From Branchiostoma floridae (taxonomy: Eukaryota > Chordata > Leptocardii > Amphioxiformes > Branchiostomatidae), in contig NC_049980.1 of NCBI RefSeq assembly GCF_000003815.2, positions 26,384,508-26,448,507 of the forward strand: a stretch of 64,000 nucleotides of DNA, written 5' to 3'. This document shows positions 1 through 64,000 of this stretch, piece by piece. Numbering within the stretch: the first letter of the stretch is position 1; each line of letters starts with the position of its first letter. A program made the position numbers and the translations under genes. The notes below the pieces were generated by a model. That model saw only the letters and a program-made list of their open reading frames with translations. It was not told the DNA's origin and made no database searches.

Positions 1-881
1 CGGACATGTAGCGGACAATCCGGCATAAATTTCCATTCTTCTCCACCCGCGCGCTCCCCGTAATGGATGATATCCGGGCCGCGGAAACATTGATTGGATG
101 GGGAAATTTGCATCCGCGCGGAGCCGCGCCAGCCGCTTTAATTGAAGAGCAGGCTGCCGCTCTGGTACTGCTGACGCTCTGGCAGCCTGTTGAGGATCTC
201 GCTGAATAACGTCCCCGGAAAACTCGCAGTTGCGTTACGTAAGGATTCTTGAGGAGCCGCCACTGTTTTCTCACCTGGTAGCGCTGGATCAGACTTACCG
301 CCAGACAGGGAGGTAGGTCAGGCCTGTTTGCTGTAACCCTGCTAAAGGTCACCCCTGTAAGCACCAGTTGACCGTCCCACACCCGCGCAGCCCCAGATGT
401 TGTAGGACGCGGCACGGACAGGACGCACCTCAGGTGGCTGCCGGAAACAACACTCCGGAAAACAACCGTTGGAGATTGTTGGGTACCCAGCGTTGGAAGC
501 ATCCCTTTACCTGGGACGGGCTGCGTGAGTACTGGAAATTGACAGGGTATCCGTTTTTGAGGGGGAAATCGGGATTCAGAATAAAAAACATCCCTGACGG
601 GTTTTATTCTTACGGTTGGACACTTTAACGCCAAAACACAAAAGTCACGACCGCGTCACTGGCTGGGATAACTCTTGAAGGCTCCGAGCAACCGCACCAA
701 ACTCGGCCGCCCACAGACCGTCCGAGCCGCGGGATTTCTGTCCCACGCACCGCGGCATCACCGCTCGGCTGTGAGTTCACACCGTAGTAGCCGCCCTACT
801 CTGTAGCCTAGCAGAGTCTGCAACTTCTGTTCGGGTCTGCCCGGATCCAGGCTAGCTGACGATGACGGAACGCTGCCCAGG
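1..881. other. Upstream flank and presumed 5' UTR of gene A
   Basis: No protein-coding gene is recognised here. The one longer open frame, near 368-628, has no ATG start, no family motif and ends without a splice context. The last part before 882 presumably holds the promoter and 5' UTR of gene A, but I see no clear TATA box. An ATG at 862 opens a 19-codon reading frame that overlaps the gene A start codon in another frame. Confidence 0.5.
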
Positions 882-3800
882 ATGGCTGCTTACCGGTCCT
901 GGCTCCTGTCCGTCCTGATTGCAGCACTTGTGGAAGGTGAGTCCGCTCCTCATCTCGTAGTTACTCAAGTCTCCCGATCCGACAGCACTAAACCTACCAT
1001 CGCTCGAAGCTCAGTCTCGCCCTTTTGCGCGTAAAAGTTTCATGTTTAAACATGTATAGGATTATTTAACATGGGTATAATCCACTGCAGTCATCCATAT
1101 GAAAAAGTAAGCCGTCTCCTAACTAGCCCATCTTGACTTTCGGTTCTTTGACCCACGCTCTTGGCACTCGTCTCTTTTATCATACTTCCTTCCTATTCAT
1201 GTATTACTGGATTGTTTAATCTATTCCAAACATACCCGCGCTTTTCTCCCAACCTGCCAAAATATTCTATGTCATCGTTTTAGTGTTATTGCCATCCTCA
1301 TCAGCATCATTTGTCGACCGAAGTCAGGACTAAGTTAGCACAGATTTCATACCACATTTATCTGTCCTTCATTCCCATATCAAAAAGTCAGTTTTGGTTA
1401 TTGAGGTCTCTTCAGAACCGTTGATCGCTTCAGAAAAGTAAGGAGATCGTCGTCCTGTACCTGCCTGTGCCTTACTGGGTGTGCTTGTTGGATTTTGTTT
1501 CTGAATGGGCTGCTATTTGTGACTGGATTGTTGAACGAACGAACCTCAATAGGTTCCCATGATCGCATGATTAGTACTTCTCCGCCCAACTAATTGCGTG
1601 GCCTATGATACGTGTATTGTATTCGCATGTATTCATACAGAAATAAAGTGATTAGAGGTTTACTTAGCCAGAATAATGCACATTATCATTATGCGCATTA
1701 TCAAGTTTGCTATGGTCGGTTACAAATACATGTAGATTACTGTATACCCTTTATTTCTGTATCCAATGACATTATGTAGGTGTCCTTACTATCATAGTCT
1801 GTTCGTCTGGGGCATGAATATGCAATACCAATTTATTCACTGTTCAAGACGGGCGCCAATGGTTGATTTATGCATAAGGCATATATAGGACATGTTGTAC
1901 AGAGATGTAAAGAATTTAAATTTTCATGTAACATATCACTCCCCCGCCGTACGTTACGTGGATGTGCCTATGTATTATGCACTCTTCCGCATTCCTACAC
2001 GTAACATCATAGCTACACGGCCTAGTGCTGGTCGGCACTTGACGGAACACTGGTTCAATACAGAGGGCTGAGACCCACAATGTTCTGTACATATCTATTA
2101 TCCATAGTGCTACGTCCAAACAATGCATACTCCTCCCTTCCCCACCCGTTTATTAAAGTGAATACAGTGTTTTATTGCGCAGGCAGTTAGTCTTCCAGTT
2201 TCCCATATCTCCTGTACGGAATCTGTAGTCAAGGCATCACGCCTGCATTTCCAGTCTACCGAACCCTAGTCCCGTGCTCGCTATGCCTGCATTTCCAGTC
2301 TACCGAACCCTAGTCCCATGCTCGCTATGCCTGCATTTCCAGACTACCGAACCCTAGTCCCGTGCTCGCTATGCCTGCATTTCCAGGCTACCGAACCCTA
2401 GTCCCGTGCTCGCTATGCCTGCATTTCCAGGCTACCGACCCTAGTCCCGTGCTCGCTATGCCTGCATTCCAGGGCTACGAAACCTTGTCCCTAAGGCGTC
2501 ACACCTCCATTTCCAGGCAAAATAGCGATGAAGGCTGTTTTCCCTCAGGCGACTCTCTACTGATCATTTTTAGCCGTGTTTTGAGGGGAAATGATTGAGG
2601 CCTTAGCTGAGTGCAGAGGGTATTTAGAACAACTAATCAGCCGGTCAGTACGCTTGGTGCAGCTAGTCAGCGTGTTTGTGTAGCTAAGCAGCATGTTTGG
2701 TATCCAAGCAGCATGTTAGTGTCAACAAACTGGTGTGTTTTGTACTAATAAAATTTTACACGCTATATCTGTACGCAATATAGATTAAAGCACTCGCCAT
2801 CAAGCTTTCGGTCAGTCCTCTGACCCTTCTGAAGTTAAAATGACCCAAAGCCTATGATTCGTGACCTGAACGGAAGACCGACGGCAGTAACCGGTCAGAG
2901 GTGACCGGCGGTCGGTATCGGCCACTGTCTCTGTTGAAGGATGGTCAATGTATGAGATCTATAAATGCAGATGGCCTCTTTCACACTCCTCTTCGGAGAT
3001 TTTCCTGTTCAGAGTCCAAAACTCTCACTTTGACCAAATGAACTTTTTAATGTCTTTCGGATTCGATGTGAATGTGTTTGGAGACTTCTGAGGTTGCAGA
3101 ACTCAACGGTCTGTAGTCTATGCCGCAAGAAACTGAAAAGAAAAGGGACCTTTCGGTTTCTGCGATGTAAGATTCCTGGTGGGTTCCACGACGGTTACAC
3201 TCTCTGGAACGCAGCACGTTCCCTTTTGATTTCCGGATGACTGTGGCACATATCGTGACTAACAGATTTGTTTGGCAATACACTTACGCAAAAGTAATAT
3301 TCTATATTTATCTGGTCATTGTTCGTGTTGTAGTCGAACCCTTTGTGACAGTGTAAGGGAAGAAGAACGTCTGCTGAATACATTGTTATGTCTTTTGTGA
3401 CACATCATGGTGCGTCATGCTTGGACTGGCCGCCAATCTAAACGGCTTTCCGCACGGTAAAGCACGTGGTGGTGACGTCAACACGACTAACGTTAAATGG
3501 GTACCGTCAAAACTCCCACAAAGAGGTAGGCTGTTAAAAATTAGAACCCAACGTGCCATTGAAAGACGTTAAATGTGCTTATCCACTAACTTACTAGTAG
3601 TTAGGGAGACATGGATTCTGCTTCATGTCATTTGTCTGATTAAACCCTATGAGGAAGCACGGATATACATGTACTTAGTACCTTACTGGTCATATCATTG
3701 TACTAAAGCTGCAGAAAGGTAGGATTCCTTCGCTCATCGCTGTGAGTTTTCCCAGCAAAAAAATAAGCAATTAATTCGCAAGTGCTTTAAAGCGCGACGT

Positions 3801-6800
3801 ATACATAGAGGTATATGTAACAGAGTAATTAGTGTAATTCTGTGCTTGAAACATTCTGGCCTGTACCCAACAACACGTTAACTTAGCCTTTTCATTAATC
3901 TATTCATTTATTATACTTAAGTACAGTCGTTCAGGTTATCACAATACCCCACCCAAAAGAAGCAAATGAGCCTTTTATTTGGAACTAATGATAAACACAT
4001 CATTTTACCAGCTAAACATCTAAGATCAAAGCTAAGAGACATTCGCGCTCACAGGTAGCCACTTAGAAGGCCAGACACGTTTCCTGCATGTTTCCGCGCG
4101 TCTCCCCGGCTGACACCGCTCAGTCATGATTCCCCCGGGCCCGCCGCCTGTCTACCCAGGTTTACTGGAGGTTCTTGCCGTGCCAGGAGGGATAAGCAGC
4201 TGCAATAAGGCTGAATTAGAATAAGGAAGAGCACAGATCCGTTTTATGCTCAAAATGTACTCGTTATTGGAAATGCAGTTGTTCCTTTGCACTTCCAGCA
4301 TGTTTTGGGATTACTATAACGCTGCCGTACGTAGAGTTACAGAAAGACGCTGCCAGTAAGAGTGTGACTGGAGGGGATGAAACTGAAGGGGATGTGAAAG
4401 TGGGGTGTTTGGGAAAATGGGGGATGAAATAAAAAATCGAAGGGGAAACTGTAGGGGATAAAACTGTAGGGGGTGGAAACGGAGGGGTGAAGCCAAAAAG
4501 GTGAAACCGAAGGGGTGTAAATCGAAGTGGCCATGGGTGGAACTAGAGATGTGAAATGGGCTGTCAGTTGCCATCGTTCGTACGTCTGTGCCGTGTGTAA
4601 GTGATCTATTGATATACACATATCTGCAGGTAGGAGCATTCTGAGATCGTTTGCGCTCTCACCGTATCCCAAATGCATTTATGTGAATACAATGCCGCAT
4701 CGCTCCGCTGTAGGTTTGTGTGCCCTTCACGCTTGTAGCGGACTGGCTGTGATGTTTAGCGGACAGATTGTGATGATAATCTGTCTGTGCGGCAGCTCTG
4801 TCTGAAATATGGGTTCGGGCTAACAGGGGGTTGAAAAAAGCTTTACCACGGGCAAAAATCACTTTATAATTCAGTAAAGGCTTACACCCACTTGCACCAG
4901 CGTCCGAGCTAAACCGTATGAACGGGTAAATGGCTCCAATACATCACAGATATTTACCCTACTCGGCAGCTAACCTTCGGTCCATTAGGCCATGTCTGGG
5001 GGCTCCGGCAAAGCTTTGATAGATGCTCCTGGAACAAGTAGTAACAACTAATGATCGAGCACAGGACGATACAGGCGCAACACCTATATATGGCAGGGCT
5101 CGCACGAAACTTCACAGGGTAAGCTAGTCGCGAACATGGGGTGTGTTCTTGTTGAAGCTGTGAAGTCGTACAAAATGTCCTCCCAGCATCTGCTCGGAGG
5201 TTGACACGACACCCCTGCACCTCCCTGTGAGCGGACATCCATCACACTTGTGCATCTCATCGCTTTCGATTATGAACCTCCGGGGAAATTCTATTCATCG
5301 CGGCGCGCGGATCATGGCCTTTTCAATGCAGCCTCCACTGACCCGATCAGCGATTCAATTTGAGAGCACGTTATTTTCTCTGCTTTCGGATCGGGACTAC
5401 TTGTACTTGGCCCAGTATATTGCATATGTGGCCCTGGATAATTACATATACCAAGAATTTATTTATTCTTGTGTGTGTCATGCATATTGCGTCTATGACC
5501 CTGGGTAGTACGTATATTGCTCTGGATACTGCGTACATGGCCTGGATAGAACGTACATGGATCTACTACATACATGTAGGTCGTTAATGGCCTTGGATAT
5601 AGTGTGTATGTATCATCGGATAGTACGTATAGTACACTGTCCTAGATATGGTCCTGGATAGAGTTTATATGACCTTTGATATCACCTACCAGTGATTTTC
5701 CATTTTCTGGATAAATGTCGGATGTTGACGGAGGCCAGCCGTTTTGAGGTCGGAGAATTTCCGTATATGAGAATTGCGCTGAGGTCGCCGCTCAGGTGAG
5801 CTACATGTAAGGCCTAGTCCTACCCTAAACTGGTGGAGATTCAGGAATAACGTAAATATCTCAAGTTTGGAGACACCAAAAGTTTCAACAGGGCAGAAAC
5901 TTACATAAATCATCCTTGATTGTAACGTTAAGTGCATTTCAGAAAAGTTTGCTTTATTTTTCAAAATTCTGTATTAAGATATCTCATCTAGTGACTTTGC
6001 AAACATAGACTGGGACCAAACCGTAGTTGAAAATTTTACTCGTATCTCATATTCGGGGATAGAGAGTTCCTGTGATGTAGAGTTTATGGATATGTAACGT
6101 GCTGAGGTCGACAGCAGACCTGTTGTTTCGGGAATGGAGAGATGTCAGACACGTAACGTGCTGAGGCTGGCGGTAAATCTGCCGATGTTGAGGCCGGGAA
6201 TTGAGAGTTGCTGGACACGTCCGATACTGCCTGCTGTTCCGGGAATAGAGAATTGTCAGACACATGACGTGCTGAGATGGGGTCAGCGGCAGTTCTGTTG
6301 TCCTGTGGATGGATGATTTCTGGACACACGTGTTGAGGTCGTCCATGGAAATGGATTTGTGTATTGTGCAGGCCCGGAGGAGGGCACGTCGGGTTAATTG
6401 GCACGGCTGGGTGGCTGCAGTCCCCTGGAGGCCACTCCACTTACTTAATAGAATTATCGGGTTCTGCGGCTGGACGGATGGCAGTTCAATTGCTGTTGGC
6501 TGTTGCCTCTTCTTCTCTTCCACCCGCCGGGACTAGTGGATACGAATCGTGTCCAATCAGTTGGAAATTGGCTCTGAACGACCCAAAACTGGAAGCTACC
6601 AGAGGGGGTATAGCTTAAAGCTTAATGAAGTCAAACAAGGCAGTGATATACCATACGTAATAACCGCCTACGTTCAAAGCGTTTTGTATGTACGATGAAC
6701 TAGTCAGCCAGGCCAACTAGGAATCCAACGGAAAGCCAGCCGCCCTTATTACACTCGTACAAAAACTCACGAACCACACTGATGCCTGTTACCTACTCGG

Positions 6801-9800
6801 CCTTGCAACTGTGCCATTTGATAAAAAGCGAGGTCATCTGAGACATTTGCCAATAAAAAAAATCTACACAATTTACTGGCGGGGTGGTGTTTTAAAGGTT
6901 AGATGAAGGAACAACAACAACATCCATAATTGCCACCATTTCGCCACAAACATACAAGTGGACGCTCACACGGACCAGTAGCATACTACTATAGGCAGTA
7001 CTGCCAGTAGTAGTATCACCAGGCAACTTGGGAACAATGGGAGAACTATTTCGAGCCAAAAGAGTCCCATACCAAGATAGAGTCATGTAGGAAGCACCAT
7101 CATGGTATACTAGTATACAACAATATCAACGAACAATCAGTTCCAATGAATATTTCAGGACTGCTTTACGATATATGTATATTGACATCGGCGGTTTTTA
7201 TTTGTAGCTGGGTCCCGGGATTATTTTAAGTCCAGGGGCTCGGCCGAGCAAGATGTCCTAGGAGGCAACGTAGAGGTTACGCCCGAAAGTGCAAAAAAAA
7301 AAAAAAAAAAGCCTTTAACTGCCTTGCAGGGTCCATTTTTCAATTGGGGCCGTAGTCTTACAGCAGGTACACCTCTAACGATGATTATGTCGTTTCCACT
7401 AGCCGGACGTGCCGCCGAGTCCGAGGAGAGGCTGGTCGCCATGCTGTTCAACACGTCCCGCTACAACCCGCTCATCCGCCCCGCGCGCACCGTCAACGAG
7501 GTCATCACCGTCAACTTCCGGCTCAGCATCTCACAGCTAATCAGCGTGGTAGGTCAAACGTCATTTCCTGTTTACTTAGTCCTTAATGGCAAACGTTAAC
7601 AAAGCGAACTCAACCAGTTCTCTGTTTTCACACCAAAAGAGGCCTTCAAAATAGCAAGTGAAGTGGAAGTGTGATGGTAAGTATCTTCAACGGAAGGCCA
7701 GCGTTGAAACGACCATGGTCGTTCACAGTTGATTCTGTGGTATGCATTTAAAAAAAAATGTTTTAAATCAAACAGTTTCAAACCTGGTATTATGTTACGC
7801 AAAGTAACAGTTACACAACCAATCATGTCGCTGAGAAGCCTCCGGTAGGTTTACTTTCTATCAAGAGGATGTTATTTTATGTCGACAGTTGTTAGTGCAC
7901 ATTGCAGATAGACATATATGGTTAACTGTGAAGTAGTGTTGATGTGATCATCATCCACTTGTCGTCTCCATCATGCAGTTATGAACTTCATTTACAGCCT
8001 TTCGCCCAAATTGGTCCCTTCATCGCGTAGAGTTAGGTTTCATCCGCATGAAGATGGTGCAGCATCGCGAGCAGAGCTAGTTTTCTTACAACCGACAGGT
8101 TTTAATTTTACTGCTGCTAGACGTTAGATGGCAGAACATAATTGGACGATGTCTTGGCAGATGCCCTTGTCTCAGATAACAGCACCTTTACCTGAACTGA
8201 CGTCACTCCCCCCCCCCCCCCGCCAGACTGACTCATACGTCAGAAAGGAAGTGCGGTTATGGGTTCCTGTTTCGTGAGAGTTTGATTGCCTTGATGCGCA
8301 TTGAGCCGCAGAAAGCAATCAGATTCTTCTCGGTAATTTGCCACGATTTCCTCAGTACGCTGCCTCATCATTAGTTCTCAGAACGCCCTACCAAATTCTC
8401 CGCCATTCTCAACCACAGCAATCTAACTATAGATGCACGGATTCATAGCTGGAGTTAACGAGGAAGAACTACCGGCGAGACGTTGCCGTCAGTCATGAAG
8501 TCAACGTGAGAGATAAATCATGGAGAAGGATTGGTCGTAACGTCTCTTCTTAACGGCCCGCAAGACACGGTCTGTCTTGCCTAACATTGTATTCCAGAAT
8601 CCAACCAATTATGGAAAACTGGGCGCTTTAACTCCAGATAATTTAATTTGTTGCTTCACGGTAACCTTGATCCCGGTAAAGCTATTGATTGTGCGCCCTG
8701 AAACTGTCGATAGAGGCAGTGCTCTATGCAAATTCCTGGACGATGCGGTGCAGTCGTCATATTCTTTTACAGATGTGTAGCCACATTTCTGAACAAATGT
8801 GTGTTTAGGTTCTTTCATGCACAATCAGTTCCAACTGATGTGTGATTGTTTCTAAGTAATCAGCGTGCAGATACAAATTGGCATGGTATTAGAGCACCTT
8901 TCATCAAACAGAAAATACGTGATGAACTGCCTGATATTAGACTGTTATATGGATTGTGAAATTATAGTATCAGTAAGTTTGTCTTAACATTGAAGTTAAT
9001 ATATAAACATTCATTTCCAGAGCAGCAAACGACATGGCTGGAATATCACAAGTTCTACAAGGAGCAGTAGCAACCGTCGTTATTGAAAAACCAACAGTAG
9101 CGCAGAGCTCCATAATAAACAAACACCATGCCAATGCCATTCAACTCCAGCTGTGTTTTGGACCCTATAAGCTGGTGTTATTACGACAAATTAGGCCTTT
9201 CCATAATTGTTGTCTCTACATGACATGTATGACCAACCATGAATTACGTACGTTTCAAGTATTAAATTAATCGTTGATTATGTAAATTAAGTCCTAGTAT
9301 GTTTTGCATAGTTTGTATCTTTCATCTCTATATTTACATGCGTCGTTCGGTTATAATAGTTTATCAAAAGATTTTAACAAAAACGCCCTAGCAGTTCTAA
9401 AGCAAGCTGCTAGGAAACCAAACGTAATGTTAATCTCAGCTGCACATCTGCAGCGGCAAGGTCGACATGCTTGTCTGGGCAGGAGGTTATCTGAGGGGAA
9501 AGGTATCGATGAAGAGTTTTCAAAGGTTCTTCAGGTCAAAAATAGACGAAACCTCAATGTCACCTTCACCCTACACATGCAAACTTGAAATAGCTGCTGT
9601 AGCTTTAACGGGATCTGCTGATATTTGTTATCATTGACACGCACATTGCCTTTCTAGATTTTTACTAGCTTAGTGGCTCAAGCTCAAATGTCAGGCAGTG
9701 CATGTACATGCTCTGACGATCATTCTAGTTTTATTTCTTGTAACCCCAAAAGATCCATTTTGTGATAGTGCCATGATAATGTAAAACAAGTTGGTCTGCA

Positions 9801-12800
9801 GGAACGATGCCACCCTCCAATCACTCAAGAACCTATCCAGTCTGAGACTTGTAGGTCCGGTTAACGAGTTAAGGTTTCAAAACCGCAACTTATCCATCTG
9901 AAGAGTTTGTGCTACAGCCGTTTGGGGATGTAGAGTTGGGAGTAAGTTGCTTCTGGTGCTTGTAGCCGTTCCGATGTTGAGTGTGACTTACTCCCGACGC
10001 TTGTAGCCGGTTCGATGTGGGGAGAGTCTTGCTCCTGATGATTAAGTTAGCCGTTCCGATGTGGAGAGCGACTTGCTCCCGATGCTTTTAGCCGTTCCGA
10101 TGTGGAGAGTGAGCTACTCCCGATACTTGTACCTCTCCGATGTGGGGGTAGACTTGCTGCTGATGCTTGTAGCTGTTCTGATGAGGGAAGAGACTTGCTC
10201 CTGATGAGTTTAGCCGTTCCGATGTTGAGAGTGAGTTGCTCATTATGCCGGCCGATGTGGAGAGTGAGTTGCTCATGATGGCTGTGTAGCCGTTCCTATA
10301 TATGTGCCAAGTGATTTGCTCCTAGGCCTGCAGAGTTGAATTGTCTGCTGCGGGGAAAGGAGAAGACATGTCAGGCGTGAGGTCAGGCTGGTCAACTGGA
10401 GTATTGATCTGTGCATGTCCTTGCTGCAGACCTGTAGCAGGTGTCGCCAGCCGATGCATCATCCCGAGAAGCGGTCTATACTAGAGATGCAAATGATTCT
10501 CACGTGTACTGTTATGTGTTTTTTTTTTGGCACGGGTGAAAACCTCTTCCTGTACTCATACTTCAAATGGACACAGCACACATACATGTTATATCCTTCA
10601 AATGGATACAACACACATACATGTTATATCCTTCAAATAGATACAGCACACACATATGTTATATCGATCAATTAATCAATATTCATGTACAGAAAACAGT
10701 GACTCGAAGATATCTGTATCTGTGAAATTCAGACACAGTGCTTCAACACCTTATGGTGAAATTCAAACACAGTACATCACAGTGAATATCTACAGACATA
10801 TTGGAACGACACCTTATTGTGAACCAATGACATATTGAAACAATCAATACCTCATTGAGAATCGCAGACTTATTGCATCAACGCCTTATTGTAAACCACA
10901 GACATATAGCATCATTACCTTGCGGTGAACCACAGACATATTGTAACAGCACCTTACGGTGAACTACAGATATATTACATCAACTCCATATTATGAACAA
11001 CAGACATATCGTGTAAACTTCTTATTGTGAAGAACATACTTATTTCATCGACAGCTTCTTGTGAAGTACAAACATATTGCATCAGCATCTCACGGTGAAC
11101 TGCAGATATATTGCACCAACACCATATTGTGAAAGACGCGCATATGGACTCTGCCCTGAGGCATGACAGCCGGTAGTAAAACGTGCAAGTCCTATTTGTG
11201 GCTACACAGCTGCATGTTTAACACCTCACAGGTAATGGAATCATCCATCTTAGTTAACACGTCATGAAATAAAACATTGCTTTATTGTTTACATGTAAAG
11301 TGGAGTCCATGGGGATGTTGGTACTTCGTGATGGAAAGCTCCATGAAGACGTTAACACGGGCAGAAGCAGCAGTTTGGTACTGCAGCACATTGTGGGGGT
11401 GGAACCTGTAGGTTTATGTGCGCGTTAAACGGTATATAAACTCGTAATGGTTTACCTTCACTTCATGGGCAGACCACTTTCATCAGGAACCTTTTAAACA
11501 GCCTTTTGAGGGTATGACTTCCTGGATATGTGATAAAACTATAACGACTGTTTAGTACTAGTTGCAAGATTGATTAATAATCAACGCAAATCCCCCTGGT
11601 TGTATTCGACCATATGACGCAGGCAAAGTCATGTTCTGTTGCATATATATGGATATTATCTCCGTTGTAAAGGAGCGACGTTGCCAAGAAATTCACTTTT
11701 GTATTGCGTGATGTTAAAATGTCAATGTAGGCAGAAGAGCATAAAGACGTGTGAACATGTGATATGTAGCGTGTCTTCCCGTGTCGTACATGAATAGATA
11801 AAACAAATGATGAAACCCAGAATAGCAAATAGCAAGTTCACAATGTTTTTCTTCATGTGATTTTATACACAGAATGAAAAGGACCAAGTGATGAAAACGA
11901 ATGTATGGCTAAATCAGGTAAGAATGTTTATTTCAACTTTCAAACTTTGTACTCACATCCACTTTGACAACGGCACACATACACACATATCTATATATAT
12001 GTATATATCATTTTAACATACAACATGTAGAAAATGTATCATATCAATATGCCTAACTGATCATTAAGTTCATTTTAGTCACGTCCTAGCTCGTGACATT
12101 AGAATGCCTGATATCAAAGTATTGGATTCAAGGTCAAGTAAGCAGCCCTTTAGATGACATTTAAGTTTTTTTGGCAAACCCACCTACCACCGTAAGTGGC
12201 ACCGGATTAAATGTGGCAAATGTGACGAGAGAAAGTTTATAGGGTAATGTGTATATAACGTCCTGGCATGTGCCCATGTCAGCGCTATGCGTACTGTTAC
12301 TGTACCTCCATTGGCGTCCTTGTAAGCATATACATATAGGCTTTACAACTATTCACCATGCCATTTTCATCTATATAACTAACATAGAATCAGCACTATT
12401 CGCTGTGCCATTCTACCATCTATGTCATTAGAATAGCGCATATAGCATCGAAACCTTTCTCTAAGCCATCTACTCGTATATGTGCGCATACGTAGCTTTG
12501 CATAAACAGTAGTCCCGATGCCATCTGCATCCATGTGCATGTGCGTAGCCCGGCATAAGCTTTAACCTCCCTGGCATAGGAAGCATTCCCCATGCCGGTT
12601 TGGTTGCAAACATTAATTAACTCCTGTCCGCTGATGTGGAACCCATTACATCAGCGCTTCCGGCGCTCACAGCTGTGTGGATCCATTCATTTCACCAGGA
12701 ATATACTCCCCACGTCTGCAGGAGTTGCAGTTATTTATATCGGGGTTAATTTCTTTACCTAACCAGGTGTGGAATTACTACCATAATGGCTTCCATAAAA

Positions 12801-15800
12801 GAGTAACCTCACAAATTCCGCCACGGCAAGACTATCTCAAAAACTGAGGTATCAGGGTAAATCGTTACGATGTACAAATTACTGCACTGTAAATGAAAGC
12901 TGGCCTTTAAAGCAATCCCTTCTATCCGGATATTCGCGATGATATTCTAATGGTGATCCACCATTCGCATTCCTCTTACAACATGCATTCCATCGAGCAT
13001 TCCAAGCTGTTTAATTTTATCATAACATAATTTAAATTCCACTTGCGAGTTCGCCCGTGCAGGCTGGGATTTATCAACGTGGGGCCGTTGATCACATAAG
13101 ACAATAAGTGACTAATAACCGTTAGTATCTTCATAACAAATCCAAGCACTGCTTTGAACAGTCAAAACTACGAGACCATTATTCCAATAACCATGCTGAA
13201 GAGCCCAAAATGGTAAGTAGACTATTGAGAAACACTTGAAACGTTAGAATGCAGGTTCTAGGTATTTGAGAGCAAGTTTAATGTGTTCGGATGCAGATTT
13301 GGCAGCAAGCAGGCTGATGTTTCAAGTGTTCTGCTGCAGCATTGACGGTGTGGCAGTGAGCAGATAAGAAAGTTTTAAGTGTTCAGCTGAAGGTTTTACC
13401 TGTCCGGCTGCTGGATCAAATTTCTGTGCTGCAGATTTGGCAGTAATGATGTGATGTTAAAAGTTTTTTGGCTGCAGGCTTTAAACCCATGAAAATCTTA
13501 CCCAGGGTAATAGTAATAAGCATTCTATAGTATTACTGGTGTTAGTCTGCTTTAATTACGTTTGGCGGCAAGGAAACCAATGAGAAACGTTTAAAGTGTT
13601 CGGCTGCAGGTTTGGCCATAAGAAAACTATGAAAACCGTGAAGTTTTCGGCTGCAGATTCAAAGTGTTTGGCTGGGCGACAAGTCTATATACATAAATTT
13701 CTGCTGCAGATTTGGTGGTGAGCAGACTGACTGCAGGTTTGGCCGGCAGCCAGCTTGTTCTGTTGACGCTGTGTGGGGCACACTGACTCCGGGCGGTTCG
13801 GCTGCCGGCACTGTAATTGAGTTAATTTAGAATCAGATACAAATTTTACTTCGCCAAGTTTAATCACGATCTGCAGGCGGCCCAGTGGATTTGTTAACCG
13901 TATCTGGAACAAAATCATGGCAAACAAAACAAGTTAAGACAACACAGGCGGCTGCTCTTCCCCTTCATCTATAATTTGATCTGGAAATACAGGAAAAAGC
14001 TGCATGGTGGATTAAAGTACAGAATATCGACCTCGTGGAGATAACTAGTATTTTGAAGTAATCAGCATTAAAAGGGCCATGAAATAACTCTGTATAGTTA
14101 TGAGCTTACAACATCCTGAAGGTGCACAATTCGCCTATTTCCAACACATTTCAAATGGTATATCATGACCTCTCACGTTATTCATGTTTTTCACAAAAAA
14201 CACACACGCACACGCTTGGGCCCCCGAAAGATACCTTCTTGTCGAAGGTATCTATAAACGTTTCGCTGCCTGTCAGATGGCACCACGCCTGGTCTCATCC
14301 CAAAGCTCAGCACAAAATGTACACCCTTATCAGCCACTTCCTGCCACAATAAGCGGCTTGTGAGAATGGCCTGTAATTTGAGTGACGCACTTGTCCGAAG
14401 CCCCGCGCACGAGGAATCTGCAAATGGTTCCTTTATGGTGACATTTGTCTGTATAGCGGGGCACAGTGGCTATTACACTAGTAGTGTATATTGTCAGTAA
14501 AACAGAAGTAAAATAATGTTGATACTCTTTTTTTCTTTCTTCATTCTTAAATCAACTAGTGCATTTGTCAAAATGTTGATACTTACGTTCATATTGAACT
14601 ATGTGGTAAGTGAGTATGTATAAGGCAAGCGTGATTCAGTTGATTTTTTCTATGCTATGTGAACTGGACAAAGATGGGTTACAGTGAGAATTTTGAACAA
14701 AATCCTCACTGCAACCCAACTTAACCAATGAAGAGGACTTTAAGTTAAACTGCATTCAGCTTATAAAAATAATTGGTGTTTTTGCATCTGGTGCACGATC
14801 AAATTGTCATGATATTAAGCATTGTCTAGATGAGTCAGGTTTGAGTGGTGCTCAGGCGTCCGTGTTGATTAATTTTGAAGCCGGATTTACAGGCTAGCAA
14901 TCATTAGGGGATTCAGGACACCTTGCAGTTTATGTAGTTGACTTCGCGTTTGAATAGAGCCACATCTTGAGTATGTTAGGCACATCATTAAACCGGTTTG
15001 GCTTTAGTGTAGATCCCGGAGGGATACTTTGTAAGTGGCAGCATGCCCAACCGGACACAATACAACACAATACGGTACAAAGTGATGAAATTCAATTCAA
15101 TTCAATTCAATTCACTGCAATATATGCGACAATAAAATCTTCATGCTTGTTACACAGACCACCACAAGACCAGACCAGATAATGATTGAAATGATGGTGC
15201 ACTGCTATTTTTGTCGCTAAAACTTGCTCACTATAGCTATCTAATCTAGTCGGAGACACGATGTTTGCTTCTCCCTTACAGGACTGGATTGACTACCGTC
15301 TCGTCTGGAATCCCGAGGACTACGACAACATCGAGATTATCCGGGTTCCATCCGAGATCACGTGGAAACCAGACCTGGTTCTCTTTAACAAGTAAGTAGG
15401 GCCACTAATATGTGAGTCCCCTTAAATCAGGGTTCCCTCACATCCAGGTTTCCTTGGGATTCATTACATCCGGGTACATGTACATCCGGGTTCCCTCACA
15501 TCCGGGTTATCCCCGAGATATCGTATGTCACATGGAACGCTGATCTGGTTCTATGTGACCGAGATATCACATGGAACCCCGATCTGGTGCTATTTGGTAA
15601 GTAAGGCTTAGGTCCCATTTCCGGGGCCCGGCCGCGATGTTTATGGAAACGAAAAATGAAACTGTTTCCCAGGGAATATACACAAAGTATGCTCCTGGCT
15701 ATTTTTTTTTAAGTTCTGTGTGTTTTGTTGCCTTTCATGTCATGTTTCTCATTTTCGAAAACTACCCGGTCGGGCCCGAGCTGGGAATTGGGGCCTAAGC

Positions 15801-18800
15801 CTTAGCAGTGCGAGTCAATGAAATTTTCAAGGAATCGCTAAGTTTTTCCGAGAAAGCAACAACAAGAATTGCCAAATGAATGCACCAACGTTTTGTGATC
15901 TACCTGTTGCATACAACGTCGAATTCATTGTTGTTTTTAATTTCTGCCGGCAGTGCGGATGGACAGTACGACGTTCAGCTGAAAACCAAGGCTCTCATCG
16001 CTAACACAGGCCAAGTGTATTGGCTGCCCCCTGCCATCTACCAGAGTGCATGCTCCATCGAGGTGCGTTACTTCCCGTTCGACAGGCAGAACTGCACCAT
16101 GAAGTTTGGGTCCTGGACATACGACTCCTCCGAGGTCAACATCGAGCTCATAGACCACGAGGTGGTCATGGACGACTTCAAACAGAACGGCGAGTGGGAC
16201 ATCCTGCGGTCCCCTAACAGGAAGGTGGTCAGCGGCTCCGAGATGTTTGTTATGTTCGACTTCATCATCCAAAGGAAACCCCTGTTCTACACCATCAACC
16301 TGATCATCCCGTGTATTCTCATCACGTCCCTGTCGGTGCTGGTGTTCTACCTGCCGTCCGACTGTGGGGAGAAGATCACACTCAGCATCTCCGTGCTGCT
16401 GGCCCTGACTGTGTTCCTGCTGCTGATCGCCGACATCATCCCGCCGACTTCTCTGGACATCCCGCTCATCGGTAAATATCTCATGTTCACCATGATCTTC
16501 GTGACTTTCACCATCGTCACCACAGTGTACATACTAAACGTGCACCACCGGTCAGCCAGCACCCACACCATGCCGCCCTGGGTAAGAACACTCTTCTTGG
16601 ACAAACTGCCCAAACTCTTGTTCATGAAGCGGCTGGACCAGATGAATGATGAGGACGGGGATTCCGATAAAGGCTGTAAACACCTGAAGGCGTTCGGGCG
16701 CGACCCTGTGGACGTGGTGCACATGAAGCAAAGGAATGCCATGTTGTACGAGACACAGTGCCGGAAGTACGCTCTCAAGGTCTCGGACGTTTCCGGGAGT
16801 CAGACTCTGTCGGAGAACATTTCCCTCCAGCTGTCTCCGGAAATGAGGAGAGCGGTCAGCAACGTCAAGTTTATCGCGGAATACTTCAAGATGCAGGACG
16901 CCAATGACGCGGTGAGTCTAGTTTTGTTTTCAATCAGATCATCTTTCTCACACACAGCCTTAGCAGTGGTCCCTAGAAATAAGGACACAAGCTCTGTACA
17001 CTTAAGAAATTATCGATATCCATATTCAAATGTCTAAGAGAGGCAGCCTTGCTATGAAATCTATTCCAATGTCCTCAGAAGTGGTCTCTCGATTGTTCTC
17101 GCGCGCGCTCAGACATTGTCTTAGTTCTTTCAGTGCTGTATGTTTTATACTTATTCAAAATCATTTAGATATATACCGTGGTTGAAGATCTCACACTTGT
17201 CGGCAAGGTATATCACGGAAACTCAATGCTGACTGATGTTCTTATGATTTTACCTTCACTCGTTAACAAGTGACGTTGATCCCAAAAGTTTCGTAAACCA
17301 CACCCCAACTTTTATATAATGTCACAAGCTTGACTTGTTTGTTGTGTAATATGAAATAATGCAGATAAATGCTGCAGCTGACAAGACGAAGAGGAGTGAA
17401 CGCCCCTGTGAAAAGATTAGACCAATCAGAGCGCGTTTTGCGGGGATGTAGTCTTGCGAGAAAAGTCATCCCTTCAGCCGAGATGGATTTACCGCCGCCT
17501 GTCAGGAAGATACGCCAGAAAACCCGGCGTAATTCCGCCCGATCATTCCTCCAGCAGCCGCCGAGCGACCTTCCAAATGCCAACAGCCTCGGTTCAGGGA
17601 GCAGCTCCCAGCTGCAATCGCGGCGGGGTCAGAGCGACGCGCGCACGCCGAGGTTGTGCTTAATTTGGATGTGAGGTGGAACTTCCCAGGGGACCTCCGT
17701 GGGCGGAATATCAATCAGGGACCAAAAACACTGTAATAGTCGAAACGGGGATCTAGACAGGGGACAGTTAGATTTTTTTCATGAATAGCTCGACATATTC
17801 GGTTAGACATCTAGGCCATCGGATTTCCATTGAATGTGTCTGGGATGTAACTGCGGCAATGGTACATTACAACATACGGAACATTTGATTTAGCGATTTC
17901 TCTTTGGCTATGACTGGCCGGGTATATGTCGATTATTTTCCATCATATCATAACATGTAGTGAAAATGTAGGGTTTTCTTAAAATCCTGGGTGATGCCAG
18001 TGAGAGGGTATTTACCGGGTTCACGGCGGAACCCAATTCTGCCCGCCTCCTCCTCCGCCGCTATGCCTGTGCGACGGCAGGACCTCATTCTGTCAGGCCG
18101 CCGCCATGCTAACCATGTCTCCGCTGACGTGTGTCTGCCGAGATGAAGGAGCTTTGTGGCAATTAACCTATCAAAATGGATGATGAGAAGCTGCCTGAAA
18201 ACCATAATGCAGTTAACCAACCTTCACTGACACTGCTGCAGAGGAAACAAACGGTCATAGGACATGCTGCATATGCGAAAAGATGTGATTATTTTTGATT
18301 ATCCAAAAAAAATTTCATTTCGTGAGTGTCGATCGAATCAAACGCAGTTTGTGTGTAATTCGTCATATATAAACATGTCATTGTCACTCTGACGGACGGT
18401 TCTCCGGCGGCTGCTGCAGACAAGCGTGCGTCAGACGCTCAGGGCGAAGCGGACCGTGAAATGCCGCAATCTTGCTTATCGCGACACTCCGACAGCTTCC
18501 CAAAGTCATGGTTCTCAGACTTGGTGTTGAACGGACTGGCTACAGGAGGGGATCGTACGTTGTGCTGCTATTTCCCGCACAGGGGGCAGTTAAAGATACG
18601 AATTAAACATAGAACAAAATAATGCTGACAACAGAATAGGTAAAACGTGAAACGTGCCATTGGCTCTGTAGTGATATGACAGACAAACAACATAAGACAA
18701 TGGATTTTTGACTCGTATTGTGGATTTTACGTCTACTTTCCCTTTCTGTTGTGTTGTCTTTCAGCATCATTTTAGCTTATCGATGTAGTGCTTTCCCTTG

Positions 18801-19105
18801 CTCTGGGAAAAGATATATTGTGTGCGGAAATGGAATTTCATAAAACCGTAAAATTTCATATTCTCCAATTGCAAGCAAAAGCAACTGGTCAATCGCCCGT
18901 AACTCTGCTCTTGTAACAGAGCTGACGTCTAGCGACTTATAAGTGAACTGCATTACTTCTATCATTGCAGGTGAACGAGGACTGGAAGTACGTTGCCATG
19001 GTGATAGACCGGATCTGCCTGTGGCTGTTCTTGTCCGTCTGTGTCATTGGAACCCTGGGATTGTTCCTGCAGCCGCTCTTCATATCAGACGACGACATCG
19101 TCTGA
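882..19105 (+). CDS. nAChR non-alpha (beta-like) subunit, gene A
   Basis: Predicted subunit of a pentameric acetylcholine-gated cation channel in the plasma membrane. Coding exons: 882-936, 7403-7548, 11873-11917, 15282-15391, 15954-16911, 18971-19105; total 1449 nt, 482 residues. Every intron is GT-AG and the frame is continuous. Exon 1 encodes a signal peptide ([19 protein letters not shown]). The Cys-loop is C152-C166 with the family sequence FPFDRQNC, which also makes an N-glycosylation site (N165). Loop B Trp is W173. M1 is about 229-250, M2 259-279 with E258 at the intermediate ring (cation selectivity), M3 about 291-313 followed by NVHHR, and M4 about 446-470. Loop C has SPNRKVVSG and no adjacent cysteines, so this is not an alpha subunit. 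The C-terminus GLFLQPLF resembles vertebrate beta2/beta4. Introns are long (6.5, 4.3, 3.4, 0.6 and 2.1 kb). The intron after exon 4 carries copies of that exon's end. Confidence 0.93.
2239..2520. repeat. 44-bp minisatellite
   Basis: About six head-to-tail copies of a unit containing GCCTGCATTTCCAG, CTACCGAACCCTAG and CCGTGCTCGCT. Copies begin at about 2239, 2283, 2327, 2371 and 2415. The middle copies differ at only one or two positions. The last copies (after 2458) are degenerate and lose the fixed spacing. Confidence 0.9.
4360..4545. repeat. Purine-rich degenerate tandem repeat
   Basis: Many short G/A-rich units of the form GGGGATGAAACTGAA with variable spacing. The long minus-strand open frame here is a product of the strand asymmetry and is not evidence for a gene. 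Confidence 0.6.
5400..5690. repeat. Degenerate ~30-bp tandem repeat
   Basis: Diverged units around CCTGGATA and (G)TACGTATA recur about every 30 bp. The frames here read through repeat units and match no family. Confidence 0.5.
6060..6345. repeat. Degenerate ~60-bp tandem repeat
   Basis: Diverged units around CGTGCTGAGG, GGGAAT(A/G)GAGA and GTCAGACAC(G/A)T recur. Both strands are open by chance of repeat composition; no protein family is recognised. Confidence 0.55.
9925..10325. repeat. ~42-bp degenerate minisatellite
   Basis: Repeated blocks GTAGCCGTTCCGATGT and GAGAGTGA(C/G)TTGCTCC alternate through the interval, with small insertions and deletions between copies. Confidence 0.75.
10561..10667. 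repeat. 35-bp tandem repeat, three copies
   Basis: Three near-identical units start CTTCAAATGGA or CTTCAAATAGA and end CATGTTATATC, at 10561, about 10596 and about 10631. Only a few substitutions separate them. Confidence 0.85.
10705..11150. repeat. ~40-bp degenerate tandem repeat
   Basis: Alternating CACAGACATATTG-like and CACCTTATTGTGAA-like blocks recur about ten times with progressive divergence. Confidence 0.7.
13240..13770. repeat. Degenerate tandem repeat rich in GCTGCAG
   Basis: Units with (T/A)GTGTTCGGCTGCAG, ATTTGGCAG and (G/A)AGCAGAC recur with irregular spacing of about 50-60 bp, strongly diverged. Confidence 0.55.
14675..14718. repeat. Short inverted repeat (hairpin)
   Basis: TGGGTTACAGTGAGAATTTTG is followed after 2 nt by its near-perfect reverse complement (19 of 21 positions pair). 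It is probably a snap-back remnant of a small mobile element. It is shorter than a typical microRNA precursor. Confidence 0.6.
15512..15602 (+). repeat. Two decayed copies of the gene A exon 4 end plus splice donor
   Basis: The exon 4 end reads GAGATCACGTGG...GACCTGGTTCTCTTTAACAA|GTAAGT. Two downstream copies read GAGATAT(C)...TGGAACGCTGATCTGG and GAGATATCACATGGAAC...GATCTGGTGCTATTTG|GTAAGT. The second copy keeps a consensus donor at 15597. They cannot extend the exon in frame because a TAA directly follows the true donor. They appear to be remnants of a junction-spanning tandem duplication. Confidence 0.8.
15603..15803. mobile_element. MITE family 1, copy 1
   Basis: About 200 bp with terminal inverted repeats: AAGGCTTAGGTCCCATTTCC at the left, and CCTAAGCCTT preceded by CCCAATTCC-complementary sequence at the right. 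The subterminal blocks GGGGCCCGGCCG and CGGTCGGGCCC are typical of this family in the window. There is no coding capacity, so it is non-autonomous. It begins directly after the duplicated splice donor. Confidence 0.8.
16912..18970 (+). other. Gene A intron 5 (2.1 kb)
   Basis: Starts GTGAGT, ends GCAG, phase 0. It holds a GC-rich segment at about 17400-17690 with a CCAAT box in the context GACCAATCAGAGCGCG near 17420-17437. No gene or clear repeat is recognised elsewhere in it. Confidence 0.7.
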
Positions 19106-19189
19106 AATACAACTGATGACAGTCGTCCGGCACTCTAGAGCGCACGCGCAGAACGGACACACATCCCTTGCACAAGTGTGGCTGAGAAT

Positions 19190-19330
19190 CTGGCAATGCC
19201 AACCGGAAGCATCCAAATTGTACAAAATAAGGCCTGTCCAAACGGAGGCCTCCGAACTGTGTAGATCCGGTATTTCCAAACCGAAGCCTGGTAAAACCCG
19301 GCATGTCCAACGGAAATCCTCCGGGCTGCA
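19190..19330. repeat. Degenerate ~50-bp repeat in the gene A 3' UTR
   Basis: The blocks CCAACCGGAAGC, CCAAACGGAGGCCTCC, CCAAACCGAAGCC and CCAACGGAAATCCTCC recur at about 50-bp spacing immediately after the gene A stop codon. Confidence 0.6.
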
Positions 19331-20208
19331 TCAGTCAGTCAGTTGAAGTGGCCTGCCGTCCCAATGGTAATGACTTTGGGAGCGAATCCTTACCTTTGCT
19401 AGACGTGTCGTGTGGATGTGGTGATTAATTAATTAGTTGATCGGTAAGTCCATGATCGGTAAAGTTTCGCCGTTGGTTGAAAAAGCTTGCCCTGTATACC
19501 GTTACACTGTCTACCATCTAGCAATACTATAACAACCACAGGGGACCTCTATTTTCATTGTACACCATTTTGGTGACTGTTTTGTACAGATCGCAGTGTC
19601 TAAGCCGAAATTTCCACCGAGCTGCCCCTCTAGGAGAATCTGTTTACTGCACTCTTGTGTTAACGTTCTGTCTGCTTTGAGCGTCATACACGCGAGCTAG
19701 GCCCGACACTATGTGCAGCTGTAAGACTGATAGGTACTAGTTCTGGACAAAGAGCGGTGAAGAGCGTGGACTTTATATGTACATTGACAGTGTACAAACA
19801 CAATGTAACTAAGAACAGAGAAGCGAACCATAGATGTGTATAATAAGTACAGTTCCGATTGTTTACCATGGCTCCTCATCTTCCTACTTACCAAGGGCTA
19901 TTATGTAAACCTCAGTGAGCGTTTGCCCGACCCGGCTCCCCCCTAAGTCTGTCATGTAACGTATTGTATAGTAACGATTGTTTTGGATGAAACAGGCACC
20001 AAGAAATATTATGTAAAATAACCATCCTGTTGGATTAAATGTTGTCTTCTAAAGTAATGCATTCGAGTTACCTCTCGTGTCGAAGTCATGTTTAGATTGA
20101 TTATATTCATTTTATTGACACAGTTTAAGTTTTAACTTTAACCGAGCATGAATCCATCTGGGTGCTTTTGGAAAGGGAATGTCACACCAGCCGCATCTCG
20201 CAAAATTC

Positions 20209-20214
20209 AATAAA
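20209..20214 (+). promoter_or_regulatory. Candidate polyadenylation signal, gene A
   Basis: AATAAA about 1.1 kb past the gene A stop codon. It is a short motif and may be fortuitous. Confidence 0.35.
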
Positions 20215-21287
20215 CAAATTTTCACTGATGCCTAAAGCAACGTTGTATTGATAATAGATACCTTTGTGGTGTCCATTGGTGGCTGCAGCCCAAACAGAAA
20301 TACATAAAAACATATCCTTCAGTTAAACTGATTCTGCATGTCTACCATGCAATAGTGTGTGAAAAATTCGCCACCAGGCATCAAGGTAACACTCGCGCAT
20401 TTATGCACGTGTCAATGTGAACTTGGATGGGAAGGGTTGGACGGAAATGCATAAATGGCCCAACAGTTGCGTCGATAAAGGACAGACATCTACTAATAGT
20501 AAAGATGAGCCAGTTACCCAAGCAACTGGACATGATTTTGGAAACGGTCAGACGTTTCAAGTAGCACCCACTACCTTCCGTGAGTGACCCCGACCAGATC
20601 TTGGCAGTGCTAGAGCAGGTTTTATAAATTGATAACCTAACTATGAAGTGTTATCCATTGTTAGCGCATAGACCTGCTCTGCAGCTGCAACAAAATCATA
20701 GTTGCTTTAACAACTGCTATTTGGCGTAGCCCTACAGTTGCCCCGTAGTACAGTCGTATTACCAGGAAATATGCTATGAGATACCATAGTTTGGTTCTTG
20801 GTTGATCAAAATACGAGTAAAGCCCGCTATGTGTTTGTAACAACCCCTCTGCACGCAAATATATATTTCCACACCCACAGTGCACTTATGATATAGAACA
20901 TAATAAATGAATTGAACAACTTGAATACTGCGGAAATCTAGCTGCACCGACCTATCATCCTTACGGCTGGGCGGTGCACATGAGTCATGACGTCTGTAAC
21001 ACTATAAAGCAGGAAACGGATGTAAAGCCGACAATGATGACGGATGTACACGTACAGCAGTGATTGTATGATACAAATGTAATTGTCTAAATCAATACGT
21101 ATCAAAACGCTATATATCCGATAGGACCGGGGCAAACCGAATGTTAAAAGCGGCTAGTATATGATAATCTGAACAATTGTAAACGGTTGTGTGATAAGTC
21201 ACTGTGAACCTGGGTGCGCACGACGTATGCAAAATGGTTTCACATTGGATAGTTTTCACTTACACAGACAGGAATGAACAGAATTGT

Positions 21288-21407
21288 CAGGGTTGGACAA
21301 GGTTATTTAACGACTGGCCCGGAACCTGCTGAAAAGTTGGTTAAGACAGCTGTTTGCTTACTTGCTCTACAGGACCAGTGAATTTTTAAAACTTGTCCAA
21401 CCCTGAA
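21288..21407. mobile_element. Small MITE (~120 bp)
   Basis: The terminal inverted repeats TCAGGGTTGGACAAG and CTTGTCCAACCCTGA flank about 90 bp of non-coding DNA. This is a non-autonomous snap-back element; the transposase family cannot be told from the sequence alone. Confidence 0.75.
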
Positions 21408-21649
21408 AGTTGTAGATACTGCGGGGTTGTCTGTTGTCACATGTCAAGTCAAAGGCGTGCGTTTGGTTGAAGAATACTTTTGAAATAAAAGCTATGATTT
21501 TGAAATCGCGCTCTTGACTGTCCCGTCTGACCATTCTGTTTCTTATCTATAGATTCAGTAATAGTAATATTGTGTTGTACACGGTACCTATGTGTTGCCT
21601 GCCGGGCGAGCTACGTGAGCCTGTGTGCCGTTCTTGTTAGTGTCGGTTG

Positions 21650-21820
21650 GGATGTTTTAAGAAACGAAAAATTGAAATGCATACCTAGAAATATACACAA
21701 GTAATGAACACGAATCTTATTTTTACATTTTGTGTATATTTTGATGTCCTTTATGTTATTCTTTTCGCTCCCGAAAGCTGCCCGGCCGGGCCCCGGTTTG
21801 GAAATGTGACCTAAGCCTAA
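21650..21820. mobile_element. MITE family 1, copy 2 (5' truncated)
   Basis: The right end CCCGGCCGGGCCCCGG followed by TTTGGAAATGTGACCTAAGCC matches family 1. The interior (GATGTTTTAAGAAACGAAAAA, then ATATACACAA) matches copy 1. The expected left terminal repeat is missing. Confidence 0.7.
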
Positions 21821-21837
21821 AGCTGGAGTCACCAAAA

Positions 21838-21992
21838 TGGGGTAGGCCCGACTGTTTGCGGAAACAAAAATAGAAATATATACAAATTATTCCCATCACC
21901 ATTTTCACGTTCTGTGTGTTTTTCTTGTCTTTTGTATCTTACCTGTCGTTCCCGAAAGCTGCCCGGTCGGGCCCCGGTTTGGAAATGTGACC
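21838..21992. mobile_element. MITE family 1, copy 3 (5' truncated)
   Basis: The interior (TTTGCGGAAACAAAAAT) and right end (CCCGGTCGGGCCCCGG, then TTTGGAAATGTGACC) match copy 2, which lies directly upstream in the same orientation. The left end is truncated. Confidence 0.7.
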
Positions 21993-22139
21993 GCTCGTAG
22001 CATCAGCTGATGCCATCCCAGCTAGCGTTAAGTGGCAGGCCAAACCAACAAGACTACAGATATGCGTGTACATAAAAAACACATACACATCAAATTAAGG
22101 AATGGAAAAATTGGTATTGCACGCACAAAATAAATACAC

Positions 22140-22232
22140 AATGGTGTAACATACACAGACACGCACACACACACACATACTACGCACGCGCGCATGCACA
22201 TACACACACGTACACACACACGCACACACAGT
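22140..22232. repeat. CA-rich microsatellite
   Basis: Imperfect (CA)n with interspersed ACG and CGCG steps. It makes the minus-strand frame here look like a valine-cysteine-arginine repeat. Confidence 0.9.
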
Positions 22233-22593
22233 TTGTGCATTCCTTGACCCTTGCCTTTTATCAGGAGAAAGATCCAAAATAAAGCAGAAAAGCGAAGAAT
22301 TACTGAACAGATGTGTGTTTGACGAGGTTGTGTGATTGAACGCTCCCCTCGCGGCATCCTGAGCCTCCTTATCCCCGTCCTGTCCGACGGGACCGTCAAC
22401 AAGTCGGAAACACGACGCCACCAGCTGTTACACCAGGGCTGGGAGCGGCGCATTGCAGGGACGCCATCGCCAAATATCGGCACAGCGGTAGTACGCAGGC
22501 ATGTGAAACGTTACACCGGCCTGAGACCGACCGATCGGCGGGAGCAGAGTTGACCCCGACCCGCGAACAGACCGAGAGAAGTCCGGGCCAAAC

Positions 22594-25500
22594 ATGGCCT
22601 CCCTCCGCTGGTACGGGCTGATTCTGCTGGCAGCGACTCTGCAAGGTGAGGCAGTTTCCCCTGTTCGTCATGAATAACAGAAACAGGCTCGGCTTTGAGA
22701 AATAACGAGACCAAAGTGTTCTCCATAAAATTCTAAATAACAGCGTGCGTCATTGGGTTATTTTTAGCTGGCCTTCCATATCAACATCGTGGCTGAGTTG
22801 ACTGATGTCAACAGTAATAACCCCCCTCCCCGAGCTCGCAATGATGCAACCCCCCTGCCGTTGCCATTTAGCTGTCTGTTCATAGATTGAGTTTTATTAT
22901 CTACCTGCTCCAGCCATCAGGTCCTTTTGGTTTGGAAGGAATGTCTGTTATAAAGCCCCGGTACCACTCACCCTCAATGTTGATATGTAATGAATGGAGG
23001 GGTACCTAACGAGATAAACGATAGCACGCAAGTTTGCTCCTCCAGGTTTAGAACAAATATTCTATGCCCATAAATAGTGATCTGCAAACAGATGTGGGAT
23101 CCTGCTTGTGTTCTGGCGTTTTCAGCATATTTTACGTTTTTCCAGAGGTTGTCGTTTTATCCCTTCGTCTTCATCTCCCCGAAAGACATACAAAAGAACG
23201 CCCAAATTTACCAGGCCTGATATCTGCTTGGAGTAGCCTGACGAGTCAGATCAGGTGACACGGACAGGAGCCCTTGACCCTCCCGTCAGATCAGATAATA
23301 TGATTGATTACAAGGTTCGTCTGGGATCTTATTCTGAGGAAAGAAATAAGATAGAATAAGTGACAAGACCCCTGTACAATCCGGGGCCCGGCCGGGCAGC
23401 TTGCGAGAGCGAAAAAGTATGATTTAAGAGGCACCAAACTACACAAGACGTCGACTAAATAGTCGTGGGCACTAATATTTGTATCATATCTTTACGTATA
23501 CATTTCTGTTTTTAGTTTTCACAAGCAGCCCGGCCGGGCCCCGGTTTGGAAATGCGACGTTGGCCCAAGGCGGTGCTTCCATATCCCATTGCCGAATCTA
23601 ATAAAACAGTCCGATTTGTTCCTCAAGTTTGTTTGTTTAGTCGTTATGAGTCAATTTTAGACCATGTTGTTTTCATTTTCTTGTTCTTGTACTGATGAAG
23701 GTGACGAGCTTCATTTTCTTCCTTCTTGCTTGGCCGAAACAATTTTAAAGTTTGTGATTATCAGTAAGCTGACGCCATTCGTTTAACATAAAAGTGCTAA
23801 ATATAAGTGCACAAATTGAAACAAACGACCATGAGGAACCAACATCAAACATTCCCCGAATTGGTGTGAAAGAGGGACCATGTTTGCTAACTAAAAAACA
23901 ACAAAAACGTCTAATTGGTTTGGTCTGTACACAAATAGGGTCCATGCCCGTAGCCAGGGGGGGTTCGGGGGGTTCGAAAGAACCCCCCCACACGCTCAAA
24001 GGTCCACTTTTTCACACTCAAAGGTCCACTTTTTCACACTCAAAGGTCCACTTTTCCATGTCCAAGATTTTTTTCAAAGGCATAACTGATTTGCATTTTT
24101 CACCGATAGACACTTCATTCATATCTTAGTGATTCTATCAGCAAAATTTGCCCCAGAAAGTGCAGGAAATGGCTTTTCAGAGGGTCCAGATTTCAAAATT
24201 TCCCCGGACCTCCATTGCGATACCTCGTGCCTTTGGTCGCTTCAAAGACTTGGCAAAAGCCTTGTGTATTTTAATAGAAATTCCATTACAGGAAACTTAG
24301 CTAGTAAATTTTTCCCGTCAAAATGCAGGAAATGGCGTTTTAGAGGATCAAGATTTCAATTTTTTCCGGGGGAGCATGCCCCCGGACCCCCCTAGGCAAC
24401 TCACGCCTTAACTTCTACCTACTTCTTTTATACATAAAACGTGCTAAATCAAAATGAAAGTTCTGATTTGAGGACCCCCCCCCCCATGAGCGGTTAGGGA
24501 AATAACCCACCCACGCAGGGAGCTCCGACGAAGTGACACCAGAAACCCAAGATAAAGGGGAGTGGGACCAGATATTGTAATCCCGAATAGAACGGCCAAT
24601 AAACATCAAATCAAGAAAATGTATCTGTCAACTTAATGGCTTTCTATCATAGCATTATTTAATGTTTTCAGACTTGACATTGTGTCAATTTGTCAGCCAC
24701 GCTCACACTGTTCAAGGTCACGCTGCAAACGTGACAATTTTGACTTGGAGTTCCACGACTCCATCACTTACGTATGAAATTCCAGTTTTTTACCACCATG
24801 TAACTATAGCATTTTGTCATTAATCATGCAAATTAGGAACCCATTTGCATTATTGATTCTATTCTTTTTTTTTTCTCAATAACAAATGGCACATAAACCA
24901 ATAGTACTATCATGGAACGTAGAAATGCTTAAGATTTCCACATTAATTCAAACTAGATTCTGCATTTGCATAACTACCATCTGATTGTGCAGTCAGTGTT
25001 AATGTACAGCGAGTGTTAGTGTACAGCGATACACTCACAGGTGTGACAGTTTGTGAGAGTGTATAACCTTCACAGTTGTCTAGTAACAAGTGTTTCCCTG
25101 ACAGTCTACAGCTTATCTTTGTGTAGTTAACGTGCAGTTTTTCCCCTGACAGTTTGCCTCTGTTCGGACTCGGAGCACCGCCTCATCAATCACCTGTTCG
25201 ACTCAGGGTACAACAAAGTCATCCGGCCTGTGCAGAGCCGGGGCGAGGTCGTCAATGTCAACCTTCAGATCGTCTTCTCGCAACTCATAGCCGTAGTAAG
25301 TACCGCTATCGTCTTCTCACAACTCATAGCCGTAGTAAGTACCGCTATCGTCTTCTCACAACTCATAGCCGTAGTATGTACCGCTATCGTCTTCTCGCAA
25401 CTCATAGCCGTAGTAAGTACCGCTATCGTCTTCTCGCAACTCATAGCCTTAGTAGGTTCCTCTGTCGTATTCTCGCAGCTCTCAGTCGTTGGGCCTAGGT

Positions 25501-28500
25501 CACATTTCCAAAGCGGGACCCGGCCGGGCAGCTATCGGGAGCAAAAAGAATCATGATATAAAAGACGCCTAAGTACATAAAATGTCAACATAATATTCAT
25601 GGGTATGATCTCTGTATATATTTCTAGGTAAACATTTCAATTTTTCACTTCTTAGAACATCCCGACCGGGCCCCGGTTTGGAAATGTGACCTAAGCCTAA
25701 GTCGTAGTATAGTAAGTACCGTTGTCTAATCTCCAGTCCTGCTGACTCCCTTTATCTGGCTACACTCCTTGGCCAGCTTTAATACTGTCTGATATGCCAC
25801 TGGTAAATGTGCCTGGAGATTAGACGAATCAGCCGTGGCTGGGACAGGACTTGGCTAACTATAGACTCAGCTGGTTAGAAGTCATTGGCATGTTTGTTTG
25901 ATTTGTTTGTCATTTGTGTGTTTTAGATGATTGACGTGTGTGATTGACGTCTGACGTCTGTTTTTATAAATAAATAAATAAACAGGAAGAGAGGGAACAG
26001 ATGATGAAGACGAACCTGTGGCTCGGCCAGGACTGGTACGACTACAGACTCAGCTGGAACCCCGAGGACTTCGACAACATCGACATGGTGCGGGTGTCGT
26101 CTGAGGACATCTGGAGACCGGACGTCGTGCTGTTCAACAAGTAAGGGTCCGGCTGACACTGTACCTGTACTATTCAGTTGGTCCAGCCACACTGTTTCAC
26201 AAGTACGGGTCCAGCTGACATCGCGGACCTGTATTCTGTCGGTAAAACTGGCACAACAAGTAAGAGGTTGGATCAGAACATCCATACCAGAGCCATATTA
26301 TTATCTAGACGGACTGAAATATCAGTATGGTTCAGTCTTTACAGTAGCTACACGGACTGAAACACCGACAAGTTTCAGTCTCTACAGTAATATTTACTCG
26401 GACTAAAACACCAGTGGGGTACAGTATCTAGAGTATAGTACCTACACGGACTGAAACACCATTAGACATAAAACACCGTTCAGTCTCTACAGTAGTACGC
26501 AAAAACAACAACATTTACTTAAGCTACTGTAGAGGCTGGACTGGTAGGGTCAAAAGCAAGTCACGGCGTTTAAGTGAAGTGTACTGATGAAACATTGTAT
26601 ATTACTATTTCCTTATTCTTCAGTGCTGATGGGAACTACGACATCCAGCTGATGACCAAGGCGTGGGTCCAGAGTGACGGGCACGTGCACTGGGCGCCCC
26701 CTGTAGTTTACGCCAGTGCCTGTTTTATCGTGGTGAAGTACTTCCCCTTCGACAGGCAGAACTGCACCATGAAGTTCGGGTCCTGGACGTACGACGCAGA
26801 CGAGCTGGACCTCACGCTCCTGGACGGGGAGGCGCAGATGCACAGGTAGCGCTGAGGGCAACGTTGCTACTATCATATTGGAACTTTTGCTTTATGGATA
26901 CGTATGCATACGTATATACGCACTAAAATAGTTTGTCATACATGCGTAATTGATGAATTTGAAACAAAAATAGATAAGACTGAAGTCTATCATATTCACT
27001 AAACATTTACGACTTTAGCTGTTATTTCTTTTATCCAGTTATTTATACACAAAATTCACCAATTCATTAATCTTTTTCTAGATACAAGCAGAATGGCGAG
27101 TGGGATATCCTCCGCTCCCCAAATCGAAAGTACTACGCAGACAAACGCGTTTACGTCAACTTCGACTTCATCATCAAGCGGAAACCCCTGTTCTACACCA
27201 TCAACCTGATCATCCCGTGCATTCTCATCACGTCCCTGTCGGTGCTGGTGTTCTACCTGCCAGCTGACGAGGGCGAGAAGGTGACGCTAGGCATCACGGT
27301 CCTGCTGGCGCTCATCGTGTTCCTGCTGCTGATCGCCGACATCATCCCGCCGACGTCCCTGGACGTGCCGCTCATCGGGAAGTACCTGCTCTTCACCATG
27401 ATCTTCGTCAGCGTGGCGATCGTGGCGACGGTGTACGTGCTGAACGTGCACCACAGAACTTCCAGCACGCACGACATGCCAGACTGGATCAAGGCCGTGT
27501 TTCTGGAGAAGCTGCCCAAACTGCTCCGCATGGAGCGTCCCGAGTCCGAGCCGCCAGAGCCACCGGCCAAGGAGTACAACACCTGGGATCATCCGCCGTA
27601 CTTCATGAAGAACGTCAACGGCAGGTAAGGACGCGCACTCGCATGCTCGCAGAAACATGTACATATAATACATACACACTTACCCAGTCGCGCACACAAA
27701 CATACACAATTGCAAACACACACGAATTCGCCTTACTTCATGAAGAAGGTCAACGGCATGTAATTATGTAAGGACACGCACCCACACGCTCGCACAAACA
27801 TATGATACAAGCTTTTAAAGCACACTCGCGCGCACATGCATACACGAACACACACACATGCGATCGGACCTACGTATCAAAGTTTGTAATAACACTGCAT
27901 TCCGTTACACAAGACACACCTTGGGGTCTATCAAAGCTGTGTATAACTGTCCCTGTTTCTGCAGGTCTGTGGAGACGAAGGGGCGGAACTTCGGACTGCG
28001 CGTGACCGACATGTCCGGCAACCCCTTCAAGGCAGACAGCCCGAGATCCGGCCGGTTCGGCCAGGCACCGCCCAGTCCCTCCGTCCTGCCCAAGCGGCTG
28101 TCGCCCGAGGCTAGGAAAGCGCTGAAAAACCTCAAGCTCATCTCCGAGTACTTCCGCAACCAGGACGAGGATGATGGGGTAAGTTCGTCACGTGGTCAAG
28201 AGTTAGGGCGCGGTCACATAGATCGTACGATCGTCGTACGATCACTAACTTCGGATATTTTGGAGGACAAAAAAATGTACGTCTCCTGCAAAGTTTAACT
28301 GTCTTGGTAGACAAAATGCTGTTTTGGATCCATGTCGGTGGTTGGTTCTGTCAAGGCTTCTTGAAAATCCTATGGCATCAAAATAGTACGACGATCGCAC
28401 GACCTATATAGCTATGTGATCGCGCCGTAACTTGATGTACTGTCGCCATATTCACATTAAAAAGAAGTGGGAAGGAGATCACAGGTGTGAATTTGAAAAA

Positions 28501-28995
28501 GTCTAGATCTAGGGGTTAGCAATTCTATCTGCGGATCACAAGGCCAACTGCAGGAGTCCCGGCTTACTCTAAACTTCACCATGTGTGATGCACTCAGGTT
28601 TAATGGTACGGGTTTGTACGGATCCCTGTCGTCTCCCGACATGATTGCAGTCCAGTCGGTCCGTTTTTAATGGGAGCTACGCTTTTAGGAGGTACCTACT
28701 GAGAGATAAGAACGTCCCTCTTTGCTCAAAAGGAAGGGTATACAATGTATGTTCTAACCAACGTTGAGGTATCAAGCTTACTACAACTATTACAACAAGG
28801 TTTATTGTCCTGTGCAATGGTAAACATAATACCTTCTGACGCATGCGTCGTTTGTCCTTCCTACAGGTGGCGGGAGACTGGCAATACGTTGCCATGGTGA
28901 TAGACCGGATCTGCCTGTGGCTGTTCGCCACCGTCTGCTTCCTGGGGACGCTGGGATTGTTCCTGCAGCCATTCGTGGGGTCAGACGAGGAGTAA
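22594..28995 (+). CDS. nAChR non-alpha subunit, gene B
   Basis: Predicted pentameric channel subunit. Exons: 22594-22645, 25153-25295, 25986-26140, 26624-26845, 27082-27624, 27965-28178, 28867-28995; 1458 nt, 485 residues, all GT-AG. Signal peptide [18 protein letters not shown]. The mature N-terminus has a Cys-Leu-Cys motif. The Cys-loop is C150-C164, with loop B W171. M2 is at 257-277 ([18 protein letters not shown]) with E256 at the cation-selectivity ring. The cysteine found before M2 in the other five genes is Glu here. Loop C (RKYYADKR) has no cysteine pair. Differences from the shared gene plan: exons 3 and 4 are fused (155 nt), and there are two extra introns, one before the YKQNGEW block and one in the M3-M4 loop. 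Two of its donors (25296 and 27625) are followed by tandem copies of the junction. M4 reads [13 protein letters not shown], as in gene A. Confidence 0.92.
23382..23569. mobile_element. MITE family 1, copy 4
   Basis: The inverted ends CCGGGGCCCGGCCGGGCAG and CAGCCCGGCCGGGCCCCGG face each other across about 150 bp. The outermost bases of the left terminus have diverged. No coding capacity. Confidence 0.8.
23945..24400. mobile_element. Interspersed element with G/C-rich ends and 23-bp tandem core
   Basis: The left end has GTAGCCAGGGGGGGTTCGG and the right end GCATGCCCCCGGACCCCCC. The middle has three copies of a unit containing CACTCAAAGGTCCACTTTTT (about 23993-24058) and a twice-repeated GCAGGAAATGGC(T/G)TTT(T/C)AGAGG block. 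This layout suggests a decayed non-autonomous transposon; the superfamily is not determined. Confidence 0.5.
25269..25491 (+). repeat. 39-bp tandem array of the exon 2 / intron 2 junction, gene B
   Basis: The first unit is the last 27 nt of exon 2 plus the first 12 nt of the intron. Units start at 25269, 25308, 25347, 25386 and 25425, with a degenerate sixth. Each repeats ATCGTCTTCTC(G/A)CAACTC followed by ATAGCCGTA and a donor-like hexamer. Donor-like GTs fall at 25296, 25335, 25374, 25413 and 25452 (GTAAGT, GTAAGT, GTATGT, GTAAGT, GTAGGT). Because 39 is divisible by three and no unit has an in-frame stop, the coding frame stays open through the whole array. Each unit adds [13 protein letters not shown]-like residues. 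Confidence 0.95.
25492..25699. mobile_element. MITE family 1, copy 5
   Basis: Left end GGCCTAGGTCACATTTCC plus ACCCGGCCGGGCAGC, and right end GACCGGGCCCCGG then TTTGGAAATGTGACCTAAG. This is the most complete inverted-repeat pair of the family here. It abuts the end of the junction array. Confidence 0.85.
26150..26520. repeat. Degenerate tandem repeat in gene B intron 3
   Basis: Units containing ACGGACTGAAACACC and CAGTCTCTACAGTA recur irregularly. The first part also repeats CAAGTA(A/C)GGGTCC(A/G)GCTGACA from around the exon end at 26140, a possible further weak junction duplication. Confidence 0.55.
27640..27870 (+). repeat. CA-rich segment with a copy of the gene B exon 5 end
   Basis: At about 27729 the sequence repeats the exon end CTTCATGAAGAACGTCAACG as CTTCATGAAGAAGGTCAACG, followed by a GTAAGG-like donor (27768) and the same ACGC-rich intron start. 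The offset from the real junction is about 135 bp. A TAA follows the copied CGGCATG, so it does not extend the frame. The surrounding DNA is rich in ACACA. Confidence 0.8.
28203..28432. mobile_element. MITE in gene B last intron
   Basis: The inverted ends AGGGCGCGGTCACATA and TATGTGATCGCGCCGT flank about 200 bp. Subterminal GATCGTACGATCGTCGTAC and GTACGACGATCG blocks also pair. Non-autonomous. Confidence 0.75.
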
Positions 28996-29284
28996 TATGA
29001 GACATAGACGCCATGGCAGTTGTGTTGGATAATATGCCCAAACCATGAAAATTGTAATGACTTATGATCTTTGCCGACAGATAGTGGGCCTTCTCCGATT
29101 TGACGCTCGCCTTTGGGATGTACGTATACGGCCGCATTTGTCAGTTAAAAGAATAGGCACAGACAAATTAATAACAAAAATATGGCCTGTTTGTAACCCT
29201 TTTGGCGAAGGGATATGGAGTATTGAAGTCTGACTATTGAATCATGGTCTTTGAAGTGGGCTGAAACTTAAGGGCTGAAGTTCA

Positions 29285-29370
29285 TCCGTGAGTACACATA
29301 ACTCACTTGTGTACACGTAACAGACCTATGTACACGTAACACACCTGTGTACACGTAAGCACGCGTAGCA
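29285..29370. repeat. ~20-bp tandem repeat
   Basis: Four or five copies of TGTACACGTAACACACC-like units with single-base changes. Confidence 0.75.
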
Positions 29371-29731
29371 CACGGTATTTCGTGTTGGTACGATTTTAAT
29401 TTTTTTTTATTTTTCAACTTTGCGTGAACATTAACGAATCCCTTTGGACAAATCAGGTCTTTGTCACCCCATAGGTTAGCGTATTTTATTGTTTTGGTAA
29501 TATTACCATGAAAAGTGTACGCTGTAGAATGATTGTACATGCTATAACTGTAAAACGTTTGAACAAACTTTAAAAGTATGACATTTTCTTTGCTATTGAT
29601 TTTCGTCAAAGAATGGAAACAAACAAGTCACGACTGTATTTCAAGTTACCACCTGGATTAAAATCTTTGTATCACGCACACACACACACACAGAAGTAAA
29701 GATAGACTAAAGACTTTGATAAACGAAGGAC

Positions 29732-29770
29732 CAACCAATCAGGGACCGTGACGTCAGGGGGCGAGTGTCC
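29732..29770. promoter_or_regulatory. CCAAT + CRE cluster
   Basis: ACCAATCAGGG, a full palindromic CRE TGACGTCA (29749-29756) and GGGGGCGAG lie within 40 bp. This grouping is typical of vertebrate-style promoters, but no transcript start can be shown here. It lies about 740 bp downstream of gene B. Confidence 0.35.
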
Positions 29771-29946
29771 AAAGAGGCAGAACGGTCTCTGCCCTCCCTC
29801 CTCCCTTACGGTTTTCAATAGGTTATTACATCTATATTACGGCACCAATAATGTGTTAAAGTTAAATGTATTGATTGATTTTTTGAGAGAAGTGTATGTT
29901 GGGGTTGGAGAAAAAAACTTTTATTTTCATTCCTCAATTGTTTTTT

Positions 29947-29952
29947 AATAAA
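29947..29952 (+). promoter_or_regulatory. Candidate polyadenylation signal, gene B
   Basis: AATAAA about 950 bp after the gene B stop, in a T-rich context. Another AATAAA occurs about 120 bp further on. Confidence 0.3.
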
Positions 29953-30623
29953 CATGTTTGTAAGACTAGGCATCTCATTTTTTGTCAAGTTTGCAAGAAA
30001 CTAAATAGCAAGCGTCCGGAATAGTATTAGACGGAAACCTTTAAGTTTCAAGTTTGTCCTTCTTCGCAATAAACATTAATTACACCGTTCCACGATGGGC
30101 ACTGTATGAGAATATGCGCTCTGAAATGGGTGATAAAACTATTGTTGCATTTCAATTACTCAACAGCAACGATGTCATTATGAAAGAAGAAATGCACGTG
30201 GAATATGCAAGTAACTACATTCCATGATGTTAACATAAACATAAAGTAACGTAAATATACATCATTTTGAAACTAGAAAAACATGCAGCATTAGCGTGAA
30301 AGGAAAATAGCACGAAAAATTAAATGACAAAGTTCACGCAAATTAAAGGGTGGTACAATGAAAAGCCCTTTACAAAAAATCACGTTCATTACATTGTGAG
30401 CCATAAAACAACCATCCCATCAAACAACACATCTTGTCGCCCCTCTCTATCCGACAAGGCGCAAATGTAGAATAAAATAAAATGTATAGAATGCCATGTC
30501 AACATCATCTGTATAGAATACGTTTTAAGAAATGTACAAACCCTTCTTATTATTACACCGCACAATAAAAAACCATGACGTAATGTATATACCCTCCCAC
30601 CGGAACATGACATGACATTGCAA

Positions 30624-30670
30624 CCGGAAACAAGATGGCGCCAGCGTGACGTCAAATTCAATATGGCGGC
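30624..30670. promoter_or_regulatory. ETS/YY1/CRE promoter-like cluster
   Basis: In under 50 bp there are ACCGGAAAC (ETS core), CAAGATGGCGCC and CAATATGGCGGC (two YY1-like motifs) and TGACGTCA (CRE). This combination marks TATA-less promoters in vertebrates. No coding sequence is recognised on either side, so its role is unknown. Confidence 0.4.
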
Positions 30671-30862
30671 ACTCATGGACTTCCACGAATTAATAGATTT
30701 TGCTATCGCAAAACTGTAAATAATAAATATTGACTAGTAGAGGTTTTGGCGAGGTCGCCAGGCGGCATTGCTGAAGATGTTTGGACATGCGCGGTAGGCC
30801 ATAGGAACAGCTGGACCATACAAACCAGGAACGCTACATGGCGACACCTCTTTACTCTCCAA

Positions 30863-31045
30863 GCAGAGGCCCCGGCTGTTTTTTTAACGTTTTTAAGTCG
30901 TTTTGATCGGGCTTTCTATTTTGTATTTTATCTTGCTGTGTCAAGACCTAACTGGCTGGCATACTTAAAGAAAAATGACAAAATAGAAAGCCCGATAAAA
31001 ACGCCAAAAAATAAGCGTTAAAAAACAGCCGGAGCTAATCTCTGC
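30863..31045. mobile_element. MITE with long imperfect inverted arms
   Basis: The left arm has GCAGAGGCCCCGGCTG, TTTTTTTAACG and CGGGCTTTCTATTTTGT. The right arm has ACAAAATAGAAAGCCCG, CGTTAAAAAACAGCCGG and TCTCTGC. The arms pair along most of their length, making a snap-back element of about 180 bp. Confidence 0.85.
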
Positions 31046-31417
31046 TTAGGCCACACCAATTTAATTTCTTGGTTCACGGATTCGCTCGCTCCTATTTTTT
31101 GGGAAAAAAAATAAAAATAAAAATTACCACTCAGCAAATTTTCACCATTAATGAAACCATTCACCAACTTTCTGGTGTAGCAAACATAAAAGCTGACACT
31201 ACTTTTGTAATTTTCAACGAACAGGTGCTGTTACTGTACAGTAATAGTGTTTTTGTACTTTTTTCAAGCTGAAAACTTTTTTTCTTTATGTTTGGGATTA
31301 GCCCTTACCTTTACCCGAACCATTTTACAATTTTTATTTTTATTTTTATTTCGCCCTCTCGCTCCATATTTTTTATGAAAAAATCCGTGAACCAAGAAAT
31401 TAAATTGGTGTGGCCTA
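31046..31417. mobile_element. MITE with perfect ~35-bp terminal inverted repeats
   Basis: TTAGGCCACACCAATTTAAT at the left is mirrored by ATTAAATTGGTGTGGCCTAA at the right. The repeats continue inward through TTCTTGGTTCACGGATT. About 370 bp, AT-rich, non-coding. It starts where the previous MITE ends. Confidence 0.9.
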
Positions 31418-31590
31418 ATAGTGTTTTTGTACTTTTTTCAAGCTGAAAACTTTTTTCTTTATGTTTGGGATTAGCCCTTACCTTTACCCGAACCATTTTA
31501 CAATTTTTATTTTTATTTTTATTTCGCCCTCTCGCTCCATATTTTTTATGAAAAAATCCGTGAACCAAGAAATTAAATTGGTGTGGCCTT
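31418..31590. repeat. Tandem duplication of the right half of the preceding MITE
   Basis: The segment from ATAGTGTTTTTGTACTTTTT to the right terminal repeat (about 31243-31417) is repeated head-to-tail with only one or two single-base length differences. The duplication must therefore be recent. Confidence 0.9.
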
Positions 31591-32134
31591 AGAGAGTAAC
31601 ACCTCTTTGCAATCGTAATAGCCTCTGATATGTCGTTATGCGGGCTTCAACCTTTTGTTAGTTTTCACAATGGTTTCTCCTTCATTCATAACCCGAAGAA
31701 TCCGCAAATGGAATCACCATAAGCCTCGACAGAATGATTTCAATTTATTGTACGAGCAGGCTTTCTCTTTGACACCAATATATTGTCAAAATAATGGCAG
31801 TTTACGTCGCCTCGTGGAAATGGAACGTTTGCTTCTGCACATGTAGGTCCACGTATATGGATTTAGAGTATAAATCAATAATCAATACGTCTGCTGCGGC
31901 CTAGTTTCCTGTGCCTTATTTGTACAAACACCTAATACATACTATTAGGTGCCTTTAACTGTATCTGACTTCGTACAATAGTGCCTGTACAAGTGCGCGT
32001 GGAAGTGCGGGTGTACGCGTCTGTGCAAGTGACGGTAAGTGGCCATTATAAGCCTGCAAAAAAAAAACGTTTCGATTTTGTTAGAGATTTAATCCATAAA
32101 AAATGTAAGTCGTTAGGTCAAGACTAACCAAATA

Positions 32135-32136
<2 letters not shown>

Positions 32137-32172
<36 letters not shown>
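32137..32172. repeat. (TG)n microsatellite
   Basis: A pure TG run of about 17 units. Confidence 0.95.
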
Positions 32173-32175
<3 letters not shown>

Positions 32176-32613
32176 AAAGTCAATTTGCATAATTTGTATC
32201 TCATTGTTCACATCTCAGTCTAATATATCTGCATACCAAACGTCATGGAAATCCATCATTTCTTTCTTCAGTTATCGTCTTTGAAAGATTTTGACGAAAG
32301 ATCCCCTGCAGTTAGAGCGACCTGTTAGATGGCTCGAACCTACATGTACGCCGCTTTCACATGGCACCAAAGAATGAAGAGTCATGAAAATTATAACCAT
32401 GGCACGTCCAGAATAAACGATGGGGGAAAAGTCCCATTGTAAGCTCCCGTCACAAGATCTGCCCACCTAGCAGATATCATGACGAGTTTCTGAATCTAAA
32501 TTAACCGATGTCGCTGCTGACGTTGAGTCCCGTGGGCGTGATGGCGCCGAGAGATAGACAAGGTTACAACACAAGGTTGAGCATTAAAAGATAGCGTAAG
32601 TGTGCACATGTGT

Positions 32614-32940
32614 CTTAAGCTAAGGGCACAACCCGCCGTTCGTGCAATTTGTCCGTACGTTTTTTTTGGAGGCCATGTCCGCCACGTATTTCTGAAAATG
32701 GTCAGGCTGTACAAGGCAGGCGCGTCGCTCGTACTGGCGAATCCGCAGCCCGATGGCACACACAGTTTTGACCGTATGTAAAGTTCTACGGCGTGTTTGC
32801 GTGCTCCAAAATTCATCAGATTCCCTACGAGTTCGTACGGAGGCGGTACTTACCACTTACGGATCCCAAAAGATTGCCCAGGTTTTGGTACGTAGACAGC
32901 ACGTATTTGCACGTACGGCGGGTTATGCCCTTAGCTTAAG
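32614..32940. mobile_element. MITE (~330 bp)
   Basis: CTTAAGCTAAGGGCACAACC plus CGCCGTTCGTGCA at the left, and TGCACGTACGGCG plus GGTTATGCCCTTAGCTTAAG at the right, form inverted repeats with few mismatches. No transposase frame is present. Confidence 0.85.
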
Positions 32941-33193
32941 GGTGTACTCTCACTGTACTTGCGTCATGCTTGCGTTATTGTTGGGTTCGTTCACTGCGTC
33001 ACTGTGTTGTTATTTTCTACGAAATTTTTAATAATGTAGATATTGCGCAATACGTAAAAGTATGACTTAGAAGACGACAAAATACAGAAAAAGTAAAAAA
33101 AAATCGTTCATTATCTCTGAAATTCGTTGAGTATCTTTCGAACCCCACAGTGACACAAGTTTGACGTAAGTGCAGTGAGAGTGTGCCTTTAGG
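32938..33193. mobile_element. Second MITE adjoining the first (~255 bp)
   Basis: AAGGGTGTACTCTCACTGTA with CTTGCGTCA at the left is mirrored by TGACGTAAG with TGCAGTGAGAGTGTGCCTTT at the right. It shares its left boundary with the end of the preceding element, suggesting insertion next to or inside it. Confidence 0.75.
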
Positions 33194-33454
33194 TAAGATC
33201 TGTGGTATTATCAATACAAACTGTTACTAACAGATAAAGCATGAAAATATTACTATAAATGTGTGACAGAAATACAAAGTTTTATGTTATGTTACCTAAC
33301 CAGGCCGAAGATGATATGCCTATTCCCCAGGTGACAATTTAACAGCGAGAATTTCCCGCTTCACCGAGCGCCGATCGACTTTTCTGTAATAATGAGCTAA
33401 ATATGACAGATAAGTATGACACAGTATGGTTTATGGTAAACTGAAGTCCTGAAC

Positions 33455-34290
33455 TTACAATTGTAGCATTAGCTAAAACCGGCACAGCAAATCTAGCCTA
33501 GAAAGTAAAACAGCACAGCAATTAGAATACATTCAGACAGTAAAACCGGCACAGTAAATCTAGCCTAGAAAGTAAAACAGCACAGCAATTAGAATACATT
33601 CAGACAGTAAAACCGGCATAGTAAATCTAGCCTAGAAAGTATAAACAACACAACACAGCAAATCTAATTCAGATAGTGAAACAGGCACAGCAATTCTAAA
33701 ACAGGCAATGGATTCAACACTGTTAATTTAACCCAGGCCGTAAAACCGTCAAAGCAAATCTAACCCGCACGCTAATGCCGGCATAGAACATCTAAACGGG
33801 ATAGTCAAATCGGTACAACAAAGACCCGACAGCAAATCTAACCCGGAGTTTAAAACCTGTACAGCACATTTATCCAAAATCTAAAATTTGGCCCAGGCAG
33901 CAAAAATGACAGAGCAAATCGAAACCAAACAATAAATCCAACGCAGAAAATTGGCATAGCAAATCTAAAATGGACAGTAAAATCGGCATAGCAAATCTAA
34001 AATGGACAGTAAAATCGGCATAGCAAATCTAAAATGTACAGTAAAATCGGCATAGCAAATCTAAAATGTACAGTAAAATCGGCATAGCAAATCTAAAATG
34101 GACAGTAAAACCGTCATAACAAATCTAACCCAGACAGCAAAATGGCAAAGGCACAACAGATTTTAACTGAGGTAATATATAAACACAGCGAATCCAACCT
34201 GGACAGTAGAACCAGTGCAGCAAATGTAACCCATATAGCAAATCGAACTGGATAGTAAAACTGTCACAGTGACACCAGCACGGAGCATAT
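33455..34290. repeat. Degenerate satellite array
   Basis: Units built around CAGTAAAACCGGCACAG, AAATCTAGCCTAGAAAGTAA and AGCAAATCTAA. The left part has ~67-bp units; the centre (about 33965-34110) has five near-identical 32-bp units containing GGACAGTAAAATCGGCATAG. The outer units are strongly diverged. Confidence 0.85.
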
Positions 34291-35450
34291 CATTACCTGG
34301 AGAGTGAGTTATCACTAATGCAGGTGAATGGATAATACTGTAATTCTAACAGGCCGGGACAAGTCAAGGCTGGAGACAAGATAAGGCAAAGCTCAAGTAA
34401 TGCCTGTTTGTGCCGACTGTTGAGTATCATCCAGGTTTTAATCATCTCTTGTGGTTTTATGGTCATACAGAAACAGTTAATGATTGTGGTGAATGGGAAG
34501 GGGCTTGATTTAATGGCTAGACTAAACAATGTGGGGCACACAGAATGGAGCCGATGCCGTTCCATTAGCTAAGTGCCATTTGTTTCGCGACTGATCGTCC
34601 CTGGCCCTGTGCTACTGACGAGGAGGGTACCTGCGGTCGCCACGCCAGGCGCTCAAATGCGCTCGCGACAGATGGCAAAAATTAGGTTGGCTTTTATGCC
34701 ACAAAATGACGATCTGATCAGGTTATATGCCGAGTCACGTCACCGAGCTGTCAGGTTCTGTTTGCGGTGAGGGGGCTGAAAACGATCCCGTCTGACCGCA
34801 TTAAGAAGTACTTCAGACTAAATTGAAAGGGCTTCCGTAAATGGACGCCGCACATCTGAACCGAGATGTAATCGATCCCCGGTGATTCGGGAAGGAAAAC
34901 CGAGCGTCATAATCATCAACATGATGAGGTCAGACGTCCATATTCCTCATTCACGGTGACTCTGGGAAAAACGGCAGTTTTCTGCTTCACGGGGCCATAA
35001 AATTAGTTTTCCCAACATTCCTGCCCCCGGTCGGCATGACATTAGGTGTCGCTGATACCAGGTGATCTATATTCCCACGTGCACGCCACACTGTCCGGAG
35101 TCAAACTTCACCCAGCGAGAGGGACGCGGCAGGTTTGGGGATGGCACGCCGATGCGGCAGATTTAGTCAGTCCTGAAAGCGAATTTCCTGCCACAGGAAA
35201 TCCATATCCGTCCTCCCCAGCGTGACGGGTGGGGCATCGACCGCCAGTCTCTCAAGGGCACCCCGGCAAGCCGCGTGACGCAGCCCGGGAGTCCCGCCTG
35301 TCTCGGCCCGCGGGAGTCTCAGCTGTGGGTGGCGGAGGAGGGGAGTGACAAGACTGTAGAACACGCGCAGGTGCACAGGTGAACACACAGGGAGCAGCAC
35401 AACCCCTGTGGGACCCGTACCTGGAGGACACCTGTACAGCACCTCCCACC

Positions 35451-38400
35451 ATGGCGCAGTGGCTAGTTCACTGCCTGCTTCTAGCTGTGCTGACAGGGAA
35501 AGGTAAGGAACGGTTCTTGTGTAAATAACGATGTGTTTACTTGTAAATGCACTGAAAGAACGGGGGGTAACCCTCCAGTACAGGAGTACCTGTAGAAGGC
35601 TGAGCGTGTGGTTGTCCCACGGCGGTCATTCTCTCCTTACCTGCCCGGTATTAATTAGCCCAATTTGTGTGGGCCTTCATCAGTGAGCCTAATGTAATTA
35701 CCAGGAGTAAAAGTGCAGTGGATATGGTCTCTGGAGCCGCCTGGCAGTGATCATACATCCATCATCGTGCCGGCTGGAGAGCAGCCCTGTGATGACAACA
35801 AATGAATGGAGTTTACTTTGTTTTATGGGATGTTCGGTCCATATAGGGTTATGGCACGAGATGTAAAAGATCATACTAGGTATATGAGAGCTTATTTACA
35901 GGCGCGTAGTTCTAAGCTTAAGTCCAGTTGCTAACTCAGAGAAAATGTCAAGCCGACATGTCGTAAACAAATCAGTCAGACTGGCCTGTACAAGTGTATG
36001 TCCACTAGTCGTAAATGAATTAGTCAGTATGGACTGTACATACGTGCGAGCTTTTCTTCTTGTGCTGCCTGTCTGATAGTGTTTCATATAGTCCTGATCT
36101 ACCTGAGTCACTATATTTCTGGCACTCTATGATGTAGACCTGTTCTGGCACTGTCTGCCTAGGAGTGTTTGATGTAGATCTGTTCTGGTACTATCTGTCT
36201 TTGATGTAGAGCAATCCTGGTACTGCCTTTCTGGGTGGATTCGATGTAGACCTGTTCTGGTACTGCCTGTCTGGGAGTGTTTGATGTAGATCTGTTCTCG
36301 TACTACATGGACAGTGTTTGGTGTAGAGATGTTTTGGCACTGTCTTTCTGAGAGAGTTTGATGTAGACCTGGTCTGGTTTAGCCTGGATTCCATACCCCA
36401 ACCTCAAGATCGGGCTGGGGTTTGGTAACCAGGCTAGGTCTGGTTCTGCCTGTCTGGGAATGTTTAAAGTAGAATTGTTCTGGTACTGTGTATCTAAGAG
36501 TCTTTGATGTACACCTGTTGTGGGAGTGTTTGATGTAGACCTGTTCCTTTGCTGTCTATCTCAGGGTGTTTGATGTAGACCTGTTCCTGTATTGCCTGCC
36601 TTGGAGTGCTTGGTATAGACCTGCTCTGGCACTGTGTCTGTCTGGTAGTGTTTGATGTAGAGCAATCCTGGTACTCCCTGTCTGGGAGTGTCTGATGTAG
36701 ACCTGTCGTGGGAGTATTTGATGTAGACCTGTTCTGGGTGTGTTTGATGTTGTGCTGTTATGGTACTACATGTTTCGTTTATACCTGTTCTGGTGCTGTG
36801 TGTGTTTGATCCAGACCTGTTCTGGTACTGCATGTGCGGGAGTGTTTGATGACGATAGAAGAGAGAAAACTTTTGTTCACATAGAGATGGTATTGTTCCA
36901 TCTATAAGGTTTTTAAAATAGCACTGGATCTGAGATTTGGCGATTGTAGACACGGTGTGTGACGCGCCTACTCTGATGCTGTAGTGCCGCGAGGATCACT
37001 CAGCATTGCATCCGAGCGAAAACAAACCCGCACATGAACGATCAGGCCTGCCATGAAGGATAAGTTAGGCTGAAGTATTGACTGTGATGGACAGAGACGG
37101 ATGGGGGGATTACGTTCTACCAGCCGTGACTTCCTTACAAGTGCATCTTGGCTCAGAGCTATCAGTTATCTTCCAGCTGGGCCCGTGTCAGGATGTGTCG
37201 ACTCTACTTGCTTCTTCCTGTTCTTACATTTAATAAAAACATCTCTCTCCCTCGACGTACACATGATGAGAACAACAGACATGTCAGATTCCCTGTCCGT
37301 ATTGGTAGACTCACTTCTAGGCGTCGGTCAACTCTGCTTTATCAATCAAAAGGCAGGAGGAATGCCCCAAGTTTGGGCCCCACCCACCATATCCGAGCGG
37401 GGTGGCAGGTTAAACCATACATGATGGATTAGTCACAACAAATATCCGTATTCTATTGCGCCGATGTCGTGGGATAAATGCTCCACTCCTACTGTAATGA
37501 GGGGGGATTGGGAAGATTTCTGCTTCGCCTGTGAAACGCGCGGCGCATGGCTAACGATGTGCAAATCCCGGCCCCCAGATCATGTTTGTAATCCGGCTAG
37601 TCCGGGAAACGAGACTGGCGTCACGGAACACTTTTTAGTGATGGAAATTTGTAGATGACATCTTAATGAAACACATTATGTTTATGGATTTATAAAAACG
37701 TTAATCATATAGTCAGACACTTCCCTATTCCTGCATGATCTCATCTCATGATGAAAAAGCCATTCGTGTATAAGTAAAGGCTCAAACAAACAAAAAGACA
37801 GACAGACAGACAGACAAACAAACAAAACAAGCGTTATGTCGCGGAAGGGTATTTAGACAAGAGGAATCGTGCTGATGAAGGTTTTATTTCGTTGGGTTCT
37901 GTCCTGATAGCAAATTGTCTGCAATCAGCCTATTACTTTACTCTGATCTCCACGTGTGGTGAGCATGGGCATTTCTCTTCCAGGATTTTGATTGATTCCC
38001 ATTCTCGCTATGATTGACAACTGTTATAGATGTCCCCTGCCGGGCCAGAGTCTCTGTACGTACGTACTTGCAAAAGGCGGGTTCTTAAGCTCCGTAAGTG
38101 GCACTGATTTAGCACTGGTAACATTCTTGTAACACCAGTCCTCATGCCCATACGGGTAACATTTTAGTACCGTCAGACCTTACGGGTAACATTGTTGTAC
38201 CGTAAGTTTTCATGTTCGAACGGGTAACATTGTTGTACCGTAAGTTTTCATGTTCGAACGGGTAACATTGTTGTACCGTAAGTTTTCATGTTCGAACGGG
38301 TAACATTGTTGTACCGCCAAATCCCATGTTCGAACGGGTAACATTGCTGCACCGTCAGCCCGTCCGGGTAACAAGTACTGGCAATTCTCCTGTCCGTACA

Positions 38401-41400
38401 GGTAAACATTGATGCACCGCCAGCCCTTATGTCAATGTGGATAACATTATTCTGTCAGTCCTCACAACCAAACTGTCTCAATGCCATGACCATAAGCGTT
38501 TCTAATCTCAAAACTCGCAGCCTGATTGACGTTCAACCCACCGAGACCTTATATTTGACGTCAGAACTTTTTAAGCTTCATCATTTTCTTGTCAAAATGA
38601 CAGAGATGTTGAAGCACAACATCCTTTATTCCATCCGTGATGTTTGAACTGAGTTCCAACATTAGCCCCAATGTGAGCACAATGGGGACCCCCCAACACC
38701 ATCACCCCCCCCCCCCCCCACACACACACAGAGAACGACATTCAGGGCGCGACAGCTGGGCCGAGCGTTACCAATCGGGGAATAATGACACAAGATACCC
38801 TCAGATATGGATTTTGTATTGCAGGAAAATTGAATTTGCGTGGTCCATTGGAGTTGATGAGCTGCCTAGGTGGCGGTCCCGGCGAAGTAGGGTGAACTGT
38901 AGGTAATTACCGAGCTACTTACGTGATGGATGAGTAGAGTAAGCACTAACTCCAAAGTTTAATGTGCGGGTAACAGTCAACGTCTCCGGGCGCCACGTGA
39001 AACCGGCGGTAAATTCCCGCAGATGTACGATACCAGCCATTCTACGAACAAAGCCGGGGTCCCGGGACTTTACCTACGGAAGGTAAATTTCCGCAACAGT
39101 GCCAGCCATAATACGGACAAAGCCGGGGTTACGAAAGAATCCAGGCCCTTCATTGTGGCGGCTTTACCATGCACCCCTACTGCCGTCAAATGGACATGTT
39201 TTTACAAATGTAGATGCAGAATCCGGTGAATGCGAATGCAAATCAGCTTGAATTGACAAAATGGCTACATTGACAGAACGTAAACATTTTGCGCGATGCC
39301 AGCGATGTGTATGGATCATATCTACGTTGAGATTGACTGCCTTATCGTGAAGCTAGATCTAGACAGTAGCAAAATTCTATATAACGTTAATCAGCCTAGA
39401 TACGGTAAACATAAGATAAAAAATAATGTCAAATAAACAAAGATATGTATGGATCATGTTGAGATTGACTGTCTTATCGTGTAGCTAGATGTAGGCAGTA
39501 GCAAAATTTGATGTAAGCAGGATAGTATAGGTATACATAAAGATAAAACATAATGTTGAATAAACAAAGATGTACAAATTTTAACCCTTATCCATTCACC
39601 TCGCCAAACTGATGAATTTGTCATCTTGATGTCATGTAAAAATGCAATGTAAAAGAATATCAGAAAAAAAGAATTCAGTAGAAAAGGACAAAAATACGTT
39701 AAACACATTAATCTGCTTTGTGTTGATAACAGCATTTGTAAAGACTAAAGTCATCAGAGAAAAAAAGGGTTAGGGATACTGAAGATACTACAAAACATGT
39801 GCCCCAGGTGCACGGATATGGGGTAAGATAATGTGTGTGTCTCTGTTGAGGCCAAGAGCTGTTTTGAGGGTTTGTTGTTTGAGTCTCCTACTCTAAAACT
39901 TCCGTTGTTTTCGTATTTCAGCTCTATCTATCCTCGGTACTGCCTCCTGTAATGATATAGCCATGGCAGACTGAAATATCATTCGTGCGATACCGGTGGC
40001 TCCTCCAAAACCTTAAGTGCAGATCGAATAACGTTGGCCGTAAGTAAAGTTAGAGTCGTTAATGGAAACAAAGATAAGTGATTATTAGAAACCTTCCTTA
40101 GCCCCTTGTGGGACGTGGAACCAGACAGCAGAAACGATAAGGAAACTCGATTATAGATTCCTGCAAGGCGCGGGCTGGGGCTAACGTCTCGTCCTATCAG
40201 CTAATGGACGGTGAGTCATCAATGTGGGTCTGGGGGGACTCCTAATTACTTATGCGGTTATCAGGAAAATGTACTGCTGAAGGAGAGACATCTTCTGCAG
40301 CTTCAGGAAACTGCAAAAATAAAGCGGAGATACATGTATTTCCCCGCAGCAAACGTTACTAATCGGGGGGGGGGGGGGGGGCTGAAACCTTCACCTCCAC
40401 TGCTGAAGAAGAGGCATCTTCCGTAGCTACAGGGAACTGCACTGATCAAGGGGAGACAACTTTCCACAGGGACCTGCACTGTTGATGGAATTTTTTCTAC
40501 AGCTCATCTACAGTGAACTACAATACTGACGAAGAGGCATTTCTCTGTGGGCAAAAAAGCGCCAAGATTGTGCTCTGAGTCGTACAGCGGAAGTTCAGGC
40601 TATAGCTACGTCTGTCTTTGTTTGTAGGGTCCCGGTAGGTGTTCAGTCTCAGGGAGTCTTCTTCCTGGATGATGGTAAGGGGAGACAGAGAAATTTGATC
40701 TGAAGCGAACTTGATGACAGAGTCTCTGGCTTTAGCATATTTGGTAAATTTCAGCGAGTTGGAGGTTTTTTAGCTTGATGTGAGTGTGCATCGAAAACAC
40801 TGTTTCCTTAAGAGATTTGTTGATATTTTACTGTTTTCCAAGGTGTGTTGAGTGCTGAGTCGGAAGAACGGCTGGTGACTCGTCTCTTCAACTCCTCCCG
40901 GTACAACCCGATGATCCGCCCGGCGCAGTTCCCCACCGAGATCGTCACGGTGAAATTCTACCTCATCATCTCCCAGCTCATCAGCGTGGTACGGATCGGT
41001 AACATGCATTTTGGTAGAAAAAGTAAAGTAGATGTGTTTTCATTATTCTGTTAGCTTCAGTGTTCTAATCGGTTTGGACGTGAAATGATTAGGACTGAGT
41101 AGCTGTCGTCGTTAGTGAGACGAGTACTTTGCCAGGTTTGGCTAGACAGGAAATAGCCATCTTTGACCCTTAAGTGTAAAGAAGTTTAGAAACGATTGGG
41201 AGACGCCAGTTGTTGCTTAAATAGTGTTGAATTCGCAAATCCCGCGTCATAAATGTCTGATTGTGAAGAGACACGTGACAGCCTTACGTGACATGCACCA
41301 CATTTTGACGAATCTTGTCAAAATAAGCATCTTGTGGTGAACATAGCGTTTTCTCTTAACCAACGCTCCTGACCATGAATTGCGTTTTATTTTGCAGAAT

Positions 41401-43666
41401 GAAAAAGAAGAAGTCATGAAAACTAACGTGTGGCTAGCCCAGGTAAGACATGTATGGTTTTGTAGACTAAACAGGAAGAAGGCATGAAAAGGATGAATTC
41501 CAGTGTACCATATCAGATGGCATATTATTCCGCTATTTTCTTCTGTTTTTCGTTTTTAACGGATTTGTTCATTGCAAGGCTATTTGACCGATGGATGTTG
41601 GAAATTATTTTGCAAGGAGATAGCTGTAAACACGTGTTTTTTTAAGACTTGAAGATTTTTGTGTCGCCACCGATATTCACTGAGTCGCCGGTATATGGAC
41701 TGTGCGTACAGTTTGATGATAATTAAATCTGCCCCTAGCGTGCGGTACCTATTGTATGTTGACAGCAAGGTACGCGTGGTGAGGGATCTGGTATGGTGTA
41801 ATAACATGGTCTGTTCTTACTCTCCCTGCTGCAGACGTGGACCGACTACAGACTGATGTGGAATAAGGAAGATTACGATCACGTCCAGGTCATCAGAGTT
41901 CCTTCAGAATCCGTCTGGAAGCCGGACATCGTGCTCTTTAACAAGTAAGTCACACTAAGTATGTTGGAATCTGGGAAATTGGTCAACAAAAACATTACAA
42001 TTTGCTTTTATTTAGTTCAAAGTTGACACAACCTACCAGAGGCTGAAAATCAAGATATTGCTAACAGACTGCATGGTACCAACTGAATTAGCATATTTGA
42101 CTGTTGCTCTTCTAGATCCAGGCCATTCAATATGGAACATGTTTAAACATGTTTCCGATGATTCTAATGAAAAGCGGTCCTTTCCGTTTCTTGCAGTAAG
42201 GACGGCCAGTATGACGTGGCGCTCTACACGAAGGTTCTCATCTATGACGATGGGAAGGTCGAGTGGCTCCCTCCCGCCATCTACCAGAGCTCCTGTGCGA
42301 TAGACGTGAGGCATTTCCCTTTTGACAAGCAAAACTGCACTATGAAGTTTGGCTCGTGGACGTATAACGGCGATGAGGTGGACATCGTGTTGGACTCCGA
42401 AGAAGCTGTCAGTGACGATTTTAAACTTAACGGAGAATGGGACATCATCAAGTCGCCCAGCAGGAGGACATTAGAGGGGGACGAAGTTTACGTTCACTAT
42501 GATTTTGTCATCAAGCGAAAGCCTCTGTTTTATATCATCAACTTGATAATTCCATGCATCCTCATCTCATCCCTGTCGGTGCTGGTGTTTTACCTGCCGT
42601 CCGACTGTGGGGAGAAGATCACACTCAGCATCTCCGTGCTGCTGGCCCTGACTGTGTTCCTGCTGCTGATCGCCGATATCATCCCCTCCACGTCCCTGGA
42701 CATCCCGCTGATTGGTCGGTACCTGATGTTCACCATGATCTTCGTCACGTTCACCACGGTGACGACCGTGTACATCCTAAACGTGCACCACCGCACGGCC
42801 AGCACGCACGACATGCCCACCTGGATCAGGATCGTCTTTATCAACGTCCTGCCCAGAATCCTGTGCATCAAGAGGCCTGCAGACGAGGAGGTGGTGGACG
42901 TGAAGGAGACCGTAATCAGGACATCGCTGTACCACAAGCCGAGAGAAGACGCGATGGAGATGAGAAAGCGGAACGGGATGATGACTGAAGGAGGGCGGGG
43001 CTTCGGGACCGTGCCGAGGAGCAGCTCGCCCGGCCCTGGGTTGCAGCAGACAGAAAGGCGCCACCTGGCGCCCGAGCTGGAGGATGCAGTCAAACATGTC
43101 AAGTACATAGCAGGCTTTTTCAAAAGTCAAGACGATGATTCAGAGGTTGGTACAGAGGCTTGGTTATTGCAGTTATCAGCAAGTGTAACAATCTATTTCT
43201 AGTTAGAAACGCGGGAGAAGGCCACCATAACGTTTGGTTTGCATGGTTCAATGCACTATATCATAGAGTGATTTAACACAGAGAAAATAAAACAAATAAA
43301 GGAAATAATTACACACAGCAGTTTGAAGAGAAAGTCGGAAAAAGACAATGATCGATCGCGCTCGGACAAATGAAGACGCGGGTCTTTTGCAATTCCTTGT
43401 CATTAGTCGACGGTTATATATATTTATAAGACTGCTGATCACTTAAGTAGAATAATGTTTCACTGGCGGATTCTTTGATACACACAAATACGTTGAATAC
43501 GTTTCCAAACCGCCTATATTGTTTTATTCCCGCACAGGTCAGCGACGAATGGCGTTTCGTCGCCATGGTGATCGACCGGATCTGCCTGTGGCTGTTTCTG
43601 CTCGTCTGCGTGGTGGGAACTCTGGGATTGTTCAAGGAGCCGCTCTTTGACGGGGATGACGTGTAA
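35451..43666 (+). CDS. nAChR non-alpha subunit, gene C
   Basis: Predicted pentameric channel subunit. Exons: 35451-35502, 40843-40988, 41398-41442, 41835-41944, 42197-43145, 43538-43666; 1431 nt, 476 residues. The start has a strong context (CCCACCATGG) and opens a signal peptide, [18 protein letters not shown]. The six-exon plan matches gene A exactly, including the separate 45-nt exon 3. The Cys-loop is C151-C165 (FPFDKQNC). M2 is 258-278 with the sequence [17 protein letters not shown], and E257 fits cation selectivity. Loop C ([11 protein letters not shown]) has no cysteine pair. M3 is followed by [12 protein letters not shown], and the cytoplasmic loop is rich in charged residues ([16 protein letters not shown]). 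The donor of the large exon is weak (GAG|GTTGGT), but its phase and the next exon ([14 protein letters not shown]) leave no doubt about the join. The M2 region is almost identical to gene A at the DNA level. Confidence 0.94.
36050..36870. repeat. Degenerate ~40-50-bp minisatellite
   Basis: At least fifteen units of the type GTGTTTGATGTAGACCTGTT with CTGGTACTGCCTGTCTGGGA, with frequent internal deletions. Open frames across this region consist of the same repeated peptide and are not genes. Confidence 0.85.
36380..36436. mobile_element. Small palindromic insertion in the minisatellite
   Basis: TAGCCTGGATTCCATACCCC and GGGGTTTGGTAACCAGGCTA are inverted copies around a short spacer. It interrupts an otherwise continuous repeat array, so it looks like an inserted element or its terminal remnant. 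Confidence 0.6.
38098..38460. repeat. ~38-bp tandem repeat
   Basis: The units CGGGTAACATTGTTGTACCG and TAAGTTTTCATGTTCGAA alternate. The three central copies (about 38215-38320) are identical and the flanking ones are diverged. Confidence 0.9.
38704..38732. repeat. Poly-C / CA tract
   Basis: A run of about 16 C followed by (CA)5. Confidence 0.9.
39007..39132. repeat. Direct duplication (~75 bp)
   Basis: The blocks GGTAAATTCCCGCA / GGTAAATTTCCGCA, CCAGCCAT and ACAAAGCCGGGGT occur twice in the same order. Confidence 0.75.
39307..39571. repeat. Direct duplication (~138 bp)
   Basis: Two adjacent copies both start TGTATGGATCAT and run through GTTGAGATTGACTG, CTTATCGTG, AGCTAGAT, CAGTAGCAAAATT and AATAAACAAAGAT, with a small deletion in the second. 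Confidence 0.85.
40260..40545. repeat. Degenerate tandem repeat with a G tract
   Basis: The blocks CTGCTGAAGGAGAGACATCT / CTGCTGAAGAAGAGGCATCT and CAG(G/T)GAACTGCA recur. A G18-like run lies near 40366-40381. Confidence 0.5.
41466..41497 (+). repeat. Possible decayed copy of gene C exon 3
   Basis: ACAGGAAGAAGGCATGAAAA resembles the start of exon 3 (GCAGAATGAAAAAGAAG, then AAGTCATGAAAACT) about 70 bp upstream. The match is short and could be chance. Confidence 0.3.
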
Positions 43667-45685
43667 TTGCACGAGGGATTCTGGGATTGTTACGGGATGG
43701 CGGCTGACGGTGGCATGAGGAACTCTAGGATTGTAGTCATACTTCCCTGATACTGAACGTGGCGGGTAGTATGATTCTTGACAAGTGTCTAGCCGCCATC
43801 TCTACGGTACCTGCGGACAGCGAGAACGTTCGTTCATGACTCCCCTTTCCTAGCCAAAAAGAGACATCGGACACAGAGAGGATTAGAGACTGCTCATGTA
43901 CCCCGGATGTACCAGTACAACTACGAATGACTAACGAGGCAAGGAGTCTGCTGATGTATGATCTGTAGACTCTCTGATTCGTTACTGCCTTGGACGTGCG
44001 CAAAGACGACTGTTTCATGGTCGTCATACATTATCATATATTCATACGGAAATTGTCTTATGACTATATTCATAACCACCATAACAGAAGTCTTGCGATT
44101 ATAGCTACAGTGTCCATCTTATTTGTTACTGTTGTTAGTGTTGTAAGACATACTGGTTTATTGTTTACTGCATGGAGCTGTCGCTTTGCTTATAATCAAT
44201 TGTCTCGATGTTGGATTATCAGATGGTGGTTGCAGATATGCAGTACTGGTAGTGATCGCAAGAAGCAGTGCAGTGTTAAGTTAAGGGTCATATAATGTAT
44301 ATACATAATGGATGCTTTGAGGACATCCTCTATAGATGCTCGATCTTACCACGGCAGATACAGATAGACAGTAAGCGCATATCGAGTCTGGTAGTCTGTG
44401 ATCACTGGGTGAGAAATATGTGCCGTAGTGAGGCCAAGTAACACCGAGAATTTGCCACACTACTAGTTTGTGGGAAACTGTCGTAGCAACTGTACATAAA
44501 CATGTAGCGTGTCTAGTGTACATACTAGTGTAGATAGTAATAGAAGGGCTATATAAAGGCCACGAGGATGAGATCTCACACGGTTATACAGGAAAACAAG
44601 ACGGAATGATGTTGTTGTTGAATAACATTTCAGTGGGTTCATGAACATTGGCAGGTGTTTTTATTTGCCATTCGAATGTGATTAAGATGATGTGCGTTGG
44701 TTCCTCAATTTGTATACGTAAATGGGATTCATTGCTCTCGATAAAACCATTGAAGAATGCCCAATAGAAGCCTGTTCTATGCAAACAATGCACAGGGTAC
44801 TTACTGCACCGATGCCATCTTTTTAACATTAACTAAAAATGACATAGCCTGGCCTAGCTAAAACCTGTGCTGTGGTGGGAAACAGACCTGTGGGGATTGT
44901 AGCTGGTGATCTTTCATTTACCAGGTCAATAGTATTCAATCAATCAGGTTTGCATCTGTCCAATTGTTGGCAAAAAATGAAAACGTTGAATCAATGTGTG
45001 AATTTATACTCAATTTCGGGGCGTAGTTACAAAATTAAAACTCTGTTAGCACAAATCTGAAAATAAAGTACATATATGGGACTATATGATGAAAATCAGA
45101 ATAATCTAAGCATTTCTGACACTAAGATTAGATCTTATCCAAGTTAATATGAAGTAAACTTGAATCGGCCAAGTGAACTCGCGATGTGTACACGGCGTAG
45201 CTTTCTATTTGAGAAGTGAGACCCTTTCCTGAGCAAGAAGTTCGAGTGATATAGCTAGTTAGTAATGTATAATTAAAACCCTGAACAGATGTGATATGAT
45301 GTAAGTCTGACAATCAGTATGAAAGTGAATTTTTGTTCCCGATAAGTCTGACAGAAATTAAAGGATTTCAAGACTACAATAAGACATTGAAACGAGTGGG
45401 TCTAAAGAACATTGCAATTATAGAGTGTACGATGGGCCTTTTCAAAATTTAATCTAATTGAAAGCAAAGTGGCCATTGATGTGACTTAAAGGGGCATTCG
45501 AGAGTAAATACAGTGACAAAGTTGCAACACAGATGGTACGATGGACGAGCTATGACATGATAGTCTTCTCATCGCTCCACTGACGCTCGGGACCTGTGTA
45601 ATCTGATCTGTCAGGGTCAAGTTGGTGGAATTTACAGCTCTATTTAGTACGACGGACTCCGCCACTCCACCAGACATCAGCCTGT
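43667..45685 (+). other. Spacer between genes C and D (2.0 kb)
   Basis: Unique AT-rich DNA with no convincing gene, repeat array or mobile element. It includes the gene C 3' UTR, with a candidate AATAAA at 45062, and the gene D promoter and 5' UTR. Confidence 0.65.
45062..45067 (+). promoter_or_regulatory. Candidate polyadenylation signal, gene C
   Basis: AATAAA about 1.4 kb after the stop codon. An unrecognised earlier signal is possible. Confidence 0.25.
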
Positions 45686-48600
45686 ATGTTCAACAACATG
45701 CGTCATATGCATATCGCACAAGGGATTCTTTTATGTCTGCCTTTGCTTGTCCAGTTAGGTGAGTAAATGTTACATAAGATGTACAAGTGGCTGGCACATC
45801 AGTGGCTCTATATGAAAGTGTAAGACTAAGAGAAGTACTAGTATACTATAGGTGTCCTATTTATGAAGAATAGTACTACATTAATTATTAGAGCCAGTAT
45901 TTCAGTCTGCTTCGCCCTTGTGCTTCTGATTATGGAACCTTCACGGTTACCGCTTATTCAGTTGCAGCCCCGGTTGCAACAGTTTCTGGGTGGTAGGTCC
46001 ATAACCTGGTGCATTTTTCTGTTCTATTTGTAGAAGGTAAAACTATCGGAATGAGCCATCAGTGCGTACGGATGATCCGGGGCCGTCTACGCATGACATG
46101 CTGTATGATATAACTTGCAGTACTGCTCATAAATAGCCAACTGAGATCAGTGAAACCCAATTATCGTATCTGTGTAGAACTCTCGATGTGTTAGAGTTTT
46201 GTAGTGACGCCCTGAAATAAGGCAAGTCTGTTTGTATAACATTTCATTCCTGGATAACATGAAAGCAACTATATCTATTAGTTATCTTATGTTTGAGAAC
46301 CATATTATCTCTAATGTGAATCAACTTACGTAGACTTCCATGCTCAAATTATTCCAAAGCAACAAAATCCGGCTGACTAATGCCTCTAAAAGCGATAAAA
46401 CCGAGTGATACCATAGAGACAACCAAATACCTATGTTGTGCCTGTTTCCCTGACGTCATGACAGGCGCCCATGGAGCAGAATCGGAGGAGAGGCTAGTGC
46501 GCATGCTTTTCGATGAGCGGGGCTACAACCCGATGACCCGACCGTCCAGGTGGCTGGGTGACGTCACTAGAGTGAACTTCTCCTTGACAATATCCCAGCT
46601 GATCAGTCTGGTAAATCTAACTTACTGAGCACGCGTAACCGCAATCTGATTTATACTGAATGTACTAAAGGTAGACAAGTTTAGTACAGATATGCCATGC
46701 GGTAAACAGAAATGCATCCATACCTGTGATACAAGGCCTTAAGGGTGAACTGAAAAAATACATTTTGCCCACTTAAAAGAAAATCGGCACTGGCATACGT
46801 AAATTTACTGTAGTTCAATTACACTTGTTTACATATTCATGAATGCGACAGAAAAGGCTTCAGTAGAAACGTTCGTCTCTGAAAGGCTTTGAAAGTTACA
46901 GGTCACATTTATAACTTTTGCATGGTAGACTGAGAAGGAAGAGGCGATGAAGACGAACGTGTGGTTGGGACAGTCGTGGTTCGACCATCGGCTCGCGTGG
47001 GACAGCAAACTCTTCGGTGGGCAGAGCATCATCCGTGCTCCGGCTGAAGCTGTCTGGAAACCTGATATAGTCTTGTTCAACAAGTACGTCTGATTATGCT
47101 TTCTTATTTTATTGATCTTCGTGCACGTGTGTATGTTATTCTTTGTTTACAGTTAAGATGGTCGGGACAATTTTTGATACAGTAAAGATACCCAGTACGA
47201 CATTGCCTTGTTATTTTATGGCTGCAATAAAGATGTCCAGTACAAGATCACCTTGTTATTGTCTGGCTGCAGTAAAGATTCCCAGTACAAGATGGCCTTG
47301 TTATTTTCTGGTTGCAGTAAAGATGGCCAGTTCGAAGTCAGGTTTCTGTAAAGATGGGCAATTTATGTCCAGTACAATAATACGACCGGTGCAATGGCCT
47401 AGTGGGTAGAGTGTTCGCCTTGCATTCGGTAGGTCGTGAGTTCAAACCCCGGCCGAGTCATACCAAAGACTTTAAAAATGGTACATGCTTCTTTCTCTGC
47501 TTAGCACTCAGCATTCGGGAAAGAGTATGGAAGTTGAACACACACCACTACCAGTGGACTAGCCCCCTGCTGTAGTGGTTGCGTTGTGTGGCCCAAGGGC
47601 TACTGAAACGGAGATGGGCGCCGCCCTATGCGCCATCAGGCGCGGGACGGAACTTTGACTTTTTGACAATAATACTGCCTTGTTATTCCTTGCTGCAACA
47701 CTATTGATTCATCATTTTCTGGTTGCAGTAATTGAGTAAAGCATAATGTTGCCCTGTTCTTTTCTGGTTGCAGTAAAGATGGCCAGTACGATGTCGCCCT
47801 GTTCACTAAAGTCCTGATCAGCTCCAACGGGCAGGTGGACTGGCTCCCTCCCGCCATCTTCAAAAGTGGTTGCGCGATAGACGTGATCCAGTTCCCGTTC
47901 GACCGACAGAACTGCTCCATGAATTTCGGCTCGTGGACGTACGACTCCCAGGAAGTGGACGTGAGGCTGGTGGTTGACAGGGCAACCATGGACGACTTCA
48001 AGCCTAGCGGAGAGTGGGACATCCTGGACTCCCCCGGGAGGCGCGTCGTGACGGGAAACCAGGTACGCGTGATCTTCGACTTCATCATCCAGCGGAAACC
48101 GCTGTTTTACATCATCAACTTGATCATCCCCTGCATCCTGACGTCCTCCCTGTCTATCCTGGTCTTCTACCTGCCGTCCGACTGTGGGGAGAAGATCGGC
48201 CTGAACATGGCCGTACTGCTGGCCATGACTGTGTTCCTGCTGCTGATTGCCGACATTATCCCATCCACCTCACTGGCAGTGCCACTCATCGGCAAATATC
48301 TCATTTTCACCATGATCTTTGTGACCATGACTACAGTGGCAACCACCATGGTGTTAAACGTGCACCATCGCACGGCCAGTACGCACGAGATGCCAGGGTG
48401 GATCCGGTTCGTCTTCATTGACGTTCTTCCTGGGATACTCAGAATGGAGAAGGAAGAGGAAGAAGCTACGCCGTCGGAGAAGCTTCAGAATGGGGCCCCT
48501 TATTTCTCCTCGGACCAAGTTATCGACTCGGCTGGGTCTGATGCCCCGAGGGAAGACCGCGGGTCATCCCGTAGACTGGGACCGGAGATCGGCAAGGCTG

Positions 48601-49053
48601 TGAAGAATCTGAAAACTATCGCAGACTTCTTCAAGTCTACGGATGAAGATTCGGAGGTTTGACTTTTTTTTTACAATGAATCATGTTGCATGTTTTCATG
48701 TCGTTTCGAAGAATTTCCGTAGATAATGTTTGGCCACTCAAATATTTATGTGGTTTGTTCTAGCTTACACACAACCGATTGACACAACAAAAACAACGAA
48801 ATACGTAATGATGAGGAACAGAAAGAAGCATTGGACACGCAGTAACCCTGAAATATCTTAGCATTAACTGTTTAAAATTTTCTATCTAGAGCCTCGACAC
48901 GATTATTTCTTATGTTTGTATTCCTTTCAGGTGAACGATGAGTGGCAGTTCGTCGCCCAAGTGATCGACAAACTTTGTCTGTATTTGTTTCTTGCCGTCT
49001 GTGTGCTGGTGACTGTGGGACTGTTCTTCCAGCCCATGTTCCTGTCAGGATAA
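45686..49053 (+). CDS. nAChR non-alpha subunit, gene D
   Basis: Predicted pentameric channel subunit and the shortest of the six. Exons: 45686-45758, 46465-46610, 46929-47083, 47774-48656, 48931-49053; 1380 nt, 459 residues. The start is uncertain: in-frame ATGs at 45686, 45698 and 45707 all lead into the same signal peptide (core IAQGILLCLPLLVQL). The intron between the 45- and 110-nt exons is absent. The Cys-loop is C158-C172 (FPFDRQNC). M2 is 265-285 and reads [17 protein letters not shown]: Gly at 2' and Ala at 6', where genes A and C have Thr and Ser. Loop C (SPGRRVVTGNQ) has no cysteine pair. M4 has unusual residues (VIDKLCLYLF instead of [10 protein letters not shown]). The donor of the large exon is GAG|GTTTGA, which contains an in-frame TGA. 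The intron before the large exon contains copies of its acceptor and a SINE. Confidence 0.92.
47145..47360 (+). repeat. 45-bp tandem copies of the gene D exon 4 acceptor
   Basis: The real junction is TGGTTGCAG|TAAAGATGGC plus CAGTAC at 47773/47774. Upstream copies have acceptor-like positions at 47182, 47227 (CAA), 47272 and 47317, exactly 45 bp apart, each followed by TAAAGAT and (A/G)GTCCAGTAC-like sequence and the CCTTGTTATTTTCTGG tract. The last two copies keep a CAG. Use of either would read into an in-frame TAA (near 47348). Confidence 0.9.
47374..47675 (+). mobile_element. tRNA-derived SINE with 10-bp target-site duplication
   Basis: The body is at 47384-47665, flanked on both sides by ACAATAATAC (47374-47383 and 47666-47675). 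The head has a pol III A box, TGGCCTAGTGGG (47395-47406), and a B box, GAGTTCAAACC (47438-47448), at tRNA spacing. About 200 bp of non-tRNA body follows, and the 3' end is T-rich (GACTTTTTG). It inserted into the junction-repeat array of gene D, so it is younger than the array. Confidence 0.9.
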
Positions 49054-49657
49054 AATTAATGTAAACTTTAATGCTCAAAAAGCTTACTTACTACAGAGCA
49101 CGGCGTAAAGCTGCCTGATCTCGGATAGTTTCGTGCTGAACTGATCAGTGATTTTAAGAATAGAATCTAAGCAACTATCAACACAATAACAGCACACAAT
49201 ATTACTGGGATTCCCAAGTAACGTTGGCCCTTTTCTGTGTAGTTCATCTGATGCTGTCCTAATTAATCGAAGAAACAGCACCCCTTTATTCGTACGATGG
49301 ACCGGGTGCATTTAAGGCAAAATTGTGAATTGACAGATACACAGAGTTTTATCGATTCCTGTCAGGATGTAGCGGTATTTCTACGTCTTAGCTCATTTCT
49401 TGTACGGTGTATGGTTATGAGAACTGGAAGTTTGAAATTACTCATTTGTACTAGTGTATTAATGAATGAATGATAACCTTTATAGTACAGCCATGCCCCA
49501 TCGGGCTAAGTGTAGGAATACGAACATGAAAATCGTACTTAATTACGTATAGAAATAGGTTCGACATTTGAATGTTAGAAATATAGTTTCAGATGGGTTT
49601 GTATGATTATTATGATTGAAAGGCATGATAAAAACGAATATATTTTGGTTCATGATA

Positions 49658-49663
49658 AATAAA
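49658..49663 (+). promoter_or_regulatory. Candidate polyadenylation signal, gene D
   Basis: AATAAA about 600 bp after the gene D stop codon, in the context GATAAATAAAGAAA. Confidence 0.45.
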
Positions 49664-49904
49664 GAAATCAGTCTCAACCGATCAAGTTCAATAACGAAAG
49701 CAAGCAGAGGAAGAACTGCTAGAAAAACAAAAGTGATACAAGATTATACCGCCTGAACATATAACATATCTATATAAATCCAATATGTTTTTGTTTACAT
49801 CCTGACGCTCAGAGTGACGGGTCCGTCCAGTGGCGATGCCGGTATGTAGAAGTGGACCATCTCTGGTTACTGTCAGGGTAATGAATACTGTTAGGTTAAC
49901 AAGG

Positions 49905-51045
49905 TCGGCCACTGTCACCAATCCCCTCCAGAGTTAGTATCATCCTCGTCACTGAGCCACTGTCACCAATCGCGTCAGTGTTAGTACTGGGCTCGTATCC
50001 AGCAGTCCCGACCACTGTCACCAATCGCGTCATGCCTAGGTTACACATAGCCGACTTTGGCTCCCGAACACTAGCCGACTCTTAGCCGACCCAAGTCGGC
50101 AGTAGTTCGGGAGTAGTCTGACCAGTTTAGGCCACGCCTATTTTTTTAGCGCCGAACAGGTCCCGAACATCTCCCGACCGGTAAATGACTTACTCCCGAC
50201 TGTGTCCCAAATGCTGACTAACCTATCACCAACCATCCCGACCTCTAACTGCAGACTGCCGAATCACTCCTGGCTGATCCCCAACCGATTGCCGACCCTC
50301 TCTCGACTTTAAATAGACATAATCAGCGATTTTCAAAAGAGTGCTCATTTTCGTTTTTAATCAAGATTATTCTTTCTTCTATTTTGTAAACATCACCAAG
50401 AGATCAAATTTGGATCACATATAGCTCCAGTGAGGCATTTATGGTTCTTTTTTGTTTTGGGCTGGATGGCGGTCGTGTGAAGTTCGGGGGTGATTCGTCT
50501 ACGTCCTGGCAATAGTCTTTTTTGCTTGGAAATGAGTTAGCAGAGATTTGTCTACGGTCTTGGTGCGAATCATTGGTAAGTTGGAAACAAGCTGGGAGTA
50601 AATCAGCAATGTTTATGGCGTGGTTAAGATTTAATTTGACTGCTGACTTACTCCCGAACACCAACCGAACACTAGCCGACCGTGCCGAACACCAGCCGAT
50701 CACCAACCGACCCATTCCAGAGTTGCCGTTCAGAGCCGAATGTTTTGAACATTTCAAAACATTCGGCTGAGGTAGCCGAACACCAGCCGACTCAGCCGAA
50801 TGCCAGCCGAACACCAGCCGACTCAGCCGAACGCCAGCCGACTACAGCCGACTAGCTCCCGAATCACTCCTAAACCATAGTCGGGAGAGAGTCGGGAGCC
50901 AAATTCGGCTATGTGTAACCTAGGCATTAGTGTTACTACAAGGCTCGTATCCAGCAGTCCCGGCCACTGTCACCAATCGTGTTAGAAATAGCACAAGGCT
51001 TGTCTTTAGCAGCTTCAGCCACTGCCACCAATCCCCGTCGGAGTT
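49905..51045. repeat. ~52-bp tandem array interrupted by an insertion
   Basis: Units with GCCACTGTCACCAATCGCGT, AGTGTTAGTACTGGGCTCG and TATCCAGCAGTCCCGACC occur at 49905-50032 and resume at 50927-51045. The array ends about 60 bp before the gene E start codon, so it lies in its promoter or 5' UTR. Confidence 0.8.
50033..50926. mobile_element. 0.9-kb non-autonomous element with 35-bp terminal inverted repeats
   Basis: The left end TGCCTAGGTTACACATAGCC continues to GACTTTGGCTCCCGA. The right end is its reverse complement, matching at 34 of 35 positions. Subterminal regions on both sides carry many AGCCGA / CCGAACACCAG units. The interior shows no transposase-like frame. I see no obvious target-site duplication. 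Confidence 0.85.
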
Positions 51046-51102
51046 AGGCTGGCCCACTGCGGGTGTGGGAGTTATTTGTGTGCAGTTTGTCCCGAGAGAG
51101 AC

Positions 51103-54100
51103 ATGGGGACCAGCGATGCTGTGGCGGTGTTCCTGCTATGGACGGTAACCTGTAGACTAGCCGGTAAGGTACAGAATTACGCGTACTTGCATGACACTAA
51201 CTTGTGTCCTTGGGATTCATAAATGTCGAAAGTGTACTAAGTCTTGATCACAGTAGTCTACTGACGAAAAAGTGGGACTAACATGAACACCAGATACGGA
51301 GTTTTCTTCTTTTTGAGAAATGTATTTAAAATACAATATATACGCAAGAATCTAGCGACAGTGTTGGCACGTGATGTGTGCCTAAATCTGTTAAGAATTT
51401 GACAAAAAGGTACACAATTGGGCATTTCCATATGATGAGGCGAAGTTTAGTAGCTCTGTCAGTAAAACGTCCAACTGTTGGTCACTGTGTGACATGCAGG
51501 CTCTGACAGGCGACCAGTTTGACCACTGAACGTGTTGGCCGCCGCATATTCCGGCTATATATAGAGCCAGTAACGTTCTCGGGTTAACCTGGGGTACAAA
51601 GGGACTTATTCAATTTGCACAGCTATTGGCGCCCATCCAAAGGTGACGGGAAGTATTCCTGTCAGTGTTTCTCATGTTCACGGTATGGTACTGGGACCAT
51701 GTCCGGGAGAAAAGGAGCCGTGAGCGAAACAGGGGTTACATTCAACACGAAGCTAAAGTCACACGCTATTCCAGCGCTATTAGTATCACATTTTGCACAT
51801 ACGTATAAACAGCAGCACATACCGCCCTGGTATTCAGTTCCAGACTCCCCAGGCACGTCACTTTCACATAGGGATATGTTTTATATGAAATACTTTAAAA
51901 ACGTATTGTACGTCTGGTCACATCGAAGTAAACATTTACGTCCATATTGGCTGCTTAACATATGGGTTTGCATTGCATACAAACACCTGTTGTTTGCATG
52001 TGAAATAATTTGATGCTGTCCGGCCGAATCTAGTTCTGTTTACTTTCACAGTCTTCGGCTTAAATAATGATTTAAAAAGTTTAACGTAACACATATCACT
52101 ATGCATATCCTGAAAGGTAGCAATGATGGTATTGAAGAAACAAATTTTACAAAGTATTATGAATACTTGATAATCGTTGTGAAGTGAAATAGCTTAAGAT
52201 AAATGCAAGTTACTGACCCTTCCTCAATATTTCCATATTCGTTCAGGTGTCTACGGAGCAACGTCAGAGGAGAATCTTGTGCGCATGATCTTTGAAGAGC
52301 GGGGATACAATCCCACAATCCGACCTGCGAAGTCCCCGGATGAAGTGATCACCGTCCATTTCTACCTGAGTATATCTCAGTTAATCAGCTTGGTGAGAAT
52401 CTCTACATGATTACCCTGAAATAAAAGTTAATCTTTCGGACTCCAGGAAGAATAGCGGTATCACTTGTTATCGCTAATGGAGATCCTAATAAAACAAAAA
52501 ATCAGCTTGGTATACACCTCTACGTGCTTGATTTAACACAGCAGTTATTAATTCTAGTGCGCCCTCTACATATTTATCTTTACACAACAGTTAATAATCT
52601 TAGTGTATACCTCTACATATCTACCTTTACACAACACTTAGATGGCATGATACGAACCTTTACATTATCGCCTTTACACATCAGTTAACCAGATTGGTGT
52701 AAACTCATAAATACATGCATTAACACTAACCATTACACATCACATAAAATCAGCCTGAGTAGTTCGCGTTGGTTCCCCGTTTGTGTCAACAGTTATAATA
52801 GGAAGTTGTCAAGTCACCGGGCACTACTGAACGGTCGCAGAGTAACATGTAGGAGTTAGACCTATAGATATGTGCATCATGCCATAATCTAATTATCTAA
52901 CGGTAGTTACATATATAATACAAATTCAAATTAATCTGGTTACTTCCAAGGTTTAACCATCTAACATAGTGGACACTGCGTATGCTATGGTCGCGTGAAG
53001 GAAAACACCCTCTTTGTTTCAGAACGAGAAGGAAGAGACGATGAAGACGAACGTGTGGCTCGGACAGAGCTGGTACGACCACCGTCTGGCGTGGAACAGT
53101 GCTGAGTACGATAACCTGACTGTCATCCGGGTCCCCGCGGAGGCCGTGTGGAATCCAAACATCGTTCTCTTCAACAAGTAAGATGATACATCGTGACATT
53201 ATGTAGTACAGTCAAACCTGTCTATAGCGGCCACTCAAGGGACCGGACAAATTTGGCCACTATAGACAGGTGGTCTCTGTATAGAGGTGGCAACTTGTAG
53301 ATAAAATACCCAAGGGACCGACAAAAATTGGCCACTATGGACAGGTGGCCCCTCTGTAGAGGTGGCCCCTAATACAGGTTTGACTGTACATGATACACAC
53401 ACGCTGTAGCAGCTCCGGTAAGCTTTATCGGGAGACGTTTTCCGTAAAGATTAGTATCTTTATTGAGCTGTAGAAAGAACGGTCAGTACGAAATTGCCCT
53501 CTACACGAAGATACTTACCAGATCTCATGAGAATATGTTATTTTCTGGTTGCAGCAAAGACGGGCAGTACGAAGTTGCCCTGTACACGAAGGTTCTTGTG
53601 TACGAGGACGGGAAGGTGGAGTGGCTCCCTCCCGCCATCTTCCAGAGTAACTGCGCCATCGACGTTCGGCAGTTCCCGTTCGACCGCCAGAACTGCAGCA
53701 TGAAGTTCGGCTCATGGACCTACAGTCCGGAGGAGCTGGACATTGTCTTGGATTACGATACTGCCACTACTGACGACTTCAAGGAGAGCGGCGAGTGGAA
53801 CATCCTGAAATCGCCCTGCAGGAAAGTCGCTAACGAGAAAGAAGTAAGCGTTTTCTTTGACTTTATCATCCAGCGGAAACCACTGTTTTACATCATCAAC
53901 CTGATCATCCCCTGTATCCTGACGTCCTCCCTGTCTATCCTGGTCTTCTACCTGCCGTCCGACTGTGGGGAGAAGATCGGCCTGAACATGGCCGTACTGC
54001 TGGCCATGACTGTGTTCCTGCTGCTGATCGCCGATATCATCCCCTCCACCTCACTGGACGTGCCACTTATCGGGAAATATCTGATTTTCACGATGACGTT

Positions 54101-54901
54101 CGTTACTATGACAACGGTTGCCACGGTGATGATTCTAAACGTGCACCATCGCACGGCCAGCACGCACGAAATGCCTGGGTGGATCCGGTTCGTGTTTATC
54201 CGGGTGTTGCCGCGGATCCTGCGGCTGCACCAGCCGGGAGAGGACGGGGAGGGGGCGGAGGAGCACAGCAACACGTGGGATCCCGACATCGACATGTACA
54301 GCAAACCCACGACCAACAACGGCGTCCTGCACGACGCCACAGGCAGGCCCTTCGGTAGGATCGGAACCGGCTTGCCAGGTGGGAATTCGAAGGAGGAGCG
54401 GGCCGCCGGCAAGATGCCGCCCGACCTGACCAGGGTCATCAGGAACGTCAAGGCGGTGGCCTGCTTCTTCAAGGATCAGGACGAGGAATCACAGGTGTTG
54501 TAAACTATTCTTAAAGTTAAATAACCATGATTTGAACAAATAAATTCTCCTTACTTCATGCTGTTATAAGAAACACATTTTAGAGTATATTGAACTTGAT
54601 ACTATTTGACGCAGTCGCTAATATCTTCTATGTGCCTGTATGACTTCCCATCGTGTCCCCATGATGACCTGAACATGCTGAAGGCAAAGTGACCTTTGCG
54701 CGTGATGACCTTTCCACGCAGTGACCTTGTTCTTCCTGTTGTATTTCATTCCAGATCAACGACGAGTGGAAGTTTGTTGCCATAGTTATCGACCGACTCT
54801 GTCTCTGGCTGTTCCTTATCATCTGCGTGCTGAGCACCCTGGGACTGTTTTACGAGCCCTTGTTTCTGCCTGATGATATAGATGTATCATCAGTACCTTG
54901 A
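51103..54901 (+). CDS. nAChR non-alpha subunit, gene E
   Basis: Predicted pentameric channel subunit, sister-like to gene D. Exons: 51103-51163, 52247-52392, 53023-53177, 53555-54494, 54755-54901; 1449 nt, 482 residues. Signal peptide MGTSDAVAVFLLWTVTCRLA. The 45/110-nt intron is absent, as in D. The Cys-loop is C154-C168 (FPFDRQNC). M2 is 261-281 with the same [17 protein letters not shown] as D; the M1-M2 DNA is identical to D over 113 nt. Loop C contains a single cysteine (SPCRKVANEKE), not the alpha-type pair. Loop A has WNPNIVLFN, where the others have a (K/R)PD core. The M3-M4 loop is acidic (PGEDGEGAEEH). M4 ends GLFYEPLF. The donor of the large exon is weak (CAG|GTGTTG). The two introns flanking exon 3 carry duplicated junction sequence: exon 2 donor copies in one, and an in-frame copy of the large exon's start in the other. 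Confidence 0.93.
52393..52760 (+). repeat. Decayed tandem copies of the gene E exon 2 end
   Basis: Exon 2 ends CAGTTAATCAGCTTG|GTGAG, then AATCTCTACATGATTA. Downstream segments repeat (T)AATCAGCTTGGTATACACC (about 52499), TTAATAATCTTAGTGTATACC (about 52589) and TTAACCAGATTGGTGTAAAC (about 52685), each followed by CTCTACAT- and TTTACACA-like blocks. They are an old, diverged junction-spanning array. Confidence 0.75.
53206..53390. mobile_element. MITE with ACAGTCAAACCTGT termini
   Basis: The perfect 16-bp inverted ends GTACAGTCAAACCTGT and ACAGGTTTGACTGTAC flank about 150 bp with internal GGCCACTATAGACAGGTGG repeats. Non-coding. It occupies half of a 377-bp intron. Confidence 0.9.
53474..53554 (+). 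repeat. In-frame duplicate of the start of gene E large exon
   Basis: An upstream CTGTAG acceptor (ending 53473) is followed by AAAGAACGGTCAGTACGAAA, a copy of the real exon start at 53555 (CAAAGACGGGCAGTACGAAG). The distance is 81 nt (27 codons), and there is no stop between. Splicing to the upstream site would insert KNGQYEIALYTKIL plus 13 more residues before the normal [14 protein letters not shown]. It may be a decayed duplicate or a usable alternative acceptor. Confidence 0.75.
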
Positions 54902-55664
54902 AGGCAGCAATTCATAAGATGTCGACAATGTTTAGCCATTTATGGAAATAGACTTTGAACGTGCAGAGTGTTACACTCTGTAAACTTTATGTATAACATT
55001 AGACATCTGTCAGAGAATTGTTTGATTTTGAAAATTAGTTTTGACTCGATTATCAGTATCAGCAATTTAAAAGTCTATTATACATCAGAGCCTACATAAC
55101 ATCACAGAAAAATTGAAGTTGACACAGTGAGGAGGTGAACACACTTTTATCAGGTATCCCTCTTTTCAGTGTGTTCACGAAACGGCAGCAGTTACAACAT
55201 CTGGTTCCAGAGACTCAGAGACTGCTAAAGTATCACTCGTTGTGCAAAGAGAGGAGATACATGTATAGATATGCTGGATCATGTCCAGGATTGAATCTGA
55301 CTCCCACAGCTGTATGCCTTTTGAGTATGTAAAGGAACACCAAACCTGGTCGTGTTCCCATGACCATCTTATTCTAGTACAGACGTATTGTGTTGGAAGG
55401 TTAATCCTTGATAGAATAGCCACCGGCTAGTTCGGCGGCTCTGGCAGTATGACACCAAAAGACCCCGAAAACACACAAGATCACACAAGACTCGAGGTTT
55501 GCATCTCAAAGTAATCATATTATCCAACGACTCCAATGTGCCACAGTACGTTTGAGACGATATGTTAGCAAATGATATTTATATCTTCACTTACATTTAT
55601 ATAAGATGATCAAGCTCGCTTTACGCGAATCGAGGTGCGAGTTTCCGAACTGTCAGCTTCACTG

Positions 55665-55690
55665 TGACGTCATTGTCGTTATGATTGGTT
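55665..55690. promoter_or_regulatory. CRE + inverted CCAAT box
   Basis: TGACGTCA is followed within 20 bp by GATTGGTTAAC, about 1 kb upstream of the gene F start codon. This could be part of a promoter or enhancer. Confidence 0.3.
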
Positions 55691-55973
55691 AACATAGCGA
55701 CGAAATTCTCGGTTGTAAAGAGGGGTTTTAATGGTGCGATAGAGCACGCTAATATGCTGATAACATCATGCTATTCTTGTTATTGAATACAAAATGAAAA
55801 TTTTGTAATTTTGGTTGGTGTCATTGGATATATAACCAACAGAATGACAAATCAATTATATCATGGTAAATGGACAATGGCGTCGCATTCGTTTAAGTAG
55901 CCCCGTATATTACTTCTTGTTATCATCCTTTCCCATAAACAGAGACGAGGGAACCCTGTCACCCATTGTTGTA

Positions 55974-55979
55974 AATAAA
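55974..55979 (+). promoter_or_regulatory. Candidate polyadenylation signal, gene E
   Basis: AATAAA about 1.07 kb after the gene E stop codon. Motif evidence only. Confidence 0.3.
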
Positions 55980-56661
55980 AACACAATTGGCTTGTTTGGG
56001 AAATAGTCAAAATAGACCTTTTTCTATTCTCGGCCATTTTTGTACTAGTTTCCTTTGTCTAGAGTATGGTATGGCAAATCAATGTTGTAACTACAGAAGA
56101 CGTCGTTTGTTTTCCGTTCTGTGGCTGAGAAAACACACAGAACAACAGTTCATGAGGTTTGTACTGGTAGGACTGGCGGAACAAAAATAGCCGGCCGGAA
56201 TTCCGGCATGTTAATGCCTGCATTATCGGCTCATTAAAGCCGAGGCCATCTTCCAAAAGCAGAGGCAGAAGTTGTGGACAGAACTGGGCACGGATTTGAT
56301 ACCGACGTTTCCCAGGATCGCTGCTGACCCTCCGCCCTTTCAGCCTCTCAGTGAGGATTAGTGCGTGGTGTGTGAACCTGCCGTCAGATTAATAGTGCCA
56401 GCTCTGTGAACCTGCCGTCACCCGGGGTCTGGCATCAGGACTTACGGCAGCCGGGTCACCGGGTCAAGTGACCTTTCTCGTCAACATTTGACAACCTTTT
56501 CCATCTGTCTGGCAGCGCTGACTCAATACCGGCGCTACTAGCCCGAGATACCAGTGTGTTAGTACTTAAGATATGCGCTCCCAGGAGTGTGAAGACATTT
56601 GAAGTTAGATATCGCATTCGTTGGCTGGTCTCCGCCGACAGTCCTCAGTCCAGACCTCACC

Positions 56662-59600
56662 ATGGACGGCTGGATCCCTGCGCTGTTTCTGCTGACCGCG
56701 GTCTACACAGCAGGTGAGTTACGCGAGTTAGGAGTCTCTGTTGTACCTGTACATGACTAGCAGGGTAGGGTACCTTAATAGTGAGCCTTTAACCAGTAAA
56801 TCCCGACATTTTCGTCCCTTAAATGTGACTTCTAAAGTGGCCATGCTTCTCAGTTTATTCATTGTTCAGCACGCACAACTAGCATGTGCCTATCACAAAG
56901 GGCTAGCCCTGCTGACAGAGAATGGGATTTGACGTGGATAGAATAGGAATCAATAACAATATCCTAAGTAAATAAAAACTATGGTGTATAAATGGCACAG
57001 ATCAGCGCCTGCTTCTCAGTTAACGCCAAATGATCCGACAGGAACAGACGGACCTGAGCTGAAGTCTTCATCAGATCAGGTCAGATTCTTTCCCAACAGG
57101 TCGAGAAATCTGGAGAAAAAAGTAAAAAACTAAAATCAGTCTTTGCACCGGTTTTCCAATTAACCAGCACAGTCCTTCACAAACCATGTGCAAAAGTCAA
57201 TGAATTTAAGGAACTCTATCTGCAATATAAGTTACAACCACATCGGCGGGATGTTGACATGGTCACAACTTGTTTCATGGCCACAAAGCAAATATTGCTT
57301 GCTGAAAAAAAAGCTGATCACAAAGTATATTGCTTAAACTAGAAATACATCGTGAAACATTAGAAACGTATGAGCATCATTCATTTATATCACATCATTT
57401 GCAGTTTCTAAGCGCCTGAACATTAACGAATTTTACCAAATTTTGGGTTGTTTCCATGAATGTATTGTCGAGATTCTATAGTTCCAGTTGGCGCTGTCCC
57501 TGTGGTTCGTGCCAATGCTGCCAATGCCGCATGAGATCACCACTGCCATATATAGCCGGGCATGCGGGTAATAGGGTGGGGAATGTAGCACTGTGCCCCG
57601 CCGGGCTGCAGCTGTGCCCGGGTCATTAGCGCTAATGTGTGGCCATGGGGATGTTATATGACACCAGGGTTGTAACGAGGATGTGATAACATGACAGCGC
57701 GCATATGCAGATTGGAGTTGCTGGAGACGAGAGCAACGACACTGTGCGTGACAGCAGACCTTTGGGGCGATGATCTGAGGGTATTATGTCCTGTCTGAAG
57801 AACCGGCATACAGATTATAAGTATTGCTAATAACGACACATATGTATGTTAGCCATTGAAACTCTCATTGCGCTGACCAACAAACTGTGTCTGTGTGTAA
57901 ACAAATTGTGTGCAAAGGAAAAGACGGGCAGCGGGAACAAAGTTTCTTTATAATAGACCTTTGATGTCAACCTGCCAGTAGAGGGGTTCATATTAGGTAC
58001 GTCATTGACCGGGCAATTGAAAGGTGAATGGTGTTGTCTTCCATGATCCTCCCCAAACAACAACAACAACATAGTACTATTGTCACAGTGCAGAGCAATC
58101 ATAAACGACACTGTCACTGTTAAGGAAACGTGGTTAACATATTATGATACTTGATGGAGTACAATAAGTTTAACTGTTTTACCTTTTACGTACAGACTTC
58201 GTTTTTCTTTTCCCTTTGAATAAACAATAACACTATATCTGCTATGGTCGCTACTACAATATTGCTCTGGTTCTGAGTAAATACGTGCGGTAGCTGCACA
58301 GTAAAGAGAAAGCGTTACATGGTCTAACCATCATTTTGTAGTTCACTGCCGCACCTCCAAAGTGATCATGGTGGGATAGAGAACAGCAGAGTTAAAGCCC
58401 TTGTAACATTTTTTTCTGGCGTTGCCGTCTAACATAGGTTTCCTTAATTTTTTTTCAAACGACTGACAACTTCTAGGTTAAATATATTTGTATCCTACAT
58501 GTGATTAGCTTTGCAAACGTTGTGAAGCCTGTCAAGGCAGGGTTATTTACGTTAAAGTACGATGGTTGTCCTGAATGACTTTCTCAGTTGTTTCGATTTG
58601 GACGTTTTTGTTTGCACTTCTCCCTGCCACTCCACATCAAGAGGACGTGCCTTTCCGACCTAACATCCCAACCCAAAGGCTATTTTAAGATTCTTGTAAT
58701 TCAAGAATCTCGCCAGGCAGCAGGAAACTACTGCGCATGTCTATATTTGGTAGTATGTCTATATGTGCCACACAATGTTTACTGCCTCGGTCGTTGAGCA
58801 TCTCCCTTCAGATTTGTGTCAAATATTGTCATTTGGTGGCCCGGGTACCATCCTCCGTAGTAATCGATGGCTCGTTCTGGCGAAAACTTTAAGATATAGC
58901 CACTGGTTACTACGGAGGATAGGAGCCAGGCTTAGTAAAGAAACTAGACACCATCCTCGAAATCAAACAGCAAATAATAATGCCCTTCGGCAGTCGTTAG
59001 TAGGCTGGTTGTGCCAAACAAAGCAACCATTTTGTCATACCCCCTTTCCACTAGGACAAGCTCTCTCTGAAACCTAGAATTTGACAGATCGCCCCACGAA
59101 TTGTATAGAAAAGAAACGAATTATCTTACACTTTGTGTGTTTTGCTGTCCACTAGGCCACACTTGTATATGCTGTATCATATATCCAGTATGAAATCAAA
59201 GGTTACAGATATCCTATTTAGGCCGCAGTGAGAACGCATCGCGATCTCCGTCTAGTGGAAATGGGGGCCTTGCTGCTTGAATTGTTGTTGTTCCTTAGAC
59301 AATATTTTAAAGAAGAAAGAATAAATGTGCAACAGTCTTAGCCAATAAAAGAATAGTACTGAAAGGATCTTAATTCTTATCTACGAACTTTACTCAGCAC
59401 TTAAGAACACTTTGATTAGTCCTCGGCTGACGGGCTCCACATATCCAGCTGGTCATCGCGGCCCCATCAGGCTACATGTTTGACATTGTCCGCGCTCTTC
59501 ACCAGTTACTAAATGTACTAATGACCTCTGCCATCACCTGCATGTATAACTGAGGAAGTAGTACAGAGACAGCGACGAAGTTCTCATTCACAGACAGTGG

Positions 59601-62600
59601 AGGTTGTAGCGCGGTCAGTTTCTGCCAATCGTTACTGAATGTCACATGAGATCTTAAAGGGATATCTATCATGTACATGTATCTCCAACCGCAACTCCAA
59701 AGACCAAGAAAGAAAAGAGCTTAACATCACAATGTCCAAAATGTTTACCGACGGAAAGAAAACAACCCATTTTGGTACTTTATCATTATGTTGACCATTC
59801 CTGCAAAAAAAATCTCTTCTTTTCTGAAAGCAGGCAAAAATTAAAGAGTGCGCTGATGTCATCCATAGAATTTATTTATTGTGGCCTAGTGACTCGACAC
59901 TGGAGTATTTTTCCGGCAGTGTCAGATATCACAATACTAACGTTTCCTGTCTGTCCGGCAGGATGTGAGTGTGCGGAGGCGGAGGAGCGGCTGGTGCGGC
60001 ACCTGTTTAACAGCACTAACTACAGCCCGCTGATCCGACCCGCCCTCAGGCCTGGCGACATCGTCACAACAACGTTCAGTCTGTACCTGTCCCAGCTCAT
60101 CAGTGTGGTCAGTACCCCAAACACTATCGGCCTGCATGTAGTCTCTATTTCTTTTATATCTTATTTGCATTGCATGGAGACAAAATTACTTGGCAAAGGT
60201 ATGAGCTAGCGGAATCATGATTAGTTATTTGATAGTAGTCATAACGTTATGATCTTCCTTGCCTTTTATCCAGACCGAAAAGGCTGAGATTCTGAAGACT
60301 AACGTCTGGCTGGAACAGGTACGTATCCATATTCATACACGGTATCATCATCTTCATTATAAGCCTACATTTAAAAACACGTACGTGGTATTCGTTTTAA
60401 GAAAATTATAATACTAAACTAGATCATTTGTTGCATGCTGTGTGATATTACATATACCTGAATACCAACTTCGGGATAAAGGCATTAACTGTGGGATCCT
60501 GTTCTCCCATACTTTGTCCAACCTGATTTTGAACTAATTAACTCATCCCACGGTAGTATAGGGCCTTCCAGTCATTTAGTACCCTGACACTAAAAGACAT
60601 AGCCATGAGTCTGTTCCTGGCCAAGGGAACCTTTAGATTAGTTTGAGGCTATGACCCCGTGTTTCATGCTGCTCATATCCCCTCCCCGACCTGACAGCAA
60701 TGGCAGGACTACCGTCTGGCCTGGGTGAAGGAAGACTTTGACCACCTGGAGGCGATCCGAGTGCCTGCAGCTGTGGTCTGGAAACCTGACATCGTTCTCT
60801 TTAACAAGTAAACAACTTTACTTACCTTCACGTCACACAAAGCTCATACTGTACATAGGTCATAGCACATAGGAGGCATGGGCCGTTGTTCTCCTTGTAG
60901 TTTTTTTTATTGTTATTATTTGCATTTTATCATTTGCAGCGTGCATGCGGTAGACCGCCTCAAGCGTTTTGTACAAGAAGCAGTACACTATTCAAGCAAT
61001 ACCGGAATGATTGTGGTTTAATTCCCAACCGAGGCTAGATACAATTTTTTTGCCTGAAGAATGTGTCAGAAAATCCTTGCGAAGTAAAAATCAGAACCTG
61101 TCGGGAATTCAGATCCACAGAGTCTAGATCCTAAGCTAACTAACGAAGATGCTCAAGTTTCATTCACTCAGTGTATTGCCGTTATATAATCTTCTCGTAT
61201 CAGATTGCACGTTTCTGAAAGTGTGATATACCGATACCAATAGCTAATAAAACTGAAATCCGAACCCGCAGCAAGGACGGCCAGTTTGACGTTGCCCTCC
61301 ACTCGAACGTGATAGTCTACAACACCGGGGACTGCTACTGGCTCCCTCCCGCCATCTTCCAGAGCTCCTGCTCTATCGACGTGCGCCAGTTCCCGTTTGA
61401 CCGACAGAACTGCAGCATGAAGTTCGGCTCCTGGACCTACACGTCTGACGAGGTGAACCTGGTCATTTCGGATTATGGCAAAACGGCCATCCTGGATGAC
61501 TTTAAAGCCAGCGGAGAGTGGAACCTGCTCGACTCCCCCAGCAGGAGGTTGGTGGAAGGGGACGAGGTGTATATCTACTATGACCTTATCATTGAGAGAA
61601 AGCCTCTGTTCTACATCATCAACCTGATCATTCCTTGCATCGCGATATCATCTTTATCTGTGCTGGTGTTCTACCTGCCGTCCGACTGTGGGGAGAAGAT
61701 CACACTCAGCATCTCCGTACTACTGGCCATGACTGTGTTCCTGCTGCTGATCGCAGACATCATCCCATCCACGTCTTTACAGATCCCACTAATCGGCAAG
61801 TACCTGATGTTCACCATGATCTTCGTCACCATGACGACCGTGAGTACCGTGTGCATCCTGAACATGCATCACCGGACGGACAAGACGCACGAGATGCCGG
61901 CCTGGATGCGTGCCGTGACCAGGGTCCTGGCGACGATCCTGCGGATCCAGAAGCCGGGAGACGATGAGGAGGATGAGGAGGAGAAACCGATCTACATGTG
62001 GGACCAGCCGGTGGACAGCATGCCCATGAAAAAGGTTATATCCAGTCTATTATTCACAATAGACATCAATGTAACAGTTAGTTATGTGTTGTATCTATTA
62101 TGCAGTTTGCAATATAGAATGGGTATCCTGTATTTATTCATGATATTGACGCCCTGTATCGTTTCTTGTTTGCATTTGTTGATTGCTACCTGTGATGTTA
62201 CAATAGATGCAGTGAAATGATTGTTAGGTGAAGTAAAGACCAGCCTATTCTCATCAGCACAATAGATGCAGTGAAATAATTGCTAAGTGAAGTAAAGGTC
62301 AGCCTTTCCTCATGAGCACATTAAGTGTTATTCATTTATTTACTCTTTGTCCCCCCATTTTGTACGTACACAGGTTCGTAACGGGGTTCTTCAGGACGCT
62401 CAGGGCCGGCCGTTAGGCACCATCAGCCAAGGCAGCCCACAGGCCCCTCCCCGGCAGGACCGCAACTCGCCAGTAGTCCTGCCGCCCGAGATGCAGGACG
62501 CCGTCAAGAGCGTCAAGTTCATCGCAGACCACTTCAAGACAAAGGACGAGGGAGCCGCGGTAACGGAAATTTTATTTAGCGCTAAAACAAAACAATGGAC

Positions 62601-63227
62601 TCTAATGGCATGTAGTAATTTACATATTTGGAAAATATAGAATACAACATGGTGTATTCCGTATCACCCGAGGTATCAGTCCGACCGCGGGTCGGATCGC
62701 CCGAAGGCCGGAGGGTGATCCGACCCGCGGGAGGACTGGGACCGAGGGTTATACAACAGCAATGTTTCAACGTCAGAATCAAGGTATTCGAATTTTCGAC
62801 CGCGCCGCACTCGGCGTGGGCAGGGTACGTTCGAATTATTCGATGGAAGCCTGTGTGATACAACCTCGGAGCCTGTGTGATACAGCTTTTTCGAACACCT
62901 GTATCGAACGTTATCACGGCCCAAATATGACATAAATATGGCTATACCAGGGGTTATACCTAGCAGTTATACAGTATATATTTCGTCACCATTGCACAGA
63001 ATATTCATAGTAGTTTAAAATATTCAACACCAAGACCATGTTTTTGTTCAGTGCTCAGTCACTGAAGAGTTTTTTTTTTTTTCTTCATTTTTTTTCAGGT
63101 GAGTGACGAGTGGTCGTTCGTTGCCTTGGTGATTGACCGCGTCTGCCTGTGGCTCTTCATCATCGTCTGCGTCCTCGGGACCCTGGGTCTGTTCTTCGAG
63201 CCGCTGTTCCTGGGAAACACGGGCTGA
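56662..63227 (+). CDS. nAChR non-alpha subunit, gene F
   Basis: Predicted pentameric channel subunit. Exons: 56662-56713, 59962-60107, 60274-60318, 60698-60807, 61272-62034, 62374-62559, 63099-63227; 1431 nt, 476 residues. The start CTCACCATGG is strong and opens a signal peptide, [17 protein letters not shown]. The mature N-terminus has Cys-Glu-Cys. The 45-nt exon 3 is separate, as in A and C. The Cys-loop is C151-C165 (FPFDRQNC). M2 is 260-280 ([17 protein letters not shown]) with E259 at the selectivity ring. Loop C ([11 protein letters not shown]) has no cysteine pair. A two-residue insertion lies before [10 protein letters not shown] phase-0 intron unique to this gene splits the M3-M4 loop ([12 protein letters not shown]). 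Its donor is poor (AAG|GTTATA) and the frame stays open for 62 codons past it. M4 and C-terminus read [10 protein letters not shown]...[13 protein letters not shown]. Confidence 0.93.
58850..58921. repeat. Short inverted repeat
   Basis: CATCCTCCGTAGTAATCG and TTACTACGGAGGAT (14-bp perfect arms) flank about 40 bp. Probably the remains of a snap-back element. Confidence 0.65.
59040..59268. mobile_element. MITE (~230 bp)
   Basis: The ends CCCCCTTTCCACTAGGAC and GTCTAGTGGAAATGGGGGC are inverted copies. An internal CTGTCCACTAGG adds a third copy of the motif. No coding capacity. Confidence 0.8.
62199..62320. repeat. 59-bp direct duplication in gene F
   Basis: ACAATAGATGCAGTGAAAT, then ATTG(T/C)TA(G/A)GTGAAGTAAAG and CAGCCT(A/T)TTC, occur twice in tandem within the intron that splits the M3-M4 loop. 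Confidence 0.9.
62650..62885. mobile_element. Palindrome-bearing element in gene F last intron
   Basis: A GC-rich hairpin (arms around GTCCGACCGCGGGTCGGATC and GATCCGACCCGCGGGAGGAC, 62679-62736) is followed by a segment ending in two GCCTGTGTGATACA repeats. These are roughly inverted relative to GTATCACCCGAGG at the left end. Probably a non-autonomous transposon. Confidence 0.6.
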
Positions 63228-64000
63228 GGACGGGGTCATCGCTCGCCAGGACTGGCACGTCATGTCATGTTTACAGGGTGCCGTGCTCATGCGCACGTTG
63301 CACCAATCACAATTCAACACGTTTGGCACTTGGCTGACCATTGTAGGATCACTCGACGCGCACCAACAGAGGGCTGCACTACATTACCATGGATATGTCT
63401 ACAACATCATCGCATAACGTAACATATAATATCGCGATGAATATCTGTGAGATGCCATTTTATTGATACCAAGGCGGGGAACGCCTGTAGTATACCATCT
63501 TATGCATAGCAAAGTGGTGAGAATTTGGGAGATGCCATCTTACTAAGAACATGGCGAAGAAAACCTGAGAGATACCATCTTATAAACAACATTGCGATGA
63601 ACATCTGGGTGATACCATTCTACTCATAACAAGCAGTAATTGTTGCGGAGATTCCATCTAAAGAACATGAACACGTGTAAGATACGTTCTACATAACGTC
63701 GCCATGGACATCTGTGAGGTACAATCCTCTGTGTCAATGTGTGTTGCCGAGGCCTATTTGTCCTCTCGGCCAGCGGTGAACTCTTGTCAACTTGTAAGAC
63801 AGCGTGAGCTATGAGGTGTGTCTTTGTGGAGAAACTGTCTATGGGAGGTGCCTGATGGAACTCCTCAGCTCTTCTCCGTATCATGCCTTCAAGCTGTTCA
63901 CCTGGGAGGAGTCGGTGAACGCATCGGAGACAACACTGGCGTTTCACACCAAGGTCTTCATGGTGACTATAGAGGAATTAGCCTGCTCGCCAGCTCAAAA
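63228..64000 (+). other. 3' flank of gene F to window end
   Basis: Gene F 3' UTR and downstream DNA with a degenerate tandem array (63415-63725). After about 63850 both strands contain open frames running to or near the window edge, but neither resembles a family I recognise. No clear AATAAA is seen before the end. Confidence 0.6.
63415..63725. repeat. ~58-bp degenerate tandem repeat
   Basis: The blocks GAGAT(G/A)CCAT(T/C)TTA and AACATxGCGATGAAxATCTG recur five or six times with increasing divergence. Confidence 0.7.

What the first reader, a model, noticed from the sequence alone, without database searches (positions are those of the whole stretch)
25269..25491. Ladder of five in-frame splice donors in gene B that could add 13-residue units
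The exon 2/intron 2 junction is repeated in 39-bp units, each carrying its own donor (GTAAGT three times, GTATGT, GTAGGT). 39 is divisible by three and no unit has a stop in the coding frame. Using donors 2 to 5 would insert 1 to 4 copies of [17 protein letters not shown] peptide in the extracellular domain, just before the TNLWL block. Copy-number change between alleles could also alter splicing. I know of no such ladder in a neurotransmitter receptor.
Basis: partly seen in the sequence, partly recalled or inferred. Interest (0 to 1): 0.8.

Follow-up and report, generated by a model that had tools for sequence, protein, structure and literature searches.

The report
Minisatellite repeats a receptor gene's splice-site
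In a probable lancelet (amphioxus) acetylcholine-receptor gene, a short DNA repeat has copied the end of an exon together with its splice signal five times; this kind of repeat is already described in lancelets and is reported not to disturb splicing, so it is real but probably ordinary.

Summary
A 39-bp minisatellite at 25269-25490 (five full units and a decayed sixth) repeats the exon 2/intron 2 junction of a beta2-like nicotinic receptor gene, with in-frame donors at 25296, 25335, 25374, 25413 and 25452. A MITE-like element (25489-25700) cut the sixth unit; its donor survives at 25712. Donor 1 is the ancestral one: spliced there, the protein aligns without a gap to solved beta2 subunits, and the 10 other usable exon-2 homologues found in this genome (5 of them in the window) have their donor at the same residue and no array there. 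Tandem repeats over exon-intron junctions are a named amphioxus phenomenon ("mirages"), reported not to disturb splicing. Openness in frame is weak evidence: two other frames are open too. Local duplications are no commoner at junctions (7 of 32 probes) than inside introns (274 of 1184). A 13-residue insert would fall at the beta1-beta2 loop implicated in gating, so regular use is unlikely, but no RNA was available. Near-identical donors 39 nt apart, just beyond the reported U1 footprint, make this a good natural test of 5' splice-site choice. The species is inferred.

The parts
25159..25295 (+). Exon 2 of nAChR gene B (start approximate), ending ...FSQLIAV at donor 1
   Evidence: tblastn and splice-site inspection
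25269..25490 (+). 39-bp minisatellite spanning the exon 2/intron 2 junction; 5 full units and a decayed sixth
   Evidence: TRF; unit listing
25296..25301 (+). Donor 1 GTAAGT, the ancestral exon-2 donor
   Evidence: GT right after the same residue in 10 of 10 other usable exon-2 loci, 5 of which are the other window genes
25335..25340 (+). Donor 2 GTAAGT (unit 2), +13 residues if used
25374..25379 (+). Donor 3 GTATGT (unit 3), weaker U1 pairing, +26 residues
25413..25418 (+). Donor 4 GTAAGT (unit 4), +39 residues
25452..25457 (+). Donor 5 GTAGGT (unit 5), +52 residues
25489..25700 (.). MITE-like element (inverted ends of about 40 bp, 87.5% alike; GTCG on both flanks) inserted into unit 6 of the array
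   Evidence: related copies or parts at about 15.6-15.8, 21.6-22.0 and 23.4-23.6 kb
25701..25725 (+). Remnant of unit 6 beyond the element, with GTAAGTACCG at 25712
   Evidence: 12 of 12 nt match to the unit; 0 of 2000 mononucleotide shuffles as good
25836..25874 (+). Decayed copy of part of exon 3 inside intron 2
   Evidence: tblastn E 4.6e-4, 76.9% identity over 13 residues
25986..26140 (+). Exon 3 ([13 protein letters not shown]...), joined in phase 0 to donor 1

Best explanation
A minisatellite of the amphioxus 'mirage' kind: the last 27 nt of exon 2 plus the first 12 nt of intron 2 were duplicated in tandem and amplified by ordinary repeat turnover. The first, exonic unit is held by selection on the protein; the outer units drift, and a MITE-like element later landed in the sixth. 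Donor 1 at 25296 remains the functional 5' splice site, and the further donors are mostly decoys, used rarely if at all. Shown here: array, donors, frame, homology of donor 1, element in the array, absence from the other receptor exon-2 loci found. Inferred: origin by duplication and slippage, selection on unit 1, the amphioxus identity, and splicing at donor 1.
For: Array at the junction. Splicing at donor 1 leaves one frame without a stop through the joined exon pieces and a gapless match at QLIAV|EEREQ to beta2 QLISV|HEREQ (5kxi_B, E 1.6e-128; 3 alignments seen, all beta2). In 10 of 10 other usable exon-2 loci found in the genome, 5 of them the other window genes, GT follows the same residue, and no array overlaps it and no junction copy was found (L013 dropped as misaligned; L008 holds some N). 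Exon-junction repeats called mirages, with normal splicing by the authors' account, in Adh3, troponin C and globins, and similar ones in PGBD5 (PMC3087553 and PMC3902484, passages and one section). A second case in this window: a 45-bp array of copies of the exon-5 acceptor of gene D (47180-47331), split from its exon by an insert flanked by ACAATAATAC. Outer units diverge most, as reported for a globin mirage.
Against: No RNA was available. Donors 1, 2 and 4 have the same computed U1 pairing (-7.0 kcal/mol), and the intron-proximal of two comparable donors is said to be favoured (PMC6002489 passage), which predicts donor 4 or 5. The globin paper says that mirage sites could act as cryptic splice sites and could explain intron gain, and a gene model of lancelet PGBD5 reads repeats as an exon, without RNA support. 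The species is inferred: a search for the GFP family, which I recall as abundant in amphioxus, gave 0 matches (its 14 control genomes also gave none). Junctions are not enriched for local copies over introns, so no junction-directed process is indicated. I did not see the Adh3 paper itself (not held).
Confidence: 0.8

Rival explanations
1. Donors 2-5 are used and make receptor subunits with 1-4 extra copies of [13 protein letters not shown].
For: All five donors in phase 0 with an open frame. Donors 2 and 4 pair with U1 as well as donor 1. Intron-proximal preference (PMC6002489 passage). The 39-nt spacing just exceeds the 35-nt U1 footprint quoted there.
Against: The insert repeats the end of strand beta1 at the start of the beta1-beta2 loop (placing recalled), which moved the M2-M3 linker in a simulation of human alpha7 (PMC1584325 passages). 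With 39 extra residues the Pfam LBD match breaks into two stretches and falls from 220 to 208.6 bits. Published mirages are said to splice normally. Openness is not special (3 of 6 frames).
Confidence: 0.12
2. The extra donors are used but not for protein: they waste transcripts or tune gene dose, with array length setting the level.
For: Many U1 sites close together; reported length differences between haplotypes at another mirage.
Against: In-frame units would not trigger decay by a stop; no RNA or allele data here; one copy in the assembly.
Confidence: 0.05
3. Assembly artefact: the real allele has fewer units.
Against: Units differ from each other and an element sits in unit 6, so the array itself looks real; the exact number could still be off.
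Confidence: 0.03

Closest known systems
Amphioxus 'mirages' (Adh3, troponin C, globins BflGb6 and BflGb9; PGBD5 similar)
   Same: Minisatellite-like tandem copies of an exon-intron junction with splice signals; outer units less alike (BflGb6); donor side known (BflGb9, PGBD5 exon 4)
   Different: Here a receptor gene, a 39-nt unit, five phase-0 donors with an open frame, and an element in the array. RNA not seen here.
Intron gain by tandem duplication of AG/GT sites (Rogers model, cited in PMC3087553; potato RdRp, PMC4974935, search listing only)
   Same: Tandem copies of splice sites
   Different: The intron here is old (same place in the paralogues seen); no new intron was made by this array.
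TERT intron 6 VNTR6-1, 38-bp unit (PMC11830802, start of abstract in search listing only)
   Same: A VNTR in a gene whose splicing the title links to genetic variation; similar unit length
   Different: That VNTR lies within an intron by the abstract; this one contains the junction itself.

Membership tests
Amphioxus mirage minisatellite | Tandem repeat spanning an exon-intron junction | tested here: met
Amphioxus mirage minisatellite | Units of minisatellite size (10-72 bp Adh3, 150-160 bp globins) | tested here: met
   39 bp; ranges from PMC3087553
Amphioxus mirage minisatellite | Inner units alike, edge units diverged | tested here: met
   0-2 differences from unit 1 in units 2-4, 4 in unit 5, 7 of 27 in the exon part of unit 6 (its last 2 nt belong to the element)
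Amphioxus mirage minisatellite | Cephalochordate genome | tested here: inconclusive
Amphioxus mirage minisatellite | Length polymorphism between alleles | not testable with these tools
   one place in the assembly
Amphioxus mirage minisatellite | Regular splicing despite extra sites | not testable with these tools
   no RNA held
Nicotinic receptor subunit, beta2-like | LBD and transmembrane domains, closest to beta2/beta4 | tested here: met
   Pfam PF02931 and PF02932; the five best PDB sequences are beta2 (3) and beta4 (2); M4 at 28876

The most novel reading that the evidence does not exclude
The array acts as a splice ladder: stepwise use of near-identical phase-0 donors, set by array length and U1 occupancy, makes receptor subunits with 13-residue increments at the beta1-beta2 gating loop, varying between animals and perhaps between cells if the array is somatically unstable as reported for Adh3.
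Probability: 0.08. Interest if true: 0.8.

Novelty: new member of a known kind. Interest (0 to 1): 0.3.

Why it matters
If only donor 1 is used, the locus shows a spliceosome picking one of several 5' splice sites with near-identical surroundings, against the intron-proximal rule. If others are used, it is a copy-number-controlled protein insert in a receptor. Either result comes from one RT-PCR. It also adds a donor-side and an acceptor-side (gene D) case in one receptor cluster to the mirage list.

Tried and rejected
Rejected: that junctions attract duplications. Junction probes with a local non-exonic copy within 1 kb were 7 of 32 (6 places, as the two C3 probes share one copy pair) against 274 of 1184 intron probes, 208 of 1323 probes outside my listed exons, 109 of 394 intron probes of genes B-F alone, and 7 of 377 exon-interior probes. 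Copies reaching 10 nt or more on both sides of the centre: 3 of 32, 148 of 1184, 122 of 1323, 57 of 394 and 0 of 377. One of the 32 junctions, the C4 acceptor, was a few nt off and was kept. The exon list lacks first and last exons, and neighbouring control probes overlap.

Rejected: that the gene-B-only intron 26846-27081 came from such an array; the repeat finder gave only short repeats (direct 10-12 nt, inverted 11-13 nt) in 26780-27140.

No help: donor accessibility, which gave no ranking I would trust (unpaired 9-mer probability 0.0075, 0.0039, 0.0043, 0.0036, 0.020 for donors 1-5; region median 0.020). Rfam (gathering thresholds) and ARAGORN (bacterial code) found nothing in the window. 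Searches on splice-site competition listed few papers on the point. PMC2206037 passages held nothing used. In one search the B5 donor was misplaced and unit 6 is no donor; both rows were dropped from the range quoted.

Not done: an Adh3 positive control in the same genome (family TIGR02818); that request did not complete. No structure job was run.

Full report
What is there. TRF finds a 39-bp array at 25269-25481 (5.5 copies, 93% matches). Each unit holds 27 nt of the end of exon 2 (IVFSQLIAV) and 12 nt of the start of intron 2 (GTAAGTACCGCT). Donors lie at 25296, 25335, 25374 (GTATGT), 25413 and 25452 (GTAGGT). A DNA search of the assembly finds the array at its own place only.

The gene. Exons found by tblastn join into one frame without a stop. 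Its Pfam domains are the neurotransmitter-gated channel LBD and membrane domains, and its best PDB matches are beta2 subunits (E 1.6e-128). An M4 segment lies at 28876. The window holds six tandem nAChR genes (exon 2 at about 7.4, 25.2, 40.9, 46.5, 52.3 and 60.0 kb), and at least three more follow within the next 30 kb. PMC6354393 (passages) reports an amphioxus clade of nine genes beside CHRNB2/4/5. That, the junction repeats and the genome size (513 Mb; the comparison with B. floridae is recalled) make me infer amphioxus. A GFP-family search gave 0 matches, which does not help that inference, though its control genomes gave none either.

Which donor is the old one. A genome search with the exon-2 peptide gave 12 loci (the tool calls its counts lower bounds). 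One is gene B; L013 was dropped as misaligned. The other 10 are the 5 other window genes, the 3 downstream genes and 2 elsewhere. In 10 of 10, GT follows the residue that matches the last one of the query (for L008 the script took a GT 3 nt earlier), no array overlaps it, and no junction copy was found (L008 holds some N). Spliced at donor 1, gene B aligns to beta2 without a gap at this point (3 alignments seen).

What happened to the array. A 212-bp element with inverted ends of about 40 bp (87.5% alike) lies at 25489-25700, with GTCG on both flanks. Beyond it, TAGTAAGTACCG matches the unit (12 of 12 nt; 0 of 2000 mononucleotide shuffles as good), with GTAAGT at 25712. The joined empty site aligns to consecutive units across the join, about 10 nt past it, with one gap. 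So the array had at least six donors. The coding frame stops at 25556, before the last one.

A sister case. In gene D of the same window a 45-bp array (47180-47331) consists of copies of the acceptor and start of exon 5 (real exon at 47774). It matches that junction at E 7.8e-14 and is separated from the exon by an insert flanked by ACAATAATAC at 47374 and 47666. Weaker copies of parts of junctions occur at 15563-15605, 26192-26220, 41458-41490 and 53474-53516 and, at protein level, at 25836-25874.

Controls. Local copies are as common in introns (274 of 1184 probes) as at junctions (7 of 32), less so in DNA outside the listed exons as a whole (208 of 1323), and rare inside exons (7 of 377). 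Counting only copies that reach 10 nt on both sides of the centre gives 148 of 1184, 3 of 32, 122 of 1323 and 0 of 377. The simplest reading is a region rich in minisatellites, some of which reach over exon edges. The coding frame is open through the array, but so are another forward and one reverse frame. For GTAAGT plus six random bases the chance of no stop is 0.89, and a unit length divisible by three occurs in 3 of 17 arrays (16, plus one overlooked). The in-frame ladder therefore needs no selection.

Would the extra donors be used? For: donors 1, 2 and 4 pair equally with U1 (-7.0 kcal/mol; donor 3 -3.3, donor 5 -5.3; 14 other donors of the cluster range from -2.8 to -11.0; pairing register not fixed). 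PMC6002489 (passages) says that the intron-proximal of two comparable donors is favoured, and quotes a U1 footprint of 23 + 12 nt, so that 39-nt spacing may let every unit bind. PMC3087553 allows that mirage sites could be cryptic splice sites. Against: the same paper and PMC3902484 state that splicing at mirages is regular; for PGBD5 itself the RNA support is only an N-terminal cDNA, and one gene model reads its repeats as an exon. The insert would fall at the start of the beta1-beta2 loop (placing recalled), whose contact with the M2-M3 linker started pore widening in a simulation of human alpha7 (PMC1584325 passages), and it splits the Pfam match in two. I judge donor 1 dominant, with about 0.12 for meaningful use of the others.

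Verdict. The feature is real and correctly described. It is a new member of a described kind, with an unusually clean in-frame donor ladder. What is open and directly testable is the choice among near-identical 5' splice sites.

Noticed in passing
47140-47815: Acceptor-side counterpart in gene D: 45-bp array of exon-5 acceptor copies, split by a roughly 290-bp insert with 10-bp flank repeats; by eye it looks tRNA-SINE-like, but ARAGORN and Rfam gave no match.
   Followed up: partly
26846-27081: Intron present only in gene B; the same place is uninterrupted in the other 8 genes of the cluster that I saw. No array remnant found.
   Followed up: partly
25986-26140, 46929-47083, 53023-53177: Genes B, D and E lack the intron that splits this exon in genes A, C and F; in the three downstream genes the second half was also found as a separate match.
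   Followed up: partly
L014-L016 (30 kb downstream of the window): Three more nAChR genes continue the tandem cluster, at least nine in all.
   Followed up: partly
31242-31589: A 173-bp unit repeated twice at 99% identity, perhaps a recent duplication.
   Followed up: no
21644-21992, 23382-23568, 15604-15801: Further copies or parts of the MITE-like element found in the array.
   Followed up: partly
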